Assembly: GCA_947384285.1 (NCBI GenBank) | Contig: CANDGI010000010.1 | Location: forward strand, 27,015-91,014 | Direction: 5' to 3' | DNA: 64,000 bases | From: an uncultured Lachnospiraceae bacterium | GTDB lineage: Bacteria > Bacillota > Clostridia > Lachnospirales > Lachnospiraceae | Part shown: piece by piece, positions 1 to 64,000 of the stretch | Position numbering within the stretch: position 1 is the first letter of the stretch | How the letters are laid out: the number at the start of each line of letters is the position of its first letter | The notes under the pieces: model-generated | Databases searched by the model: none | What the model saw: the letters and a program-made list of their open reading frames with translations, nothing else | What the model was told of the DNA's origin: nothing | Made by a program: the position numbers and the translations under genes

Positions 1-387
1 ATTGGAAATCATTCCTATAAGCACGAGCAGTTGAGCAAGCTTCCTATGGAACAGGCCTGCAGCCAGGTCAGCCGTACCAATGAATTGATTTATGGGATTA
101 CCGGCATCTATCCCTCTTATCTGCGTCCGCCTTTTGGCGATTGGCATGAAAAGCTGGATTGCGAGGTAAATATGGTTGAGGTGCTCTGGGATGTGGACAC
201 TTTAGACTGGTCCAGCCAAAACCATGCCAGGATTGTACAAAAGGTTCTTAAGAATGTACAGGAAAACGATATTATACTGATGCATGACGGATATGAAACG
301 TCTGTAACCGCAGCCAAAGAAATTATAGATACTTTGCAGAAGCAGGGGTATGAATTTGTCACTGTGGATCAGCTGCTGTTCGAGTGA
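1..387 (+). CDS. Polysaccharide deacetylase (NodB fold), 3' part only
   Basis: The reading frame is open to the window edge, so this is the C-terminal part of a longer gene. The NodB-fold signatures are visible: GNHSYKH near the left edge (the H-x3-H metal site), RPPFGDW (the R-x-P-[FY] motif) and ILMHDGYETSV (the histidine motif near the C-terminus). This family removes N- or O-linked acetyl groups from peptidoglycan or other polysaccharides outside the membrane; the exact substrate cannot be told from this fragment. The N-terminus, where a signal peptide would lie, is outside the window. It stops about 145 bases before a LytTR regulator, with no clear terminator between them. Confidence 0.85.
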   Translation: MGNHSYKHEQLSKLPMEQACSQVSRTNELIYGITGIYPSYLRPPFGDWHEKLDCEVNMVEVLWDVDTLDWSSQNHARIVQKVLKNVQENDIILMHDGYETSVTAAKEIIDTLQKQGYEFVTVDQLLFE

Positions 388-450
388 TATCCATACAAAT
401 TTGCCTTCTTTTCCTGCAAAAATAACAAAAAGGCTTGCTTAGAAATATAG

Positions 451-493
451 TATAATGAAAACATATGCAAAAGTGCCTGTGGGTTGGCATATG
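451..493 (+). promoter_or_regulatory. Possible promoter and operator upstream of the LytTR regulator
   Basis: A perfect TATAAT (451-456) is followed by a 7-bp inverted repeat, CATATGC (462-468) and GCATATG (487-493), with an 18-base gap. No good -35 box stands 16-18 bases upstream, as expected for an activator-dependent promoter. Inference: a regulatory region for the two-component operon that starts at 534. Confidence 0.3.
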
Positions 494-533
494 GCAAATT
501 ACAGTACGAAAAAAGTAAGCGAGGTTCAAAGTT

Positions 534-1232
534 ATGAAAATTGCAATATGTGACGACTGCCGTCAGGATGCTTTGGGGCTGAAAGCGCTGCTGAATGGCA
601 GTCATGATGCAGTGCTTTATTCTGGCGCCAAACAGCTTTTGGAGGATGTGAAGAGCAGGAAGAAACGTTATGATCTGTATCTGATTGACATTTTTATGGA
701 TACGGTGAGCGGCCTTGAATTGGCAAGGCAGCTGCGGGAAGAGGTGGAGGATGCAGTTCTTTGCTTTATTTCTTCCAGTGACGAGTTTTATCGGGAGGCC
801 TATGACCTGTATGCAGTGCAGTATCTTTTGAAACCAATCCGCCGGGAGAATCTGGAGCATTTGATTGAGTATGTATCCCAGAGGATGGACAAGGACAAGG
901 AGAATGCATTGTGGTTCCGCTGGCGCGGACAGGCAGGCGCGATTCCTTATGGGAAAATCCTCTATGTCAGCAGCAGGGAGCATACGGTATTTATTCATTG
1001 CAAAGGAGGGCGCGTGCAGGAATGCAGTGCAAAATTAAATGAGATTGCTGCGCAGATCTGCGGGGATGTATTTTCCAGATGCCACCAGAGCTTTATTGTC
1101 AATATGTACCAGGTCAGCAGCATGGATGGGAATGAGTTAATGGTTGGCGGCCAGAGCATCCCGGTGTCCAGGCGTTATTTGGCTGATATCAGGAAACGTT
1201 ATCAGGAAGTATTGTTTGAGGTGATGAGATAG
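534..1232 (+). CDS. LytTR-family response regulator (AgrA-like)
   Basis: Two-domain regulator of 232 aa. The N-terminal receiver has the acidic pair D7-D8, the likely phosphoacceptor D52 (YLIDIFMD) and the conserved lysine near residue 100 (LLKPI). The C-terminal half, from about residue 130, is a LytTR DNA-binding domain (ILYVSSREHTVFIH, then CHQSFIVNM). Family knowledge: such proteins are phosphorylated by a GHKL kinase and bind promoter repeats, often controlling peptide signalling, bacteriocins or autolysis. The stop codon overlaps the GTG start of the kinase by one base, so the two are translationally coupled. The signal and targets are unknown. Confidence 0.88.
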   Translation: MKIAICDDCRQDALGLKALLNGSHDAVLYSGAKQLLEDVKSRKKRYDLYLIDIFMDTVSGLELARQLREEVEDAVLCFISSSDEFYREAYDLYAVQYLLKPIRRENLEHLIEYVSQRMDKDKENALWFRWRGQAGAIPYGKILYVSSREHTVFIHCKGGRVQECSAKLNEIAAQICGDVFSRCHQSFIVNMYQVSSMDGNELMVGGQSIPVSRRYLADIRKRYQEVLFEVMR

Positions 1233-2626
1233 TGGAAGTTACATTGCTTAAAGAACTATCAATTATATGGTCCCTGTGCCATATCCTCATTCTTTTTATT
1301 TTGCTTTACCGTTCGAAATATTCGCAGAAGAAAACCTTTTTTCTCACATGCATATTTATGGGTCCTTTGATAGTGCTGAATTTATTAGGAGTTATTTTTC
1401 TGGGGATAGAGCGGATGGGGCAGATATTTGTGCTAACCTGTACCCTTCCCAGCCTGGTTTTTTACTATTTGATTTCCCAAGATCGGAAATGGAGGTTTCT
1501 GTTTACATTCTGCCTTGCAGATACAGCAGCTTACTGGGTGATTATTGTAACCAACATTTTGAACTGGTATTTTGGGATGGGAAAGGATGTTGTTATTTTT
1601 GCAGGCAGATTGGCGTTGTTTCCTATACTGGAGTGGGTAGCGGTACGGTTCTTGAGGAAGCCCTACCTGGAATTGCAGACGGCTGTTCCCAAAGGATGGG
1701 GTTTTTTTGCAGTGATGTCTGCATTTTATTATGTCCTGCTTATTGCGGCAGTTAATTTTCCCGTTAGCATTGTAAAAAGGCCGGAAGATATGCCTGTGAT
1801 GATTTTGATTCTGATTTTGATGCCCCTGACTTATCTTACCATTTTCGCATCCCTTTACCGGCAGCTTCTGCTTTACCGGAAAGGACAGGAGGAGCGTATC
1901 TGGCAGGAGCAGAGGCGCCAGATGGAAGCCCGGCTGGAAAACCAGGAGCGTATCCGCAGGCTGAAGCACGACATGAAGGCTCATACCATCACCTTGTCCG
2001 GCCTGCTTGCCTCCGGGGAGATAGAGGAAGCCCAGAGCTATATGTGGAATATGGTTTATGAGTATGACCAGGAGACGTCACGGCAGAATATCTGCAGCAA
2101 TGCTTATCTGAACTCTGTGTTCAGCCATTTTGTCCAGAGATTTGAAAAAATAGATGCCGAATTAGAGCTGGATATCCAGATAGGAGAAGAGGAACTTCCG
2201 TTTATGGAACTGTGCCAGATTATTTCCAATGGCCTGGAAAACAGCTGGGATGCTTTGCAGGAGCTGCCTTTACGGAAAAGGAAGGCGTCTTTGGAGATGC
2301 GTTACAGCAAGGAGTACCTGCTCATCCGCATGAGGAACCGCTGCAAAACAGGATTTTACGTGAAGAAAGGAGATTTGCCCGCCAGCAGCAAGCAGGGGCC
2401 GGAACATGGATTTGGGCTGCGGACAATCCAGGATGCTGCCAGAAAACTGGAAGGGGACATGATTTGCTACACAAAGGAAGGGTATTTCCTGGTGGATGTG
2501 ATGATAAAGGCTGTGCGTGAGAACCCTGATGTGATTGTTTTTTCAGAGAGAAAGAAACAGGTGACGAATGGTTCAGAACGTGGTATGATGGAAGCTGACA
2601 ATAAGGCCGGCACGCCATCGGAATAA
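1232..2626 (+). CDS. GHKL-family sensor histidine kinase (AgrC-like)
   Basis: Membrane sensor kinase of 464 aa. The first ~210 residues form six or so hydrophobic segments (for example LCHILILFILLYR and VMILILILMPLTYLTIF), followed by a coiled coil (about 215-240) and the dimerisation/phosphoacceptor stretch RIRRLKHDMKAHT. The C-terminal GHKL ATPase has an N box around ISNGLENSWDAL and a G box in HGFGLRTI. The layout is that of AgrC/ComD-type peptide sensors, but no autoinducer peptide gene or AgrB-type protease is visible nearby, so the ligand is unknown. The GTG start overlaps the regulator's stop by one base. The tail after the ATPase domain (about 30 residues) looks nonconserved. Confidence 0.87.
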   Translation: MEVTLLKELSIIWSLCHILILFILLYRSKYSQKKTFFLTCIFMGPLIVLNLLGVIFLGIERMGQIFVLTCTLPSLVFYYLISQDRKWRFLFTFCLADTAAYWVIIVTNILNWYFGMGKDVVIFAGRLALFPILEWVAVRFLRKPYLELQTAVPKGWGFFAVMSAFYYVLLIAAVNFPVSIVKRPEDMPVMILILILMPLTYLTIFASLYRQLLLYRKGQEERIWQEQRRQMEARLENQERIRRLKHDMKAHTITLSGLLASGEIEEAQSYMWNMVYEYDQETSRQNICSNAYLNSVFSHFVQRFEKIDAELELDIQIGEEELPFMELCQIISNGLENSWDALQELPLRKRKASLEMRYSKEYLLIRMRNRCKTGFYVKKGDLPASSKQGPEHGFGLRTIQDAARKLEGDMICYTKEGYFLVDVMIKAVRENPDVIVFSERKKQVTNGSERGMMEADNKAGTPSE

Positions 2627-2687
2627 ATCGCATTATGCAGGGAGTGCTGGCTGGAAACGCAGATAGATAAGATTAAGGAGGAACCTT

Positions 2688-4007
2688 ATGGACTTATTTG
2701 ATTATATGAGGGAGCAGAATCAGCAAAAGGAATCTCCCTTGGCCAGCCGCCTGCGCCCTGTACGGTTAGAAGAGGTAGCGGGACAGCAGCATATAATAGG
2801 AAAAGATAAGCTTTTGTACCGCGCCATACAGGCAGACAAACTCAGCTCTATTATTTTTTACGGGCCGCCCGGAACAGGGAAAACCACCCTTGCCAAAGTG
2901 ATTGCCAATACCACCAGCGCAGAATTTACCCAGATTAATGCAACCTCCGCTGGCAAAAAGGATATGGAAGAGGTGGTGCGCCAGGCAAAGGACAACCAGG
3001 GAATGTACGGAAAAAAGACCATTTTGTTTATTGATGAGATCCATCGCTTTAATAAATCGCAGCAGGATTATCTTCTGCCCTTTGTGGAGGATGGCACAAT
3101 CGTTCTGATTGGAGCCACCACAGAAAATCCCTATTTCGAGGTCAACGGGGCTTTGCTTTCCCGGTCTGTTATTTTTGAATTGAAGCCGCTGGAGAAAGAG
3201 GATATCAAGGCAATCCTCCAGCGCGCTGTCACCGATAAAGAAAAGGGAATGGGAAGCTATGATGCCGTGGTTGCCAAAGACGCTCTGGAGTTTTTAGCCG
3301 ATGTGGCAAACGGGGATGCAAGGGCGGCTTTAACTGCTATTGAGCTGGGTGTGCTTACCACCCCCCGCAGTGAGGATGGGAAGATCCACATTACATTGGA
3401 AGTGGCTTCAGAATGCATTCAGAAAAGGGTTGTCCAGTATGACAAGACAGGAGATAACCACTACGACACCATTTCTGCTTTTATCAAAAGCATGCGTGGC
3501 TCGGACCCGGATGCAGCCGTCTATTATCTTGCAAAAATGCTTTATGCTGGAGAAGATATCAAGTTCATTGCCAGGCGCATTATGATTTGCGCTTCTGAGG
3601 ATGTGGGGAATGCAGACCCCAATGCGTTGGTGCTTGCAGTCAGTGCTGCCCAGGCAGTGGAGCGGATTGGCATGCCGGAAGCGCAGCTTATCCTTTCCCA
3701 GGCAGTCACCTATGTGGCCAGTGCGCCCAAAAGCAACGCCTCCTGCTTGGCCATCGGCCGTGCCATGGAGATTGTAAAAACCACAAAGACTGCCCCTGTT
3801 CCCGTGCACCTGCAGGATTCCCATTACAAAGGAGCGCAGAAGCTAGGCCACGGCCAGGGCTACCTCTATGCCCACGATTTCCCCAACCACTATGTAAAAC
3901 AACAATATCTGCCGGATGGCTTAACAGAAGAAAAATTCTACGAGCCTGCCGAGAATGGATATGAAAAGCAGATAAAATCCCACCTGCAGTTTTTAAGAGA
4001 AAATTGA
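2688..4007 (+). CDS. rarA: Replication-associated recombination protein A (RarA/MgsA), AAA+ ATPase
   Basis: 439 aa, the usual length for the family. Walker A GPPGTGKT is at residues 59-66, Walker B ILFIDEIHR at 112-120, sensor-1 region GATTENPYFEV follows, and the C-terminal half carries the MgsA tetramerisation region (LAKMLYAGEDIKFIARR onward). RarA is a clamp-loader-like ATPase that acts at stalled replication forks together with SSB and RecA. The start is fixed by AAGGAGG at about 2674-2680. It stands alone between a two-component operon and an aminotransferase; the link to its neighbours is probably only positional. Confidence 0.95.
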   Translation: MDLFDYMREQNQQKESPLASRLRPVRLEEVAGQQHIIGKDKLLYRAIQADKLSSIIFYGPPGTGKTTLAKVIANTTSAEFTQINATSAGKKDMEEVVRQAKDNQGMYGKKTILFIDEIHRFNKSQQDYLLPFVEDGTIVLIGATTENPYFEVNGALLSRSVIFELKPLEKEDIKAILQRAVTDKEKGMGSYDAVVAKDALEFLADVANGDARAALTAIELGVLTTPRSEDGKIHITLEVASECIQKRVVQYDKTGDNHYDTISAFIKSMRGSDPDAAVYYLAKMLYAGEDIKFIARRIMICASEDVGNADPNALVLAVSAAQAVERIGMPEAQLILSQAVTYVASAPKSNASCLAIGRAMEIVKTTKTAPVPVHLQDSHYKGAQKLGHGQGYLYAHDFPNHYVKQQYLPDGLTEEKFYEPAENGYEKQIKSHLQFLREN

Positions 4008-4315
4008 AAATAAGAGTATTGAAAAAATGCCATTGATAATGGGGTGCAGGAGGATCTTCTGGCATGGTTCCTCCAAGTTCTTTTATTGTCTGGCGTACTT
4101 TTGCGCCTGCTTCATAGTGGGTTTGGTTTGCGGCATCTTTCCCGATAATGTGTTCTTTATAAGAGAAATTATTAAAAACGAAGCTGAAAAATTCCGCATC
4201 CGAAGATAAAACGTCTGTTTTCCTCTTTCCATTTCTGAAAAAAGGACATAAGAACTATCTTATACAAAAATGGTCTTTCCTGTGCGGACAAGTGTAAAGA
4301 TGTGAAAGAAAATGC

Positions 4316-4344
4316 TTTACAATTTGAAAAGAATAGTGCATAAT
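4316..4344 (+). promoter_or_regulatory. Promoter for the aminotransferase operon
   Basis: TTTACA (4316-4321), 17 bases, CATAAT (4339-4344), about 80 bases upstream of the aminotransferase start. The 419-base gap 4008-4426 otherwise holds no convincing gene; a 60-codon frame at 4027-4209 lacks a well-placed ribosome binding site. Confidence 0.5.
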
Positions 4345-4426
4345 AGGAAAGGTTGAGTAAAAATGAAAGATAAGTTCAATAAGGATGTTTGACAGTCCAA
4401 GAAGATAAGTTCAGGAGGAATGAGAT

Positions 4427-5740
4427 ATGCAGTCATATCAGGAAATGAGCAGGGAAGAGTTATTGAAAGAAAAGACAGCATTGGAAGCTGCTTACAGGAA
4501 ATATGCGGCAAGCGGATTGAAACTGGATATGTCCAGGGGAAAGCCCTCAGCGGAACAGTTGGATTTGTCTATGGGAATGATGGATGTATTGGGCAGCGAT
4601 ATGGATTTGAGCTGTGAGGATGGGACGGATTGCCGGAATTACGGTGTTTTGGATGGAATTCAGGAAGCAAAAGTGCTGCTTGGGGATATGATCGAATGCC
4701 ATCCAGATAACATTATTATTTATGGGAATTCCAGCCTCAATGTTATGTACGATACCGTTTCAAGATCTATGACCCATGGAGTCATGGGAAATACCCCCTG
4801 GTGCAAGCTGGATAAAGTGAAGTTCTTATGTCCGGTGCCAGGCTATGACAGGCATTTTACAATAACAGAATATTTTGGGATAGAGATGATAAACGTGCCC
4901 ATGCTTCCCACCGGCCCGGATATGGATATGGTGGAAGATTTAGTCAGCAAGGATGAGGCAATCAAGGCAATCTGGTGTGTGCCGAAATATTCCAATCCCC
5001 AGGGAATCACATACTCGGATGAGACTGTCCGCCGTTTTGCAAGGTTAAAGCCGGCGGCAAAAGATTTCCGTATTTACTGGGACAATGCTTATGGGGTGCA
5101 TCATCTGTATGATATTGACCAGGATAACCTGGTGGAAATTCTGGCAGAGTGCAAACGGGCAGGGAATCCGGATATGGTTTACAAGTTCTGCTCCACGTCC
5201 AAAATCAGTTTTCCAGGATCCGGCGTTGCAGCGATTGCCACATCTGCCAATAACCTGGTGGAAATCAGGGAACAGATGCAGGTAGCAACCATTGGGCATG
5301 ATAAGGTAAACCAGCTTCGCCATGTAAGGTTCTTCAAAGATATTTACGGCATGACAGAGCATATGCGCAAGCATGCAGATATTCTGCGCCCAAAATTTGA
5401 AATGATTATTGATAAATTTGAAAGTGAGCTGAAAGGGCGGGATGCAGGAACCTGGATTGCGCCAAAGGGCGGGTATTTTATAGCATTTGAGGCATTGGAA
5501 GGCTGTGCAAAGGCAATTGTTGCAAAAGCGAAAAAAGCAGGTGTAACGATGACCCCGGCTGGGGCGCCGTACCCTTATGGAAAAGATCCAAAAGACAGCA
5601 CCATCCGTATTGCGCCAACCTATCCGACCCTGGATGATTTGAAGATTGCAACTGATATTTTCGTAATCTGCGTGAAGCTGGTGACGATTGATAAGATGTT
5701 AGCTGGCAAGCCGGCGAAGCAGGGAAAGGATGGAAAATAA
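4427..5740 (+). CDS. Aspartate aminotransferase-like PLP enzyme (class Ic)
   Basis: 437-aa PLP-dependent aminotransferase. N-terminal signature LDMSRGKPSAEQLDLS, the substrate/PLP motif VPKYSNPQG, the PLP-binding Asp in YWDNAYGVHHL and the Schiff-base lysine K259 in FCSTSKISFPGSG are all present, as is a C-terminal TIRIAP motif. This pattern is that of the branch typified by Corynebacterium AspT, which interconverts aspartate and 2-oxoglutarate with oxaloacetate and glutamate. The ATG is preceded by AGGAGG at a good distance. It is followed after six bases by the alarmone synthetase, so the two are probably cotranscribed. Substrate range beyond aspartate is not predictable here. Confidence 0.85.
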   Translation: MQSYQEMSREELLKEKTALEAAYRKYAASGLKLDMSRGKPSAEQLDLSMGMMDVLGSDMDLSCEDGTDCRNYGVLDGIQEAKVLLGDMIECHPDNIIIYGNSSLNVMYDTVSRSMTHGVMGNTPWCKLDKVKFLCPVPGYDRHFTITEYFGIEMINVPMLPTGPDMDMVEDLVSKDEAIKAIWCVPKYSNPQGITYSDETVRRFARLKPAAKDFRIYWDNAYGVHHLYDIDQDNLVEILAECKRAGNPDMVYKFCSTSKISFPGSGVAAIATSANNLVEIREQMQVATIGHDKVNQLRHVRFFKDIYGMTEHMRKHADILRPKFEMIIDKFESELKGRDAGTWIAPKGGYFIAFEALEGCAKAIVAKAKKAGVTMTPAGAPYPYGKDPKDSTIRIAPTYPTLDDLKIATDIFVICVKLVTIDKMLAGKPAKQGKDGK

Positions 5741-5746
5741 AAGGAA

Positions 5747-6400
5747 ATGGAAGTACCCGAAAAATTTAATGAAGGCGTGACCAGTTGGGAAACGGTTATT
5801 TTCCTATATAATTCGGCTTTGAAGGAAGTGGGTACCAAAGTTGATATTTTGAATGATGAATTTCGACATGTACATAAGTACAACCCGATTGAATATGTAA
5901 AATCCAGGATTAAGTCTCCAGAGAGCATTGTAAAGAAGTTAAAGCGCCATGGATATGAGAGCACCATTGACAATATGGTAAAGCATATCAATGATATTGC
6001 AGGAATCCGGGTTGTATGTTCTTTCACTTCCGATATATACCGGCTGGCGGAAATGATTGGCAGACAAAATGACTTGACAGTAGTTTCAATCAAAGATTAC
6101 ATTAAGAACCCTAAGGAAAGCGGATATAAAAGCTACCATATGCTGGTAACCGTCCCCATATTTTTGAGCAACGGCGTTGTGGATACCAAGGTGGAAATCC
6201 AAATCAGAACCATAGCCATGGATTTTTGGGCAAGCTTAGAGCATAAAATTTATTATAAATTTGAAGGAAACGCGCCGGAGTACATCAGCAGGGATTTGCA
6301 GGAATGCGCAGGGATTGTGTCTATGCTGGATGCAAAGATGCTTTCCTTGAATGAGGCGATTATACAGGCAAAAGAGCAGCAGAAGGTGAAGGAAGAGTGA
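5747..6400 (+). CDS. relQ: Small alarmone synthetase, GTP pyrophosphokinase (RelQ-like)
   Basis: 217 aa, the size of RelQ/YjbM-type single-domain synthetases; there is no hydrolase or TGS domain. Synthetase motifs: YVKSRIKSPESIVKKL, then DIAGIRVVC, then the G-loop-like NPKESGYKSYHM and VEIQIRTIAMDFWASLEHK. The enzyme transfers pyrophosphate from ATP to GTP or GDP to make (p)ppGpp in the cytoplasm under cell-wall or nutrient stress. It is sandwiched between the aminotransferase (six bases upstream) and the MBL-fold gene (four-base overlap), so all three form one operon. The gene symbol reflects family membership only. Confidence 0.88.
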   Translation: MEVPEKFNEGVTSWETVIFLYNSALKEVGTKVDILNDEFRHVHKYNPIEYVKSRIKSPESIVKKLKRHGYESTIDNMVKHINDIAGIRVVCSFTSDIYRLAEMIGRQNDLTVVSIKDYIKNPKESGYKSYHMLVTVPIFLSNGVVDTKVEIQIRTIAMDFWASLEHKIYYKFEGNAPEYISRDLQECAGIVSMLDAKMLSLNEAIIQAKEQQKVKEE

Positions 6401-7260
6401 AGGTAACCATATTAACGGAAAATACAGTATATAAGCGGAAGCTTTTGGGGGAGCACGGCCTGTCCCTGCTGCTGGAAACACAGGGGAAACGATTCCTGTT
6501 TGATATGGGGCAGAGCGATGTTTTTTTGCAGAACGCTGGAACAATGAAGGTTGATTTGGAAGCGCTGGATGGGATTATTTTAAGCCACGGCCATTACGAC
6601 CATTGCGGCGGGATGCAGTACTGGGCAAGAAAGCAGGAAACATCCCCAGGCAGTAATCCCAGGATTCCTATTTATATTAATAGAAAGGCTTTTGATAAAA
6701 AGTATTCCCAGCATCCAGCCACAGGGGAAATGCTGTTCAGCGGAATTCCAGAGGAAGCAGAAGCATGGATGCAGGAAAAGGGGAAGCTTATCTTTCCAGA
6801 GGATGGATACGGCCAGGCATCAGAGAATGTATATTTTCTGTCACAGGTTCCTTGCGTGACGGATTTTGAATCCATTCCCGCAAGCTTCTGGAAAGAAGCC
6901 CATGATTCTTCGGAACATGAATTTTCCCCAGACACTATGGAGGATGAGCAGATGCTGGTCATCCGGGAGGAACAAGGCTTGTGCGTATTTACTGGATGCG
7001 CCCATCCCGGCATTGTAAACTGCCTGCGGTATGTACAGTCCTGTTTCCAAGGCGAGCATATCCACAGCCTTGTGGCAGGGATGCACCTGAAAGGATGCAG
7101 ACCTGGGCAGCTTCAAAAGACCCTTGCATTCCTAAAAGAACTGGACATAGATGTGGTCATTCCCCTGCATTGCACCGGAATGATCGCCATTGCCGCCATC
7201 AAGGAAGCATTAGGGGAACGGTGTGTACTGGCGGAAGTGGGAAAGAAGGTAACACTGTAA
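6397..7260 (+). CDS. MBL-fold metallohydrolase
   Basis: 287 aa. The metal-binding motif LSHGHYDHCGG gives H64, H66, D68 and H69; a later GCAHPGIVN and the LHCTG near the C-terminus supply the remaining ligands. The arrangement resembles the cytoplasmic branch annotated as 7,8-dihydropterin-6-methyl-4-(ribofuranosyl)aminobenzene-phosphate synthase-like proteins, whose true substrates are mostly unknown. The GTG start overlaps the synthetase stop as GTGA, indicating translational coupling. A hairpin terminator follows 38 bases after the stop. I would not assign a substrate. Confidence 0.8.
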   Translation: MKVTILTENTVYKRKLLGEHGLSLLLETQGKRFLFDMGQSDVFLQNAGTMKVDLEALDGIILSHGHYDHCGGMQYWARKQETSPGSNPRIPIYINRKAFDKKYSQHPATGEMLFSGIPEEAEAWMQEKGKLIFPEDGYGQASENVYFLSQVPCVTDFESIPASFWKEAHDSSEHEFSPDTMEDEQMLVIREEQGLCVFTGCAHPGIVNCLRYVQSCFQGEHIHSLVAGMHLKGCRPGQLQKTLAFLKELDIDVVIPLHCTGMIAIAAIKEALGERCVLAEVGKKVTL

Positions 7261-7298
7261 GGAAAATATATTGACAGAAGTGAATAAAGTGTTATAGA

Positions 7299-7331
7299 GG
7301 GGATGGCGGTTCACCTAGAATTGCCATCCCC
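7299..7331 (+). terminator. Hairpin terminator after the MBL-fold gene
   Basis: Perfect 9-bp stem GGGGATGGC/GCCATCCCC with a 15-base loop, followed by ATTTTC. It ends the aminotransferase-relQ-MBL operon. The U tract is short. Confidence 0.55.
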
Positions 7332-7364
7332 ATTTTCAGCCATGTTCAAAAGATGATTTGTTAT

Positions 7365-7466
7365 ATTTCCGTCCCCATCCAAAAATAAAAATAACCAAAA
7401 CGCTCCCTCGCAGTTTGCATGCAAAAGGGCACTCCCGCATTTCCGTCCCTATCCAGAGATAAAAAT
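7365..7466 (+). repeat. Imperfect 28-bp direct repeat in an intergenic region
   Basis: Two copies of a 28-base element beginning ATTTCCGTCCC and ending ATAAAAAT lie at 7365-7392 and 7439-7466 (three mismatches). The second is preceded by CTCCCGCATTTCCGTCC, which closely resembles 36445-36461 in another intergenic gap, so this may belong to a dispersed extragenic repeat family. The gap 7261-7561 holds otherwise only the terminator and a promoter-like TATAAT at 7525-7530 for the following regulator. Confidence 0.45.
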
Positions 7467-7561
7467 TTTTCCACGTTAAGGAAAATTTAAGGAATTCATT
7501 GACTTTTATTTCTGAAATCACCCTTATAATATCTGTAAGAAAAACGCAAGGAGAAAAAGAC

Positions 7562-8275
7562 ATGGAACAACAGGAACAGCAGACCATTTTAGTAGTGGAC
7601 GACAACAAAGAGATTGTGTTTTCCTTAGGGAAACTTCTGGAATATGAAGGATACCGGATTTTAAAGGCCTATGATGGACTGGAAGCCTTGGATATGCTGG
7701 CGGATAACGATGTGGATTTAATTCTCTTGGATGTGATGATGCCTAGGCTGAACGGCTTGTCGGCTCTGATGAAGATAAGGGAAAAGAACAAAATCCCAGT
7801 CATCATCCTTTCCGCAAAGACCGAGGAGAGCGATAAGGTTTCCGGCCTTGTGATGGGAGCGGACGATTATATTGCCAAGCCTTATAACCCGGCGGAATTG
7901 ACTGCCCGGGTGGCGGCACAGCTTCGGCGCTACCATACCTGGGGCGGCAGCGCGCCGAAAGCCCAGGAAGACCAGATTGTAAATGGAAGCCTGGTGCTGG
8001 ACCGGAAAAGCAAAAAAGCCATTGTAGATGGCGCGGAGGTGAAGCTTACCGCTACGGAATACAAAATATTAGAGCTTTTGATGGAACATCCCGGGCAGGT
8101 GTTTTCCGCAGAGAAAATTTATGAGAGGGTTTGGAAGGAGGCAGCCAGCTATACGGTGGAAAATACGGTTATGGTACATATCCGCCATATCCGGGAGAAA
8201 TTGGAGATAGACACGAAAAATCCAAAATATGTAAAGGTGGTGTGGGGCATTGGATATAAAATGGAAAAATATTAA
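7562..8275 (+). CDS. OmpR/PhoB-family response regulator (VanR-like)
   Basis: 237 aa from the ATG at 7562, chosen because AAGGAG precedes it closely; a longer frame from 7499 has no such site. Receiver: D13-D14 pocket, phosphoacceptor D57 in ILLDVMMP, KPYNPAEL lysine motif. The C-terminal winged helix (about 145-237) includes LTATEYKILELLMEHPGQVF and the final KYVKVVWGIGYK, typical of PhoB-type DNA binding. The gene overlaps the downstream sensor kinase, so the pair acts as one system; closest in type to VanRS-like cell-envelope regulators, with an unknown stimulus. Confidence 0.9.
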   Translation: MEQQEQQTILVVDDNKEIVFSLGKLLEYEGYRILKAYDGLEALDMLADNDVDLILLDVMMPRLNGLSALMKIREKNKIPVIILSAKTEESDKVSGLVMGADDYIAKPYNPAELTARVAAQLRRYHTWGGSAPKAQEDQIVNGSLVLDRKSKKAIVDGAEVKLTATEYKILELLMEHPGQVFSAEKIYERVWKEAASYTVENTVMVHIRHIREKLEIDTKNPKYVKVVWGIGYKMEKY

Positions 8276-9524
8276 GCAATGGAAAATGATTGAGAAGCAG
8301 ATAAAAAAAATTCTGGGAAGGGATGAGATATGGCTCCTTCTTGGAGCAGCCGGCATTTTATTCGGTTCACTCCTGCTGACAGATATGCTGTCTTATCGGT
8401 ATGTTACCACAGAGTACAATCTTTTCCAGGGGGGGATTATGAACCTGTGCTTTGCAGCAGGGATAACAGGCATTATTATGTTTTGGATGCTGCTTACAGG
8501 TAAGAATTGGAACGTACAGTCCGAGTATTTTTTTCAGGAATGGGAAAAAAAGCAGAAAAAGTTAATGGTTTCTGCAAGCGTAATCGCAGCGTTTTTTTTA
8601 ATCGCGTCAATGGTAAGTTTTCGCTACAGGCTAAGGCATTCCTGGGTATATGGAAATTTAAGCTCTGCCTATATTCCGGTAGGGACAGTGGTGGTCCAGT
8701 GGATTGTGGGCAGCCTGGTCATCTTTTCTTATATGAAGAAAAAGCTGAAGCTTCATATGGAGAACCTAAAACAGATTAATCAGAAAAGCTTGGAAGCCGC
8801 ATTGCGCAGCGAGCAGATGAAGGTGGATTTGATTTCCAATGTGTCCCATGACTTAAAGACGCCGCTGACCTCCATGGTGGGCTACATTGAATTGATGAAA
8901 AAAGAAGAGCCTGACGATGTACTGTCCGATTATATTGATGTGCTTTCCCAAAAAGCCCAGAAATTAAAAGAAATGATAGACAGTTTGTTTGATTTGGCAA
9001 AAACCAGCAGCGGAAATGTAGAGCTGAAGATAGAACAAATGGAGCTGAACTGCCTGATTGAGCAGGTACAGGCGGATATGGCAGACCGGATTGCAGAAAG
9101 CGGCAGGGAATTTGTGGTGATGCTGACGAAAGATCCCACCGATTTTATGGCGGACAGCAGTTATATGTACCGGATTTTCCAGAATTTAATGGAAAATGCA
9201 TTGAAATATTCCCAGGAAAACACCAGGATTTTCCTAAAATCATCCGTAATCCCCATACTGGAAGATGGAAATCCAAGTAAGGAAGATCCACAAGAAGCAA
9301 GACAGAAAGTACGGTTTGAAATCACCAATACCTCCAGCTACCAGATGAACTTTACCAGGGATCAGATTGTGGAACGTTTTGCCAGGGGAGACGAATCCAG
9401 AACAACCGAAGGCAACGGACTGGGCCTTGCCATTGTAAACACCTATACCGCAGCCTTAGGCGGCACATTCGACGTAGCCATCGACTGCGACCAATTCAAA
9501 GCATCCATAGAATTTTTGAAATAA
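8250..9524 (+). CDS. Sensor histidine kinase (VanS-like)
   Basis: 424 aa if started at the TTG at 8250, which has AAGGTGG upstream; an ATG at 8286 (412 aa) is the alternative. Two pairs of hydrophobic segments lie in the first ~170 residues, followed by a short coiled coil and the HisKA motif SNVSHDLKTPLTSM with the phosphorylated His near residue 200. The HATPase part shows the N box (FQNLMENALKYS), and the G boxes VERFARGDESR and GNGLGLAI. The gene overlaps the end of its response regulator by 26 bases. There is no sizeable extracellular domain, so the stimulus is probably sensed in or near the membrane. Confidence 0.88.
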   Translation: MDIKWKNIKQWKMIEKQIKKILGRDEIWLLLGAAGILFGSLLLTDMLSYRYVTTEYNLFQGGIMNLCFAAGITGIIMFWMLLTGKNWNVQSEYFFQEWEKKQKKLMVSASVIAAFFLIASMVSFRYRLRHSWVYGNLSSAYIPVGTVVVQWIVGSLVIFSYMKKKLKLHMENLKQINQKSLEAALRSEQMKVDLISNVSHDLKTPLTSMVGYIELMKKEEPDDVLSDYIDVLSQKAQKLKEMIDSLFDLAKTSSGNVELKIEQMELNCLIEQVQADMADRIAESGREFVVMLTKDPTDFMADSSYMYRIFQNLMENALKYSQENTRIFLKSSVIPILEDGNPSKEDPQEARQKVRFEITNTSSYQMNFTRDQIVERFARGDESRTTEGNGLGLAIVNTYTAALGGTFDVAIDCDQFKASIEFLK

Positions 9525-9527
9525 AGC

Positions 9528-9556
9528 TTTTCATTCGAAAAGAATTGTGATATACT
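9528..9556 (+). promoter_or_regulatory. Likely promoter of the SCIFF locus
   Basis: TTTTCA (9528-9533), 17 bases, TATACT (9551-9556) with an upstream TG-like context. CTTTTC and GAAAAG around 9527-9542 form a short inverted repeat over the -35 region. The transcript would carry the 42-bp repeats in its leader. Confidence 0.4.
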
Positions 9557-9585
9557 TTGCCATGAGGAAGCCTTGATGGCTTGCC

Positions 9586-9711
9586 GGAGGAACCCAACGG
9601 AGTTGGGAGGAGCCCTGATGGCTTGCCGGAGGAATCCAACGGAGTTGGGAGGAGCCCTGATGGCTTGCCGGAGGAACCCAACGGAGTTGGGAGGAGCCCT
9701 GATGGCTTTTG
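9586..9711 (+). repeat. 42-bp tandem repeat, three copies, in the scfA leader
   Basis: Three nearly identical 42-base units start at 9586, 9628 and 9670; a partial copy precedes them. Each unit contains CCCAAC-GGA-GTTGGG, a small hairpin. Because 42 is a multiple of three, the units are open in the scfA frame and would encode a 14-residue repeat (GLPEEPNGVGRSPD), starting only from a TTG at 9581. I read it as an untranslated tandem repeat in the leader, but in-frame reading cannot be excluded. Confidence 0.85.
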
Positions 9712-9745
9712 CCATGAGACAGAAGAACAGAAAGGAAGAATTTCT

Positions 9746-9886
9746 ATGAAACATGTAAAGACATTAAATACAAAAAGATTACAGAACACCGTAAAAAGAG
9801 GCGGCTGCGGCGAATGCCAGACATCCTGCCAGTCCGCATGCAAGACAAGCTGTACCGTAGGAAACCAGAGCTGTGAGAACAAATAG
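9746..9886 (+). CDS. scfA: SCIFF ranthipeptide precursor (six Cys in forty-five)
   Basis: 46-aa precursor peptide that begins MKHVKTLNTKRLQNTVK and has a C-terminal core with six cysteines (CGECQTSC, then ACKTSC, then SC near the end). The spacing and the conserved leader are the hallmark of the SCIFF family, almost universal in Clostridia. The radical SAM enzyme encoded next to it installs thioether bridges from Cys to partner residues. Family work in clostridia links SCIFF products to cell-density behaviour and metabolism, but the exact role is not settled. The ATG has AAGGAAG at 9732-9738; the frame is open upstream through the 42-bp repeats, but that start is TTG without a good ribosome binding site. 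Confidence 0.93.
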   Translation: MKHVKTLNTKRLQNTVKRGGCGECQTSCQSACKTSCTVGNQSCENK

Positions 9887-9913
9887 GCATAATTCTGGAG
9901 TATAAAAATGCAA

Positions 9914-9951
9914 GCACAGACCGTTCGCATCAAACGAGCGGTCATTTGTGC
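9914..9951 (+). terminator. Hairpin between scfA and scfB (attenuator)
   Basis: GCACA-GACCG-TTCG pairs with CGAG-CGGTC-ATT-TGTGC around a 7-base loop, followed by GTTTGG. It may lower transcription of the maturase relative to the abundant precursor. Confidence 0.45.
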
Positions 9952-10024
9952 GTTTGGTATACGGTAGGAGGCTGCATGGAAATTTTGCTGCGGCTTCCAA
10001 TAGATGGAAAGTGAGGAACTGGCA

Positions 10025-11395
10025 GTGGTTCATCAATATAAAAATAACGGTTACAATATTGTTTTGGATGTAAACAGCGGGGCGATACATATAGTGGACG
10101 ACCTGGTCTATGATGTGATTCCATTGTTTGAAACATGTACCAGGGAGGAAATCATCTCCCGGCTGGGACAGAATTATCCCGAAGATGAGATTATAGAGGG
10201 GTACGAGGAAGTAAAAACTTTGGTGGAGCAGCAGCAGCTGTTTACCGAAGATGAATATGAGAATTATATGGAGCAGTTTAAAGAGCGGCCTACAGTGGTA
10301 AAGGCATTGTGCCTGCATATCGCCCATGACTGTAACCTGGCCTGCCGCTATTGTTTTGCCCAGGAAGGGGAGTACCATGGGAGAAAGGCTTTGATGTCCT
10401 ATGAGGCGGGCAAGGCTGCCTTGGATTTTCTTATCGCAGAGTCTGGGAACCGCCGGAATCTGGAAGTGGATTTTTTTGGCGGCGAGCCGCTTTTGAATTT
10501 TGAGGTGGTAAAGAAATTAGTGGCATACGGCAGGGAACAGGAGAAGCTTCACAACAAGAATTTCCGGTTTACCCTGACTACCAACGGCGTGCTTTTGAAT
10601 GATGAGATTATGGAATTTGCCAACCGGGAAATGGCAAATGTGGTGCTCAGCATTGACGGGCGCAAGGAGGTCAACGACAGGATGCGCCCATTCCGGAAAG
10701 GAGCCGGAAGCTACGACCTAATCGTGCCTAAATTCCAGAAATTTGCAGAGAGCAGGAATCAGGAGAAATATTATGTGCGGGGGACGTTTACCCACAATAA
10801 CCTGGATTTTTCAGAGGATGTGCTGCACCTGGCAGATTTGGGATTCCAGCAGATTTCCGTGGAGCCTGTGGTAGCAAAGCCCACCGAAAGCTATGCGCTG
10901 CAGGAGGAAGATTTGCCGAAATTATTTGAAGAATATGACAAGCTGGCAGTGGAAATGATAAAACGCTGGAAAGAAAACAGGGGGTTTCATTTCTTTCATT
11001 TTATGATAGATTTAGAGGGCGGCCCATGCGTGGCAAAGCGGTTGTCAGGCTGTGGTTCGGGCACAGAATATCTGGCAGTGACTCCTTGGGGAGATTTGTA
11101 CCCCTGCCATCAATTTGTGGGAAATGAAGAATTTCTTATGGGAAATGTGACGGAGGGCATAAAGAGTAAGGAGCTGCAAAAGGAGTTCAAGCATTGTAAT
11201 GTGTACGCCAAGGAAAAGTGCAGGAATTGTTTTGCAAAATTTTACTGCAGCGGCGGCTGTGCGGCCAATTCCTGGAATTTTCATGGAAGCATTACAGATT
11301 CCTATGATATTGGCTGTGAGCTTCAGAAAAAGCGGATAGAATGTGCCATTATGATAAAGGCTGCCCTGGCAGAAGAAACAGAGGGAACGTGCTAA
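10025..11395 (+). CDS. scfB: SCIFF peptide maturase, radical SAM/SPASM thioether-forming enzyme
   Basis: 456 aa from the GTG at 10025. The start follows GAGGA at 10013-10017 and yields MVHQYKNNGYN, matching the usual family start; an ATG at 10004 has no ribosome binding site. A 12-codon frame at 9976-10014 has its own strong TAGGAGG site and overlaps the 10004 start region, so coupled translation is possible. N-terminal RiPP-recognition region, then the radical SAM CxxxCxxC cluster (C103, C107, C110 in HDCNLACRYCF) and a SPASM region with many cysteines near the C-terminus (GDLYPCHQF, KEKCRNCFAKFYCSGGC) for auxiliary Fe-S clusters. It acts on ScfA in the cytoplasm. Confidence 0.93.
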   Translation: MVHQYKNNGYNIVLDVNSGAIHIVDDLVYDVIPLFETCTREEIISRLGQNYPEDEIIEGYEEVKTLVEQQQLFTEDEYENYMEQFKERPTVVKALCLHIAHDCNLACRYCFAQEGEYHGRKALMSYEAGKAALDFLIAESGNRRNLEVDFFGGEPLLNFEVVKKLVAYGREQEKLHNKNFRFTLTTNGVLLNDEIMEFANREMANVVLSIDGRKEVNDRMRPFRKGAGSYDLIVPKFQKFAESRNQEKYYVRGTFTHNNLDFSEDVLHLADLGFQQISVEPVVAKPTESYALQEEDLPKLFEEYDKLAVEMIKRWKENRGFHFFHFMIDLEGGPCVAKRLSGCGSGTEYLAVTPWGDLYPCHQFVGNEEFLMGNVTEGIKSKELQKEFKHCNVYAKEKCRNCFAKFYCSGGCAANSWNFHGSITDSYDIGCELQKKRIECAIMIKAALAEETEGTC

Positions 11396-11451
11396 GTCCG
11401 GCAGTGGATGCGGGACTGGCCTAATAAGATAATGTAAGAGAGGAAGAAATC

Positions 11452-13596
11452 ATGAAGAAAAGCAAAGCAACAGGGATTCTGGTTCTGATTCTGGCAATTA
11501 TGGTGGGTATGACCTGGTATGCAGGAACCATTGTCTCAACGGTTGGGGTGGGTGAGAACCGTAATATTAAGCTGGGCCTGGATCTTGCAGGCGGCGTCAG
11601 CATCACCTACCAGGCGGTGGAGGACGATCCATCGGCAGAGGATATGAAGGACACGGTTTATAAGCTGCAAAAGCGTGTGGAAACTTACAGTACAGAATCT
11701 ACGGTGTATCAGGAAGGAAACAACCGGATTAATATTGAAATCCCAGGTGTTTCTGATGCAAATGAGATTTTGGAGGAGCTTGGAAAACCGGGTTCCCTGG
11801 AATTTCAGAATGAAGCCGGGGAAACACTGGTGTCCGGGACGGATATCCAGGACGCCCAGGGCGGCACCTTTACAGATAATATGGGAAACCGCCAGTATGT
11901 GGTGGATTTGACACTGACAGACGAAGGAGCAGAAAAATTTGCAAAGGCAACCCAGGATAATATTGGAAAGACTCTGCCCATTGTCTATGATGGAGAGGTA
12001 ATCAGCGAGCCCAGCGTGGATGAAGCGATTACCGGGGGGAAGGCACAGATTACCCATATGGAAAGCTTTGAGGCGGCAGATGAGCTTGCTTCGATTATCC
12101 GAATCGGTTCCCTGTCTTTGGAGCTTCAAGAACTTCATTCCAAAGTGGTTGGCGCCCAGTTAGGCGAGGAAGCGATTTCCACCAGCTTAAAAGCGGCATT
12201 GATAGGTTTGGTATTGGTGATGCTGTTTATGATAATTATGTACCGGGTGCCTGGATTTACCGCCAGCCTTGCCCTTGTGCTTTATTCGGCATTGACGGTA
12301 TGGGCGCTTTGGATTTTTGACATTACGCTGACCTTGCCTGGTATTGCAGGTATCATTCTTTCCATCGGTATGGCGGTGGATGCCAATGTTATTATCTTTG
12401 CCCGTATCCGTGAGGAGATTGGCGCAGGGAAGACCGTAAGCTCCGCCATCAAGGTTGGTTATGAAAAAGCCCTTTCCGCTATCCTGGATGGCAACATTAC
12501 CACATTGATTGCGGCAGTGGTATTGGGGCTTAGGGGTTCTGGTTCTGTGAAGGGATTTGCTTATACATTAGGAATCGGTATTGTATTGTCCATGTTTACT
12601 GCATTGGTAGTGACCCGCTGGCTGATGAGATGCTTTTATGCCCTGGGCATGCAGGATGCAAAATATTACGGAGCAGCCAAGGAAAGGAATACGATGCATT
12701 TCCTTGGCAAACGCATGGTATTTTTCGTAATATCAGCATTGTTGATTGCAGCGGGCGCTGTGGGAATGGGAATCAACAAATCCAAGGATGGAAATATTTT
12801 AAATTACAGCCTGGATTTTATTGGAGGAACATCTACCACGGTGACCTTTAACGAAGATTATTCCATCAACGAGATTGACGAGAAAATTGTTCCAGTGATA
12901 GAGGAAGTGACAGGCGACCCCAACGTCCAGACACAGAAGATTGAGGGAACCAACCAGGTGGTAATTAAAACCCGCTCTCTGGAATTAGCAGAGCGTGAAT
13001 CCTTGAATCAGGCGCTGATTGACCAGTTTGGCGTCAGCGAAGATGGAATTATTGCAGAGAATATCAGCTCTACGGTAAGTAACGAGATGAAATCAGATGC
13101 AGTTTGGGCAGTCATCATTGCAACGGTTTGTATGCTGATTTACATTTGGTTCCGGTTTAAGGATATCCGTTTTGCAGGAAGCGCAGTCATTGCCCTGCTC
13201 CATGACGTGCTGGTGGTGCTTGCTTTCTATGCGGTTGCAAAAACCTCCGTGGGAAATACCTTTATCGCATGTATGCTTACCATTGTAGGTTATTCCATCA
13301 ATGCAACGATTGTTATCTTTGACCGTATCCGGGAGAACCTGGGCAGCGCAAAGAAAAAAGATCCGGCCAGCCTGATGGAGATTGCGGACAGAAGTATTAC
13401 CCAGACCTTATCCAGGAGTATCAATACCTCATTGACCACATTCATTATGGTATTTGTGCTGTTTATTTTAGGCGTAAGCTCCATCCGCGAATTTGCTCTT
13501 CCACTGATGGCAGGTATCGTCTGCGGCGGTTATTCCTCCGTGTGCATTACCGGCGCACTGTGGTATGTATTTAAGGTAAAGTTTGCAAAAAAATAA
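11452..13596 (+). CDS. secDF: Protein translocase subunit SecDF (fused SecD and SecF)
   Basis: 714 aa. The first half is SecD-like: an N-terminal membrane segment, the GLDLAGGVSITYQ motif, the periplasmic-type P1 domain and a six-helix membrane domain with GIILSIGMAVDANVIIFARIREE. The second half, from about residue 420, is SecF-like with LDFIGGTSTTVTF and TIVGYSINATIVIFDRIRENL. Together they form a 12-helix RND-type accessory of the SecYEG channel that uses the ion gradient to pull exported proteins across. The gene directly follows scfB, a neighbourhood seen in many Clostridia. The ATG is preceded by GAGAGGAAG. A strong terminator follows the stop. Confidence 0.95.
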   Translation: MKKSKATGILVLILAIMVGMTWYAGTIVSTVGVGENRNIKLGLDLAGGVSITYQAVEDDPSAEDMKDTVYKLQKRVETYSTESTVYQEGNNRINIEIPGVSDANEILEELGKPGSLEFQNEAGETLVSGTDIQDAQGGTFTDNMGNRQYVVDLTLTDEGAEKFAKATQDNIGKTLPIVYDGEVISEPSVDEAITGGKAQITHMESFEAADELASIIRIGSLSLELQELHSKVVGAQLGEEAISTSLKAALIGLVLVMLFMIIMYRVPGFTASLALVLYSALTVWALWIFDITLTLPGIAGIILSIGMAVDANVIIFARIREEIGAGKTVSSAIKVGYEKALSAILDGNITTLIAAVVLGLRGSGSVKGFAYTLGIGIVLSMFTALVVTRWLMRCFYALGMQDAKYYGAAKERNTMHFLGKRMVFFVISALLIAAGAVGMGINKSKDGNILNYSLDFIGGTSTTVTFNEDYSINEIDEKIVPVIEEVTGDPNVQTQKIEGTNQVVIKTRSLELAERESLNQALIDQFGVSEDGIIAENISSTVSNEMKSDAVWAVIIATVCMLIYIWFRFKDIRFAGSAVIALLHDVLVVLAFYAVAKTSVGNTFIACMLTIVGYSINATIVIFDRIRENLGSAKKKDPASLMEIADRSITQTLSRSINTSLTTFIMVFVLFILGVSSIREFALPLMAGIVCGGYSSVCITGALWYVFKVKFAKK

Positions 13597-13639
13597 ACTG
13601 CCGTAAAGTGGTTAAAAAATTATTCAGTTCATTGAAAAA

Positions 13640-13666
13640 AGGAGAAACCGTATATCGGTTTCTCCT
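13640..13666. terminator. Bidirectional terminator between convergent secDF and an unknown gene
   Basis: Perfect 11-bp stem AGGAGAAACCG/CGGTTTCTCCT with loop TATAT, flanked by an A run on the left and TTT on the right, so it can work on both strands. Confidence 0.8.
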
Positions 13667-13706
13667 TTGCATTGCTTCGCAATTGAAAATTCTCATGTAA
13701 TGCAGC

Positions 13707-14321
13707 TTATTCTGTCTCAGCCGCTGCTGGTTCTTCTGTCTTTCCAGCCCACTCGTCGAATTTCTTCATAACGGCATCGTAAGTGCTGTTGGAAATACTT
13801 GGCAATTTGGAGCCCCAAGCTCCGGTAGCAGCCTTAAAGCCTTTTTCAAAAGCAGCTCTCATCTCTTCTATCTTAGAGGAATCGCCGCCGGTCAAAGCTT
13901 TTGCAAATTCAACAATACGGTCAGAGGTCTGCTCTACGCCCCAGTAACCATCTTCTGCAATGTCAGCCTGTGCCTGTGCCTTTACATCAGCGCTTACCGT
14001 GAAATTGCCTTTGGCAAGGAATTTCCACATATCATCAGCCTGGCCGATTTTGCTTCCCTGGGTGGTCATCATCTTCTCTACCAGGCTTCTAAGCTGTGCA
14101 GTCCTGGTCTCTGTATCCTTCTTCATGCGGGCAACGATGTCATCTTTAGAATAGATACTGTTCTTGGAAGAAGTCTTGGAAGCATTGCTTTTCTCATATA
14201 CAACGCCCTTATCAGAAGTTTTCTTGGATGTCTCGTTGTTCTCAGCAGCCTTTGTGCTGGCTGGCTGAACGGGTGTGGTATAAGCTGTGCTGTTTACATT
14301 ATTCACACTGTTTACGCTCAT
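13707..14321 (-). CDS. Unknown protein with Ser/Thr/Asn-rich N-terminus
   Basis: 204 aa, not recognised. The first ~55 residues are low-complexity (MSVNSVNNVNSTAYTTP onward), rich in Ser, Thr and Asn, with no signal peptide or membrane segment. Residues 60-190 look folded and helical (KSLVEK-type basic stretch, then MWKFLAKGNFTVSADV and FAKALTGGDSSKIEEMRAAF). The N-terminal style recalls small flagellum-associated or secreted clostridial proteins, but nothing here proves it. It is preceded by AAGGAGGG at a good distance and is convergent with secDF, sharing its terminator. It lies 114 bases downstream of the chemotaxis-receptor fusion on the same strand, so they might share a transcript. Confidence 0.75.
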   Translation of the reverse strand: MSVNSVNNVNSTAYTTPVQPASTKAAENNETSKKTSDKGVVYEKSNASKTSSKNSIYSKDDIVARMKKDTETRTAQLRSLVEKMMTTQGSKIGQADDMWKFLAKGNFTVSADVKAQAQADIAEDGYWGVEQTSDRIVEFAKALTGGDSSKIEEMRAAFEKGFKAATGAWGSKLPSISNSTYDAVMKKFDEWAGKTEEPAAAETE

Positions 14322-14435
14322 AGTATTTGTCCCTCCTTGGCGGAAAATCTGGTTATCCGTAACCTGGTCTTATATTTTTAGTTACTTCTATCAATTATAT
14401 CGGAAAAAGGAGGAAAAAATTAACACTCCTTTTTA

Positions 14436-16232
14436 TTATTTTGCATTCTGCACCTGGCGGATTAAGTCGTAATTGCTGTCTTTTGCTTCCACAAAACCGG
14501 TAACCGGCGTGGTGATGCCGGAAAAATCATGAAAATGGATAAAGGCATCCTTGATAAGCTCAATACGCCCAGGGTCTAGGTTGCTGCTGAGTGCGATAGC
14601 GTCTTTTTGAATATTTCCGGTGGTGGAAATAATTTTTATGCCAGACATATCTGTCCCGGATTTCTGCATTTTCTCGTATGCTTCATTGTAGGTTGCGCCA
14701 GCATCAAAATCACCGTTTATAACGCCCAGGATTACCTGGTCATGGCTGCCTGCAAATGAGACGCTGGAAAAAATAGTCTCTGGATCCAGGCCGGCTTCCT
14801 TGATGCTGTGCTTTGCATAGAGATAGCCGGACGCGCTGTTCTTGTCCACATATGCAAAAGTCCTGCCGGGCAGGTCTTGCAATGTCTGAATCCCCGAATT
14901 ATTTCTGGTAATAATATAGCCATTATAATAATCTTTCCCATTAATGAGAGGGGTGGCAATGGGAACCAGCGGCGTCATCTGGGCTGCGGTAATGTAAGCC
15001 AGAGGGGAGAACCATCCGCCGTCGATGGTGCCTTTTTGAATCTGTTCGCCCAGGGAAAGGTAGTCTTTTACGATGATAATCTTGACCTTCCATCCCAAAG
15101 AATCAAAAATCCGTGCAAGCACCGGCTGATACATATTTTTTATATCGCTGGGTGAGGTGAAGGGATTGATGCCGATGGCAATTTCGTTGTCACCTCTGAT
15201 GGAGCACATATTATATTGAAGGCTTTCACACATGGAGCTGATGTTGTCGCAGCAGGAGAGCAGCGTGTCTGTTTTCTTCTGGTGCTGGGCAATAAGGTCA
15301 ATAGAGTCCTGGGACTGGCTGGCGGAAGTGGAGATGGTATCTGTCAATTTCGCCAGAGCTTCCGTTACGTCTGCAGATACTTCCACATTGGTCTTGGAAA
15401 CAGTGGTTAAATTCCCCATATTCCGTTTAATATCTTCCAGGGAATCGTGGGTTCCGGTAAGGATGCCCACAGTGCTCTCCACAAAGCCGTTCAGCTTCTG
15501 GATGGATTCTTCAGAATGTTTGGTAGATTCATGGCTGTTGTGGATATTCTCTTCCAATTCCTTTACGATATCTTCAATTTCATTGATGAAGGAATCGGTT
15601 TCATCCGAGAGCTTCCCTACCTCTCCCGCCACAATGGCAAATGCCTTGCCGGCTTCCCCTGCATGTGCGGCAGTGATGGAGGCGTTTAAGGACAGCAAGG
15701 TAGTTTCTTCAGAAATATTCTTGATGTATTCCACAATCTTGTGGATGCTTTGGGAGGATTCCAGCAGCTTTAAGTTGGTTTCCTGGGTCAGCCGCAAAGC
15801 GTCGTTCAAGTCCTGGAGCATACGGTAGGTTTCTTTGATGGTTTCGTTTTTTTCTATGATGTTTTTTAAAATGGCATCGGCTTTTTCCTCCACCATCTGG
15901 ATGTGTTCATTCATGGTTTCGCTGTTCTTGTTGACCTGCTGGATTTTCTTCTCTACAAAAGTAGCCTGCTCCAAATTCTCCTCTGAGGAAGCTGCAATCT
16001 GCTGATTGTGGTTTACAAGGGTGGAAAAGGCTTCCTTGTTCTGTTTAGCTATCCAGAATAAATGTTCCGTATCAAAGCCCAGCGTCTCCATCATATCGCT
16101 GATTTCTGTAATAATCTGGCTCTGCTCCTTTGCAGAAAGAGCGTTCTTTGCAGAACCTGCTGCCGCGGCTTCCATTTGCTCTTGCTGGGGCTTTTGTGCT
16201 TTCGACAAAAAATTTTTAAACAAATCACTCAT
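14436..16232 (-). CDS. Soluble methyl-accepting chemotaxis-like protein fused to a C-terminal PhnD-type binding domain
   Basis: 598 aa from the ATG at 16232, which sits just after GAGGAAGGG. Residues ~35-340 form a long coiled-coil MCP signalling domain with the highly conserved hairpin tip around residues 190-212 ([20 protein letters not shown]). Residues ~345-598 match a PhnD-like phosphate/phosphonate periplasmic-binding fold ([42 protein letters not shown]). No signal peptide or membrane segment is visible, so both parts should be cytoplasmic. The order (signalling first, sensor last) is the reverse of ordinary receptors. No chemotaxis or flagellar genes are in the window. Inference: a cytosolic receptor sensing a phosphorylated or other small ligand. 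Confidence 0.85.
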
Positions 16233-16367
16233 TCCCTTCCTCAAAATTACCCAATAAGATTTAGGGTATTTGGCAATAATATATTAAAATTAGTATAACA
16301 GATGGGCAAATTTTATGCAAGGTGCATATGAGGAAATCTGTCAAAAGAGGAATAAATACAGAAAATA

Positions 16368-16396
16368 TTGACTTTTTACGGAAAAAATGGTTAACT
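16368..16396 (+). promoter_or_regulatory. Possible promoter for ispE
   Basis: TTGACT (16368-16373), 17 bases, TTAACT (16391-16396), about 40 bases upstream of the ispE start. Confidence 0.35.
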
Positions 16397-16437
16397 ATAA
16401 ACAGGAAAAAGTGTATACAAAATACAGGAGAGATGCC

Positions 16438-17403
16438 ATGTTTGAGATGAGATTGAAAGCCCTGGCAAAAATAAATCTGGGTCTGGATGTGCTCAGGCGC
16501 AGGGAGGATGGATATCATGAGGTAAAAATGGTGATGCAGACCATTAACCTGTATGATAAGATTGTGCTGCGGAAAATAAAAAAGCCAGAAATCAGGGTAA
16601 AGACAAATTTATTTTATCTTCCAGAAAATGAAAATAATCTGGTGTACCAGGCTGCAAAGCTTCTCATGGATGAATTTGAAATCGAGGGGGGCGTGGCCAT
16701 TGATTTGCAGAAATTTATCCCGGTGGCTGCGGGAATGGCAGGCGGAAGCTCGGATGCGGCGGCGGTGCTGTTTGGGATGAACCGGATGTACCGGCTTAAG
16801 CTTTCCCAGAAAGAGCTGATGGAACGAGGCGTAAAGATTGGGGCAGACGTTCCTTACTGTGTGATGCGGGGGACAGCGCTTGCAGAAGGGATAGGAGAGC
16901 AGCTGACTGTACTGCCGCCTATGCCCAAATGCAAGGTGTTGGTTGCCAAGCCGCCCATCAGCGTATCCACAAAATTTGTATATGAAAATTTGAACTTGGA
17001 TGGCAATACGCTGCACCCTGATATGGAAGCGCTGGCTGCGGATATCAAGGCAGGGGATTTACAGGGAATCGCGGCTCATATGGGAAATGTGCTGGAGAGC
17101 GTTACGATTCCAAATTACCCGGTCATTGCACAGATAAAGGAAGAAATGATAAACGGCGGGGCTTTGAATGCCATGATGAGCGGAAGCGGCCCAACGGTGT
17201 TTGGATTGTTCCAGGACGAGAAGCTTGCAAGGCAGGCATGCCAAAAAATCCGAGGCAAAGCATTGGCCAGGCAGGTGTATTTGACGGATATTTACAACAA
17301 TCCCACATCCTCTCCCCGCAGGACTGCAGCCTCAAAAGCCGTTGATACGAGAAAGGAAGATTTTAAGGGAAGCCCAAAGATGAAGGAGAGAGGCGGAGTA
17401 TGA
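16438..17403 (+). CDS. ispE: 4-diphosphocytidyl-2-C-methyl-D-erythritol kinase (IspE)
   Basis: 321 aa from the ATG at 16438, chosen because AGGAGAG lies at 16426-16432; an upstream in-frame ATG at 16387 has no such site. GHMP-kinase signatures: ALAKINLGLDVL at the N-terminus, the ATP loop PVAAGMAGGSSDAAAVL and the C-terminal MSGSGPTVFGLF. IspE phosphorylates CDP-methylerythritol in the MEP route to isoprenoids. A basic, polar tail of roughly 30 residues after QVYLTDIYNN exceeds the usual ~290-aa length. The stop overlaps the start of the GntR regulator as ATGA. Confidence 0.93.
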   Translation: MFEMRLKALAKINLGLDVLRRREDGYHEVKMVMQTINLYDKIVLRKIKKPEIRVKTNLFYLPENENNLVYQAAKLLMDEFEIEGGVAIDLQKFIPVAAGMAGGSSDAAAVLFGMNRMYRLKLSQKELMERGVKIGADVPYCVMRGTALAEGIGEQLTVLPPMPKCKVLVAKPPISVSTKFVYENLNLDGNTLHPDMEALAADIKAGDLQGIAAHMGNVLESVTIPNYPVIAQIKEEMINGGALNAMMSGSGPTVFGLFQDEKLARQACQKIRGKALARQVYLTDIYNNPTSSPRRTAASKAVDTRKEDFKGSPKMKERGGV

Positions 17404-18074
17404 CAGACAAATTAGAATTAAATACCAATGCATACCTTCCATTGCGGGACGTGGTGTTCCATACCCTGCGGGAGGCTATTTTAAAGGGAGAGATTAAGCC
17501 GGGGGAACGGCTGATGGAGCTGCAGCTTGCTTCAAAGCTTGGGGTAAGCCGGACGCCAATCCGGGAGGCTATCCGCATGCTGGAACTGGAAGGGCTGGCG
17601 GTGACGACGCCAAGAAAAGGGGCGGAGGTTGCCAAGATGACGGAAAAGGATATGGAGGATGTCCTTCAGATCCGAAAGGCGCTGGATGAGCTGGCAGTAG
17701 GGTTGGCATGTGAGAATATCGGGGAGCACCATCTGGAAAAACTCTTCGTGGCATTGAAGAATTTTGAGGAGAGTACCAGGAGCGGGGATGTAAAGCAGAT
17801 TGCCCAGGCGGACGTGGAATTTCACGACGTGATTTACCAGGCGGCAGATAATCCTAAGCTTATGAATATGCTCAACAATCTCAGGGAGCAAATCTACCGT
17901 TACCGGGTGGAGTACCTGAAAAATAAGAGCAGTTATCCCAGGCTGATTGAGGAACATAAGGAAATTTACGAAGGGCTGAAACGGGGGGATAAGCAGGCCG
18001 TGGTGGAGATTGTAAGCCATCATGTGGAAAACCAGGAAATTGTAGTGAAAAATATTATCCAGGAACAGGAATAA
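17400..18074 (+). CDS. GntR-family regulator, FCD (FadR-type) subfamily
   Basis: 224 aa. N-terminal winged helix (about 10-80) with KPGERLMELQLASKLGVSRTPIREAIRMLE, the standard GntR recognition stretch; the C-terminal all-helical FCD domain shows DVEFHDVIYQAADN and the metal-ligand-like histidines near EEHKEIYE and VSHHVENQE. FCD regulators usually bind organic or sugar acids. It is translationally coupled to ispE (four-base overlap), a pairing seen in related Firmicutes, but its ligand and targets cannot be inferred. A terminator follows 38 bases after the stop. Confidence 0.88.
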   Translation: MTDKLELNTNAYLPLRDVVFHTLREAILKGEIKPGERLMELQLASKLGVSRTPIREAIRMLELEGLAVTTPRKGAEVAKMTEKDMEDVLQIRKALDELAVGLACENIGEHHLEKLFVALKNFEESTRSGDVKQIAQADVEFHDVIYQAADNPKLMNMLNNLREQIYRYRVEYLKNKSSYPRLIEEHKEIYEGLKRGDKQAVVEIVSHHVENQEIVVKNIIQEQE

Positions 18075-18112
18075 AAAGGAAAAACAGGGAAAACATAATA
18101 ATAAGCGTAAGA

Positions 18113-18143
18113 AAAAGGATAGGCTTCGACAGCTTATCCTTTT
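18113..18143 (+). terminator. Terminator after the GntR gene
   Basis: 13-bp stem (one G-U pair) AAAAGGATAGGCT/AGCTTATCCTTTT with loop TCGAC, followed by CTTAATTTT. Confidence 0.75.
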
Positions 18144-18166
18144 CTTAATTTTGAGGAGGAAGGCTG

Positions 18167-18199
18167 ATGCGAAGCATTATTCGGAATGCCTTCCGATGA
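18167..18199 (+). other. Ten-codon frame before gerA (possible leader peptide)
   Basis: ATG at 18167 follows GAGGAGGAAGG at an ideal distance and encodes MRSIIRNAFR before a stop, 52 bases upstream of the gerA-type gene. It may be a coincidence or a leader peptide; there is no other support. Confidence 0.2.
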
Positions 18200-18251
18200 T
18201 TTGCCGCCGGAGTGAAGCAAAGGGGGCATTTCATTAAGAAAGGAGAACAAT

Positions 18252-19751
18252 ATGTCAGTCCAGATTGTCCCGGATTTGAAGGAAAATATGAATCAGTTTG
18301 AAATGCTTTTTTCTGATTGTGCAGATATTAAGAAACGGAAAATAAAGGTAGGGCAGAAGCTGGAGCGGGAATGCTTCATTGCCTACATTGAAGTGGCCAT
18401 AAGCAATGTGGACTGGAAGGATTCAGCGGTGGGAAAGTTATTGCAGACGCTGCGGGAGCTTCCAGAGGAGGAGCTTGTTTCTTATGTGGAAAAAAATGTA
18501 GATGATATTTCAGATTCCCAGCCCTTTGAAACCATTGAGGATGCGGCTCAGGGCATGCTCACCGGAGATGCTCTGTTTTTCCTGGATGGCTATGCAAAGG
18601 CCTTAAAAATTCCTGATAAGGGGTATCCTGGCAGGGGCGTATATGAGACAGAGTCCGAAAAGGTAATCCGCGGCTCCAACGAGGGGTTTTCGGAATCCAT
18701 CAAACTGAATACCGCGTTGATCCGCAAAAGGCTGCGGAGCCCCCACGTAAAGGTAAAGGAAAGCTTTGCAGGGAGACGGACCAATACCAATGTGGATCTG
18801 GTATATATGAAAGATTTGATCCACCCCGGCATGCTGGAGGAAATTGAGAAGCGTCTGGGGGAATTTGAGATTGACGGCGCCTTAGACAGCGGAATCATCG
18901 AACAGCTGACGGAGAAAAGGAAATATTCTCCTTTCCCCCAGTTTCAGACCACCCAGCGGCCGGACCGGGCGGCCATGGCTGTTTTGGAGGGAAGGATTGT
19001 GCTTTTGTCGGATAATTCCCCGGTGGCGCTGATTCTTCCTGCAACCTACAATACCTTCATCCAAACCAGCGATGATTATTACAGCCGATGGGAAATTGCT
19101 TCTTTTACCAGGATGCTCCGGTACTTAGCCTCTTTTCTTGCCATGACGTTTCCAGGGCTTTATCTGGCCATGGCCAATTTCCACACCCAGATTCTGCCCA
19201 CGGATTTGCTGCTGTCCTTGGCGGCAGCCAGACAGGGGGTGCCCTTTCCGGCGGCGGTGGAAATTGTTCTGATGGAGGTGGCTTTTGAGCTGCTGCGGGA
19301 GGCGGGCGTGCGGCTTCCAGGGGCAAATGGGAATACCATTGGGATTGTGGGGGGCCTGATTATCGGCCAGGCGGCAGTGGATGCCAATATTGTAAGCCCT
19401 ATTGTGGTTATTGTTGTGGCACTGACGGCTCTTTGTTCCTTTGCGGTGCCCAATGAGGAATTTGCCACGGCATTCCGCATTTTGAAATTTGCTTTTATTT
19501 TCCTGTGCGGATCCATGGGATTTTTCGGCTTTTTGATCGGGATGCTTGGCATCCTGATCCACCTGTCCCATCTGGAAAGCTTTGGCATTCCATATTTGTC
19601 GCCCTTTGTGGGGGCAGACCTGAACGGATACCGGGATGAGCGGGATACATTTCTGCGGCTTCCCCTGGATTTCCTGAAAAAACGCCCCATCTATACCAGG
19701 GATGGCGCGCGCACCAGGCTGAAATTGAAACATCAAGGAAAAGACCAGTGA
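18252..19751 (+). CDS. GerA-family spore germination receptor subunit A
   Basis: 499 aa. The hydrophilic N-terminal half (to about residue 270) carries GerA-family motifs (ESIKLNTALIRKRLRSPHVKVKE, in part; VALIYMKDL-like VDLVYMKDLI), and the C-terminal half has about five membrane helices (LASFLAMTFPGLYLAM, IVSPIVVIVVALTALCSF, LKFAFIFLCGSMGFFGFLIG) ending in a basic tail. Together with the GerB-like permease and GerC-like lipoprotein that follow, it forms an inner-spore-membrane germinant receptor that senses nutrients. Start follows AAAGGAG at the usual spacing. The nutrient cannot be predicted. Confidence 0.92.
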   Translation: MSVQIVPDLKENMNQFEMLFSDCADIKKRKIKVGQKLERECFIAYIEVAISNVDWKDSAVGKLLQTLRELPEEELVSYVEKNVDDISDSQPFETIEDAAQGMLTGDALFFLDGYAKALKIPDKGYPGRGVYETESEKVIRGSNEGFSESIKLNTALIRKRLRSPHVKVKESFAGRRTNTNVDLVYMKDLIHPGMLEEIEKRLGEFEIDGALDSGIIEQLTEKRKYSPFPQFQTTQRPDRAAMAVLEGRIVLLSDNSPVALILPATYNTFIQTSDDYYSRWEIASFTRMLRYLASFLAMTFPGLYLAMANFHTQILPTDLLLSLAAARQGVPFPAAVEIVLMEVAFELLREAGVRLPGANGNTIGIVGGLIIGQAAVDANIVSPIVVIVVALTALCSFAVPNEEFATAFRILKFAFIFLCGSMGFFGFLIGMLGILIHLSHLESFGIPYLSPFVGADLNGYRDERDTFLRLPLDFLKKRPIYTRDGARTRLKLKHQGKDQ

Positions 19752-19761
19752 AAAGAGAGGG

Positions 19762-20880
19762 ATGAGTATGTTTGCAGATAATTGGAAAATATCTTTGCGG
19801 CAGGTAAGGAGGCTTTTGATTCTGGATATTTTTGGCTTAAGCAGCCTGCAGCTTCCAGGCCTCCTGTCTTCCATGACGGGGGCGGACGGGCTTTTCAGCC
19901 TTCTGCTTGGGATGGCGGGCGGCGGGCTGATGCTGTGGCTCATACAGAAAAATATCCAAAACATAGAGGGAAGCTATTATCAATATATGAAGGATGCCGT
20001 AGGGCAGCTTGCGGGGGATATCTTTATGATGTTTTATTACCTGTATTTTATAACCCTCTCCGGGTTTGTGCTGTATCAGGCAGCCGTTCTGGCGCTCACC
20101 TGGCTGCTGCCGGAAGGATCCTATGTGTGGGTGAGCATCCTTTTGCTTTTCCTGGCAGGCTATGGAACCATCCGGGGAATTGAGGGAAGGGCAAGGGTTT
20201 ATGAAATTATCTTCTGGTTCTTAGGGATTCCATTGCTTGTGATGCTGGTTTTATCCTTGGCTGAGGTTCATGCGGATTATTGGGCACCCGTTTTTTATTC
20301 CAGCGGCCTTGATATTTTAAAGGGCGGCGTGGATTACTGGATTTTCCTGCTGCCTTTGACGGCAATTTTATTTTTAAAGCCCTTTTGTAAAAAATCAGAG
20401 AAGATTGCTTCCTGTGGGAGGGCGGCGTTGTTTAGCGTTACCATTTTGAATGCAGCAATTTACCTGATACTTTTGGGGGTGTTCGGGACAAATACCATGG
20501 GTGTGCTGAAGCGTCCCATTATCACGCTGATGAGCATGGTAAACCTGCCAGGCGGCTTTTTTACCAGGCAGGACGTGATTATGGTTTCCGTATGGTTTTT
20601 CGCCTTGTTTGCCTTGATGCATACCGGGGTATTCCAGAGCACGCTGATTTTAAAGGAGCTGTTCCATGAATCCGGGAGCCGCATAAGCATGTGCATTTCG
20701 CTGGCATTGGCTTTTGTGGCTGGAATGGGATTTTTTGCAAATTCATTTCTGGCGGAGGTGTATGGGATTTATCAGAAGTGGATTGTCCTACCGGGAATGG
20801 CGGTGATTTTGCTGGCGGCGCCCTTTGCCCATCGTGCCAGGCTCCGGGTGAAACGAGAAAAAGGAGGAGAAGAGAAGTGA
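19762..20880 (+). CDS. GerB-family endospore germination permease
   Basis: 372 aa, about ten membrane helices, an amino-acid-permease-type fold (Spore_permease family). It starts MSMFADNWKISLRQV; loops are short and the C-terminus is strongly basic. In germinant receptors the B subunit binds the germinant. It starts ten bases after the gerA stop, and its own stop overlaps the gerC GTG start, so the three genes are one operon in the canonical A-B-C order. Confidence 0.92.
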   Translation: MSMFADNWKISLRQVRRLLILDIFGLSSLQLPGLLSSMTGADGLFSLLLGMAGGGLMLWLIQKNIQNIEGSYYQYMKDAVGQLAGDIFMMFYYLYFITLSGFVLYQAAVLALTWLLPEGSYVWVSILLLFLAGYGTIRGIEGRARVYEIIFWFLGIPLLVMLVLSLAEVHADYWAPVFYSSGLDILKGGVDYWIFLLPLTAILFLKPFCKKSEKIASCGRAALFSVTILNAAIYLILLGVFGTNTMGVLKRPIITLMSMVNLPGGFFTRQDVIMVSVWFFALFALMHTGVFQSTLILKELFHESGSRISMCISLALAFVAGMGFFANSFLAEVYGIYQKWIVLPGMAVILLAAPFAHRARLRVKREKGGEEK

Positions 20881-22100
20881 AAGAAAAAGGAGCGGCTTAT
20901 GCTTTTTGGAGCAATTCTGCCATCTCGTGGAAGAGGAAAAATTTGAAACCAAGGGCTGTGATGCTGCTCTTGGCGGCAGGGATGATGATGGGCGGATGTG
21001 CGGCTACGGAGCTGGAACACCGCAGTTTTCCCCTTGCAGTGGGCATTGACCTGAAGGAGGCAGAGGGCAAAGAGGAGGACGGCGGAGAGGATGAGGGACA
21101 AGAGACAGGCGGCAAAGAGGATGAAGGGCAGGCGAGCCAGTCCCAGGGGCTGGTGGTGAGCTTTGATTTTCCGGATCTGGCTCAGATTTCAGAAAAAGGA
21201 CAAACGGTGGATACTGCCATGGGGGTATCCCTGGAAGGGGCAGATATGTACCATGTGGAAAAATCTTATGAGAATAATACCAACCGCATGTTAGATTATA
21301 ACCATATGAAAGCAGTGGTGCTGGGAAAGGATATTTTTTCCGATGCTGTGCAGCTTCGGGCTCTCCTATCTGCCTGGGAGCAGAGGGAGGCTTCTGCAAG
21401 GAATACCAGCCTTTTTGTGGGAAATGGGTCTGCGGCAGAGATTTTAAGCCTGACAGAAGAGACGGAAGGGTCCATGGGGACGTATCTGGAGGAAATGCTG
21501 GAGAGCCAGAAGGATTTTAAGCAGAATAAAATTGCCACGGTGGGAAATCTGATGAACCAATGGCACAACCAGAATGAGCTTTTGCTGATTCCGGTGCTGG
21601 AGGAGAAGGGAAACCGGCCTGTGGTCAATGGGTATGCAGCAGTTTCTAATTTCCGCTATCAGGGGATACTTGCCGTGGAGGAAGCCATGGAGGCTTTTTT
21701 AAGCCAGGGCCTTCTGCAAAAATTCATCTGTGAGCCCTCCAGGGATTTGGTGGTGGAAATTTCAGATATCCGTGTGAAAAAATCTATGGAACAGGAGGGC
21801 GAGCTTCCAGTTGTAACGGTCTCCATTACAGGAAAAGGAAGGCTGAAATCGGGGCAGATGAATTCTGTTTCCCAGCAGTGGCGCCTGGAGAAAAAAATAG
21901 AGCAGCAGCTCTGCGCAGATTTGGCAGGAACCGGGGAAAAGCTGCAGCAGGAATTTGGGATCGATATGACCAACAGCTATATCTCCCTGGGCGGACTGAA
22001 CCGTAAGCTGTACCAGATTTACCGGAATGTGCCGGATGCGTATAACAGGGACGTGCAGCAGGTGTTCCAGGTGGATATTTCCATGATGAATTGGGAGTAG
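20877..22100 (+). CDS. GerC-family spore germination lipoprotein
   Basis: 407 aa from the GTG at 20877, which follows GGAGGAGAAG and overlaps the gerB stop; the frame is open further upstream but that part lies inside gerB. The lipobox lies in MLLLAAGMMMGGC, giving a lipid-anchored subunit, although the N-terminus before it is long for a signal peptide. The mature part begins with the family pattern ELEHRSFPLAVGIDL. An unusual acidic Glu/Gly/Asp-rich insertion (about residues 60-85) follows. The C-terminal region matches the Ger(x)C domain. It completes the receptor. Confidence 0.88.
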   Translation: MKEKGAAYAFWSNSAISWKRKNLKPRAVMLLLAAGMMMGGCAATELEHRSFPLAVGIDLKEAEGKEEDGGEDEGQETGGKEDEGQASQSQGLVVSFDFPDLAQISEKGQTVDTAMGVSLEGADMYHVEKSYENNTNRMLDYNHMKAVVLGKDIFSDAVQLRALLSAWEQREASARNTSLFVGNGSAAEILSLTEETEGSMGTYLEEMLESQKDFKQNKIATVGNLMNQWHNQNELLLIPVLEEKGNRPVVNGYAAVSNFRYQGILAVEEAMEAFLSQGLLQKFICEPSRDLVVEISDIRVKKSMEQEGELPVVTVSITGKGRLKSGQMNSVSQQWRLEKKIEQQLCADLAGTGEKLQQEFGIDMTNSYISLGGLNRKLYQIYRNVPDAYNRDVQQVFQVDISMMNWE

Positions 22101-22153
22101 GGGCTGCCGGTATTCTGTGGATTACCAAAATGTGTAATCCCATTGGAAGCTGG

Positions 22154-22199
22154 GAAAATGGGCCGTGGGCAGGATAGCTCCTGTCTGCAGCCCGTTTTC
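22154..22199. terminator. Bidirectional terminator between gerC and the CYTH gene
   Basis: A 21-base arm beginning GAAAATGGGC pairs with one ending GCCCGTTTTC (several G-U pairs, one mismatch, loop TAGC). It separates two convergent genes. Confidence 0.65.
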
Positions 22200-22204
22200 G
22201 ATGC

Positions 22205-22648
22205 TTATCTCCGGCTCAGCACACTGTTATGGTATTTGTCAGAGTAAGTTACATCCTCCCCGAACCATTCTGGAGGAATAAAAGCATTTGCCTCCTCCGC
22301 TGTGGGGAATTCCACTTCTGCCAGGACCAGGGGGGAGAGCTCATTTTCAAAAATATCCAGTTCAATGGTGTAGCAAGGCGGCAGGGGGATCAGATATCTT
22401 TTTTTGGCAATCAGGATGCCGTCTGCCTTGGGGCGCAGATGAAGGTAAGCCTCACGGGTCAGGGGCAGGTTGTATTCTTCCCGGATCATCAGTCCTTTGG
22501 ACTTGTAGGTAAGGTAATATTCCTCATCTTCCTTGCGGATGCGCACAACTGGGTCGGTGCAGAGATATCCCTGCTCAATCTGGCGGCAGGGAAAGGAATC
22601 CAGTTGCTCCGGCAATGATTGGATTAAAAATTTGCGTTCAATTTCCAT
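22205..22648 (-). CDS. CYTH-domain protein (triphosphate tunnel family)
   Basis: 147 aa, a single CYTH domain. The signature ExExK appears as MEIERKFL at the N-terminus, followed by alternating charged strands (VRIRKEDEEYYLTYKSKG, EYNLPL, KKRYLIPL, IELDIFE, AEVEFPT) expected for the eight-strand tunnel that binds triphosphates and divalent metal. Members are inorganic triphosphatases, thiamine triphosphatases or class IV adenylate cyclases; which applies cannot be told. The ATG follows AGGAG closely. Its leader contains three copies of a ~40-base repeat. Confidence 0.85.
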   Translation of the reverse strand: MEIERKFLIQSLPEQLDSFPCRQIEQGYLCTDPVVRIRKEDEEYYLTYKSKGLMIREEYNLPLTREAYLHLRPKADGILIAKKRYLIPLPPCYTIELDIFENELSPLVLAEVEFPTAEEANAFIPPEWFGEDVTYSDKYHNSVLSRR

Positions 22649-22655
22649 AAAAAAT

Positions 22656-22768
22656 CTCCTGTAAAAATGATATTGTGAAAATGTTCCTGTAAAATGTTCC
22701 TGTAAAAATAATATTGTGAAAAAGTTTCTGTAGAATCTCCCGAAAAAATAATATTGTGAAAAATTTTC
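22656..22768 (-). repeat. ~40-bp tandem repeat, three copies, in the CYTH leader
   Basis: Imperfect copies begin near 22656, 22697 and 22737 and share an AATATTGTGAAAA core. Read on the minus strand each ends in a purine-rich CAGGAG-like motif; the one nearest the gene is its actual ribosome binding site. Confidence 0.6.
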
Positions 22769-22874
22769 AAAAAATATGTAACTGCTGCTTTATAGTATAC
22801 AAAAGATGGAAGTGAAAGTAAATGGAAATACAGATACTGTGTAATAAAAATATTGCAGGCACAACGACGACGAT

Positions 22875-22915
22875 AAAATCCCCCCACCCTGGAATTTCCC
22901 AAGGCAGGGGGATTT
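22875..22915 (-). terminator. Terminator of the SASP gene
   Basis: On the minus strand AAATCCCCCTGCC pairs with GGTGGGGGGATTTT around a ~14-base loop (one or two mismatches), followed by a T-rich end. Confidence 0.65.
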
Positions 22916-22946
22916 ATATTGTGCAGTTTTTTCTGTTGGATAAAGG

Positions 22947-23171
22947 TTACTGCTGTCCGCCAGACATCTGCTGTTCCTGCTTCATAATCATCTTCTTAAC
23001 CATTTCTCCGCCGATGGAACCAGCCTGAGCAGAAGTTAAGTCACCGTTGTAGCCTTCTTTCAAAGGTACGCCGATTTCAGATGCGACTTCCTGTTTAAAA
23101 CGGTTCATAGCCTCTTTTGCCTGAGGTACTGCCATTTTACTTGTGTTAGAACCAGAATTGCTGTTAGCCAT
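22947..23171 (-). CDS. Alpha/beta-type small acid-soluble spore protein
   Basis: 74 aa. The diagnostic segments are VPQAKEAMNRFKQEVASEIG (includes the germination-protease cleavage region) and GYNGDLTSAQAGSIGGEMVK, the DNA-binding second half. These proteins coat forespore DNA, giving UV and chemical resistance, and are degraded on germination. The start follows AGGTG at short distance. It should be made in the forespore under sigma-G; I could not identify a clear sigma-G promoter in the 368-base gap 23172-23539, which instead holds an inverted repeat (23220-23256), a direct repeat (23358-23436) and the tetR operator. Confidence 0.96.
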   Translation of the reverse strand: MANSNSGSNTSKMAVPQAKEAMNRFKQEVASEIGVPLKEGYNGDLTSAQAGSIGGEMVKKMIMKQEQQMSGGQQ

Positions 23172-23219
23172 TTCGATTCACCTCCAAATATTTTTCTTCT
23201 TGTTTTCTTTCTGGCAAGA

Positions 23220-23256
23220 ACATCATTCCGAAATGGCTCATTCCTTGGAATGATGT
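23220..23256. repeat. 10-bp inverted repeat upstream of the SASP gene
   Basis: ACATCATTCC (23220-23229) and GGAATGATGT (23247-23256) are perfectly complementary with a 17-base gap. It lies about 50 bases upstream of the SASP start and could be a transcript hairpin or an operator. Confidence 0.35.
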
Positions 23257-23357
23257 CCGCCTCGAAACGTTGTTGCTTACCATGGTGTTATTATCTGCAA
23301 AGAGGAAGAAAATATAATGGAAAATATTATGTTTTCTGGTTAAAAATGTAAATGAGC

Positions 23358-23436
23358 CAGCCAGGAAAATGCAGAGCCATCCATGAAAGAAATGCTTAAA
23401 ATGCCTCAGCCAGGAAAATGCAGAGCCATTCATGAA
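23358..23436 (+). repeat. 30-bp direct repeat, two copies 49 bases apart
   Basis: Copies at 23358-23387 and 23407-23436 differ at one base (both contain GGAAAATGCAGAGCCAT). The role is unknown; it is one of several short duplications in this window. Confidence 0.7.
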
Positions 23437-23470
23437 GTTAATAATAGAATGAAGATATGAAAATAGCCTC

Positions 23471-23521
23471 TTGACAAACATACTGTTGGTATGATAACAT
23501 GATACATACTAACAGTATGTT
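23471..23521 (+). promoter_or_regulatory. tetR promoter overlapped by paired palindromic operators
   Basis: TTGACA (23471-23476) is the -35; the -10 lies near 23493-23500. Overlapping it are two 15-bp palindromes of the form CATAC-N5-GTATG, at 23479-23493 and 23505-23519, which together make a 16-bp inverted repeat (23477-23492 with 23506-23521). The position over the core promoter suggests TetR autorepression. Confidence 0.65.
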
Positions 23522-23539
23522 AAGGAGGGTGAAAGAAGA

Positions 23540-24193
23540 ATGGCAAGGAATAAGCATCCAGAGGAAACCGTTCGTTTAATCTTAGATGTTGCATTTCGCT
23601 TATTTATGGAAAAAGGGTATGAGCATACCTCGATTCAGGACATTATTGATCACTTAGGCGGTCTTAGCAAAGGCGCTATTTATCATCATTTTAAATCAAA
23701 GGAAGATATTTTAGTTGCTGTGACAGACCAAATGACGGCTGAATCCAATCAGATGCTTGCAGATATCCGTGACAGTTCCGGTCTTAGCGGAAGGGAGAAG
23801 CTGAAAAGGATTTTTAAGGAATCCATCAGCCGGCCGGTGCAGGATGATATCTTTACCGTGGCCCCGGATTTTCATAATAATCCGAAGCTTCTTTTTAGCC
23901 TTTTGCATGATACCATAGAAGAAGCGGCGCCAAACTATATTGTGCCGATTATTAAGCAGGGAATTTCGGATGGTTCCATTAAAACGGATTATCCAGAACA
24001 GTTGGCGGAATTGATTCTGCTTGCGGCAAATGTCTGGATGAATCCTATGATATTCGACAGCTCAGTGGAAGAATCTTACCGTAAATTTATGATATTTGGC
24101 CAGATGATGCAAGGATTTGGACTGGATGTAGTGGATGATGAGATGTTAGAAAGGCTTAAAGAGTTAGCATTTATCTATGAAAAAAACAGGTAA
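23540..24193 (+). CDS. TetR-family transcriptional regulator
   Basis: 217 aa. N-terminal helix-turn-helix (about 10-60) with ILDVAFRLFMEKGYEHTSIQDIIDHLGGLSKGAIYHHFKSKEDIL as its core pattern (family signature: G-Y-x-x-T-S...YHHFKSKE). The remainder is the helical ligand-binding/dimer domain. It stands 127 bases before an MFS exporter on the same strand, the classic layout of a regulated efflux pump. The start follows AAGGAGGG. Two palindromes overlap its promoter, so it probably represses itself. Confidence 0.88.
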   Translation: MARNKHPEETVRLILDVAFRLFMEKGYEHTSIQDIIDHLGGLSKGAIYHHFKSKEDILVAVTDQMTAESNQMLADIRDSSGLSGREKLKRIFKESISRPVQDDIFTVAPDFHNNPKLLFSLLHDTIEEAAPNYIVPIIKQGISDGSIKTDYPEQLAELILLAANVWMNPMIFDSSVEESYRKFMIFGQMMQGFGLDVVDDEMLERLKELAFIYEKNR

Positions 24194-24227
24194 GCAGATT
24201 TTTAGGAAGATCTAATTGGTAAACAGC

Positions 24228-24256
24228 ATTGTGGTTGTGCGGCACATAACCACAAT
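24228..24256 (+). terminator. Hairpin between tetR and the MFS gene
   Basis: ATTGTGGTT pairs with AACCACAAT over a bulged inner stem GTG-CGG-CAC, followed by ATTTTAAAAT. It probably ends the tetR transcript. Confidence 0.5.
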
Positions 24257-24272
24257 ATTTTAAAATATTTAC

Positions 24273-24289
24273 ATACCAGCGTACGGTAT
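24273..24289 (+). promoter_or_regulatory. Possible operator upstream of the MFS gene
   Basis: ATACC-AGCGTAC-GGTAT, a 5-bp inverted repeat 32 bases upstream of the MFS start. It shares CATAC and GGTAT with the tetR palindromes but has a wider centre, so binding by the same TetR is only an inference. Confidence 0.3.
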
Positions 24290-24320
24290 TTAAAATCAAT
24301 GAAGAATTGGAGGTTTCAAA

Positions 24321-25589
24321 ATGAATCAAAAACTTTTTTCAAAGGATTTTACGTTAGTAGTCATCGGACAGATGATTTCCCTGTTTGGGAATGCCATCAT
24401 AAGATTTGCTTTGCCGCTGTATCTATTAAATTTGACCGGCTCATCTGCCCTTTATGGGACGGTTACAGCGTGTGCTTTTATTCCTGCCATCCTGCTGTCC
24501 CCTGTTGGCGGCATAGTGGCGGACAGGGTAAATAAAAGGAATATTATGGTACTATTGGATTTTTTTACGGCGGCGGTTATCCTAGGTTTTTCCCTGCTGA
24601 TGAATAGCGTGAGCCTTGTTTTTCTTCTGGCGGTTACCCTTATGCTTTTATATGGAATTGCGGGCGCGTACCAGCCGTCTGTGCAGGCAAGTATTCCTGT
24701 GCTGGTCTCACAGGATAATTTTATGGCGGCAAATTCTATCATCAATACGGTCAGCTCCTTTGCATCCCTGATCGGGCCTGTCCTTGGCGGTGTCTTATAC
24801 AGTGCATATGGATTAGAGCCAATCTTGTACGTTTGTGCATGCTGCTTTCTTATGTCAGCAGCTATGGAAATTTTCATCCAGATACCCTTTCAGAAACAGG
24901 CTAAAGGCGGAGGCATATGGAAGACAGCCAGGACGGACTTTGCAGAGAGCATCCATTTTATCCGAAAAGAGAAGCCTGTGATTGGAAAAGCGCTCCTAAC
25001 CGTCTGCGGAATTAATTTGTTCTTGTCTGCAATGATTATTGTTGCATTGCCATATCTGGTTACAGAAGTGTTGGATCTGGAAGCTTCACAGGCAAACAGG
25101 CTTTATGGCTTTGCACAAGGGGCATTGGCGGCAGGCGGATTGGCAGGAGGGATTGGGGCAGGCATTTTTGCAAAAAAACTGGAAGTCCACAAATCGGGCA
25201 ATCTGGTCATTGCCTGTGCGGTATGTGTATTTCCTATCAGCGGAGTGTTGGTATTGTTTTCGTCTGGAATGATACAATATATTGTTTTAACCGTATGCTG
25301 TTTTGCAATTATGGTATGTTCAACCATTTTTGCGGTACAGATGATGTCCTTGATTCAGACGGAAACCCCGCAAACTTTAATTGGAAAGGTGATTGCTGTC
25401 ATTCTTACCATTTCCATGTGTGCACAGCCACTGGGCAACGCATTCTATGGCGTTCTCTTTGAAGCTTGCAGAGGGCGTGAATATGTGGTTATTTTATTTT
25501 CCGGTACGGCAAGCCTTGCAATTGCTGTCCGCGCAAGAAAGATTTTGAAGCATCTGGCTGCGGAACAACATCAATTCATAGAATCATAA
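24321..25589 (+). CDS. MFS transporter (drug-efflux type)
   Basis: 422 aa with about 12 hydrophobic segments. The loop 2-3 motif GGIVADRVNKRNIMV corresponds to the MFS motif A, and the protein starts with the common MNQKLFSKDFTLVVIGQ pattern of MFS 'enterobactin/macrolide-type' exporters in Firmicutes. Predicted role: proton-driven export of a hydrophobic drug or metabolite under control of the upstream TetR. AATTGGAGG precedes the ATG. The substrate is unknown. Confidence 0.85.
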   Translation: MNQKLFSKDFTLVVIGQMISLFGNAIIRFALPLYLLNLTGSSALYGTVTACAFIPAILLSPVGGIVADRVNKRNIMVLLDFFTAAVILGFSLLMNSVSLVFLLAVTLMLLYGIAGAYQPSVQASIPVLVSQDNFMAANSIINTVSSFASLIGPVLGGVLYSAYGLEPILYVCACCFLMSAAMEIFIQIPFQKQAKGGGIWKTARTDFAESIHFIRKEKPVIGKALLTVCGINLFLSAMIIVALPYLVTEVLDLEASQANRLYGFAQGALAAGGLAGGIGAGIFAKKLEVHKSGNLVIACAVCVFPISGVLVLFSSGMIQYIVLTVCCFAIMVCSTIFAVQMMSLIQTETPQTLIGKVIAVILTISMCAQPLGNAFYGVLFEACRGREYVVILFSGTASLAIAVRARKILKHLAAEQHQFIES

Positions 25590-25858
25590 ACCTGTTTGAG
25601 AGAAACATGGGGTCTGTTGGAATAGCAGCTGATAAGTTTCCATTGAAATGTTTTCTTAAGAAGGCTCATCTGGTTCAAATCATAGACAGCCAGGAAGCCT
25701 TCGGTAGATTTTGCAGTAAAAATATTCGTTCCAGGCTGGAAAGCACCGCAATAGGCATGGGGAATATCCTGGAATCTGGGATACGAGGGCAAAGGCAGGA
25801 TGGTTCTTTCCTGCGTATTGAAACATAGATTGTCCCCTTTATTATTCATAGTCGGCAT
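25571..25858 (-). pseudogene. Possible fragment of an unknown gene
   Basis: A 95-codon minus-strand frame fills the gap after the MFS gene and overlaps the AraC gene's last bases. Its middle (PSYPRFQDIPHAYCGAFQPG, then EGFLAVYDLNQMSLLKKTF) reads like one blade of a beta-propeller protein, while the end looks random, as if truncated. There is no good ribosome binding site. I do not recognise a definite family. Confidence 0.25.
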
Positions 25859-26735
25859 TTTTCAAAAACTCTCCAGGCGTCATGCGGTATTTCTTCTTAA
25901 ATGCCCGGTGAAAATAGGAGAGATTATGGAATCCCACAGACAGCGAGACCTCCAGAATGGAAGCGTTTCCGTCTTTCAGCAGTTCTACGGCTTTTTCCAG
26001 CCGAAGGTTATTTAAAAATTCCATGCAGGTCATATTCATATGCTTCTTAAAAAAACGCATAAAATGGTATTCGCTGAAATAGCACATTTTTGCAAGGTCA
26101 GATACAGCGATGGCATCCATATAGTGCAGTTCCATATAGTCCAGGACAGTTTTCAGCTTTTCGGAATGGATGGCGTTGGAGGCGTCAGAGGATGGTGCGG
26201 TTTCTTTGAACTGCAGAAGCAGAAAAACCAGTTGCAGCAGCAATGCCTTCAGCGCCAGCTCGTATCCTGGGATTCCCCCGTCATATAGATTGCTGATTTG
26301 GCCGAAAATCTTCCGCAGGGAGAGATAGGCAGGATGTTCCGGTTTTATCACGCTGGGTAAAATCATTTCATGCTGTGCCAATGGCTGTAAATACCTGGTG
26401 GAACAGATATCTGTGGAGTTTCCGCCCAGGAAATTCATATGAAACACATACGTTTCGGACAGGAATTGGCTGTCTTTTGGGACAGAAGCAGCGTGCAGGG
26501 CCAGGGGCGGCACAAAGATTAAATCTTCCGGTTCCAGTCCGTATTCTGTCAATTCAATATGGTAGGTTCCCTGCCCTTTGAGAATCAAGGTGAATTCCGC
26601 TTCCTCGTGCCAGTGGGTGGTCAATACCGGGTACTGGGGAGAAAGGCAGGTAATATATTTCTGAATGGGAAAAAAGGATTCCCCATGCTTGGCGTCCTCT
26701 TTTTGCTCTAAAATTAATGAGTTTAGTTTTTTCAT
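25842..26735 (-). CDS. AraC-family transcriptional regulator with cupin sensor domain
   Basis: 297 aa from the ATG at 26735 (MKKLNSLILEQ), chosen because GGAGGG lies just upstream; a frame extension to 26786 has no such site. The N-terminal half is an AraC-type cupin (HWHEEAEFTLILKGQGTYHI, EDLIFVPPLALHAAS); the C-terminal ~100 residues are two helix-turn-helices (MDAIAVSDLAKMCYFSEYHF and SVGFHNLSYFHRAFKKKYRM). It is divergent from the alpha-glucosidase 240 bases away, so it most likely activates that gene in response to a sugar. Confidence 0.9.
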   Translation of the reverse strand: MKKLNSLILEQKEDAKHGESFFPIQKYITCLSPQYPVLTTHWHEEAEFTLILKGQGTYHIELTEYGLEPEDLIFVPPLALHAASVPKDSQFLSETYVFHMNFLGGNSTDICSTRYLQPLAQHEMILPSVIKPEHPAYLSLRKIFGQISNLYDGGIPGYELALKALLLQLVFLLLQFKETAPSSDASNAIHSEKLKTVLDYMELHYMDAIAVSDLAKMCYFSEYHFMRFFKKHMNMTCMEFLNNLRLEKAVELLKDGNASILEVSLSVGFHNLSYFHRAFKKKYRMTPGEFLKNADYE

Positions 26736-26977
26736 AAGGAACCCTCCATCCTGCTTAGCCTGCCGTCCGGCGGGCCGTATGGCCATCTTTCTTGCGGAAG
26801 CCGGAGGTTTTCACAAGAACCTTCCTAAAAGAGCAGGATTGTGTTATAACAGGCAAATATATTGCAAGAAAATCTAAAAATATAACATTATAATAGCAGT
26901 ATCTTACAAAAAAAGATAGTGTTTTGAAAAAATAATTTTGTCATTTGAATAAAGATGCAGGCGAGGAGGAAACAGAG

Positions 26978-28717
26978 ATGAACAAGTGGTGGCATGACAA
27001 GGCAGCATATCAGATTTATCCCAAAAGCTTTTATGATGCCAATGGAGATGGAATCGGGGATTTGCAGGGAATTATTTCAAAGCTGGATTATTTGGAGGAG
27101 CTGGGCATTGACATTATCTGGATTTCACCTATCTATAAATCCCCTTTTGTGGATCAGGGTTATGATATTTCAGATTATTATGAAATTGCACCGGAGTTCG
27201 GCACAATGGAGGATTTTGAAGAACTGCTGGCACAAGCAAAAAAACGGGGCATATACATTGTAATGGATTTGGTCATCAACCACTGTTCCGACCAGCATGA
27301 ATGGTTCCAAAAAGCCTTGGCAGATCCGGAAGGGGAATATGCAGATTACTTTTATTTCCGGGCAGGGAAGAATGGAAACCCGCCTAGCAATTACCGTTCC
27401 TATTTTGGAGGAAGCTGCTGGGAGCCGGTGCCGGGAACCGATCAATATTATTTCCATGCCTTTGCCAAGGAGCAGCCGGATTTGAATTGGGAAAACCCGA
27501 AAATGCGGCAGGAGATTTACGATATGATTAACTGGTGGCTGGAAAAGGGTCTGGCCGGATTTCGGATTGACGCCATTATCAATATTAAAAAAGATATCAA
27601 TTTCCCAGATCTTGAGCCGGATGGGCCAGACGGCCTTGTAAGCTATTTTCGGGTAGTGGAGCAGACCCGCGGGGTGGGGCAGCTGCTTAAGGATTTGAAA
27701 AACAATACCTTTGCAAAGTATGATGCCTTTACCGTCGGGGAAGTGTTCAATATGCATGAAGAAGAGCTGCCGGAATTTATCGGGGAAGATGGGCATTTTT
27801 CCACAATTTTTGATTTCAGCGCCCATTGTCTCAGCGAAGGGGAGCATGGCTGGTATGATGCGCCGGACATTGATTTTAAGGAATGGAGGGAAGCCATTGT
27901 AAATTCCCAGCTGGAGGTGCAGAAGGTGGGATTTAAGGCAAATATCATTGAAAACCATGATGAGCCAAGGGGTGTTTCCAGATTCCTGCCGGAATATGCA
28001 AGAAATGAAGCCGGGACAAAAATGCTTGGAACTATCAGCCTTCTGCTTCGTGGGATTCCCTTCCTTTACCAGGGGCAGGAAATCGGGATGCAGAACTGCG
28101 TGTGGGACAGCAGCGAGGAATGGGATGATATCAGCACGAAAGATCAGTACCAGGTGGCAAAAGCCGCTGGATTATCGGAAAAAGAAGCCTTGGATAAATG
28201 CGCAAGGTTAAGCCGGGATAACGCCAGAACCCCTATGCAGTGGAGTGGAGAGAGGTGCGCAGGATTTACCCAAGGAACCCCATGGCTTAAGGTAAATCCC
28301 AATTATTCCAAGATAAACGTAGAGAAACAGCAGCAGGAAGAGGATTCTGTGCTCCATTATTATAAGAAATTAATCGCATTGCGCAAATCAGAGGAATTCA
28401 AGGAGGTATTTACCTATGGGAGATTTGCTCCCGCGTATGAGGAGCAGGAAAATATCATGGCGTTTTACCGATACCTGGACAAAGAAGAGACTGCCAGCGA
28501 GGAAAGCGTTGGAGTTTTCCACAAACGCCAGGAGAATCAGGAGCCGGCAAGTTCCAGAAAACGTGTTCTCGTTGCGGCGAATTTCGGAAAAGATGCGGCA
28601 GAGCTGCCTTTGAAATGCAAAGTGAAAAAAGTTCTTCTTTCCAACCTGCCAGAAAACCAGGCAGGAGAAACACTGGTTCTTGCAGGATGCGGCACTATGG
28701 TGTTGGAATGTGAATAA
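26978..28717 (+). CDS. GH13 alpha-glucosidase / oligo-1,6-glucosidase
   Basis: 579 aa from the ATG at 26978 after GAGGAGG. GH13 conserved regions: DLVINHCSDQHEWF (region I), GFRIDAI with nucleophile D198, GEVF with acid/base E255, and ENHDEPR with D328. It has the subfamily-31 look of oligo-1,6-glucosidase, trehalose-6-phosphate hydrolase and related enzymes; no signal peptide, so it is intracellular and would cleave imported isomalto- or malto-oligosaccharides to glucose. A polar insertion (about residues 500-530) lies in the C-terminal beta domain. Regulated probably by the divergent AraC protein. Confidence 0.92.
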   Translation: MNKWWHDKAAYQIYPKSFYDANGDGIGDLQGIISKLDYLEELGIDIIWISPIYKSPFVDQGYDISDYYEIAPEFGTMEDFEELLAQAKKRGIYIVMDLVINHCSDQHEWFQKALADPEGEYADYFYFRAGKNGNPPSNYRSYFGGSCWEPVPGTDQYYFHAFAKEQPDLNWENPKMRQEIYDMINWWLEKGLAGFRIDAIINIKKDINFPDLEPDGPDGLVSYFRVVEQTRGVGQLLKDLKNNTFAKYDAFTVGEVFNMHEEELPEFIGEDGHFSTIFDFSAHCLSEGEHGWYDAPDIDFKEWREAIVNSQLEVQKVGFKANIIENHDEPRGVSRFLPEYARNEAGTKMLGTISLLLRGIPFLYQGQEIGMQNCVWDSSEEWDDISTKDQYQVAKAAGLSEKEALDKCARLSRDNARTPMQWSGERCAGFTQGTPWLKVNPNYSKINVEKQQQEEDSVLHYYKKLIALRKSEEFKEVFTYGRFAPAYEEQENIMAFYRYLDKEETASEESVGVFHKRQENQEPASSRKRVLVAANFGKDAAELPLKCKVKKVLLSNLPENQAGETLVLAGCGTMVLECE

Positions 28718-28889
28718 CTGTTCTCTAATGCTGCAACAAACAATCAATATTTTGATACACAGGAAAGGGCGTCTGCCGTTCCGCCCGTGTCTGCATATTG
28801 TTAGTTTGCCAAAACATTGCCCCAGCTTGCATGCCAAAAAGCCATTCAGCCTTGACCTCTGTGTCCCCATATTAAAAATTCGCGCTAAC

Positions 28890-28918
28890 TTTACACTGCC
28901 GATTCTTTTTGCTATAAT
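28890..28918 (+). promoter_or_regulatory. Near-consensus promoter
   Basis: TTTACA (28890-28895), exactly 17 bases, TATAAT (28913-28918). The transcript would begin near 28925, with a small gene and then the DJ-1 gene downstream. Confidence 0.7.
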
Positions 28919-28969
28919 GCAGATGATAAGGAATCAATACATGTTGACAGATATTGCAGAAGGCAGGTG

Positions 28970-29146
28970 ATGATATGCCGGCCGGCGAGAAGGAATACAA
29001 CGGCCGCCTTTTGGATCAGCGATCAGCCTGAATGGATGGAACGGCTGGAAACTGCCATGGAAAACAATGACATTAAAACAGTGAAAAAGCAGCTTGCTAT
29101 TGAAAAAAGTTCGTTGAGCGTAAACTATACCAAAAGCCCCCGTTGA
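28970..29146 (+). CDS. Small unknown protein (58 aa)
   Basis: ATG at 28970 with AGAAGG six bases upstream and a near-consensus promoter 50 bases before. The C-terminal part (DQPEWMERLETAMENND, then KTVKKQLAIEKSSLSVN) has the amphipathic composition of a real protein; the first ~15 residues are basic. A nine-codon frame (MLTDIAEGR, 28941-28970) ends on the same start codon as TGATG-type overlap, suggesting a coupled leader. No family is recognised. Alternative: the remnant of a longer gene. Confidence 0.4.
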   Translation: MICRPARRNTTAAFWISDQPEWMERLETAMENNDIKTVKKQLAIEKSSLSVNYTKSPR

Positions 29147-29183
29147 CCAGTGGGCAATCATAAGAAAGAAAGGACGACTGATT

Positions 29184-29744
29184 ATGAAAAAGATAGGCGT
29201 ATTTTTAGCGGAAGGATTCGAAGAAATTGAAGGGCTGACAGTGGTGGATATCCTGCGCCGGGCGGGTCTTTCGGTTGTAACCATTTCCATTATGGGGCAG
29301 AAGGAAGTCCATGGCTCCCATCAGATTGGCGTTTTGGCAGATGCATTATTCGAAGAGGTGGATTTTACAGAATATGACGGAGTGGTATTGCCAGGCGGGA
29401 TGCCGGGCACCAAGAACCTGGGCAGCCATACGGGCGTCAATGAAATCATCAAAGCTTTTGCAGAGGAAGGGAAGCTGGCAGCGGCTATCTGTGCAGCTCC
29501 AAGCGTCCTTGGGCAGGCGGGAATCCTAAAAGGGAAGAAGGCGGCCTGCTATCCAGGCTTTGAGGATAAACTGGATGGAGCCGAAGTAATCTATGAGGAA
29601 GTAGCAGAAGCAGGGAATGTGATTACCAGCCGCGGCATGGGAACAGCCATTCCTTTTGCGCTGAGGCTGGCGGCATATTTTACAACCGAAGAAAAGGCAA
29701 AAGAGCTGGCAGAAGCAATTATTTATAAAGCAGCTGGAAAGTGA
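29184..29744 (+). CDS. DJ-1/PfpI-family protein
   Basis: 186 aa. Family features: the N-terminal strand KKIGVFLAEGFEEIE with the conserved Glu, the nucleophile elbow AAICAAPSVLG with Cys ~103, and a PGGMPGTKNL loop. Members of the DJ-1 clade act in oxidative or carbonyl stress responses and have been described as glyoxalases or deglycases, with function debated. The protein is cytoplasmic. The stop codon sits inside the first unit of a 37-bp tandem repeat, so the last codons are part of that duplication. Start follows AAAGGACG. Confidence 0.88.
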   Translation: MKKIGVFLAEGFEEIEGLTVVDILRRAGLSVVTISIMGQKEVHGSHQIGVLADALFEEVDFTEYDGVVLPGGMPGTKNLGSHTGVNEIIKAFAEEGKLAAAICAAPSVLGQAGILKGKKAACYPGFEDKLDGAEVIYEEVAEAGNVITSRGMGTAIPFALRLAAYFTTEEKAKELAEAIIYKAAGK

Positions 29745-29834
29745 TAAGGAAAACTGCATTTATAAAACAGCTGGAAAACGATAGGGAAAACTGCACTTAT
29801 AAAGCAGCTGGAAAGTGATATAGAAAGCTGCTAT
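29724..29834 (+). repeat. 37-bp tandem repeat, three copies, spanning the DJ-1 stop codon
   Basis: Units start at 29724, 29761 and 29798, each with the TATAAAGCAGCTGGAAA-type core. The first unit is the end of the coding sequence (YKAAGK and stop), so the gene's 3' end was copied twice downstream; 37 is not a multiple of three. Confidence 0.85.
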
Positions 29835-29840
29835 GATTAA

Positions 29841-29868
29841 GGGACTGTCCACATGCTTGGACAGTTCC
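29841..29868 (+). terminator. Terminator after the DJ-1 gene
   Basis: 11-bp stem (one G-U) GGGACTGTCCA/TGGACAGTTCC with loop CATGCT, followed by TGATTTTAC. Confidence 0.65.
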
Positions 29869-29977
29869 TGATTTTACAAAACCCAGCGCAGCAAAGAATA
29901 AATCAGGAAATTTTTGGCAATACTCTTCTTAGAAACTGTAGGAAAATAACGATTCAGGGGTAAGGAGAGTATTGATC

Positions 29978-30595
29978 ATGAAAAAAATGTTACAGGCAGG
30001 TGCAGTATTGATCGCTGCAGTGCTGCTTCTATATGGATACCGTCAATATAACAGCAGTAATATGGCAGAGGAGATTGCAGGAAAAATCATCCGGTTCCAT
30101 GTGAGGGCAAACAGTGATACAGAGTTGGACCAGGAATTGAAGTTAAAAGTGCGGGACGCCATAGGAGCTTGCATGCAGCCCGTACTTTCAGGGGTTTCCG
30201 GCATCCAGGAGAGCCGCCAGGCCATCTATGAAAATTTGAGCCGGATTGAACGGGAGGCAGAGTGGGTGATAAAATCCGAAGGGTTTGATTATCCAGTAAA
30301 AGCAGAACTGGCCAGGGTGGATTTTCCAGAAAAGACCTACGGGAATTATACTTTCCCGGCAGGAAAATACGAAGCCTTAGAGGTTGTAATCGGAGAAGGG
30401 AAAGGCCATAATTGGTGGTGCGTCATGTACCCGAACCTCTGTTTTTTTAACAGCGTTTACGAAGTGGTGGACGAGGAAGCAGAAAAGTCCCTGGAGCGGG
30501 CGCTCACACAGGAAGAATATAAGAGTTTGATGGAAAATAAAAATTATGAAGTGAAGTTTGCGCTGGTGGATTGGATAAAGGAAAAAATCCACTGA
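29978..30595 (+). CDS. spoIIR: Stage II sporulation protein R
   Basis: 205 aa from the ATG at 29978 (AAGGAG at 29962-29967). An N-terminal membrane/signal segment (MLQAGAVLIAAVLLLYGY) precedes the SpoIIR domain with IRFHVRANSDTELDQELKLK and GHNWWCVMYPNLCF, both highly characteristic. SpoIIR is secreted from the forespore and activates SpoIIGA, which processes pro-sigma-E in the mother cell. Transcription should depend on sigma-F. It stands alone between a terminator and murI. Confidence 0.95.
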   Translation: MKKMLQAGAVLIAAVLLLYGYRQYNSSNMAEEIAGKIIRFHVRANSDTELDQELKLKVRDAIGACMQPVLSGVSGIQESRQAIYENLSRIEREAEWVIKSEGFDYPVKAELARVDFPEKTYGNYTFPAGKYEALEVVIGEGKGHNWWCVMYPNLCFFNSVYEVVDEEAEKSLERALTQEEYKSLMENKNYEVKFALVDWIKEKIH

Positions 30596-30692
30596 GATGC
30601 AAAAATTTTGAAAATTTCCGGCGGCTCTTGCATTTTTACTATAAAACGGGTAATATACATGTGTATGACCTGATTTTATGGAGATAACAAAG

Positions 30693-31526
30693 ATGAGAGA
30701 ATCCGTGGAAGAGAAAAAGTATGCCCCGGTAGGAGTTTTTGATTCCGGGGTGGGAGGGCTGACGGTAGCCAGGGAGATTATGCGTCAGCTTCCAGAGGAA
30801 AACATTATTTATTTCGGAGATACTGCCCGTGTTCCCTATGGCAGCAAGTCAAAGGAAACTGTAATCCGTTATTCCAGGCAGATTATTCATTTTCTGGAAT
30901 CCATGGGAGTGAAGGCGATTGTAGTTGCCTGTAATACGGCGAGCGCTTTTGCATTGGAAGAGATAAGGCCGGAAATGAAAATGCCCATTATCGGCGTGGT
31001 GAAGCCAGGCGCCAAGGTGGCTGCAGAAGCTACCAGGAATGGCAGAATCGGCGTGATTGGAACGGAAGGGACAGTAGGAAGCCAGATTTATACTGAGATG
31101 ATACATAGGCATAACCCAAATGCAATTGTTGTGGGGAAAGCCTGTCCGCTGTTCGTGCCTTTGGTGGAGGAGGGATGGCTGAAAGATTCTGTTACCATAG
31201 AGGTGGCGAAACGGTATCTTGCATCTTTCCAGGAATCAGATATAGACACCCTGATTCTGGGATGTACCCATTATCCCCTGCTGAGGTCTACGATACGGGA
31301 TATTATGGGGGGCAGGGTGAATCTGGTGAATCCGGCATATGAAACAGCCCAGGGATTGCGAAGGCTGTTAAAGCAGCATCAGATTGCCAATGATGGAAAG
31401 GAAGCACTGTCCTCGCTGAAATATCAGTTTTACGTCAGCGATGCAGCGGAAAAGTTTAAAAACTTTGCCAATTCCATATTGCCTTGTGAGATCAAAGAAG
31501 CACAATTAATACATATTGAGGAGTAA
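30693..31526 (+). CDS. murI: Glutamate racemase
   Basis: 277 aa from the ATG at 30693, chosen because GGAGA lies at 30680-30684; an ATG at 30678 has no such site. Substrate-site motif VGVFDSGVGGLTV (with catalytic-site Asp 17), first catalytic cysteine C80 in VVACNTASA and second C191 in LGCTHYPLL. MurI makes D-glutamate for peptidoglycan. It is followed three bases after the stop by the DUF1934 gene and then galU, a three-gene cell-envelope cluster. Confidence 0.96.
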   Translation: MRESVEEKKYAPVGVFDSGVGGLTVAREIMRQLPEENIIYFGDTARVPYGSKSKETVIRYSRQIIHFLESMGVKAIVVACNTASAFALEEIRPEMKMPIIGVVKPGAKVAAEATRNGRIGVIGTEGTVGSQIYTEMIHRHNPNAIVVGKACPLFVPLVEEGWLKDSVTIEVAKRYLASFQESDIDTLILGCTHYPLLRSTIRDIMGGRVNLVNPAYETAQGLRRLLKQHQIANDGKEALSSLKYQFYVSDAAEKFKNFANSILPCEIKEAQLIHIEE

Positions 31527-31529
31527 CCT

Positions 31530-31982
31530 ATGACAAAAGATGTACTGTTATCAATCAGCGGCCTGCAGTTTGCAGCCAGGGACGAAGAAGATGTGGAACC
31601 CATCGAAGTGATTACGGCCGGCGACTATTATAAGAAAAATGGAAAGCATTATATTCTGTATGATGAGGTTATGGAAGGGTTTGACGGCAATACGAAAAAT
31701 GTGATTAAGCTTACCGAGGATTCCCTGGATATCACCAAGAAAGGCATTTCCAATGTCCATATGATTTTCGAGAAAAACAGGAAAAACGTCTCCTACTACA
31801 ATACGCCTTTTGGAAGCCTTTTAATCGGCATTGATGCAAAAAGCGTAGATATTGCAGAGACAGAGGATACCATTGATGTAAAGGTGAAATACAATCTGGA
31901 AGTAAATTATGAGCATTTGGCAGATTGTTCCATCACCATGAATATCAAATCAAAAGAATCGGGAAATTTCACCCTTTCCTGA
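31530..31982 (+). CDS. DUF1934 (YwiB-like) beta-barrel protein
   Basis: 150 aa. The pattern of alternating strands (DYYKKNGKHYILYDE, VIKLTEDSLDI, VSYYNTPFGSLLIGI, KVKYNLEVNY) is that of the calycin-like DUF1934 family, common in Firmicutes and often next to murI or arginyl-tRNA synthetase genes. No enzyme function is known. The start follows GAGGAG within the murI end, so the two are tightly coupled; galU begins 15 bases later. Confidence 0.82.
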   Translation: MTKDVLLSISGLQFAARDEEDVEPIEVITAGDYYKKNGKHYILYDEVMEGFDGNTKNVIKLTEDSLDITKKGISNVHMIFEKNRKNVSYYNTPFGSLLIGIDAKSVDIAETEDTIDVKVKYNLEVNYEHLADCSITMNIKSKESGNFTLS

Positions 31983-31997
31983 TTATAAGGAGAAATT

Positions 31998-32888
31998 ATG
32001 AAAGTAAGAAAAGCGATTATTCCGGCAGCAGGATTGGGAACCAGGTTTTTGCCTGCCACAAAAGCGCAGCCAAAGGAAATGCTTCCCATTGTGGACAAAC
32101 CTACAATTCAGTATATTATTGAGGAAGCGGTGGAAGCTGGCATCCAGGATATCATTATTGTGACTGGCCGCAATAAACGTTCCATTGAGGATCACTTTGA
32201 CCGCTCCATTGAGCTTGAACTGGAGTTGGAAAAAGGAAAAAAGCAGGAAATGCTGGATATGGTAAAGGAAATTTCAGAGAAGGCCAATATCCATTATATC
32301 CGCCAGAAGGAACCCAGGGGACTGGGCCATGCCATATTGGCTGCCCGGCATTTCATTGGGGAGGAACCTTTTGCAGTGCTTTTAGGGGATGATGTGGTTG
32401 TGGCGAAAAAGCCTTGCCTGGGACAGATGCTTGATGTATTCCGGGAATACCAGACCTCCATTCTGGGTGTGCAGACCGTTGCCCATGAGGTGGTGGATAA
32501 ATATGGAATCATTGCTGGAAAGCAGGTGGACGACCGGATTTACAAGGTGAAGGATATGGTGGAAAAGCCTTCTTTAGAGGAAGCTCCTTCCAATATTGCA
32601 GTATTGGGGCGGTATATTATCACACCTGAGATTTTCAAGTTTTTAGAGACCCAGGACGCAGGCCGGGGCGGAGAAATCCAGCTTACCGATGCCCTAAAGC
32701 GGCTGGCAAAAGAGCAGGCCATGTATGCTTATGATTTTAAGGGGCACCGGTATGATGTGGGAACCAAGACGGGATTCATTCAGGCTAATATTGAATTTGC
32801 CTTGCGGAGGGAAGAATTGAAGGATGAGATGAAGGATTATCTGCAGAGGCTCCATGAGAATATGGAAGAAATGCTTCAATATGACTAA
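31998..32888 (+). CDS. galU: UTP--glucose-1-phosphate uridylyltransferase
   Basis: 296 aa. Nucleotidyltransferase signatures: AIIPAAGLGTRFLPATKAQPKEML at the N-terminus (in part), VLLGDDVVV with the metal-binding Asp residues, and GGEIQLTDAL. The enzyme makes UDP-glucose for polysaccharide, lipoteichoic acid or glycolipid synthesis and links to the sugar metabolism elsewhere in the window. Start follows AAGGAGA. A strong terminator follows, ending the murI operon. Confidence 0.95.
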   Translation: MKVRKAIIPAAGLGTRFLPATKAQPKEMLPIVDKPTIQYIIEEAVEAGIQDIIIVTGRNKRSIEDHFDRSIELELELEKGKKQEMLDMVKEISEKANIHYIRQKEPRGLGHAILAARHFIGEEPFAVLLGDDVVVAKKPCLGQMLDVFREYQTSILGVQTVAHEVVDKYGIIAGKQVDDRIYKVKDMVEKPSLEEAPSNIAVLGRYIITPEIFKFLETQDAGRGGEIQLTDALKRLAKEQAMYAYDFKGHRYDVGTKTGFIQANIEFALRREELKDEMKDYLQRLHENMEEMLQYD

Positions 32889-32900
32889 ATATGATTTTAT

Positions 32901-32935
32901 AAAAAGGGACTGTCGGAAATGACGGTCCCTTTTTA
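32901..32935 (+). terminator. Terminator after galU
   Basis: AAAAGGGACTGTC pairs with GACGGTCCCTTTT (one G-U) around loop GGAAAT, followed by TTAAAATT. Confidence 0.8.
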
Positions 32936-33034
32936 AAATTAATGTACAGTTTGCTTGAGGCGCTTATAAACAATTTTTTGTGCAAAATTCTGCAGTTTGC
33001 TTTTCTGGTTTATCCAGGTTAGGATAGAATGCAG

Positions 33035-33496
33035 CTATTTTTTAGCTTTTGTTTCTGCTTTTTCTTTCAGCCTGTCCAGGAATTTCTTTTTCTTTACAAC
33101 GGGTTCAGTGGAACCCCTGAGACCCCTGACAGAGGTAATGTAAAGCCCGCTGACCACAGCCTTCACCTCTTTTTTTGTTGGGATTTTGTCAAAAATTTCA
33201 CCTTCACAGATGAAGGTCATGATTTTCGGCCCGACCTTTGCCTTTACGATTGGCATTTTGGAGCCACGCAGCATTTTCGGGGTCTGGGCAATGACTGCCG
33301 CAGGAAGCCCGGAATCTTTTAATTTCATCTTCTTTTTATCGATGATCAGCATTGATATGGTCTGTGCAGCCGCAGCGATCTGCGCATCCTGTTCTTCTTT
33401 TTTCTTTTGTGATTTTTTGCCTACTATGTAAAGTGCAATTGTCGCTGCAAGCAAAAGAACGGTAATTACAATTAATACGATTTGCCATGTAGCCAT
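33035..33496 (-). CDS. Unknown single-pass membrane protein, Lys-rich
   Basis: 153 aa. One N-terminal membrane helix (WQIVLIVITVLLLAATIALYI) is followed at once by a very basic stretch and an Ala-rich helix, so most of the protein should be cytoplasmic. The middle (DSGLPAAVIAQTPKMLRG, KVGPKIMTFICEGEIFDKIP) looks folded. No family is assigned; the form resembles conserved Lachnospiraceae proteins of unknown role. It shares a perfectly symmetric promoter region with the CapA-like gene on the other strand, so the two are probably coexpressed. Confidence 0.75.
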   Translation of the reverse strand: MATWQIVLIVITVLLLAATIALYIVGKKSQKKKEEQDAQIAAAAQTISMLIIDKKKMKLKDSGLPAAVIAQTPKMLRGSKMPIVKAKVGPKIMTFICEGEIFDKIPTKKEVKAVVSGLYITSVRGLRGSTEPVVKKKKFLDRLKEKAETKAKK

Positions 33497-33525
33497 GAGA
33501 ACCCTCCCTTTTCTTCAAATTTTCC

Positions 33526-33575
33526 TTTGCTATTGTACCATTGATTGCGGCAAAAATCAATGGTACAATAGCAAA
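33526..33575. promoter_or_regulatory. Symmetric divergent promoter in a 21-bp perfect inverted repeat
   Basis: Arms at 33526-33546 and 33555-33575 are perfectly complementary with an 8-base centre. Each arm supplies a complete promoter reading outward: plus strand TTGATT (33541-33546), 17 bases, TACAAT (33564-33569); minus strand TTGATT (complement of 33555-33560), 17 bases, TACAAT (complement of 33532-33537). The two -35 boxes face each other, so RNA polymerases or one regulator may compete. Confidence 0.8.
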
Positions 33576-33591
33576 GAAGAGGAGGGATGGG

Positions 33592-34755
33592 ATGAAAAAA
33601 AGCATTCAAAGAGCAATGGTTTCTATGCTTGTGCTGACGTTGGCGGGAGCAGGGCTTTGTTTCTGGCTTTACAAGGCAGAGGGTTATGATAAAAAAGAGC
33701 AGTATTCCGGGAGTGGAAAGGAGAGCCAGAGGCCGGAAAAAGAGAGCAGCCAGGAGGTGGGTGTTGATCCGGTTTTAGACGGAGATGCTGTCTTAGATGG
33801 CGGCAGGGATGATTTGCAGGGGGAAGTGCAGGAAGTATCCCTCATATTTGCAGGGGATATTTATCTGAGCAGTTATGTATTGGAACAATATGACAGGGAA
33901 GGGATTGGAGGGGTATTATCAGAAAAACTGCTGTCCGAGATGCAGCAGGGCGGTATTGTCATGGCAAATGAGGAATTTCCCTTCTCTGCAGGCGGAGTAC
34001 AGGCTCCAGACAAACAGTTTACATTCCGGGCTGACCCCTCTTATGTGAAAATATTCCAGGAGATGGGAGTGGATGTGGTAAGCCTTGCCAATAACCATGC
34101 CCTTGATTATGGGCCGGATGCGCTGGCGGATTCTTTTCAGGCATTGGACGGGGCAGGGATTGCTTATGTGGGAGCAGGGGCAGATAAAGCACGGGCGTCC
34201 GAACCTTTTTTTGCCCAGGCAGGACAGAAAACATTTGGATTTCTGGCAGCTTCCAGGGTAATTCCCGTGGCGGAGTGGAATATTGAAAACCAGCAGCCGG
34301 GGATGCTGTGCACCTATGACAGTGCAGCCCTCTGCGAAGCAATCCGGACAACCAAGCCTCAATGTGATTTTTTGACGGTGTATGTCCATTGGGGAATTGA
34401 GCGGGAGAATGTGCCCCAGGAGTACCAAAGGCAGCTTGCAAGGGAATACATAGATGCAGGGGCGGATTTGGTGGTTGGCGCCCATCCCCATGTGCTGCAG
34501 GGGATAGAGTATTATAATGGGAAGCCCATTGCCTACAGCCTTGGAAATTATATTTTTAATCAGGAGATTGGCGCTGCTGTGCTGCTGAAAGTGACAGTGA
34601 CGCCGGAAAATGAATCGCGGCTGCAGCTGGTTCCTGTTTATGCCGTGGGTGCAAAAACACAGGAAATGGACGGGGAGCAGGCAGCAGAGCTGTACCGGTT
34701 TATGGAGGGGATTTCTTATGGGATTCATATTGGAACAGAAGGGCAGGTTGAATAG
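33592..34755 (+). CDS. CapA-family (poly-gamma-glutamate synthesis type) metallophosphatase-like protein
   Basis: 387 aa from the ATG at 33592 (GGAGGG at 33581-33586). An N-terminal membrane anchor (MVSMLVLTLAGAGLCFWLY) and a Ser/Glu/Asp-rich linker precede the CapA domain: SLIFAGDIYLS, VMANEEFPFS, VSLANNHALDYG and HPHVLQGIEYYNGKPIAYSLGNY (in part) are the metal-binding family motifs. Family members act outside the membrane in capsule or polyglutamate export or cleavage; no other capB/capC genes are near, so the role here is open. Divergent from the basic membrane protein. Confidence 0.88.
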   Translation: MKKSIQRAMVSMLVLTLAGAGLCFWLYKAEGYDKKEQYSGSGKESQRPEKESSQEVGVDPVLDGDAVLDGGRDDLQGEVQEVSLIFAGDIYLSSYVLEQYDREGIGGVLSEKLLSEMQQGGIVMANEEFPFSAGGVQAPDKQFTFRADPSYVKIFQEMGVDVVSLANNHALDYGPDALADSFQALDGAGIAYVGAGADKARASEPFFAQAGQKTFGFLAASRVIPVAEWNIENQQPGMLCTYDSAALCEAIRTTKPQCDFLTVYVHWGIERENVPQEYQRQLAREYIDAGADLVVGAHPHVLQGIEYYNGKPIAYSLGNYIFNQEIGAAVLLKVTVTPENESRLQLVPVYAVGAKTQEMDGEQAAELYRFMEGISYGIHIGTEGQVE

Positions 34756-34792
34756 GAAGGAACAGAAGAAGCAGAAAATACTAGAAAAATGT

Positions 34793-34821
34793 TTGAAAAG
34801 AGAGGTTTGTTTATGTATAAT
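34793..34821 (+). promoter_or_regulatory. Promoter of the sodium symporter gene
   Basis: TTGAAA (34793-34798), 17 bases, TATAAT (34816-34821), about 90 bases upstream of the start. Confidence 0.7.
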
Positions 34822-34909
34822 AAGAACAGCTGCTTAAAATCTGGCTGTCCGCCAGAGGTTTAAGTCGATTATTATACAGGAAGGGAGCGGGGATTTCCCC
34901 ACAGGAAAC

Positions 34910-36316
34910 ATGGAAAAAGAAAAAAACAGACATTCATTTTCAGGATCAATTGGATTTGTGCTTGCAGCAGCAGGAAGCGCAGTAGGATTAGGAAACATCT
35001 GGCGGTTTCCCTATTTGGCGGCAAAGGACGGCGGAGGGCTGTATCTGGTTATTTATCTGATTTTAGCCCTTACATTCGGATTTACATTGCTGACCACTGA
35101 GATTGCCATAGGAAGGAAGACAAAGCAGAGCCCTTTGACAGCTTATGGAAAGCTAAAGGAAAAGTGGAAATTTCTCGGAGTGCTTGCATGTTTGGTTCCG
35201 GTTATTATCATGCCCTATTACAGTGTGATTGGCGGGTGGGTGGTAAAATACCTGCTTGCTTATTTGACAGGAGAAGGCAGCAGCGCAGCAGCTGACGGGT
35301 ACTTTACAGGTTATATTACAGGAACCGTGGAGCCGCTGGTTTTTATGGTTGTTTTTCTTCTGGCTGTAGCTTTTATCATATTCCGGGGCGTGAACCGGGG
35401 CATTGAGTCTTTTTCAAAAATATTAATGCCATTGCTGTTTCTTATGGTTGTTGGAATTGCAATCTTTTCCCTGACCATCCATTTTACAGATGAGAGCGGA
35501 GTTACAAGAAACGGGCTGGAAGGATTTCGTATTTATGTGATTCCCAACTTGGAAGGGCTGACCGTAAAGAAATTCTTTACAGTGCTTTTAGATGCTATGG
35601 GGCAGTTGTTTTTCAGCCTTAGCGTTGCAATGGGAATTATGATAGCCTATGGCTCCTATGTGAAGGATGATGCAAATCTGGTAAAATCCATCAACCAGAT
35701 AGAAATCTGCGATACGGCAGTTGCATTTCTGGCAGGCGTTATGATTATCCCGGCAGTCTACACCTTTATGGGCAGAGAGGGAATGGAAGCATCCGGTCCT
35801 GGCCTGATGTTTGTATCCCTGCCAAAGGTATTTTCCTCCATGGGAAAAATCGGGAACCTCATCGGCGCACTCTTTTTTGCCATGGTGCTGTTTGCAGCCT
35901 TGACAAGTGCAATTTCAATTATGGAGGCTATTGTGTCCAGCTTTATGGATCAGTTCCATATGTCAAGGGCAAAAGCCACAATTGTGGAGACGGTAATTGC
36001 CCTGGCCGGAGCTGTTTTGGTATGCTTAGGCTACAATGCACTGTATTTTGACGTTGTCCTGCCCAATGGCGCCCACGCCCAGATTCTGGATATCATGGAT
36101 TATATCAGCAACAACTTTTTGATGCCTTTGGTAGCAATCGGAACCTGCATTCTGATTGGCTGGATATTAAAACCAAAGACAGTGATTGATGAGGTGGAAA
36201 AAAGCGGATGCAGATTCGGCAGGAAACAGCTATATGTTGTCATGATACGCTTTATCGCGCCAGTCCTCCTGGTAATCCTTCTATTGAAATCCATCGGGGT
36301 TCTGACCGTGATTTAA
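34910..36316 (+). CDS. Sodium-dependent transporter, SNF (neurotransmitter:sodium symporter) family
   Basis: 468 aa with about 11-12 membrane helices. Helix 1 carries the family signature AAAGSAVGLGNIWRFPYL with the sodium- and substrate-binding residues; helix 6 region is FFSLSVAMGIMIAYGSY. Bacterial members such as LeuT and MhsT import amino acids with sodium. Substrate (probably a hydrophobic or aromatic amino acid) cannot be fixed. It has its own promoter. The ATG follows ACAGGAA. Confidence 0.92.
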   Translation: MEKEKNRHSFSGSIGFVLAAAGSAVGLGNIWRFPYLAAKDGGGLYLVIYLILALTFGFTLLTTEIAIGRKTKQSPLTAYGKLKEKWKFLGVLACLVPVIIMPYYSVIGGWVVKYLLAYLTGEGSSAAADGYFTGYITGTVEPLVFMVVFLLAVAFIIFRGVNRGIESFSKILMPLLFLMVVGIAIFSLTIHFTDESGVTRNGLEGFRIYVIPNLEGLTVKKFFTVLLDAMGQLFFSLSVAMGIMIAYGSYVKDDANLVKSINQIEICDTAVAFLAGVMIIPAVYTFMGREGMEASGPGLMFVSLPKVFSSMGKIGNLIGALFFAMVLFAALTSAISIMEAIVSSFMDQFHMSRAKATIVETVIALAGAVLVCLGYNALYFDVVLPNGAHAQILDIMDYISNNFLMPLVAIGTCILIGWILKPKTVIDEVEKSGCRFGRKQLYVVMIRFIAPVLLVILLLKSIGVLTVI

Positions 36317-36397
36317 GGCATCAGACACCGCCGCTTCAAATAATGATATCAGTGACAATGTACCTTTTGCATGGAAACTTCCATACCCCAATATGCA

Positions 36398-36457
36398 GGA
36401 AATGCAGGAGCGCCCTTCCGTCCACATTTGCGTGAGGAAGGGCGCTCCTGCATTTCC
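36398..36457. repeat. 22-bp perfect inverted repeat (REP-like)
   Basis: Arms at 36398-36419 and 36436-36457 are perfectly complementary (GGAAATGCAGGAGCGCCC start), with a 16-base loop. It lies between the symporter and a HAD pseudogene. The U tract expected of a simple terminator is missing, and parts of it recur at 7432-7448, so it looks like an extragenic palindromic repeat that may also act as a terminator. Confidence 0.7.
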
Positions 36458-36523
36458 CTCCGCATTTGCGTAAAGAAGAGCTCCCATCACTTCCATCCGT
36501 ATTTCAATGCAAAAAAGTTTATT

Positions 36524-36867
36524 TTAATTCCCCCACCCCTCCAAAACACTTTCCAACACCTCAACAACAGAACCCGTCACCCGGTCAGCATAATCAGCCA
36601 CCCCAGGCGCAGCATTTTCCATAGCATACCCCGTACCCGCAAACCGCAGCATTTCCCTATCATTATGCTGATCCCCAAAAGCAATCCCATCTTCAGGCGG
36701 GATGCCAAGATGCTTTAAAAGGACAGCCAGAGCCTTCCGCTGGCGGCGATAAAACGGATTCCCTTTTCTTTCAGCTTTAAAATAAGGCCGAAAATTTCAG
36801 GATCCATATGCTTGCCGCCGTCTGGCAGCAATGTCCCGTCAAGGTCGCTTGCAATGTATTGAATCAT
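36524..36867 (-). pseudogene. Cof-type HAD phosphatase with a large internal deletion
   Basis: The N-terminus (MIQYIASDLDGTLLPDGG, the HAD DxDGT motif, to IRFIAASGR) is followed directly, in a shifted frame, by the C-terminal HAD motif region (LLKHLGIPPEDGIAFGDQHND, in part, then FAGTGYAMENA) and a normal stop at 36524. Only about 110 codons remain of an expected ~260-280, so the cap domain and middle are gone. The junction falls in the AGCGGAAGGCT stretch near 36738-36750. It was once a sugar-phosphate or FMN-type phosphatase; it should now be inactive. Confidence 0.8.
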
Positions 36868-37182
36868 GGTAATCACTTCTTCCTTTCGTTTGAACTGGTG
36901 TTTCACAGTATTCTCCCTCTGGTGCTTCAATTTTCCAGGCTATTATAATATAAAAATACAAGGAATGGAAGAATGTTTTCCCAGAGGTTTTTCTGTTGGT
37001 TTTTGTTGGTATTGCTGTAAAAATTTTGGAAAAATTATTGGATATTGTTGGATATCACGAAGGTAAATCGTAAAAATTTCAATGATGATTCAAAAATATT
37101 CTATTTTTTCTTTAAAAGCGGTGGGATATACTGTCAATATCAACAAGGCGCGCACAGCGCAGGAGGAAAGGAGATATTCATT
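36868..37182. other. Gene-free 315 bases upstream of mglB
   Basis: Holds the leader of the HAD pseudogene on the minus strand and the mglB leader on the plus strand. TATAAT at about 36946 and GATATACT near 37122 could be -10 boxes but lack convincing -35 partners. I see no clear catabolite-repression site. Confidence 0.3.
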
Positions 37183-38538
37183 ATGAAGAAGAAATTTATT
37201 TCTGTAACTTTGGCATTAGCCCTTGGGCTTTCCCTCACAGCATGCGGCAATAACGGAGGCGGCAACGCTCCAGCAGATAACAAGGAGGAGACCCAGAAGC
37301 CTGCAGCTGATGATGCAGGGGATGACGCTGATGCAGGTGAGGATGCTGGTTCCGAAGACGCTGCTCCTTCCGGGGATGTAGCCAATAAAGATAAGCCATT
37401 GGTATGGTTCAACCGCCAGCCCTCCAACAGCTCTACCGGAGAATTGGATTCAGCAGCTTTGAATTTTAATGCCAATACATATTATGTAGGATTTGATGCG
37501 AACCAGGGTGCAGAGCTTCAGGGAACCATGGTAAAAGAATATATTGAAGCCCACATTGATGAGATTGACCGTAACGGTGACGGAACGATTGGCTATGTTC
37601 TGGCAATCGGCGATATCGGGCACAATGATTCTATCGCACGTACCAGAGGTGTCCGCAAGGCTCTTGGAACTGGTGTGGACAAGGATGGCAGCATCAACAG
37701 CGATCCTGTAGGTACGAACACAGATGGAACTGCAACTGTGGTACAGGACGGTGAAATTGAAGTGGGCGGCAAGAAATATGTGGTACGCGAGCTTGCTTCC
37801 CAGGAAATGAAGAATCCTCAAGGAGCTACTTGGGATGCAGCTACCGCAGGAAATGCAATCGGAACATGGTCTTCTTCTTTCGGCGACCAGATTGACGTTG
37901 TAGTTTCTAACAATGACGGTATGGGAATGTCCATGTTCAATGCATGGTCCAATTCCAATAAAGTTCCTACCTTCGGTTATGATGCAAACAGCGATGCAGT
38001 TGCAGCTATCGCAGAAGGATACGGCGGAACCATCAGCCAGCATGCAGACGTACAGGCATATTTGACGTTAAGAGTTCTTCGTAATGCCTTAGACGGCGTT
38101 GACATTGACACAGGAATCGGAACTGCAGACGAAGCAGGCAATGTTTTGACAGACGATGTATATGTATACAGGGAAGAAGAGCGTTCCTATTACGCATTGA
38201 ATGTAGCGGTTACAGCTGACAACTATCAGGACTTCACAGATTCCACAAAGATCTATGATCCGGTATCCAACCAGCTTGACGAAAGCTCCCATGCAAAAAA
38301 GAAGGTATGGCTGAATATCTACAATTCTGGCGATAACTTCTTAGGATCTACCTATCAGCCGCTGCTTCAGAATTATGATGATATTCTGAATCTTGATGTT
38401 GAGTATATTGCTGGTGATGGACAGACTGAGTCTAACATTACAAACCGTCTTGCTGAGCCGAAGAACTATGATGCATTTGCAATCAACATGGTGAAGACAG
38501 ATAATGCAGCTTCCTACACATCTTTGCTTAGCCAGTAA
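37183..38538 (+). CDS. mglB: Galactose/glucose ABC transporter substrate-binding lipoprotein (MglB)
   Basis: 451 aa from the ATG at 37183 (GGAAAGGAG upstream); an open frame further upstream has no start signals. Signal peptide with lipobox (LGLSLTACG), then an Asn/Gly- and Asp/Ala/Glu-rich linker (to about residue 66), then the periplasmic-binding fold with KPLVWFNRQPSN, a calcium-loop-like DRNGDGTIGYV and VSNNDGMGMSMFNAW, characteristic of D-galactose/D-glucose binding proteins. It delivers sugar to MglA-MglC, encoded next. A hairpin after the stop probably allows more binding protein than transporter to be made. Confidence 0.93.
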   Translation: MKKKFISVTLALALGLSLTACGNNGGGNAPADNKEETQKPAADDAGDDADAGEDAGSEDAAPSGDVANKDKPLVWFNRQPSNSSTGELDSAALNFNANTYYVGFDANQGAELQGTMVKEYIEAHIDEIDRNGDGTIGYVLAIGDIGHNDSIARTRGVRKALGTGVDKDGSINSDPVGTNTDGTATVVQDGEIEVGGKKYVVRELASQEMKNPQGATWDAATAGNAIGTWSSSFGDQIDVVVSNNDGMGMSMFNAWSNSNKVPTFGYDANSDAVAAIAEGYGGTISQHADVQAYLTLRVLRNALDGVDIDTGIGTADEAGNVLTDDVYVYREEERSYYALNVAVTADNYQDFTDSTKIYDPVSNQLDESSHAKKKVWLNIYNSGDNFLGSTYQPLLQNYDDILNLDVEYIAGDGQTESNITNRLAEPKNYDAFAINMVKTDNAASYTSLLSQ

Positions 38539-38573
38539 ACAATAAGCAGTAATGTTTTTAGCTGTGAAAGCGG

Positions 38574-38607
38574 GCTGCCAGGAAGGAACTCTTTCTGGCA
38601 GCTTTTT
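38574..38607 (+). terminator. Hairpin between mglB and mglA
   Basis: GCTGCCAG (38574-38581) pairs with CTGGCAGC (38595-38602), followed by TTTTT. Partial termination here is common in binding-protein operons. Confidence 0.75.
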
Positions 38608-38657
38608 ATGCGCAGACCCGTGCAGGGGAAGAAATCTTCCCTGCTGGAGGGTTCTGC

Positions 38658-38754
38658 TTTGGCAACTATCAATTACACATACAGGTAGAACTTAAAGCTG
38701 ATGTAACAAATATCTATAAAGTCTGATTTGGCAACTATCAATTACACATACAGG
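38658..38754 (+). repeat. 28-bp exact direct repeat in the mglA leader
   Basis: Identical 28-base copies (TTTGGCAACTATCAATTACA start) at 38658-38685 and 38727-38754. The second runs directly into the mglA ribosome binding site (ACAGGAG); the first ends in ACAGGTAG, a degraded copy. Confidence 0.85.
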
Positions 38755-38764
38755 AGTAACAAAA

Positions 38765-40273
38765 ATGGCAGATAAGAAAGATAATACCGTCTTATCGATA
38801 CGGGGCATGAGCAAGTCCTTTGGCCGGAACCGTGTGCTGGATCATATTAATCTGGATCTTAAGCGCGGTACGGTAATGGGGCTGATGGGTGAAAATGGCG
38901 CAGGAAAGTCCACAATGATGAAATGCCTGTTCGGGACATACCAAAAGGATGAGGGCAATATTTTTCTTGAGGGCAAGGAAGTAAGTTTTTCAGGACCGAA
39001 GGATGCATTGGAGAATGGGATTGCAATGGTGCATCAGGAGTTGAACCAGTGCCTGGAGAGAAATGTGATGGATAACCTGTTCCTTGGGCGTTATCCCGTG
39101 AATTCCCTGGGAATCGTGGATGAAGGCAGAATGAAAAAGGAAGCCTCAGAGTTGTTCCGGAAGCTGGGAATGACGGTAAACCTGACCCAGCCCATGCGGA
39201 ATATGTCGGTATCGCAGAGACAGATGTGTGAAATTGCAAAGGCAATTTCTTATAATTCAAAAGTAATTGTATTAGATGAGCCTACCTCTTCCCTGACAGT
39301 GCAGGAAGTGGATAAGCTGTTCGAGATGATGCGGATGTTAAAATCCCAGGGGATTTCCCTGATTTACATCTCCCATAAAATGGATGAGATTTTTGAGATT
39401 TGTGATGAGATATCCGTGCTCCGCGACGGTAACCTGGTTATGACAAAGAGCGCGAAAGAGACAGATATGAATGAGCTGATAGCGGCTATGGTTGGGCGTT
39501 CCCTTGAGAACCGGTTCCCGCCGGTGGACAATAAGCCGAAAGATGTGATTTTATCCATCCAGAACCTGTCTACAAAATTCGAACCTCATTTGCAGGATAT
39601 TACCTTCGATGTGAAAGAGGGAGAAATTTTTGGGCTGTACGGCCTGGTAGGAGCCGGGCGGACGGAGCTTTTGGAAACAATTTTCGGAATCCGTACCAGA
39701 GCGGCTGGAAGGGTGTATTTTAAAAACCGCCTGATGAATTTTAACAGTGCCTTAGAAGCCATGGAGCATGGATTTGCCCTGATTACAGAGGAACGTAAGG
39801 CCAACGGGCTGTTCTTAAAAGGCAACCTGATTTTTAACACTACCATTGCAAATCTTCCTGAGTACAAATCCGGCATTGCCCTTGACAATCAGAAGATGAC
39901 CAAGGCAACCGCAAATGAGATTAAGGTGATGCATACCAAATGCATGGGGCCGGAGGATATGATTGCAAATCTGTCCGGCGGAAACCAGCAGAAGGTTATT
40001 TTTGGGAAATGGTTAGAGCGTGGCCCGCAGATTTTTATGATGGACGAACCCACGAGAGGAATTGATGTAGGCGCAAAATATGAGATTTATGAACTGATTA
40101 TCAATATGGCGAAACAGGGAAAGACCATTATCGTGGTTTCCTCTGAGATGCCGGAGATCTTGGGAATTACCAACCGGATCGGCGTCATGTCCAACGGACA
40201 TCTTTCCGGGATTGTAAATACAAAAGAGACGAATCAGGAAGAACTCTTAAGGCTCAGCGCCAAATACCTGTAG
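38765..40273 (+). CDS. mglA: Galactose/methyl-galactoside ABC transporter ATP-binding protein (MglA)
   Basis: 502 aa, two ABC modules in tandem, as usual for sugar importers of the RbsA/MglA type. First module: Walker A GENGAGKST, signature MSVSQRQMCEIAK, Walker B VIVLDEPTSSL. Second module (from about 260): the degenerate nucleotide loop GLVGAGRTELLE, signature LSGGNQQKVIFGKWL and FMMDEPTRGID. It energises uptake through MglC. RBS AGGAG at 38751-38755. Confidence 0.95.
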   Translation: MADKKDNTVLSIRGMSKSFGRNRVLDHINLDLKRGTVMGLMGENGAGKSTMMKCLFGTYQKDEGNIFLEGKEVSFSGPKDALENGIAMVHQELNQCLERNVMDNLFLGRYPVNSLGIVDEGRMKKEASELFRKLGMTVNLTQPMRNMSVSQRQMCEIAKAISYNSKVIVLDEPTSSLTVQEVDKLFEMMRMLKSQGISLIYISHKMDEIFEICDEISVLRDGNLVMTKSAKETDMNELIAAMVGRSLENRFPPVDNKPKDVILSIQNLSTKFEPHLQDITFDVKEGEIFGLYGLVGAGRTELLETIFGIRTRAAGRVYFKNRLMNFNSALEAMEHGFALITEERKANGLFLKGNLIFNTTIANLPEYKSGIALDNQKMTKATANEIKVMHTKCMGPEDMIANLSGGNQQKVIFGKWLERGPQIFMMDEPTRGIDVGAKYEIYELIINMAKQGKTIIVVSSEMPEILGITNRIGVMSNGHLSGIVNTKETNQEELLRLSAKYL

Positions 40274-40282
40274 GGAGGCAGA

Positions 40283-41935
40283 ATGAATATGGATAATAAA
40301 ATTCTTACGGCTGAGCAGGAAATGAAGCTGCGTAAGCCGATTGACGACCGTGTCGGGGCAATTCAAAAGGAAATTGACGGATTGAGGGCAGACGGCACAA
40401 ATAAGGTTATCTCTATCCAGAATGAGATTGACAGTGTAAAGAGAGACCGTATTTATACAAAAGCAGAAAAAGACGCCAAGATTGCCAAATACCAGGCAGA
40501 GCTGGAACAGGCCAAGGCAGTGGAGGCAAAAAACAAAGAAAAGATTGCAGCATTAATCGGGCAGGCGGAAGAATTTCTGAAAGCAAATTTTGATAAAGCC
40601 TATTTCCAGCCAGTGAAGGAAAGCTGTGAGCGGGAAAAAGCCCTGGCAAAGGAGAAATACTCCAAAGAGGTGCAGCAGCTGGAAAAGGAGCATAAAGAGA
40701 CCCTTGCAAAGCTTTCTGACCACAATGAAATCAAAGATGAAAAATACGTACATAAGAACCGGCTGTTTGCAGCTAAGATGGAGCTGGAAAAAGATCTCCA
40801 GCAGGTGAAGGACAGAAAGCATGCGGCATTTGCCCACAAATACCATCTGATTGATATGCTGCGTATGTCCAAGTTTACCTTTATGGAGGCAAGGGAACAG
40901 AAGTGGGAAAATTACAAATACACCTTTAACCGCAGATCTTTCTTCTTGCAGAATGGATTGTATATTGTCATTGTGCTGATTTTTGTAGCGTTGTGTGTGA
41001 TTACTCCTGTTGTAAAGAACACGCCCCTTCTGACCTATAACAATGTTTTGAACATTCTCCAGCAGGCTTCGCCCAGAATGTTCCTGGCTCTTGGAGTGGC
41101 AGGCTTGATTCTGCTTACTGGTACAGACCTTTCCATTGGACGTATGGTTGGCATGGGTATGACCACGGCTACCATCATTATGCACCAGGGAATTAATACT
41201 GGCGGGGTATTTGGGCATATTTTTGACTTTACAGGGCTTCCGATTCCAGTGCGTGTTGTTTTTGCATTGGTGGTATGTATTTTCTTATGTACCTGCTTTA
41301 CATCCCTGGCTGGGTTCTTTACTGCAAAATTCAAGATGCATCCCTTTATTTCAACCATGGCAAACATGCTGATGATTTTTGGTATCATCACTTATGCCAC
41401 CAAGGGAGTGTCCTTCGGAGCCATTGAACCAGCAATTCCAAATATGATTATTCCAAAAGTAAATGGTTTCCCAACCATTATCCTTTGGGCAGTTGCAGCA
41501 ATTGCGATTATCTGGTTTATCTGGAATAAGACTACATTCGGCAAGAACCTGTACGCTGTAGGCGGCAACCCGGAAGCTGCTTCTGTTTCCGGTATTTCCG
41601 TATTCAAGGTAACCATGGGAGCATTTATGCTGGCAGGTGTTTTGTACGGCTTCGGTTCCTGGCTGGAATGTGCAAGAATGGTTGGTTCCGGATCTGCAGC
41701 TTATGGGCAGGGCTGGGATATGGATGCCATTGCAGCCTGCGTTGTGGGCGGTGTTTCCTTTACCGGAGGTATTGGCAAGATTTCAGGCGTAGTGGTTGGT
41801 GTGTTGATTTTTACAGCCCTTACCTACTCCCTTACGATTCTTGGTATTGACACAAACCTGCAGTTTGTATTTGAAGGTATCATCATTATTTCAGCAGTAA
41901 CACTTGACTGCCTGAAATATGTACAGAAAAAATAA
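40283..41935 (+). CDS. mglC: Galactose/methyl-galactoside ABC permease (MglC) with a long coiled-coil N-terminal extension
   Basis: 550 aa, well above the ~336 aa of classic MglC. Residues 1-~210 are a highly charged, helical, coiled-coil region with no membrane segment (KAEKDAKIAKYQAELEQAKA, EREKALAKEKYSKEVQQLEK). The permease proper begins near residue 222 (NGLYIVIVLIFVALCVI) with about ten helices and family motifs LILLTGTDLSIGRMVGM and GGVSFTGGIGKISG. It starts nine bases after the mglA stop. The extension should lie in the cytoplasm next to MglA. Frame and codon use are uniform through the junction, so it is not an artefact of frameshift. Confidence 0.9.
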   Translation: MNMDNKILTAEQEMKLRKPIDDRVGAIQKEIDGLRADGTNKVISIQNEIDSVKRDRIYTKAEKDAKIAKYQAELEQAKAVEAKNKEKIAALIGQAEEFLKANFDKAYFQPVKESCEREKALAKEKYSKEVQQLEKEHKETLAKLSDHNEIKDEKYVHKNRLFAAKMELEKDLQQVKDRKHAAFAHKYHLIDMLRMSKFTFMEAREQKWENYKYTFNRRSFFLQNGLYIVIVLIFVALCVITPVVKNTPLLTYNNVLNILQQASPRMFLALGVAGLILLTGTDLSIGRMVGMGMTTATIIMHQGINTGGVFGHIFDFTGLPIPVRVVFALVVCIFLCTCFTSLAGFFTAKFKMHPFISTMANMLMIFGIITYATKGVSFGAIEPAIPNMIIPKVNGFPTIILWAVAAIAIIWFIWNKTTFGKNLYAVGGNPEAASVSGISVFKVTMGAFMLAGVLYGFGSWLECARMVGSGSAAYGQGWDMDAIAACVVGGVSFTGGIGKISGVVVGVLIFTALTYSLTILGIDTNLQFVFEGIIIISAVTLDCLKYVQKK

Positions 41936-42002
41936 TTATGATGTTCCACCGGGCAGGGCCATCCTTGCCCCGGAAGGCGAAGGCTTCTTCATAGGCCTGC
42001 AG

Positions 42003-42031
42003 AAAGAACCAGATATTATTCTGGTTCTTTT
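42003..42031 (+). terminator. Terminator after mglC
   Basis: AAAGAACCAGA pairs with TCTGGTTCTTT (near-perfect) around a short AT loop and runs into TTTTTGC. Confidence 0.8.
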
Positions 42032-42058
42032 TGCATTTTTCTTCATTTTTGTTATAAT
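42031..42058 (+). promoter_or_regulatory. Promoter of the YesN/YesM operon
   Basis: TTGCAT (42031-42036), 16 bases, TATAAT (42053-42058), 31 bases before the YesN start. Confidence 0.6.
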
Positions 42059-42089
42059 ATAGGAAATAAAGAAATGTGGAGAAAGTGAT

Positions 42090-43700
42090 ATGGATACTTA
42101 TACAGTACTTTTGGTGGACGACGAGGAAGAAGTCGTTCAGGCTATCATGAAAAAAATTAATTGGGGACAGCTTGGGTTTTCCGTGATTGGATTTGCTAAT
42201 AATGGAGTGAAGGCGCTGGAGATGGTGGAGGAGTTTTTGCCGGATGTGATTCTGACAGATATTAAAATGCCCTATATGGACGGCATGGAGCTGTCTAACC
42301 GGGTGAAAACAGAATTTCCGGCAACGAAAATTTTGTTGTTCACAGGGTTTGATGAATTTGAGTATGCAAAAGAGGCAATTCATCTGGAGGTGGAAGAATA
42401 TATTTTAAAGCCTGTCAATTCTGTAGAGCTAACCAGGGTGTTTACAGAATTAAAAACAAAGCTGGATCAGGAGATAAGCGAAAAACGCAATGTGAAAATT
42501 CTGCAGAATTACTATATGGAGTCATTGCCGCTTCTGCAGGCTGATTTCTATTCCGCTTTGATTGAAGGAAGAGTCCAGGAGGAGGAACTTCCCAGGTATC
42601 TTTCCGACTGCCAGATATCCTTGGATGGCCCCTTGTTTTGCTGCCTTGTGATTTATACTTCCCAGGCTCAGGCCCTGGAGGGCATGAATCCAATGCTGTT
42701 AGCCACTTCCGTCCGCAAACAGGCGCAGGAACGTCTGGAAGAGAAGTGGCAGGCCAAAAGCTTTTCCTATCTTGGGAATACCGTTTTTATCACGCAGTTT
42801 AACAATGAAAATGAGGTTTCAGAGCTGACAGATGAATGCGATAGGTTCTGCAAATATGCCCGCCGTATGATTGAGGCGGTGGTTACTGTGGGCATTGGAC
42901 AGGTCTGCAGAAATATGATGGAGCTGCCCAAGTCTTATGCAAGCGCCCAGGAGGCAGTTTCTTACCGGGCTCTATATGGGGCTTCAAGAGCCATCAATAT
43001 AAAGGAAATTGTTCCCCGGAATGTGGACAAGCCTGCCTTATCTAATGATGCAGAGCTGTCAGGCATGTTTAAGATGATCCGCGTAGGCTCGGAGGAGGAT
43101 ATTGTGGAGGCAGTGAACCGGTATCTGAACCGCATTTCATTTCCTGACAAATCCCTGCAGCAGCATCATATTGACGTGATGGAGTTGGTTAGTGCATTGT
43201 TTCGGTTTTCCACAAATAATGAAATTGTTTTGGAAGGACATATGGAAAATATGGAAAAGCTGTATGGCAGCCTGTTGGACTTGGAACCGAATGCCTTGAA
43301 AGCGTGGCTGGTTGATGTGTGCCTTTCTTTTTGGAGGCAGTTAATCCATGTGCGGAGCAGGTCTACAAAATCCATTGTATCCAGGGCGAAGGAGTATGTC
43401 TCCAACCACTATGCAGATGCAGAGCTTTCCCTGGATAATATCTGTGAAACGTTAGGAGTATCGAATTCCTACTTTTCTACGGTGTTTAAAAAGGAAACAG
43501 GAAAATCTTTTATCGGGTATTTGACAGATTACCGCATGGATTGGGCATCCCGCCTTCTAATTGAAACCAACGAAAAGAGTTATATCGTTGCTAAACAGGT
43601 GGGGTATTCTGACCCCAACTATTTTAGCTATGTGTTCAAAAGGCGGTTTGGGGTATCCCCTTCCAAATACAGAACGGAGCATGCAGATAGTGGGAAATAA
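42090..43700 (+). CDS. YesN-type response regulator (receiver + AraC DNA-binding domain)
   Basis: 536 aa. The receiver has VDDEEEV, phosphoacceptor D57 in ILTDIKMP and KPVNSVEL; a long middle region (about 125-425) is the usual poorly conserved linker; the C-terminal ~105 residues hold two AraC helix-turn-helices (LSLDNICETLGVSNSYFSTV and IVAKQVGYSDPNYFSYVFKRRFG). It probably activates the mgl genes when the YesM kinase detects extracellular sugar. Its end overlaps the kinase start. Confidence 0.9.
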   Translation: MDTYTVLLVDDEEEVVQAIMKKINWGQLGFSVIGFANNGVKALEMVEEFLPDVILTDIKMPYMDGMELSNRVKTEFPATKILLFTGFDEFEYAKEAIHLEVEEYILKPVNSVELTRVFTELKTKLDQEISEKRNVKILQNYYMESLPLLQADFYSALIEGRVQEEELPRYLSDCQISLDGPLFCCLVIYTSQAQALEGMNPMLLATSVRKQAQERLEEKWQAKSFSYLGNTVFITQFNNENEVSELTDECDRFCKYARRMIEAVVTVGIGQVCRNMMELPKSYASAQEAVSYRALYGASRAINIKEIVPRNVDKPALSNDAELSGMFKMIRVGSEEDIVEAVNRYLNRISFPDKSLQQHHIDVMELVSALFRFSTNNEIVLEGHMENMEKLYGSLLDLEPNALKAWLVDVCLSFWRQLIHVRSRSTKSIVSRAKEYVSNHYADAELSLDNICETLGVSNSYFSTVFKKETGKSFIGYLTDYRMDWASRLLIETNEKSYIVAKQVGYSDPNYFSYVFKRRFGVSPSKYRTEHADSGK

Positions 43701-45558
43701 GTATTGGAAAAGACCAGAAAAGCTGAAATTACGGGGAATACAGTCTAGCATTATGCTTACGCTTTCTGTGATATCCTTTTCTCTTCTGCTGATTCTTGGG
43801 ATTGTTATGTACCTTAGATTCTCTGCTTCCGCCAGGCAGGAGATGATATCAAGCACAGAAAGGCTGATAGAGCAGACAGGGGAAAGCCTGGAGGATTACC
43901 TGGTCCGTATGCGCAGAATATCAGATTCTGTCTATTATAATGTGATAAAAGAGAGTGATTTTTCCAGCCAGAATAAGGATATCCAGAGGGGGATGAATCT
44001 TTTATACGAGGCAAACCGGGATAACCTGCGCAGCATTGCGGTATATAACGATTACGGCAGCCTTGTGGCAGCGGAACCGGTGGCATTGCAGAAGGAAGAC
44101 CCGGATATTACACAGCAGGGATGGTATCAGCAGGCCATGGAGGAGATGGAGAACATGCATTTTTCCACGCCTCATATCCAGAATCTGTTTGATGATGCAG
44201 CATTCCGCTATTATTGGGTGATTTCTTTGAGCCGTGTGGTGGAGCTTACGGATCGGGGCACGTCCCAATCTGGAGTTTTGCTTGTAGATATGGATTATTC
44301 CAGTATTGAAAGGATGATGAAACAGATTAATTCTTCCAGCAATGGGCAGTATTTCTACCTGTGCGACGGCAGCGGAAAGATTATTTACCATACGCGCCAG
44401 ATACAAATCAGCAAAGGCATTGCGGCGGAGAACAGCATACAGGCTGCAGCATATAAGGATGGGGTCTATGATGAGGTGTTTGAGGGAGAGGGCAGAAAGG
44501 TGATTGTCAATACCATCAGTTATACCGGGTGGAAGCTGGTGGGCGTGATTCCCTATTCGGCTTTTACCTATGGAATGTTTAACATCCGGTATTTTATTGT
44601 AATTTTCCTGCTTTTGATGGCTATGATGCTGGTGTATGTAAACCGCATGGTTTCTGTTAGGATTTCCAGCCCTATCCTGAAGCTGAATCATTCCATTCTG
44701 GAGTATGAGGCAGGAGAGACGCCGGAAATTTATATTGGCGGATCTAAGGAAATCAGGTACCTGGGGCTTTCGGTGCAGAATTCCTATGAGCAGATTGACA
44801 AGCTCATGAAAGAGATTGTGCTGGAGCAGAATGAGCGAAGAAAAAGCGAGCTGGATGCGCTGCAAAGCCAGATTAATCCCCATTTTCTGTACAATGCCTT
44901 GGATTCAATTATCTGGATGGTGGAAAGCCAGCGGAATGACGATGCTGTCTTTATGATTTCTGAGCTGGCGAAGTTTTTTCGCATCAGCCTTTCGAAAGGA
45001 AGGACGGTTATCAGCATCAAAGATGAGCTCCAGCATGCCAAAAGCTATATGAATATACAGAAAATCCGGTATAAAAATGCTTTTGCTGCTGTATTCGATG
45101 TTGACCCGGATATCTGCGGCTGCTGTACCGTAAAATTAATTCTGCAGCCAATCCTTGAAAATGCCATCAACTATGGGATGGTGGATATGGATGGCTGCGG
45201 GGAGATTAAGGTGGTTGGGAAGCAGGAGAATGGAAAGATTATCCTTTCTGTGATTGATAATGGCATGGGGATGCCTGAGGAGGAGGCCCGTCTGTTATTG
45301 ACGGACAATAACAGAGTTCCCAAGCATGGCTCCGGGGTTGGGATAATCAATGTAAATAAGCGCATCCAGGTGCTCTTTGGAAAAGAATATGGGCTTTCCG
45401 TCAAAAGCGAGCTGGATGAAGGGACAGAAGTGTCCATCTGCATCCCGGCGATCCCCCACACAGAAGAAAATAGAAAAGTTCTGGAGAAGGGATATATTTT
45501 CAGCAAGGAAGAATTGGCGGAGAAAGAAATTTGGGGAATCAATCATGAAGAATCATAA
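43681..45558 (+). CDS. YesM-type sensor histidine kinase
   Basis: 625 aa from the ATG at 43681 inside the end of the regulator gene (a GTG at 43690 is also possible; GGAG lies at 43675-43678). Membrane helix at about 22-45, a large extracellular dCache-like domain (about 46-300), a second helix (YFIVIFLLLMAMMLVYV), a HAMP-like segment, the His_kinase motif QSQINPHFLYNALDSI with H401, and a HATPase with ILENAINYGM and GSGVGIINVNKRI. Pairs with the upstream YesN. Followed immediately by a membrane-anchored sugar-binding protein that may be its co-sensor. Confidence 0.9.
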   Translation: MQIVGNKYWKRPEKLKLRGIQSSIMLTLSVISFSLLLILGIVMYLRFSASARQEMISSTERLIEQTGESLEDYLVRMRRISDSVYYNVIKESDFSSQNKDIQRGMNLLYEANRDNLRSIAVYNDYGSLVAAEPVALQKEDPDITQQGWYQQAMEEMENMHFSTPHIQNLFDDAAFRYYWVISLSRVVELTDRGTSQSGVLLVDMDYSSIERMMKQINSSSNGQYFYLCDGSGKIIYHTRQIQISKGIAAENSIQAAAYKDGVYDEVFEGEGRKVIVNTISYTGWKLVGVIPYSAFTYGMFNIRYFIVIFLLLMAMMLVYVNRMVSVRISSPILKLNHSILEYEAGETPEIYIGGSKEIRYLGLSVQNSYEQIDKLMKEIVLEQNERRKSELDALQSQINPHFLYNALDSIIWMVESQRNDDAVFMISELAKFFRISLSKGRTVISIKDELQHAKSYMNIQKIRYKNAFAAVFDVDPDICGCCTVKLILQPILENAINYGMVDMDGCGEIKVVGKQENGKIILSVIDNGMGMPEEEARLLLTDNNRVPKHGSGVGIINVNKRIQVLFGKEYGLSVKSELDEGTEVSICIPAIPHTEENRKVLEKGYIFSKEELAEKEIWGINHEES

Positions 45559-46519
45559 AAAGATGTTTATTTTGATAGAGCTCCTTTTAGCTTTTGCCGT
45601 GGCCTTTTTGGTTTTTACCATGTTTTGGGAAAAAAACGGAAAAGCCAAATACAGGATTTCCGTTGTAATCCAAGATTCAGATGATGGACAGTGGTCGGCT
45701 TTGAAATATGGGTTGAAAATGGCGGCAGAGGATCAGGGAATGGAATTGTTTATCGTTAGCACGGGCGGAGGCTTGACGGCTGAGGAGGAAAAAAGCCTGC
45801 TTCAGAATGAAATTGACCATGGGGCGGATGCGGTGATCGTACAGCCCGCTCCGGGGAAGGATACGGAAAAAGCATTGGAGGATGTTAAAAAAAGAGTTCC
45901 GATAATGCTTGTAGAGGGAGGGGTATTTTCGGAGAAGGAAGATTCCTGGCTTCCGGTTGCCGGATCTGATAATTATGGGATGGGGAAAGCCTTGGCGGAG
46001 GAGCTGCTGAAGGATTACAGCGGAAATGCGGATGGAAAGATATTCGGGATTCTCACGGAATATTCTGATTCAGAAGCCTTGGCCCGCAGGGCGGAGGGCT
46101 TTATAGACGCAGTGAAAAAGAAGGGGGCAGAAATCAGCTGGTTTGCTGCAGATGATTTTTCCGAGAGCGGGAAAGATTCCCTGGAATCATTGCCGAAGGT
46201 GGATTTTGTGATTGCCCTTGATGATAAGAGCCTTCGGACAGCGGGAAAATGTTCGGCTGCAAACAATCTGCATGGGGCGCTGGTCTACGGAATCGGCCAT
46301 TCCACGGAAGCGGTCTATTACCTGGATACCGATAAAGTCCAGTGCCTGGTGGTGCCGGATGGATTTCAGGCAGGATACCAGAGTTTGACGCAGGTGGCGC
46401 AAAGCCTGGGACATTATTTCCGCAGCGTGCAGGGACAGGTGGTTCCTCATACGGTGCTTCGGAAAGAGACTTTGTTTTTAGAAGAAAACCAGGACATTCT
46501 TTTTACAATGAGCCAGTAA
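45545..46519 (+). CDS. Membrane-anchored periplasmic-type sugar-binding protein
   Basis: 324 aa from the ATG at 45545, overlapping the kinase stop by 14 bases. A single N-terminal hydrophobic helix (FILIELLLAFAVAFLVFTMFW) without lipobox or obvious cleavage site suggests a permanent anchor. The rest is a type I periplasmic-binding fold of the ribose/galactose class (ISVVIQDSDDGQWSALKYGL, DAVIVQPAPGKDTEKAL, VAGSDNYGMGKALAEEL). Family precedent: in clostridial XylFII-LytS systems an anchored sugar-binding protein gates a sensor kinase. The tight coupling to YesM suggests the same here; this is inference. Confidence 0.82.
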   Translation: MKNHKKMFILIELLLAFAVAFLVFTMFWEKNGKAKYRISVVIQDSDDGQWSALKYGLKMAAEDQGMELFIVSTGGGLTAEEEKSLLQNEIDHGADAVIVQPAPGKDTEKALEDVKKRVPIMLVEGGVFSEKEDSWLPVAGSDNYGMGKALAEELLKDYSGNADGKIFGILTEYSDSEALARRAEGFIDAVKKKGAEISWFAADDFSESGKDSLESLPKVDFVIALDDKSLRTAGKCSAANNLHGALVYGIGHSTEAVYYLDTDKVQCLVVPDGFQAGYQSLTQVAQSLGHYFRSVQGQVVPHTVLRKETLFLEENQDILFTMSQ

Positions 46520-46535
46520 AGCAAAGAGGTATATT

Positions 46536-47567
46536 ATGGGAGTGAGAAAGTATTTGGCGGCGATGATGGTGATAAGCGTATGTATGCAGTTTTTCTGTGC
46601 CTGTGGAAAGCAGCAGGCAGATATGCCGCAGAAAATCCAGGTAGGGGTGACATTCTATAACCAGAGCGATATCTTCCTCAATGAGCTGATTGCATGTTTA
46701 AAGCAGCAGCTTGGGCTTTTGGAAAGCGACAGGCTTGAAATTACAATGATGGTAAGGGATGCGGCTGGTTCCCAGCGTACCCAGGACGATCAGGTGGAGG
46801 AATTGATTGCCATGGGGTGCAATGTTCTCTGCGTGAACCTGGTGGACCGGGCGGATCCGTCAGAAATCATTGACCTTGCCAGGGAAAATGACGTGCCCAT
46901 TATCTTTTTTAACCGGGAGCCTGTGGCAGAGGACATGCAGCAGTGGGATGGATTATACTATGTGGGGGCAGATGCCAGCCAGCCCGGGGCGTTGCAAGGG
47001 GAGCTGGCTGCCGAAATGATACAGAAAGACGATTGGATTGACCGCGACAAGGATGGGAAAATCCAATATGTGGTTTTGGAAGGGGAACCAGGGCACCAGG
47101 ATGCAATTTTCCGTACAGAGAACGCGGTAGATACCTTAAAACGCAGCGGGATTGAGCTGGAAAAGCTAGGAAGCGGGATAGCAAATTGGGACCGGGCCCA
47201 GGCGCAGAACAGGATGCTGCAGATGATTGGCCAGTATCCCAATCAGATTGAGCTGGTTTTGGCAAATAATGATGCGATGGCTCTTGGAGCCATTGACGCT
47301 TATGAAAAATTAAATTATACGGAGTCCGCGTTTCCTGTTTTTTTCGGGATTGATGGAACGGAGGCTGGGCTTAAGGCGGTGATAGATTCCAAACTGTCCG
47401 GGACAGTATATAATGACAAAGAAGGGCAGGCGGCTGCCATGGCAAAGCTGGCGGCTGCACTGGTTACAGAGGATGGAATGGACAGCCTGGAGTTTGAAAA
47501 TGATAAGTATATTTATTTGTCTTATTTTAAAATCACAGATGACAATATCAAAAACTTCCTCCCATAG
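46536..47567 (+). CDS. MglB-like galactose/glucose-binding lipoprotein (second copy)
   Basis: 343 aa. Signal peptide ending in a lipobox-like FFCAC, so probably lipid-anchored. Mature domain resembles D-galactose-binding proteins: KIQVGVTFYNQSDIF, a calcium-loop-like DRDKDGKIQYV, VVLEGEPGHQDA and LANNDAMALGAIDAYEKL. It lacks the long linker and the extra ~100 residues of mglB upstream. It may supply the MglAC importer with another sugar or feed the sensor. Starts 16 bases after the previous gene; its stop lies inside a ~77-bp tandem duplication. Confidence 0.87.
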   Translation: MGVRKYLAAMMVISVCMQFFCACGKQQADMPQKIQVGVTFYNQSDIFLNELIACLKQQLGLLESDRLEITMMVRDAAGSQRTQDDQVEELIAMGCNVLCVNLVDRADPSEIIDLARENDVPIIFFNREPVAEDMQQWDGLYYVGADASQPGALQGELAAEMIQKDDWIDRDKDGKIQYVVLEGEPGHQDAIFRTENAVDTLKRSGIELEKLGSGIANWDRAQAQNRMLQMIGQYPNQIELVLANNDAMALGAIDAYEKLNYTESAFPVFFGIDGTEAGLKAVIDSKLSGTVYNDKEGQAAAMAKLAAALVTEDGMDSLEFENDKYIYLSYFKITDDNIKNFLP

Positions 47568-47676
47568 TTTGAACCATATGCTGCCGGAAATGTATATGTT
47601 ATTTTAAAATCTCAGATGAGAGTATCCCTAATTTTCTTCCATAGTTTGAACTTTTGTGCTGCCGGAAGTATATATT
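47523..47676 (+). repeat. ~77-bp diverged tandem duplication over the stop codon of the binding-protein gene
   Basis: The stretch from TATTTTAAAATC (47523) through ATAGTTTGAAC and GCTGCCGGAA is repeated from 47600, with scattered substitutions. The first unit contains the last ~15 codons and the stop. Confidence 0.8.
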
Positions 47677-47699
47677 ATAATAAAAGTTCAGGAGCCATA

Positions 47700-49415
47700 A
47701 TGGCAGTAAACAGTGAGAAGTTTGAAAATTTATTGAATCTTGCCCTGGACGCCACCGGGCGGGAACGGGAAAAATCCCTGCAGCTGGGGGTAGGGTTCGA
47801 GCCGGAGGAAGACAAGTGGGAGCTGATTGTAAAGTATTCTGGGAATATTATGCGCCTGGCAGAGGAAAATCCTGACATACAGGTTGTGGAATTGATGAAT
47901 GAGTATGCGATTTTGTACGTGCCGGAAAATGATATGGAGCAGGTGGCGTTGGCGCCGGAGGTAGAATATGTGGAAAAGCCCAAGCGGCTTTATTTTGCAG
48001 TGCAGGAAGGGAAACAATCTTCCTGCATTACGCCTTTGCAGGGGGCGCGTTATCATCTGACCGGGAAAGGCGTGATCGTGGCCGTTTTAGATTCCGGCAT
48101 TGACTACAGCCACCCGGATTTCCGGAATGAGGATGGCAGTACGAGGATTCTTGCATTGTATGATGAGACATTGGATCGGGAATTTACCCAAGAGGAGATT
48201 AATCAGGCATTGGAGAGTTCCGATGAGCAGGAGCGGTTTCGTATCGTTCCAAGCCGGGATTCTTCCGGGCATGGTACCCATGTGGCAGGGATTGCGGCAG
48301 GAAGCGGCAGGGCTTCGGGAGGGGTGAACCGGGGCGTGGCATATGAAAGCCCTCTGCTGATTGTGAAGCTTGGCACCCAGGAACCCAATGGATTTCCAAG
48401 AACCACACAGCTGATGCGGGGCCTTGATTATGTGGTGCGCAAGGCGCTGGAATACCAGATGCCTATGGCGGTCAACATCAGCTTTGGGAATACTTATGGC
48501 TCCCACAGCGGAACGGCATTGCTGGAAAGCTATATCAATGACATTTCCAACTACTGGAAGACCAGCATTTCCATTGGAACCGGGAATGAGGGGGCGGCCA
48601 GAGGCCATACGTCCGGCATTTTAAAGCAGGGCGAGGCGAGAGAGATTGAGCTGGGCGTGGGAGAATATGAGACGTCCATTAATCTGCAGATTTGGAAGTC
48701 TTATGTGGATCAGTTTGATATCGTTTTGGTACACCCCTCTGGCATCCGGGTCGGACCCATACGCCAGATTCAAGGTCCCCAGCGTTTTGTGCTGGATAGG
48801 ACGGAACTGCTGATTTATTATGGAGAACCAAGCCCCTATAATCTTTACCAGGAAATTTATGTGGATTTCCTTCCGGCCTATGATTATATTGACGGAGACA
48901 TTTGGAAAATTTTGCTGGAGCCGGAACGGATCGTCCGGGGCAATTATGACCTGTGGCTGCCCGGCCAGGCTGTTTTAAACCAGGGGACGGGATTTTTGTT
49001 TCCGATTGAGGAGACCACTTTGACAATTCCTTCCACGGCGGAAAAGGCCATCTCTGTGGGGGCGTATGATGCAAGATATAACCAGCTGGCGGATTTTTCC
49101 GGCAGGGGCTTTACCAGGCAGACCAACCAGGTGAAACCAGATTTGGCCGCCCCTGGGGTTGCAATACGTTCTGCCGCCCCTGGGGGCGGCTATGCGGTGC
49201 GCAGCGGCACCTCCATGGCCACGCCCTTTGTGACAGGGAGCGCGGCGCTTTTGATGCAGTGGGGGATTGTAGAGTATAATGATCCCTATCTGTATGGGGA
49301 AAAAGTGAAGGCCTATCTGATCAGGGGCGCAAAGCATCTTCCTATTTTGCGGGAGTATCCCAATCCGGCGTTGGGCTGGGGCGTTCTGTGTCTGAGGGAT
49401 AGTATGCCGGCTTGA
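47700..49415 (+). CDS. Subtilisin-like serine protease, S8 family (clostridial Csp-like)
   Basis: 571 aa from the ATG at 47700 (CAGGAG at 47689-47694). Catalytic triad in place: D131 (AVLDSGIDYSHPDF), H191 (SSGHGTHVAGIAAG), S505 (SGTSMATPFVTG), with the oxyanion Asn in ISIGTGNEG. No signal peptide. A ~100-residue N-terminal region resembles the prodomain of Csp-type proteases, which in clostridia process cortex-lytic pro-SleC during germination, and a ~120-residue insertion sits before the Ser region as in that group. Given the spore genes in the window a germination role is plausible but unproven. The 3' end of a paralogue survives 3.4 kb downstream. Confidence 0.9.
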   Translation: MAVNSEKFENLLNLALDATGREREKSLQLGVGFEPEEDKWELIVKYSGNIMRLAEENPDIQVVELMNEYAILYVPENDMEQVALAPEVEYVEKPKRLYFAVQEGKQSSCITPLQGARYHLTGKGVIVAVLDSGIDYSHPDFRNEDGSTRILALYDETLDREFTQEEINQALESSDEQERFRIVPSRDSSGHGTHVAGIAAGSGRASGGVNRGVAYESPLLIVKLGTQEPNGFPRTTQLMRGLDYVVRKALEYQMPMAVNISFGNTYGSHSGTALLESYINDISNYWKTSISIGTGNEGAARGHTSGILKQGEAREIELGVGEYETSINLQIWKSYVDQFDIVLVHPSGIRVGPIRQIQGPQRFVLDRTELLIYYGEPSPYNLYQEIYVDFLPAYDYIDGDIWKILLEPERIVRGNYDLWLPGQAVLNQGTGFLFPIEETTLTIPSTAEKAISVGAYDARYNQLADFSGRGFTRQTNQVKPDLAAPGVAIRSAAPGGGYAVRSGTSMATPFVTGSAALLMQWGIVEYNDPYLYGEKVKAYLIRGAKHLPILREYPNPALGWGVLCLRDSMPA

Positions 49416-49582
49416 ATTAGAAAAGTAGGGAAATGTTTTGTAATTAGAAATGAGAAAAGATTGAGTGTAATAAGAGGGCATGTTATACTAATATTTAGAA
49501 GTATTTCAAAATCCGAAAGAGAGGGTTAACAGCGTTTGACTGATAGCATCATATAAAAAATGTAAATTGCTTTTTTAGGAAA

Positions 49583-49611
49583 TTGTGTATGTGATATGAA
49601 AATGGTATAAT
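49583..49611 (+). promoter_or_regulatory. Promoter of the Rpn-like gene
   Basis: TTGTGT (49583-49588), 17 bases, TATAAT (49606-49611), 28 bases before the start. Confidence 0.6.
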
Positions 49612-49639
49612 GTAAATTAAGAAATATGGAGGATTATAT

Positions 49640-50557
49640 ATGGGAAATATATATGATGGAGCATTCCGGACAATCGTAAATGATTGCCGTCAGATGCTCA
49701 TCCCAGTAATCAATGAGATTTTTGGGGAGGGCTATACAGGGAATGAAAAAATAGAGTTTCATCCCAATGAGCATTTTATTGATCAACAGGATGCAGTGAA
49801 CCAGGAAAGAATAACAGACACTAATTTCATCATATATGGAAAGAAAAAGAAGAAATACCATCTTGAATGTGAGAGCAGTCTGCCAGATGGGCGGATGACA
49901 ATCAGATTATTCGAGTATGATGCACAGATAGCGTTAGATGAAGGTGAAGTCGTTCACGAAACATTGACAGTGACATTTCCCAATACAGCAGTGCTGTATC
50001 TGAGGAATTATAAAAAGACACCTGACAAAATGCAGTATGTAATAAAAACACCAGGCGGAAGTGTAGAGTATGATGTTCCAATTATGAAAATACAGGAATA
50101 TTCTCTGGAAGATATTTTTTCAAAAAACTTATTACTGCTAATTCCGTTTTATATTTTTTCACATGAAAAGGATTTTAAGGTGTATAATAGTAACGAACAA
50201 AGGCTGGAAGAACTGCGGGCAGAATATCAGGATATTTTAAGAAGGCTTGATGAACTGGAGCAGGAAGGGATGATTGGGGCGTTTGACAAACGTACTATTA
50301 TAGAGCTTTCACGTGATGTGATAAAAGAAATCGCAAAAAAGTACGAGAATGTGCAGAAAGGAATAGGTGAAATGATGAGCGGGGCGTTAATTGAAACAGA
50401 AGCAAGGACAATTTTGAATAAAGGAAAAGCGGAAGGCAGAAAGGAAGCTGCTCTCAGAATGTTACAGGACGGAGAATTGCCAATGGATAAGATTGCAAAA
50501 TATTCAGGGTTAGATATTACAGAAGTAGAGTTACTTGCAGGGATTCAGATGGTGTAA
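49640..50557 (+). CDS. Rpn/YhgA-like PD-(D/E)XK nuclease family protein
   Basis: 305 aa. The segment RITDTNFIIYGKKKKKYHLE followed by CESSLPDGRMTIRLFEYD matches the PD-(D/E)XK core of the Rpn-type 'putative transposase' nucleases (Asp in the first strand, ExE in the second; the usual final Lys is replaced by Ser). The C-terminal third is a helical tail with KAEGRKEAALRMLQDGELP, the degenerate repeat end seen in this family. Such genes are multicopy and mobile in gut Firmicutes; E. coli RpnA promotes recombination and nicks DNA. AT-richer than the neighbours. RBS GGAGG at 49629. Confidence 0.75.
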   Translation: MGNIYDGAFRTIVNDCRQMLIPVINEIFGEGYTGNEKIEFHPNEHFIDQQDAVNQERITDTNFIIYGKKKKKYHLECESSLPDGRMTIRLFEYDAQIALDEGEVVHETLTVTFPNTAVLYLRNYKKTPDKMQYVIKTPGGSVEYDVPIMKIQEYSLEDIFSKNLLLLIPFYIFSHEKDFKVYNSNEQRLEELRAEYQDILRRLDELEQEGMIGAFDKRTIIELSRDVIKEIAKKYENVQKGIGEMMSGALIETEARTILNKGKAEGRKEAALRMLQDGELPMDKIAKYSGLDITEVELLAGIQMV

Positions 50558-50637
50558 GAGGAGTGGAGATAGTTTGTGGTTACGAAACAGGGAAATGGCT
50601 TATAATAAAGGCATTTCCCTAATTTTATCTTAATTTA

Positions 50638-50806
50638 GGAAAGACATTGTCACGCTAAAGCGTGAAAGTGTCTTTCCTATAAGATAAAAAATAATATGCG
50701 CACTCGTGCGAATAGAAGATGTCACTGTGTGACCGCACTCGGCGCAGCAAAGCGTCCAAGCCGCTCATGATTGAGGGGGAGGGGGTTGAAGTGGGCTTGC
50801 CCACTT
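50638..50806. repeat. Cluster of short hairpins, possible mobile extragenic element or structured RNA
   Basis: Within 170 bases: an 18-bp imperfect stem GGAAAGACATTGTCACGC/GCGTGAAAGTGTCTTTCC (50638-50655, 50660-50677); CGCAC-TC-GTGCG (50699-50710); GTCAC-TGT-GTGAC (50721-50733); and AAGTGGGC-TT-GCCCACTT (50789-50806). The first may also end the Rpn gene. No protein frame crosses the stretch. Confidence 0.6.
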
Positions 50807-50944
50807 TGTTCCTTTATAGGAAATTGCGATTTTTGATGGTGCATGAGATAATATTATTATCTGTAAATTGTTAGATTGCAATGATATAGTATTTGCTAAA
50901 AGGATATATCAAAGGATCTTGCTTGTAGGAGAAAGGGAAAGCTA

Positions 50945-51238
50945 TGTTTTTCAAAAAATGCATGCAGAAAAATTTAGATTGTTAATGGATTATGACGTAA
51001 ATTGAGATAAAGAATTGATGCCTCTTGTTTTGGAAATAATAATGCTGGAAAACATCATCTATGAATTTGATGGATATGGTCGTTAGTGGAAATAACGTAG
51101 CTTTTGATGATTATTCTCTTCAATGCCATAAGAGCGTATATCAAACATTTGCTGGTTTTTGGAGCGGAACAATTTCATCTGGGGATTGTGTAAGTAAGAT
51201 TCGTTTTACGATGAAGAAGAAACGTAGGAGGTGTTGAT
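50945..51238 (+). pseudogene. Remnant of a P-loop ATPase gene
   Basis: One frame gives AEKFRLLMDYDVN before a stop; after frame changes a Walker-A-like CFGNNNAGK is read near 51030-51055, and restoring one A gives GNNNAGKTSSMNLM. A 55-codon frame then continues (MDMVVSGNNVAFDDYSLQCH onward) to a stop at 51236-51238. The motif style is that of OLD/SMC-like or AAA_15 ATPases that begin with a Walker A. Strongly AT-rich, with several stops, so inactive. Confidence 0.45.
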
Positions 51239-51333
51239 AATTTTTAGGCAAATTTTATAACATAGATGATAAAGAATTGTGTGGAAGACGGACGTAAGAA
51301 ATTACAGCAGATTTGGAATATGAAGGGAATGTT

Positions 51334-52429
51334 ATGTATAGAAAAATAGCGGAGAAATTGTATGAAAATTTTATAGTAAATACCAGTGCTGCAGCAATAC
51401 AGCAGAAAGAATCAAAATATTTTACAGTAAAGTCACCTATTACTATATTCACTATATAATAAGGATTGCCCTCCACATAGAAAAGATACCTTTATAGAAG
51501 AATTTATTTTTCGGGCATTAGGAATTCCATACCATACAATGGATGTAAATCATGTTTCTAATAATATAAATTTTGTGGAAAGCATTGTGAATAAGGAAAT
51601 AAATTATTTTATGTATAATGATGAGGTATACCATTTACAGACGTTGTATAAAATGAAGTCTTTTTCGTATTATGATTATTGCAAAATAGAAGAAATTATT
51701 ACTAATATAGAAATGGGTAAATATCATTTGCCTGCCCAAATTGAGTTTTACCAATATATCAGACAAGAGGAAGATAAGCAGCGCAGATTAATTTCTTTGG
51801 GTGCGCAGGAGCGGGTTGTCACAACGGCATTGGTTAATAAAATGATAATGTATCTCCAAAGAGATTATTCTTCTTATAGTTATCACCTAAATTTCGGAAT
51901 GGAAGGAGATGTATTTTATCCATGGATAAGTTCATGGATACGTTTTAAGAATGATGTTTCGCAGTATTTTTCGTATCCAATATTTGAAAATTTTTGCTGT
52001 GCGAAAGTAGATATAAAAGGATTTTATGATAACATATATTTACAAACAATGTTTGACAATATCATTCAGTATAAAGGCATAAAACAGCATGAAAAATTTA
52101 GCAATATATATAGATATTTAAATATTATAAATGAGAAAATAATGCTTGGAAGTGTTGGGGATTTAAGAGGGGTACCACAGGGGCCTGCTTATGCGAGAGT
52201 GTTGGCGGAAATGGTATTGGATGAAATGCTATCACAATTTTTTGAGAAATATTTATTGTACCAGGCGGTTAAAGTATATAGATATGTCGATGACATGTTC
52301 TTATTTTTTCCTAGTAGGATTGATGGTGAAAGCCTTATATCAGATTTATCAATTTTTTTGGAGGAACGAGGGTTGCATCTCAATACAAAAAAACTAAAAA
52401 CTATGGAAAAATTGGGGAATTATCTATAG
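51334..52429 (+). pseudogene. Reverse transcriptase of the defence-associated (unknown-group) type, 5' end frameshifted
   Basis: The frame 51539-52429 holds an RT domain: RRLISLGAQERVVTTALVNK (RT1-2 region), AKVDIKGFYDNI (RT3 with catalytic Asp), LRGVPQGPAYARVLAEMVL (RT4) and YRYVDDMFLFF (YxDD box). The frame is open upstream to about 51430 without a start codon (KDTFIEEFIFRALGIPYHTM). A second frame with its own ATG at 51334 and AAGGG site runs up to 51460 (MYRKIAEKLYENFIVN), so a single frameshift near 51440-51460 probably split the gene. No group II intron or retron RNA was recognised, so I favour a UG/DRT-type or abortive-infection RT. Very AT-rich. Confidence 0.7.
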
Positions 52430-52773
52430 TGGATAAACATGAATTACAGGAATTCCGGGATTTGAATTATGAAGTTTTCCAAGCAACCGAGGAGAATTGG
52501 ATTAACTTCGCAGATAAAAATGAGAATGAAGATATCTATGTTAGATATCTTTACCGAAAAAATAACTGGGATATTAATGATGCAAATTTAATTTTTAGTG
52601 AAAAAGTTAGCGCTTCTTTACAAGAAAAATACTTTAGGGAATTTTATAAAAAAATTTTGTGTTCTCAATGTGGAAGGGGTTCTTTATTCAGAAAATTTTT
52701 TATTAAAATAGGTTTACAGAAAACATTTGCAGATTATCAAAAGAGGGGAGGGAGAAAATCATACTTGGGCTAG
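52429..52773 (+). pseudogene. Probable C-terminal remainder of the RT gene
   Basis: 114 codons starting from GTG one base before the RT stop (TAGTG overlap) and in another frame. Sequence is Lys/Asn/Glu-rich and helical (EFRDLNYEVFQATEENWINF, EKYFREFYKKILCSQCGRG). No known domain. It fits an RT thumb/C-terminal extension separated by a second frameshift, or a small coupled partner gene. Same AT-rich composition. Confidence 0.4.
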
Positions 52774-52852
52774 CTATTATGAATAAAAAATATTAAGAAA
52801 AAATAAAGAAATCTAAAAAAAGTATAAAAAATTGTTAGTCCTTACTTGACAG

Positions 52853-52980
52853 CACCATATGGGGAGAAGGTGAAAGCATACCTGATAAGGGGTGCGAAAC
52901 ATCTGCCGATTCTGCAGGAGTACCCAAATCCGTCATTAGGCTGGGGCGTTCTCTGCCTTAGGGATAGTCTGCCGGGGTGA
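52853..52980 (+). pseudogene. 3' remnant of a second S8 protease gene
   Basis: The last ~41 codons match the end of the intact S8 protease (49290-49411): PYGEKVKAYLIRGAKHLPIL, then EYPNPSLGWGVLCLRDSLPG and stop. Protein identity is high while many codons differ, so this is a diverged paralogue and not a recent copy. Upstream homology ends abruptly at the AT-rich RT region. Confidence 0.85.
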
Positions 52981-53327
52981 AAAACAGTTTTTGGTACATT
53001 TGATAAATTGATATTGTAGGAGATGGATGGTAGGAGAAGAATTAAGGAGTATGGGGAAAAGATAGAGCAGAATAAGGATATCTGATTATTTCATCCAGAA
53101 TGTATCTCCAGGGCGATAAGGGAAAGCTTTGGTTTGGCTATAGGAAAAATGCTTTTGGCGACATAGAGAGCTGCCAGGAGCAATATTTAGTGCTTGACTG
53201 CTTATCATACGGTGACAGTTGTTATGTTTCCAAAGTCTTTTATCGAACAACATTTGTTTTTATAGAACTACGGGAATGTTTGTGGTAAAATAGCCATAGG
53301 TTTTATATTTTCATAAGGAGTATGTTT
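52981..53327. other. Gene-free 347 bases between two pseudogenes
   Basis: Holds a 62-codon frame (53100-53288, MYLQGDKGKLWFGYRKN) with no ribosome binding site and no recognised family; probably decayed coding sequence. An ATAAGGAG site at 53313-53320 belongs to the broken gene that follows. Confidence 0.3.
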
Positions 53328-54308
53328 ATGGGGAAAAGTATAAGCAGACAGAAATTGCCGATTGGCATTGAGGATTTTGGTGAAATATGTTCCGAAGGCT
53401 TTTATTATGTGGATAAAACTGGCTTGTTAGGGGATTTTCTTGATGCATAGGGCAAGGTAAACTTATTTACCCGGCTGCGCCGATTTGGTAAATCAGTAAA
53501 TATGAGCATGTTTTAGTCCTTTTCTGAAATAGGCTGTGATAAAGAGCTGTTTGATGGGCTGGAAATTGCCAAAGAAACAAATAGTGGCCGATTAAATGAG
53601 ATTGAAAAAAGCAGCATAAGCAGTTGACAGCGGTGGATATCAATCACACAGAAAGTTTTCCCATGCCAGATTCCGTGCTGATGGGAAGCCTGAAAACACT
53701 TTCCACATTGCTGCACAAGCATTACGGCGAGAAAGTAATCATCCTTATTGATGCGTATGATGTACCCTTTGCCAAAGCAAATGAGCAGAATTACTATGAA
53801 AAAATGATGATTTTAATGTGCAATATGCTTGAACAAGCATTAAAAACAAATGATAGCCTGTATTTTGCAATTTTGGCCGGGCGCTTACGGGGATCGGTTT
53901 GGGGATTCAGATGTGTATTGTCCAGGGGATGTGGTCAGTTACGTGAATAAGCTTAGAAAAGAAAGAACCTTGTCCCCGCAGGATTACTGGTCAAATACCA
54001 GTGGGAACGATATTGTAAGATATTTTATTGAAAAGGCGGACAAAGGATTGGCAAAAAGCGAGAGTGAGGCACTGATTGCTGGCGAAACCGTAACAAAGGA
54101 TATCCGCATGGATCTGGCTTATGACCGTATCTATGATTCTATTGATAATATCTGGAGCGTTCTTTTTACTACCGGATACTTGACGCAGAGAGGAAATCTG
54201 GGTGGGAGACGTTACCAGCTGGCAATACCAAATATGGAGAGTAGAAGTATATTTACAGAGCAGATTATGGCAATGTTCAAAGAAAAGACAAAAAGGGATG
54301 GTCTATGA
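53328..54308 (+). pseudogene. AAA-ATPase-like / PD-(D/E)XK nuclease fusion gene, broken
   Basis: Start at 53328 with good RBS. The opening (KLPIGIEDFGEICSEGFYYV, DKTGLL) and RLRRFGKSVNMSMF (the family's unusual P-loop, RPRRFGKSL) identify the AAA-ATPase-like family common in gut bacteria. There is a TAG at 53448, a stop after MSMF, a deletion near 53625, and a frameshift near 53880; the remaining pieces (HKHYGEKVIILIDAYDVPFA, then VNKLRKERTLSPQDYW, then LTQRGNLGGRRYQLAIPN) are in the right order. About 325 codons remain of the usual ~550; the C-terminal nuclease is gone. Confidence 0.85.
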
Positions 54309-54377
54309 AATCAAATATGCTGAGGATGCATGTTTTTTTGCAGTGTGTGAAAGTGCCATATCCCAAAAGGAGGAGTT

Positions 54378-54932
54378 ATGCAATATACATGGAATGATAT
54401 TGAGCAGCATGTTGCCGCCTGTACCCATTGCCCATTGAGCCAGACCAGATGCCGTCCGGTCATGGGGCGTGGAAATCATCAGGCAGACATAATGCTGATT
54501 GCCGAGGCTCCAGGAGGGCAGGAGGACCAGCAGGGGATTCCTTTTGTAGGGCGTTCCGGGGAAGTGCTGGACAGGCTTTTGCAGGACTGCGGACTTTCCA
54601 GGGAGGAAATTTACATTACCAATATTCTAAAATGCCACCCTCCCGGGAACCGCGACCCAAAAGAGGAGGAAAAGGAAGCGTGTTTTCCATATCTGAAATA
54701 CGAGACTTTTCTTCTAAACCCCAAAATTATTGTCTGCCTGGGGCGCGTGGCAGCCCAGCGGATTATTTCACCAGATTTTAAAATCACAAGGCAGCATGGC
54801 ACATGGACATACCGGAAAGACTGTGCGCTGACTGCCGTATACCACCCTTCAGCAATCCTAAGGGACATTTCCAAATATGAGGATGCCAGGAGGGATTTCT
54901 GCGGAATTGTAAAAAAGCTAGAACATGTTTGA
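54378..54932 (+). CDS. Uracil-DNA glycosylase, family 4 (Fe-S)
   Basis: 184 aa. Four cysteines for a [4Fe-4S] cluster: C15 and C18 (ACTHCPL), C86 (ILKCHPPGNR) and C102 (EACFPYL). Active-site motif A EAPGGQEDQQG and the C-terminal HPSAILR are present. The enzyme removes uracil from DNA. Start is fixed by AAGGAGG at 54367-54373. It lies 56 bases upstream of rdrA on the same strand and could be cotranscribed with the RADAR genes, but this is a common housekeeping gene and the link may be accidental. Confidence 0.92.
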   Translation: MQYTWNDIEQHVAACTHCPLSQTRCRPVMGRGNHQADIMLIAEAPGGQEDQQGIPFVGRSGEVLDRLLQDCGLSREEIYITNILKCHPPGNRDPKEEEKEACFPYLKYETFLLNPKIIVCLGRVAAQRIISPDFKITRQHGTWTYRKDCALTAVYHPSAILRDISKYEDARRDFCGIVKKLEHV

Positions 54933-54988
54933 AAAATGTTTTCTGACAGAGGAAAAGGGGAACCGAAAAAGTACAAGGGGGAATTAAA

Positions 54989-57900
54989 ATGATCCAGCAA
55001 AAAGAAAATAATAACAAAATAGGGGCAAGATGTTTGTCGGATTTGGAAGCCGAATTAATTCTGCCGACTTACCAGCGGATTTATGATCAAATAGATCAAT
55101 TCCGCAGGGAAAAGCAAGCGGTAGGACGTGAAAAAAAGCAAAGGGAGAATAAGCGGGACGAGAGACAGAGCGGCACGAGCCAGGACGTAATTCAAAAAAC
55201 AAACAATATCGGAATCATAGGAGTCCGCGGAGCTGGAAAGACTTCTGTCTTAAAGACAATACGTGTCCGCCTGGAAAGGGAGCGCGATAGCGATTCAAAA
55301 ATAAATGATATTATATTTCCGATTATTGTCCCTGAAAATATGTCGGAATCCGGCAATCTAATGGCAACAATTTTGGGTATGCTAGGTGAAGTGGTAGAGG
55401 AACGGGAGGAAAAAGAGAAAAAGGAGAACAAAAAACACAATGTAGATTGTATTCGCAAATCCTCCCTTCATTTAAAATATGATGAAGTGGTGAAACAGTA
55501 TACGTACATTCAAAAGGAATACCGTGATATCTTAATTCATCAATACACAACGGAGAATGATTATGTGGGCCGTTCAGCCAAGGTGTTTAATTCCGATACG
55601 GTATTTATCAATAAATTTAACGAATTGATAGATGAACTGGTAAAGACAAAGAGCCAGGAGGATAATTCCGGCCTTCTTTTTCTTTTTATAGATGATATTG
55701 ATTTGAGTACCTACCGGTGTGCGGATGTGGTGAAAACTCTGCTTTCCTATTTGTCGAATGAAAATATTGTCACTTTTATTTCGGGGGATTTGGAGACCTT
55801 TGAGGAAGCTCTGGCTTTGGATTTTCTCAGGCAGGAGAATGTGCTGGATAAGGACATTTTGGATAAGAAAGTTGGACATATCACATTGCTGGACAGCAAA
55901 AAAATGCTTGCCTATGAATACCTGAAAAAGATTATTCCTCCTGCGTACCGATACAATATTAAATATTGGTCTTTGGAAGAGATGGGGAATTACTGCATTG
56001 GGGATCCAGCAGGGAATCCGGGGAAAGAGGAACAAAAAGACGAGCAGCAGAGAGCTGGAATAAGGCTTTCGGAACTGCTGGCTAGGGCATTAAAGGATTG
56101 GGTTGACCCTGCATTCTTCTGTTATGGAGATGAGGAAGCAGAAGAAAAAGAGAAGGAAAAAGAGGGGCAGAAGGGAAGTGTGGCTGCTGCTGGGGAGTCT
56201 CCCAAAATATGGAAGGCCTTGCCTTATACATATCATTTATTTGACAATACTTCCCGTGGGCTGAACAATGTCTATAATGTATTGAGTGAAATTGCGGCAG
56301 AAAGAGAAAATCAGGAAAAGGAAAATAAGGAAAAGGATTATTCCAAGGAAAAGAAATTGCTGTTGGATACCATTATTTCTTCCAAGCCCATTTATAACCA
56401 TTATCGGAACAGGATACAGCAGAATTTTTTTAATGTGGGAATGACGGAGGCTGGCAGCCGGGTGTTCTTTGATAATGTAAAGGCTATTATTTACGAAAAG
56501 AAGAAACAGGAAAAAAACGGGGATGGTACAGAAAATCAAAATAACGATTCAAAAAGCCCAAATGGCGGTTCAGAAAACAAAGAGAAAGGCCAAGGGACAT
56601 ATCGGATAGAGAACCCGGTGGAACGATTTTCTCTGTTTATCTTGGCAGATTTTGCGGCAAGGCTTCTTTATGAAAAGGATTATGAAAAACAGGTGAAAGA
56701 AGATGGGTTTTATGGAGGATTAAAGGAAGAAGCCATGAAAGACCTGTTTTTCCATCCTATCATAGCGGAAAAAGTTATGGATGTTTCTAAGTATTGTTGG
56801 GAGAATAAAGAAATGTCAAAGGAGGGGGAAAAGGAAGAGCTAGCGTTGAACGACATGGAATTGAAGGACGTAAATATCAGCTTTTTGCTGAAAGGAGACT
56901 TGGCATTGAATTTGGCATATTATAAAAATCTCCCGTTAAATGAAATGCTGAGATTATATGAAGTTGATAAAGATGGAAAGCCCAGACAGGGAGTATTTGT
57001 TAATGCAGAATTGGAACAGAGCACGGTTATCGCTGTCTGGAGAGCCTTTTCATCAATAGCCAGGGTAAATGCCGGGGGAAATGTGCCGCAAATGATTGCC
57101 AGGTCTTACTCTGTCTTTTGGAAAGAATTTGCGTATATCCGTAATCGGATGTCAAGTTCTGTCACCCAGAATATTGCGATAAGATTATTTGATAATGAAA
57201 TATACAATGTTTTGAGTAACGATAAAAAGCTGATGCAGCCAAGGGAGAAGATGCAGATAAGGCGTATTTTATCAAATACGCTGGCACGGGTGTTAAAGGC
57301 AGAGGGCAAGGATGTAGTTGAGAATAGGTGGCAGGAGATTACCGCTGGCACGCAGTATGTTGCTATATTTAAAAATAAAGAAGAAACGGAACTTGGTTCA
57401 GAAGGGGCAGACAGAGAAAATATAGAAAAGAGGGTACAGATTTTAAAGGTAATTGATTCCAGGGGGCTATGGCAGGCGGAAGCTGCGGCGGAAGTGGTTT
57501 CTTATTTAAAAAAGATAGTCAGGCACTATCTCAAATCGATGAAAGAAGGTATGGAAGAGGAAGCCTGGAGCTTAAATACAAGTGTGGCAAATGATAGTTG
57601 GAAAAAGTTTGAAAGAGCGGATAAAGGTGTGAGTTCTACGGTAGCCAAACGCACATTTAATGATGTTAACAAAATTCTTAAAGGGAAGCAAACGAATTTT
57701 GCGAATGGGATGCCTCTCCAAACATATAGGGAAGTGATTGAACAGCTAGACGGTTTAGCGGGAAATAACCGTGTATGGTATGGCCAATCGGAAGCACAGG
57801 AAATATTGAATAAATTACAGGAGGCATCAGCGGAGCCAGTGAAAGGATGGAAAGGATGGAATAGTTGGATTGGGGAGCATTCTTATTTTGTCTTTCTGCT

Positions 57901-58120
57901 GCAATGCCTGTACAAATATAGGATGGAGCAGCAAAAGGACAATAACATTGAGAAGAACGCTTCTTTGCTGGCAGAAATCACCCAAACATTATCCGTTGCG
58001 CATAAGGATGCTGACAGGCAGACATTGGAGGATTTCATTGACAGATTGAACGAGGGATTAGAAAAAAATATTGATTCCGAAGAATTTGAAAAGTTGTTTT
58101 CCTTACAGTTAGCAGAGTGA
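54989..58120 (+). CDS. rdrA: RADAR anti-phage system ATPase RdrA
   Basis: 1043-aa P-loop ATPase. Walker A GVRGAGKT at residues 78-85, Walker B LLFLFIDDID at 229-238, then a long helical region. It is the usual partner of an RdrB-type deaminase, which follows 13 bases after the stop, so identification rests on fold plus pairing. In characterised RADAR, RdrA forms a ring and works with RdrB to convert adenosine nucleotides (or RNA adenosines) to inosine on phage infection, halting growth. Notable are Glu/Lys-rich stretches around 135-150, 380-405, 430-450 and 515-545. RBS AAGGGGG precedes the ATG. No membrane segment. Composition is AT-richer than housekeeping genes here. Confidence 0.85.
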   Translation: MIQQKENNNKIGARCLSDLEAELILPTYQRIYDQIDQFRREKQAVGREKKQRENKRDERQSGTSQDVIQKTNNIGIIGVRGAGKTSVLKTIRVRLERERDSDSKINDIIFPIIVPENMSESGNLMATILGMLGEVVEEREEKEKKENKKHNVDCIRKSSLHLKYDEVVKQYTYIQKEYRDILIHQYTTENDYVGRSAKVFNSDTVFINKFNELIDELVKTKSQEDNSGLLFLFIDDIDLSTYRCADVVKTLLSYLSNENIVTFISGDLETFEEALALDFLRQENVLDKDILDKKVGHITLLDSKKMLAYEYLKKIIPPAYRYNIKYWSLEEMGNYCIGDPAGNPGKEEQKDEQQRAGIRLSELLARALKDWVDPAFFCYGDEEAEEKEKEKEGQKGSVAAAGESPKIWKALPYTYHLFDNTSRGLNNVYNVLSEIAAERENQEKENKEKDYSKEKKLLLDTIISSKPIYNHYRNRIQQNFFNVGMTEAGSRVFFDNVKAIIYEKKKQEKNGDGTENQNNDSKSPNGGSENKEKGQGTYRIENPVERFSLFILADFAARLLYEKDYEKQVKEDGFYGGLKEEAMKDLFFHPIIAEKVMDVSKYCWENKEMSKEGEKEELALNDMELKDVNISFLLKGDLALNLAYYKNLPLNEMLRLYEVDKDGKPRQGVFVNAELEQSTVIAVWRAFSSIARVNAGGNVPQMIARSYSVFWKEFAYIRNRMSSSVTQNIAIRLFDNEIYNVLSNDKKLMQPREKMQIRRILSNTLARVLKAEGKDVVENRWQEITAGTQYVAIFKNKEETELGSEGADRENIEKRVQILKVIDSRGLWQAEAAAEVVSYLKKIVRHYLKSMKEGMEEEAWSLNTSVANDSWKKFERADKGVSSTVAKRTFNDVNKILKGKQTNFANGMPLQTYREVIEQLDGLAGNNRVWYGQSEAQEILNKLQEASAEPVKGWKGWNSWIGEHSYFVFLLQCLYKYRMEQQKDNNIEKNASLLAEITQTLSVAHKDADRQTLEDFIDRLNEGLEKNIDSEEFEKLFSLQLAE

Positions 58121-58133
58121 CAGGGGTGGAGCG

Positions 58134-60848
58134 ATGATCAATGATTCTATTAACCGGTTCCTGGGAGTTTTATGCTATCCGTTTACGTCTCTGGAAGCAT
58201 TTCAGGAAGACCTTATCAACCAATATATTGCCGCTGTAAGGGCAAACGATAAAGAGGAGGCCGGAAGAATAAAAAAACGCCTGAAAAGCCAGCTGATCGG
58301 CTATATCCGCAAAAATTACAATATTTATTCTTATGACGAGATTTATCTGTACCTGGAAAAATGTTACCTATATTATGATTTTAATGATGACACCAAGCAG
58401 CTGGAAGACGCTTTGCAATTATATCAGCGCATTATGAGGAAGATGGCGGCGGCATTGATTTCCCACCGGGATGGGCGCATCGTTTTTAAATACTGGAAAA
58501 ATAAAAATGATGAAGAATTATTCGGTGGATTTGCAAACAATAACAAGGTGGCTTTGTTTCACAGCTTAAGCTGCCATGTTCCCATGGATGTGATTGCCAT
58601 TGTCTATATGGTTAACAATCAGGAGAAGCTGGACGCCAGGTGTCTGGATTATTTTTACGGAAATATCGAGGTGGCGGATCAGCAGCTGTCCAGGGTTCTG
58701 GAAAGAGGGGTGGCGGAAAATCATCTGCATAAAGGGGTATCCAGAACATTTTCCAGTATATGGGACTCTCTGATGGAGCCGTTGACCGTAGAAAACAGTA
58801 AATTCTTCTGGAACAGAGTATTTGTTGACGGCACGAAGGAGCAGAATAAGCAGATGATTTTCTATATCTTAGGCTGCGGAATTGCCAGGGCATATCTGGC
58901 TTTGGAAATTTCCTTTGTGATGAAGGAGGGAACACGGCTGGGAGCTGATGCCTATGGAGAAGATGTAAAAAAACTGATAGACAGTTTTCAAAAGGGGCAG
59001 AAGTTTGAGAAATTTTTCAGAGAGAATTTTCAAGATGGACGCATCAAAGAAATTACGTTATACTATGAAAAATTGTGGAACAGCCTGGAGAGAACCCAGC
59101 AGAAGGCTTTTTCCAAGGACAAGCTCTGCATATCTATTTTTCATGAGAATACAGAGCTTCATACCACGGATGAAAATGTTTTTTTATATTATGTATTCTA
59201 TGAGATGATGAGAGATGGCATGGAGGATGATATGAAGCAATGTGTGATGCAGTATTTGCGGGTGAGAAATCATCTGTTCCATGTGAGTGTGCAGCAGAAG
59301 ACCATAAAGGGGCTGGATTATTTCCAGCAGGCGCATTACAGTGTGAATTCCGCTCTGAACCATGTGAATATAAACAATTTCTGGGAGGCGGCTATCCGGG
59401 AACAGCTGCAAAACCGGGATTTATGCAAGATTGAGTTCCGCTCTTCCATACCGGTGAAGGAGTCAGAATGCAAGAGGGAGATACGGGATTTCCTTGGCGC
59501 TTATCAGAGGATATTGCGGGAAGATTACTGCCATTATGATAGAGAAAACGAGGAATACATTCCTTACCGCAAAATCCCACACGTGGGTCTTGTGATGCAT
59601 TTTCTGAAACGGCCGGATACGTCGGCACCGGAGAAATGTTTCCAAAATGGAAAGGCAGACTGCTCCTATTTCCACTTTGGCGAGCTGCAGAAGGAGTACA
59701 AGACACAGCTTGAAAATCTGATTCATTTAAGGACAGAGTACAGCGAATTAAGCAGGTATCTGGTTGGAATTGATGCTGCAAGCCTGGAAAATTCTACGCC
59801 AGTCTGGGTATTTGCGCCCATCTTTGAAGGGGCAAGGGACAGCAGCGTGGAACAGATTGGACGAAAAAATGAATATGGGGACTATACCCAGAGCCTGGGC
59901 TTTACGTTCCATGCCGGGGAGGATTTCCGCCATATTTTGTCTGGGCTAAGAAGGATGGATGAAGCGCAGGAATATTTAAAATTCCATGCGGGGGACAGGA
60001 TTGGACATGGGATTGCCCTTGGCATTTCGGCCAGAGAATGGAAAAGGCAGAATCCGGTGATTATTATTCCGCAAGTAGAAGCATTGGAGAATTATCTTTG
60101 GGCTTATGATATGCTAAGTAAAAATTACAGTGATTTCCAGGCAACGATCTTGGCATATATGGAAAAACAGATTTATGAATTATCTGGAAAAATCTATGGA
60201 AACTGGAAGGGGAGCTGGGAAGAGGGGCAGGAAAGAGCGCAGGAAGGCATTGCAATAGAAATTTTGATTGCTGGTTACCACAGGCTGTTTGCATCCGGTG
60301 GGAAAGATTGTGAAATGATGGAGAAAGAGTTCTGCGAAAGGCTCTGCTCAGGAAAGAAAATCCACTGGGATCCGGCATTGCTGGTGGCAGCCAGGCATTG
60401 TAAAAAATTTGTGAGAGAGATGGAGCGGCCTGTCCATTATGAGATTACAGAACAGGATCTGCTGATCGTGGAAGAGCTGCAAAGAATATTGAAAAGAAAG
60501 CTGGGGAGAAAAGGCATCGTGGTGGAGGTAAACCCTTCTTCCAATACGGCCATTGCAGACTTAGATGTGGTGGAGGCAAACCAGCTTTATCAAATGAACC
60601 AGATTAATGATGCGCAGAATGTGATTGTCTGCATCAACTCAGATGATCCAGCGGTTTTTAACACGAATGTGTCAAATGAGCTGGCATATATTTATTATGG
60701 CATGCTGGAACAAAATATCAGCAGGGAGGCGGCGCTGCTTTGGATTGACCGGATTCGGAAGAACGGGCTGGATAGTTCCTTTATCCGCCGCCGGGAATCA
60801 GACCGGCTGTTGATGAAAAAATTAGATGAATTATTGGAAAGGATGTAG
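58134..60848 (+). CDS. rdrB: RADAR anti-phage system adenosine deaminase RdrB
   Basis: 904 aa. An adenosine/AMP-deaminase metal site is spread over the protein: HxH at H197/H199 (AENHLHKG), HAGED with H593 and catalytic E596, DRIGHG with H625, and the metal-binding Asp in SDDP (D837/D838); VEVNPSSNTAI is the adjoining family motif. Large insertions between these motifs make it more than twice the size of housekeeping adenosine deaminases, as in RdrB proteins that form large cages. It follows rdrA with its own RBS (GGGGTGGAG), so the two are cotranscribed. All catalytic residues are intact, so the system is probably active. Confidence 0.88.
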   Translation: MINDSINRFLGVLCYPFTSLEAFQEDLINQYIAAVRANDKEEAGRIKKRLKSQLIGYIRKNYNIYSYDEIYLYLEKCYLYYDFNDDTKQLEDALQLYQRIMRKMAAALISHRDGRIVFKYWKNKNDEELFGGFANNNKVALFHSLSCHVPMDVIAIVYMVNNQEKLDARCLDYFYGNIEVADQQLSRVLERGVAENHLHKGVSRTFSSIWDSLMEPLTVENSKFFWNRVFVDGTKEQNKQMIFYILGCGIARAYLALEISFVMKEGTRLGADAYGEDVKKLIDSFQKGQKFEKFFRENFQDGRIKEITLYYEKLWNSLERTQQKAFSKDKLCISIFHENTELHTTDENVFLYYVFYEMMRDGMEDDMKQCVMQYLRVRNHLFHVSVQQKTIKGLDYFQQAHYSVNSALNHVNINNFWEAAIREQLQNRDLCKIEFRSSIPVKESECKREIRDFLGAYQRILREDYCHYDRENEEYIPYRKIPHVGLVMHFLKRPDTSAPEKCFQNGKADCSYFHFGELQKEYKTQLENLIHLRTEYSELSRYLVGIDAASLENSTPVWVFAPIFEGARDSSVEQIGRKNEYGDYTQSLGFTFHAGEDFRHILSGLRRMDEAQEYLKFHAGDRIGHGIALGISAREWKRQNPVIIIPQVEALENYLWAYDMLSKNYSDFQATILAYMEKQIYELSGKIYGNWKGSWEEGQERAQEGIAIEILIAGYHRLFASGGKDCEMMEKEFCERLCSGKKIHWDPALLVAARHCKKFVREMERPVHYEITEQDLLIVEELQRILKRKLGRKGIVVEVNPSSNTAIADLDVVEANQLYQMNQINDAQNVIVCINSDDPAVFNTNVSNELAYIYYGMLEQNISREAALLWIDRIRKNGLDSSFIRRRESDRLLMKKLDELLERM

Positions 60849-60870
60849 AGGATATCCTGGAGGATGATTC

Positions 60871-60964
60871 ACTTCCACATCCGCTCAGCGGAGCCAAACC
60901 TGGCAGCGGAAGCATCCCAGGCGGCAGTTAGGCATTTACTTCCATATCCGCTCGGCGAAGCCAA
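60871..60964 (-). repeat. 27-bp imperfect duplication of the opuBD 3' end
   Basis: 60938-60964 (the last codons of opuBD) is repeated at 60871-60897 with three mismatches, 67 bases beyond the stop. CCTGG and CCAGG in between (60899-60921) could pair weakly; no strong terminator was seen between the convergent rdrB and opu operons. Confidence 0.7.
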
Positions 60965-61547
60965 GCAGCCAGTCGATGAAAACGGCCAGCAATGCAGATA
61001 ACAGGCTTCCCCAGAAAATTTTTGCAGAATTCATGGTACGCAGCCCGTCAAAAAGAATGGTTCCCAATCCCCCTGCGTTGATGGAGGCGGCAATGGTGGC
61101 GATGGATACCGTCGCCACCATTGCGATGCGGATTCCGGCAATGAATGCGCCTTTCGAAAGGGGCAGTTTGATTTTTACAAGAACCTCCACAGGCGTCATG
61201 CCCATGCCGGCTGCTGCTTCCACAATGCTTTGATCCACCTCATCTAATCCTGCAAGGAAATTCTGCAGCAAAAGATATTGGTTGTAAATGACCAGCACGG
61301 TAATTGCCGTGGTTTTTCCAAGGCCGGTCAGGGGAATCAGCAGGGCGAACAGGGCAAGGCTTGGGATGGAATAAACCATGGAAAAAAGTCCAAGGGTAAA
61401 CTTTGTTATTTTGCTGGAATAGCTGCAGATAATCGTCAGGCAGGCGGCAGCCACCAGCGAAATTGCCAGCGTAACCAGTACAATCTGCAAATGCTCTAAG
61501 GCTGCTTTTGCCAAATCATCATAGTGTGCTGTGATATAATCTATCAT
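60936..61547 (-). CDS. opuBD: Glycine betaine/carnitine/choline ABC permease (OpuBD-like)
   Basis: 203 aa with five to six membrane helices and the ABC permease EAA-type loop ([21 protein letters not shown]). It is the last gene of a four-gene operon. Its ATG overlaps the stop of the ATPase gene as ATGA. With the second permease it forms the channel of an osmoprotectant importer. The choice between choline, betaine and carnitine cannot be made from sequence. Confidence 0.9.
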
Positions 61548-62311
61548 TTAAATTTCTCCCAAAATTCTTCTTTTGCTTTCGCAGAGTTCACAAGAGAGGT
61601 TACAAATTCATCCGCTGGATGTGAAATGATACGCTCTGGGGTATCAAACTGCAGGATGTTCCCTTCGTTCATAATGATAACTTTTGTCCCCAGCTTGAAG
61701 GCTTCTTCAATGTCATGGGTCACAAACAGGAATGTTTTTTTCATGCCCCTGTGCAAAGCGAGAAGCTCATCCTGGAGCCGGAGGCGCGTGATGGAATCAA
61801 TGGCGCCGAAAGGCTCGTCCATTAACATGATTTTCGGGTCTGCCGCTAAGGCGCGAGCAAGGCCTACGCGCTGCTGCTGTCCGCCGGAAAGCTGGGCTGG
61901 ATACCTGTTTTTATATTCCACGGGCTCTAACCCAATCATTGTGAGAAGCTGGTCCACCCGGGCGTTGGTTTTTTCTTTTTCCCATTTCAAAAGATTTGGA
62001 ACCATAGCAATATTGCTGCCTACCGTCATGTGGGGAAATAGACCGATTTGTTGAATCACGTAACCAATCCGCCGCCGAAGCTGTACCACGTCCACGGCGC
62101 TGATATCCTCTCCGAACAAGAAAATCTTTCCATTGTCCGGCTCATATAGGCGGTTGACCATTTTTAGCAGCGTCGTTTTTCCGCAGCCGGAAGAGCCGAG
62201 GATTGTGATAAATTCACCTTCTTCTATGGTAAAGCTCACATGGTTTACAGCGTTTTGGGAGGAACCCCGGAATGTTTTCGTCACATTTTGAAATTCAATT
62301 GCGCGCGCCAT
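61544..62311 (-). CDS. opuBA: Osmoprotectant ABC transporter ATP-binding protein (OpuBA-like)
   Basis: 255 aa from the ATG at 62311, chosen because AGGAGG precedes it; the frame extends to 62344 without a start signal. Walker [11 protein letters not shown] loop [13 protein letters not shown], signature [15 protein letters not shown], Walker [13 protein letters not shown]. No C-terminal CBS domains, so it is of the short OpuBA form, likely without the ionic-strength sensor found in OpuA/OpuCA types. Confidence 0.93.
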
Positions 62312-62382
62312 CTTAAAACCTCCTGTTTGTTTCGGAACTGTCACGAGATAGAATGTACAGATTCGTTCCGTATGGTGGAATG

Positions 62383-63282
62383 CTACTCTCGGATAGAATC
62401 GTAAAATTCCTTTGCCACATCATCGTACTCTTCTTTGTCGATGTCCACTTTTGCATTTAATGCAATCATGGTTTCTGTATCCAGTTTAGCGCTGACTTTA
62501 TTTAAAATCTCTGCAATTTCTGGATTTTCTTCTAACGTATCATTCCTTACAACAGGAGCCATATAATAGGGAGGCCAGAAATGTTTGTCGTCTTCTAAGT
62601 AGGTAAATGTGTCGGCGTTTACAAGCTGTGCATCCGTGGAATAGGCTGGGCACACATCTGCTTCCCCGGTTTCCAGAACCTGGTATTTCAATCCGCTGTC
62701 ATACAGGTTGATGGATGCGAAATTAAATTCGCCGTAAACTTTTGCAAGCCCCGGAAGGCCGTCCTCCCGCTGTTCAAATTCACCCTGGGAGCAGAAATGG
62801 ATTTTTCCGGCGTTTGCCTGTAAATCGGACATCGTATAAATGTTATATTTCTCAGCGGTTTCCGTGCGGATAGCCAGGCCGTTGCGGTCATTGACCTGGG
62901 TGGAGTCAAGCCAGGTTAAGTCAAATTGTTTTTCGTATTCCTCCTTTACCGTCTGGTATACGGAGTCCGGGTCGCTGTCCATATCCATCTGTAAAATGGA
63001 AAGCAGGGCCGTTCCGGTGTATTCTGGATAAAGATCAAAATCATCGCCTGTAATGGCGGTATGCACAAGGGAGCCTGCAACATTCATTTTCCGTTCCACC
63101 TTATAGCCTGCATCCTCCAAAGCCAGGGCATAGATTTCTCCTACAATCAGGCCTTCCGTAAAATCCTTGGAGCCTACGCGGATGGTGTCTTTGCCAGAAC
63201 CCCCGCAGCCCCAAAGGGCAAAAGAAAAGCTGGATATCAGGATTGCGGTCATGCATAGGGTAATAAATTTTTTTGTCTTCAT
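62383..63282 (-). CDS. opuBC: Osmoprotectant ABC transporter substrate-binding lipoprotein (OpuBC-like)
   Basis: 299 aa from the ATG at 63282 (MKTKKFITLCMT), which has AAGGAGAG upstream; the same frame happens to stay open far into the permease gene, but that part is not coding. Signal peptide with lipobox FALWGCG. The binding domain shows RVGSKDFTEGLIVGEIYALA, DDFDLYPEYTGTAL and GEADVCPAYSTDAQL, the pattern of OpuAC/ProX-type quaternary-amine binding proteins. Start 15 bases after the upstream permease gene. Confidence 0.92.
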   Translation of the reverse strand: MKTKKFITLCMTAILISSFSFALWGCGGSGKDTIRVGSKDFTEGLIVGEIYALALEDAGYKVERKMNVAGSLVHTAITGDDFDLYPEYTGTALLSILQMDMDSDPDSVYQTVKEEYEKQFDLTWLDSTQVNDRNGLAIRTETAEKYNIYTMSDLQANAGKIHFCSQGEFEQREDGLPGLAKVYGEFNFASINLYDSGLKYQVLETGEADVCPAYSTDAQLVNADTFTYLEDDKHFWPPYYMAPVVRNDTLEENPEIAEILNKVSAKLDTETMIALNAKVDIDKEEYDDVAKEFYDSIRE

Positions 63283-63296
63283 GGTGTAATCTCTCC

Positions 63297-63935
63297 TTAA
63301 ATTCTCTTGTATTTTAATATTATTTTTTCCAGTAAGTAAAAGAAAAATCCGGCGGACAGTGAAAGAAAGGCAACGGAAATTCCGCCAATCAGCAATAAAT
63401 CTGTCCGAAACAGCCCGATGCCGGTGAAAATTAAGTCGCCCAATCCTCCCGCGCCGATTTTTGATGCTAATGTGGCGCTGGCAATGATTTCCACAGCGGC
63501 GGTTTTTAGGCCGGCAAGGGTTAAGGGCAGCGCAAGGGGAAAACGGACTTTTACCCAGGCCTGCCTGGGGGTCATGCCCAGCCCATCCGCAGTTTCCAGC
63601 ATAAAAGCTGGAACTTCTTTTAAGCCAGCGGATGTATTTTCCAAAATGGGCGGAATTGCCAAAAGCGTTAATGCCACGGCAGCCGGTGCGGATCCGGTGC
63701 CAAGAACCGGAAGCATCAAAAGAAGGATGGCAAGGCTTGGGATAATCCTTAAGATTCTGAATAACGTAGAAACGGGTTTCTGCAGAGCATGGAACCGGAC
63801 GCACAAAAACCCAGCAGGGATTGCAATCAGCGCAGCAGCCAGCAAAGCGCACAGGCTGATTCTGATATGATCTGTGAGCATTTCCTGAAAACGGCTGCCG
63901 TTGGTTTGGAAATAGTTTATGATTTGATGGTACAT
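63297..63935 (-). CDS. opuBB: Glycine betaine/carnitine/choline ABC permease (OpuBB-like)
   Basis: 212 aa from the ATG at 63935 (MYHQIINYF); GAGGAGG lies 11 bases upstream, and the frame is open to 63974. Five to six membrane helices and the EAA-type loop TADGLGMTPRQAWVKVRFPLAL. First gene visible in the operon; the promoter should lie just beyond or within the last 60 bases of the window, where I could not define it. Confidence 0.9.
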   Translation of the reverse strand: MYHQIINYFQTNGSRFQEMLTDHIRISLCALLAAALIAIPAGFLCVRFHALQKPVSTLFRILRIIPSLAILLLMLPVLGTGSAPAAVALTLLAIPPILENTSAGLKEVPAFMLETADGLGMTPRQAWVKVRFPLALPLTLAGLKTAAVEIIASATLASKIGAGGLGDLIFTGIGLFRTDLLLIGGISVAFLSLSAGFFFYLLEKIILKYKRI

Positions 63936-64000
63936 TCCAGTATATACCTCCTCGTATAATAAGTTTATAGCCAATCAAAACAGGCTATGGACTTATTCTT

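Follow-up and report, generated by a model that had tools for sequence, protein, structure and literature searches.

The window analysed here, a stretch of 64,000 nucleotides from an uncultured Lachnospiraceae bacterium, carries two large genes in tandem, which a sequence-only reading had proposed to be a complete RADAR anti-phage locus. The question was whether the pair is RADAR and, if so, how it would act. In the RADAR model, RdrA docks on RdrB, and RdrB makes ITP/dITP from ATP/dATP; according to excerpts of the same work, the trigger of RADAR and the control of its two large rings are an open question (PMC9994260).

Two adjacent genes with remote likeness to RADAR

The two ORFs, their sizes and the gap of 13 bp between them were as had been read. 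Each start was preceded by a purine-rich stretch.

54975..54981, + strand, ribosome-binding-like stretch before rdrA (sequence, purine-rich)
54989..58120, + strand, rdrA, 1043-aa AAA+ ATPase (ORF, profile and PDB matches)
58122..58131, + strand, ribosome-binding-like stretch before rdrB, inside the 13-bp gap (sequence, purine-rich)
58134..60848, + strand, rdrB, 904-aa adenosine deaminase-like protein (ORF, profile and PDB matches)

When the proteins were compared with RdrA and RdrB models, both matched. E-values with PADLOC profiles were 1.2e-8 for RdrA and 1.5e-32 for RdrB, and the best NCBIfam matches reached 1.2e-12 and 2.2e-51, respectively, which excludes chance. Among solved structures, window RdrA matched 8hr7 (9e-6) and E. 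coli RdrA 8fnt (1e-5), and the best match of window RdrB was E. coli RdrB 8fnw (1.3e-19). The top profile and structure matches were to RdrA and RdrB, not to STAND or Septu-type ATPases or housekeeping deaminases, and the proposed RADAR membership was thereby upheld. The RADAR layout, rdrA and rdrB in tandem with about 900 aa each, was found here with 1043 and 904 aa.

Window RdrA aligned to known RdrA over the ATPase half only, with PADLOC, PDB and NCBIfam alike. An 18-row RdrA profile matched S. suis RdrA 8fnu at 1.4e-19. S. suis RdrA was rejected as a close relative, as a mixed profile matched its structure and neither branch profile did at 0.01. Scores lay far below the equivalog cut-offs of NCBIfam NF041743/NF041744 (47.2 against 600 bits for RdrA, 175.4 against 800 bits for RdrB), which are naming thresholds and do not define RADAR; the shortfall comes from the separate lineage of the pair, described below. 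The tested RADARs share 22-28% identity with each other in their conserved parts (excerpts of PMC9994260). By sequence, the RADAR likeness of the window pair is remote but clear.

The RADARs of E. coli P0304799.3, C. rodentium and S. suis have the same tandem of large genes, an AAA+ ATPase followed by a deaminase, with the same zinc ligands and catalytic Glu, and the two genes suffice (excerpts of PMC9994260). Similarity of the window pair to E. coli RADAR is remote, and window RdrA carries long charged inserts, unlike RdrA of these three systems. Housekeeping adenosine deaminases share the A_deaminase Pfam match of window RdrB (2.2e-7), but RdrB differs from them in its 904 aa and in matching solved RdrB far better than the best ordinary deaminase (0.0015). 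The CARF-fused adenosine deaminase Cad1, which also converts ATP to ITP (excerpt of PMC11645235), is alike in the C-terminal deaminase part (PADLOC CARF_ADA 1.5e-5, residues 786-901). Window RdrB, in contrast to Cad1, has an ATPase partner, and Pfam found no CARF domain in it.

Conserved ATPase and deaminase residues

The Walker motifs and the six deaminase residues named in the earlier reading were all present in the sequence, and they were aligned with 35 RdrA and 40 RdrB proteins.

55220..55243, + strand, RdrA Walker A GVRGAGKT, residues 78-85 (G81, G83, K84 identical in 35/35 RdrA)
55673..55702, + strand, RdrA Walker B LLFLFIDDID, residues 229-238 (D235, D236 identical in 35/35 RdrA)
58722..58730, + strand, RdrB H197-x-H199, zinc ligands, E. 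coli H152/H154 (identical in 40/40 RdrB)
59910..59921, + strand, RdrB H593-AG-E596, zinc ligand and catalytic Glu, E. coli H498/E501 (H593, E596 in 40/40)
60006..60008, + strand, RdrB H625, zinc ligand, E. coli H530 (identical in 40/40 RdrB)
60642..60644, + strand, RdrB D837, deaminase Asp (identical in 40/40 RdrB)

The E. coli ligands H152, H154, H498 and H530 and the glutamate E501 are those named in PMC9994260 (excerpts). RdrA R423 was likewise identical in 35/35 RdrA, and from its position it is probably the sensor 2 arginine. Judged by these residues, the window RADAR appears catalytically standard, with the needed residues present. Both genes are under purifying selection: dN/dS against relatives was 0.14-0.19 for rdrA and 0.05-0.07 for rdrB, values taken from four of five comparisons per gene, in which dS (1.3-4.2) was saturated or nearly so.

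RADAR was originally proposed to act by A-to-I RNA editing, as summarised in PMC7699616 (excerpt). That the window system acts mainly in this way and not on free nucleotides is highly unlikely, since defence by E. coli RADAR left no editing signature and the purified RdrB of E. coli acted on ATP and not on a hairpin RNA (excerpts of PMC9994260), and window RdrB has the same active-site residues as the E. coli protein.

A junction of chromosomal genes

The upstream neighbour of rdrA is a family-4 uracil-DNA glycosylase, 56 bp away; downstream lie opposite-strand genes that, as read from the sequence, resemble an opu-type ABC transporter. No SLATT-like or Csx27-like membrane gene adjoins the pair, as the earlier reading had noted. 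The Csx27- or SLATT-associated RADARs (excerpt of PMC7699616) have the RdrA-RdrB core in common with the window but carry a membrane accessory gene, which the window lacks. The term minimal form, used in that reading, holds for the window, and no accessory gene family was common to its closest relatives. The glycosylase was considered as an accessory of RADAR and rejected as a chance neighbour: with a match in 16 of the 29 genus genomes it does not count as part of RADAR, and a related gene was found at no other compared RADAR locus.

The pair had also been described as sitting among wrecks of other defence genes. One such wreck was confirmed, a truncated UG10 reverse transcriptase at 51539-52773 (PADLOC); the other pieces had no PADLOC match. 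Among five upstream pieces scanned, only two matched, both to UG10 reverse transcriptase, and the AAA-ATPase_like fragment and the 305-aa ORF at 49640 matched no PADLOC model at 0.01. The strong defence-island claim was rejected on these grounds: a single broken UG10 reverse transcriptase amid mostly chromosomal genes makes a weak island, and the pair lies where chromosomal genes meet, not in a setting rich in defence genes. The source genome is 83% complete and consists of 74 contigs.

Window DNA was compared with 12 stretches from genus members, two of which (L004 and L102) overlap and come from the same genome. In the six stretches with the glycosylase, the DNA match stopped at 54880-54916, and in the six with the transporter it began at 60958-60972; RADAR sits between these match ends. 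In L004 (Lachnospiraceae bacterium 3-1), RADAR adjoins the same transporter, and the DNA match runs from window position 54965. Both genes are broken there, rdrA into pieces of 707 and 309 aa and rdrB into pieces of 691 and 99 aa, which indicates that RADAR can be lost. At L002, L003, L005, L006 and L026 the immediate neighbours of RADAR differ.

The broken copy beside the same downstream neighbour raises the possibility that the window RADAR is itself inactive or decaying. We regard this as extremely unlikely, as neither window ORF is shortened, all motifs are present and dN/dS is low.

A separate lineage of RADAR

Relatives keep the pair, with RdrB identities of 64-82% (the broken L004 is one of them). 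The order rdrA-rdrB was the same in all 22 lineage loci, and the genes were directly adjacent in 21. At the remaining locus, L128, an unmatched 525-aa ORF lies between them; a split rdrA was considered there but found no support, as this second ORF matched no other RdrA at 1e-3.

A single query with window RdrB matched 11 of 299 family genomes at 1e-5. A 20-row profile gave matches at 1e-10 in 21 of 392 order genomes: 15 were RdrB of full length, and 6 were short frames (313-397 aa), the size of ordinary deaminases. A 16-row lineage profile at 1e-30 matched 7 of 391 class genomes, three of which, the window's own included, fell in the lineage in the 44-row tree; at the same threshold it matched 1 of 398 phylum genomes (the window's own), 5 of 198 genomes in the order of G981 and 2 of 22 in the order of G851. 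RADAR as a whole was reported in 270 of about 38,000 genomes (excerpts of PMC9994260). The window RdrB query found no relative in viral contigs or phage records. A profile search found three distant viral-contig loci, one of which, L041, has an RdrA-RdrB pair.

In an IQ-TREE tree of 34 RdrB, the window protein was placed inside a group of 16 rows with support of 100/100, on a lineage branch about 1.6 changes per column long. Outside the lineage were a second group of 15, mostly from genomes of the window's order, with a Bacteroidota plasmid, the RdrB of E. coli and Aliivibrio, and one viral-contig row. The E. coli and Aliivibrio rows are RADARs as named by NCBI; the RADARs tested in PMC9994260 are not among the rows. 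Seven loci of the second group carry, ahead of rdrA, a related gene of 412-538 aa, and six of these seven also have a Csx27-like or SLATT-like gene. A FastTree tree of 44 RdrB kept the 22 lineage rows together with support of 100. One lineage member, L038, is a plasmid of Cetobacterium (Fusobacteriota). Long branches were flagged for L041 and L074 in the 34-row tree and for L118 in the 44-row tree. The RdrB trees and counts leave out L004 (broken) and L042 and L043 (partial). For RdrA, L029 (uncertain start) was omitted from alignments A2 and A6; L066 (two ORFs), L032 (contig end) and L118 and L121 (RdrA not found) were not used, and L128 was represented by its first ORF.

On the RdrB trees, the window RADAR belongs to a separate lineage, new among RADARs. 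We concluded that the window pair is very probably a stand-alone RADAR system (rdrA-rdrB) of this lineage, which by analogy would act as E. coli RADAR does.

Cysteines that mark the lineage

Four cysteines, three in RdrB and one in RdrA, distinguish the lineage.

59637..59639, + strand, RdrB C502, lineage-specific cysteine (22/22 lineage rows, 0/22 others)
60333..60335, + strand, RdrB C734, lineage-specific cysteine (22/22 lineage rows, 1/22 others)
60399..60401, + strand, RdrB C756, lineage-specific cysteine (22/22 lineage rows, 0/22 others)
55448..55450, + strand, RdrA C154, lineage-specific cysteine beside crown residues (16/16 lineage rows in alignment A5)

The RdrB cysteines were first spotted as invariant in 16 lineage RdrB. 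In the joint alignment of 40 RdrB each was cysteine in 18/18 lineage rows, as against 0, 1 and 0 of 22 other rows for C502, C734 and C756, respectively. Spacings were tight in 18/18 lineage rows (12-15 from H489 to C502, 19-24 from C734 to C756), and in four later rows the former was 13 in 4/4 and the latter 22 in 3/4. In six later rows (L116, L117 and L126-L129), C502 and C756 were present in all, and C734 was aligned in 6/6 with the usual spacing in 5/6; the profile that retrieved these rows includes the cysteine columns, but their contribution to scores of 792-976 bits is small. Four outsiders aligned likewise had neither C734 (0/4) nor C756 (0/4). One of them, L119, showed a cysteine at 502 in that alignment, which was absent from the 40-row joint alignment. 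Solved E. coli RdrB, aligned to the window protein, has a gap at C502 and no cysteine at C756.

In RdrA, C154 is one of 18 columns invariant among 16 lineage rows. It was cysteine in 17/18 lineage rows of the joint alignment as against 0/17 others, and it was aligned in 4/4 later rows. An alignment-free test, a cysteine 78-89 residues before Walker B, was positive in 18/18 lineage rows and 4/17 others; among the later rows it was positive in 2/4, the remaining two having cysteines at 91 and at 94 and 97. RdrA of L117 has two cysteines in 1152 residues, one of which is the C154 equivalent. C244 of RdrA was found in 83% of 18 lineage rows and in 0/17 others.

In the alignment with E. coli RdrA, C154 is placed within a six-residue gap that immediately precedes the segment holding K150, E151 and R162, crown residues at which charge swaps impair defence (excerpts of PMC9994260). 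C734 and C756 follow H625, in the region where insertion 3 of E. coli RdrB makes a threefold contact (excerpts of PMC9994260). By position, then, the cysteine set would lie near assembly regions, and it is a possible metal or thiol site. H755 was considered as a fourth ligand and rejected, as it is common outside the lineage too (18/22). Since the cysteines characterise a single branch of the tree, their occurring together counts as one event and not as repeated co-evolution. Among the best matches of a broad literature search, which did not cover Gao Y. 2023, we found no report of this cysteine set in RADAR.

The invariant cysteines might also serve packing only, or be partly an effect of alignment, and bind nothing. 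We put this at a little under an even chance: C734 lies in a gappy region of the alignment, its spacing to C756 deviates in L128 (35 residues), and one outsider has a cysteine there. Against this reading, only three of the 17 cysteines of window RdrB were kept in 22/22 rows, the next best being kept in 0.45 of rows, and the 12 neighbouring columns of C502, C734 and C756 averaged 0.34, 0.24 and 0.44 in the 22 lineage rows; the tight spacings, repeated in later rows, also argue for more than packing.

Fused KomB-KomC genes in three related operons

Three lineage loci, not including the window, have a third operon gene, a fused KomB-KomC, placed just after rdrB in L070 and just before rdrA in L128 and L129. 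The fusion consists of a Ham1 domain (PF01725, 8.8e-34 or better) and a SIR2-like domain (PF13289, 9.3e-17 or better), and among solved structures the L070 fusion matched KomC at 1.6e-52 and KomB at 3.2e-37. It was sought in 30 of the 34 RADAR-bearing genomes and found in 3/30, every time within the RADAR operon. The three loci are on separate branches within the lineage (44-row RdrB tree). Beside the window pair there was no KomB (Ham1) or KomC (SIR2) gene, and the window genome, at 83% completeness, yielded only a 215-aa Ham1-like frame of 38 bits.

The aspartate of the Ham1 motif, which we take to be catalytic, was kept in 5/5 non-fused copies, chosen independently of the motif, and in the pyrophosphatases 1b78 and 1v7r (DDSG, DDTG, LDSG, EDSG). 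All three fusions instead read EHT, with His for Asp, exactly like solved KomB. This feature identifies the fusions as KomB-like and points to a sensing role, not a hydrolytic one. On the KomC side, H146, the residue changed in entry 9xvc, corresponds to the His of K(L/I)HGD, which was kept in all three fusions.

In the Kongming system (KomA-KomB-KomC), KomB binds dITP and KomC destroys NAD+ (excerpts of PMC12948488 and PMC12774641). Kongming and RADAR have an inosine nucleotide product in common, and the window differs from Kongming in having no KomBC. The presence of the fusion in three RADAR operons implies that (d)ITP from RADAR may also be a signal there. Such a role of the RADAR product is likely in the fusion-bearing relatives and only suggestive in the window. 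In the titles and excerpts of the literature searched, no link between RADAR and KomBC was found.

The fusions also bear on whether the pair could be a RADAR-derived deaminase and ATPase with another substrate or job, such as another purine nucleotide. The separate, long RdrB branch and the lineage-specific cysteines would fit such a change. It is very unlikely all the same, for the catalytic set is unchanged in 40/40 RdrB, and KomB-KomC, whose known relatives answer to dITP, occurs in three lineage operons, as expected if the product of RdrB is an inosine nucleotide.

Proposed action and its meaning

The preferred reading is a RADAR that acts on free adenine nucleotides. The sequence shows both genes, their conserved pairing, the catalytic residues, purifying selection and no accessory gene; that the proteins assemble, are triggered by phage, make (d)ITP and defend the cell would follow by analogy with E. 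coli RADAR. RdrA would form an AAA+ ATPase ring, sense infection somehow and then dock through its crown on the RdrB shell. Upon phage infection RdrB would deaminate ATP/dATP to ITP/dITP, and this would stop phage replication and probably the cell too. Less surely, the lineage cysteines, three in RdrB and one in RdrA, may form a metal or thiol site with a role in stabilising or gating assembly. In its fullest form, a proposal that we consider doubtful, RdrB C502, C734 and C756 would join RdrA C154 in a site common to RdrB and the RdrA crown, either binding a metal (zinc or iron-sulfur) or working through thiols; assembly, and hence the (d)ITP burst, would be metal- or redox-dependent. Besides poisoning, (d)ITP would also signal, with KomBC-type NADases as its readers wherever they occur.

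The cysteine set, with one member beside the docking residues, offers a concrete handle on the trigger of RADAR and on the regulation of its two rings. The fusions pose a testable question, namely whether inosine nucleotides only spoil the nucleotide pool or may also act as a second messenger for NAD+ depletion.

A KomB-KomC fusion in RADAR operons

The RADAR operons of the branch of the RdrB tree to which the window RdrB belongs include, in three of the compared loci, a fusion of KomB (Ham1 domain) and KomC (SIR2-like domain), two components of the Kongming system:

L070:5481-6947, - strand: KomB-KomC (Ham1-SIR2) fusion gene
L128:9530-10933, - strand: KomB-KomC (Ham1-SIR2) fusion gene
L129:9793-11526, - strand: KomB-KomC (Ham1-SIR2) fusion gene

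The Ham1 motif of all three fusions is EHT, which is the motif of the solved KomB, and not EDSG/DDSG.

A Rhizobium leguminosarum plasmid (L140:3054-11073, + strand) carries a gene pair of RdrA-RdrB size, the second gene of which matches the window RdrB, and about 900 bp past the pair lies a gene annotated as adenylosuccinate synthetase, an enzyme that uses IMP. In L032:867-5601 (- strand), CBASS genes for a CD-NTase and a TIR-STING protein stand directly 3' of the RdrB gene on the same strand. A very divergent RADAR pair was found on an IMG/VR viral contig (L041:3810-9167, + strand).

Genes accompanying RADAR in the second RdrB group and in L066

In seven loci of the second RdrB group, which lies outside the window's lineage, a related protein of 412-538 aa is encoded before rdrA (L029, L030, L033, L034, L035, L036, and L067). 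Two copies were scanned: that of L036 had TPR matches, and that of L033 had weak repeat matches only and no match to PADLOC models. Six of the seven loci also possess a gene of a Csx27-like or a SLATT/DUF4231-like cluster. The sole Csx27-like member scanned, in L034, matched PADLOC Csx27; among SLATT/DUF4231-like members, that of L036 matched DUF4231, and that of L033 gave no DUF4231-type match. A SLATT/DUF4231-like gene was also found in a locus other than these seven:

L066:6192-6707, - strand: SLATT/DUF4231-like gene immediately 3' of the RdrB gene (5.1e-9)

A four-gene SLATT subtype of RADAR is named in PMC7699616, and the 412-538-aa protein may be a component of that subtype.

Sequence features of RdrB and RdrA

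The joint alignment of 40 RdrB sequences also shows two columns, at window F118 and T555, in which cysteine occurs in 77% of the 22 sequences from outside the window's lineage and is absent from the lineage itself. RdrA residues ~300-570 (window 55880-56700) hold long lysine/glutamate-rich inserts, variable in length and unlike even among close relatives.

Surroundings of the RADAR pair in the window

The RADAR copy of Lachnospiraceae bacterium 3-1 (L004:4805-10432), which is broken, adjoins the same transporter as the window RADAR. Upstream of its RADAR pair, the window carries a defence reverse transcriptase:

window 51539-52773, + strand: truncated reverse transcriptase of UG10 type, spread over two ORFs that match PADLOC RT_UG10_small

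The ORFs matched profile positions 368-651 (1.6e-86) and 657-741 (1.8e-15) of 824. The segment carrying them is flanked by two copies of the 3' end of an S8 protease-like gene (window 49293-49416 and 52858-52981, 81% identical), an arrangement that suggests an insertion or duplication long ago.
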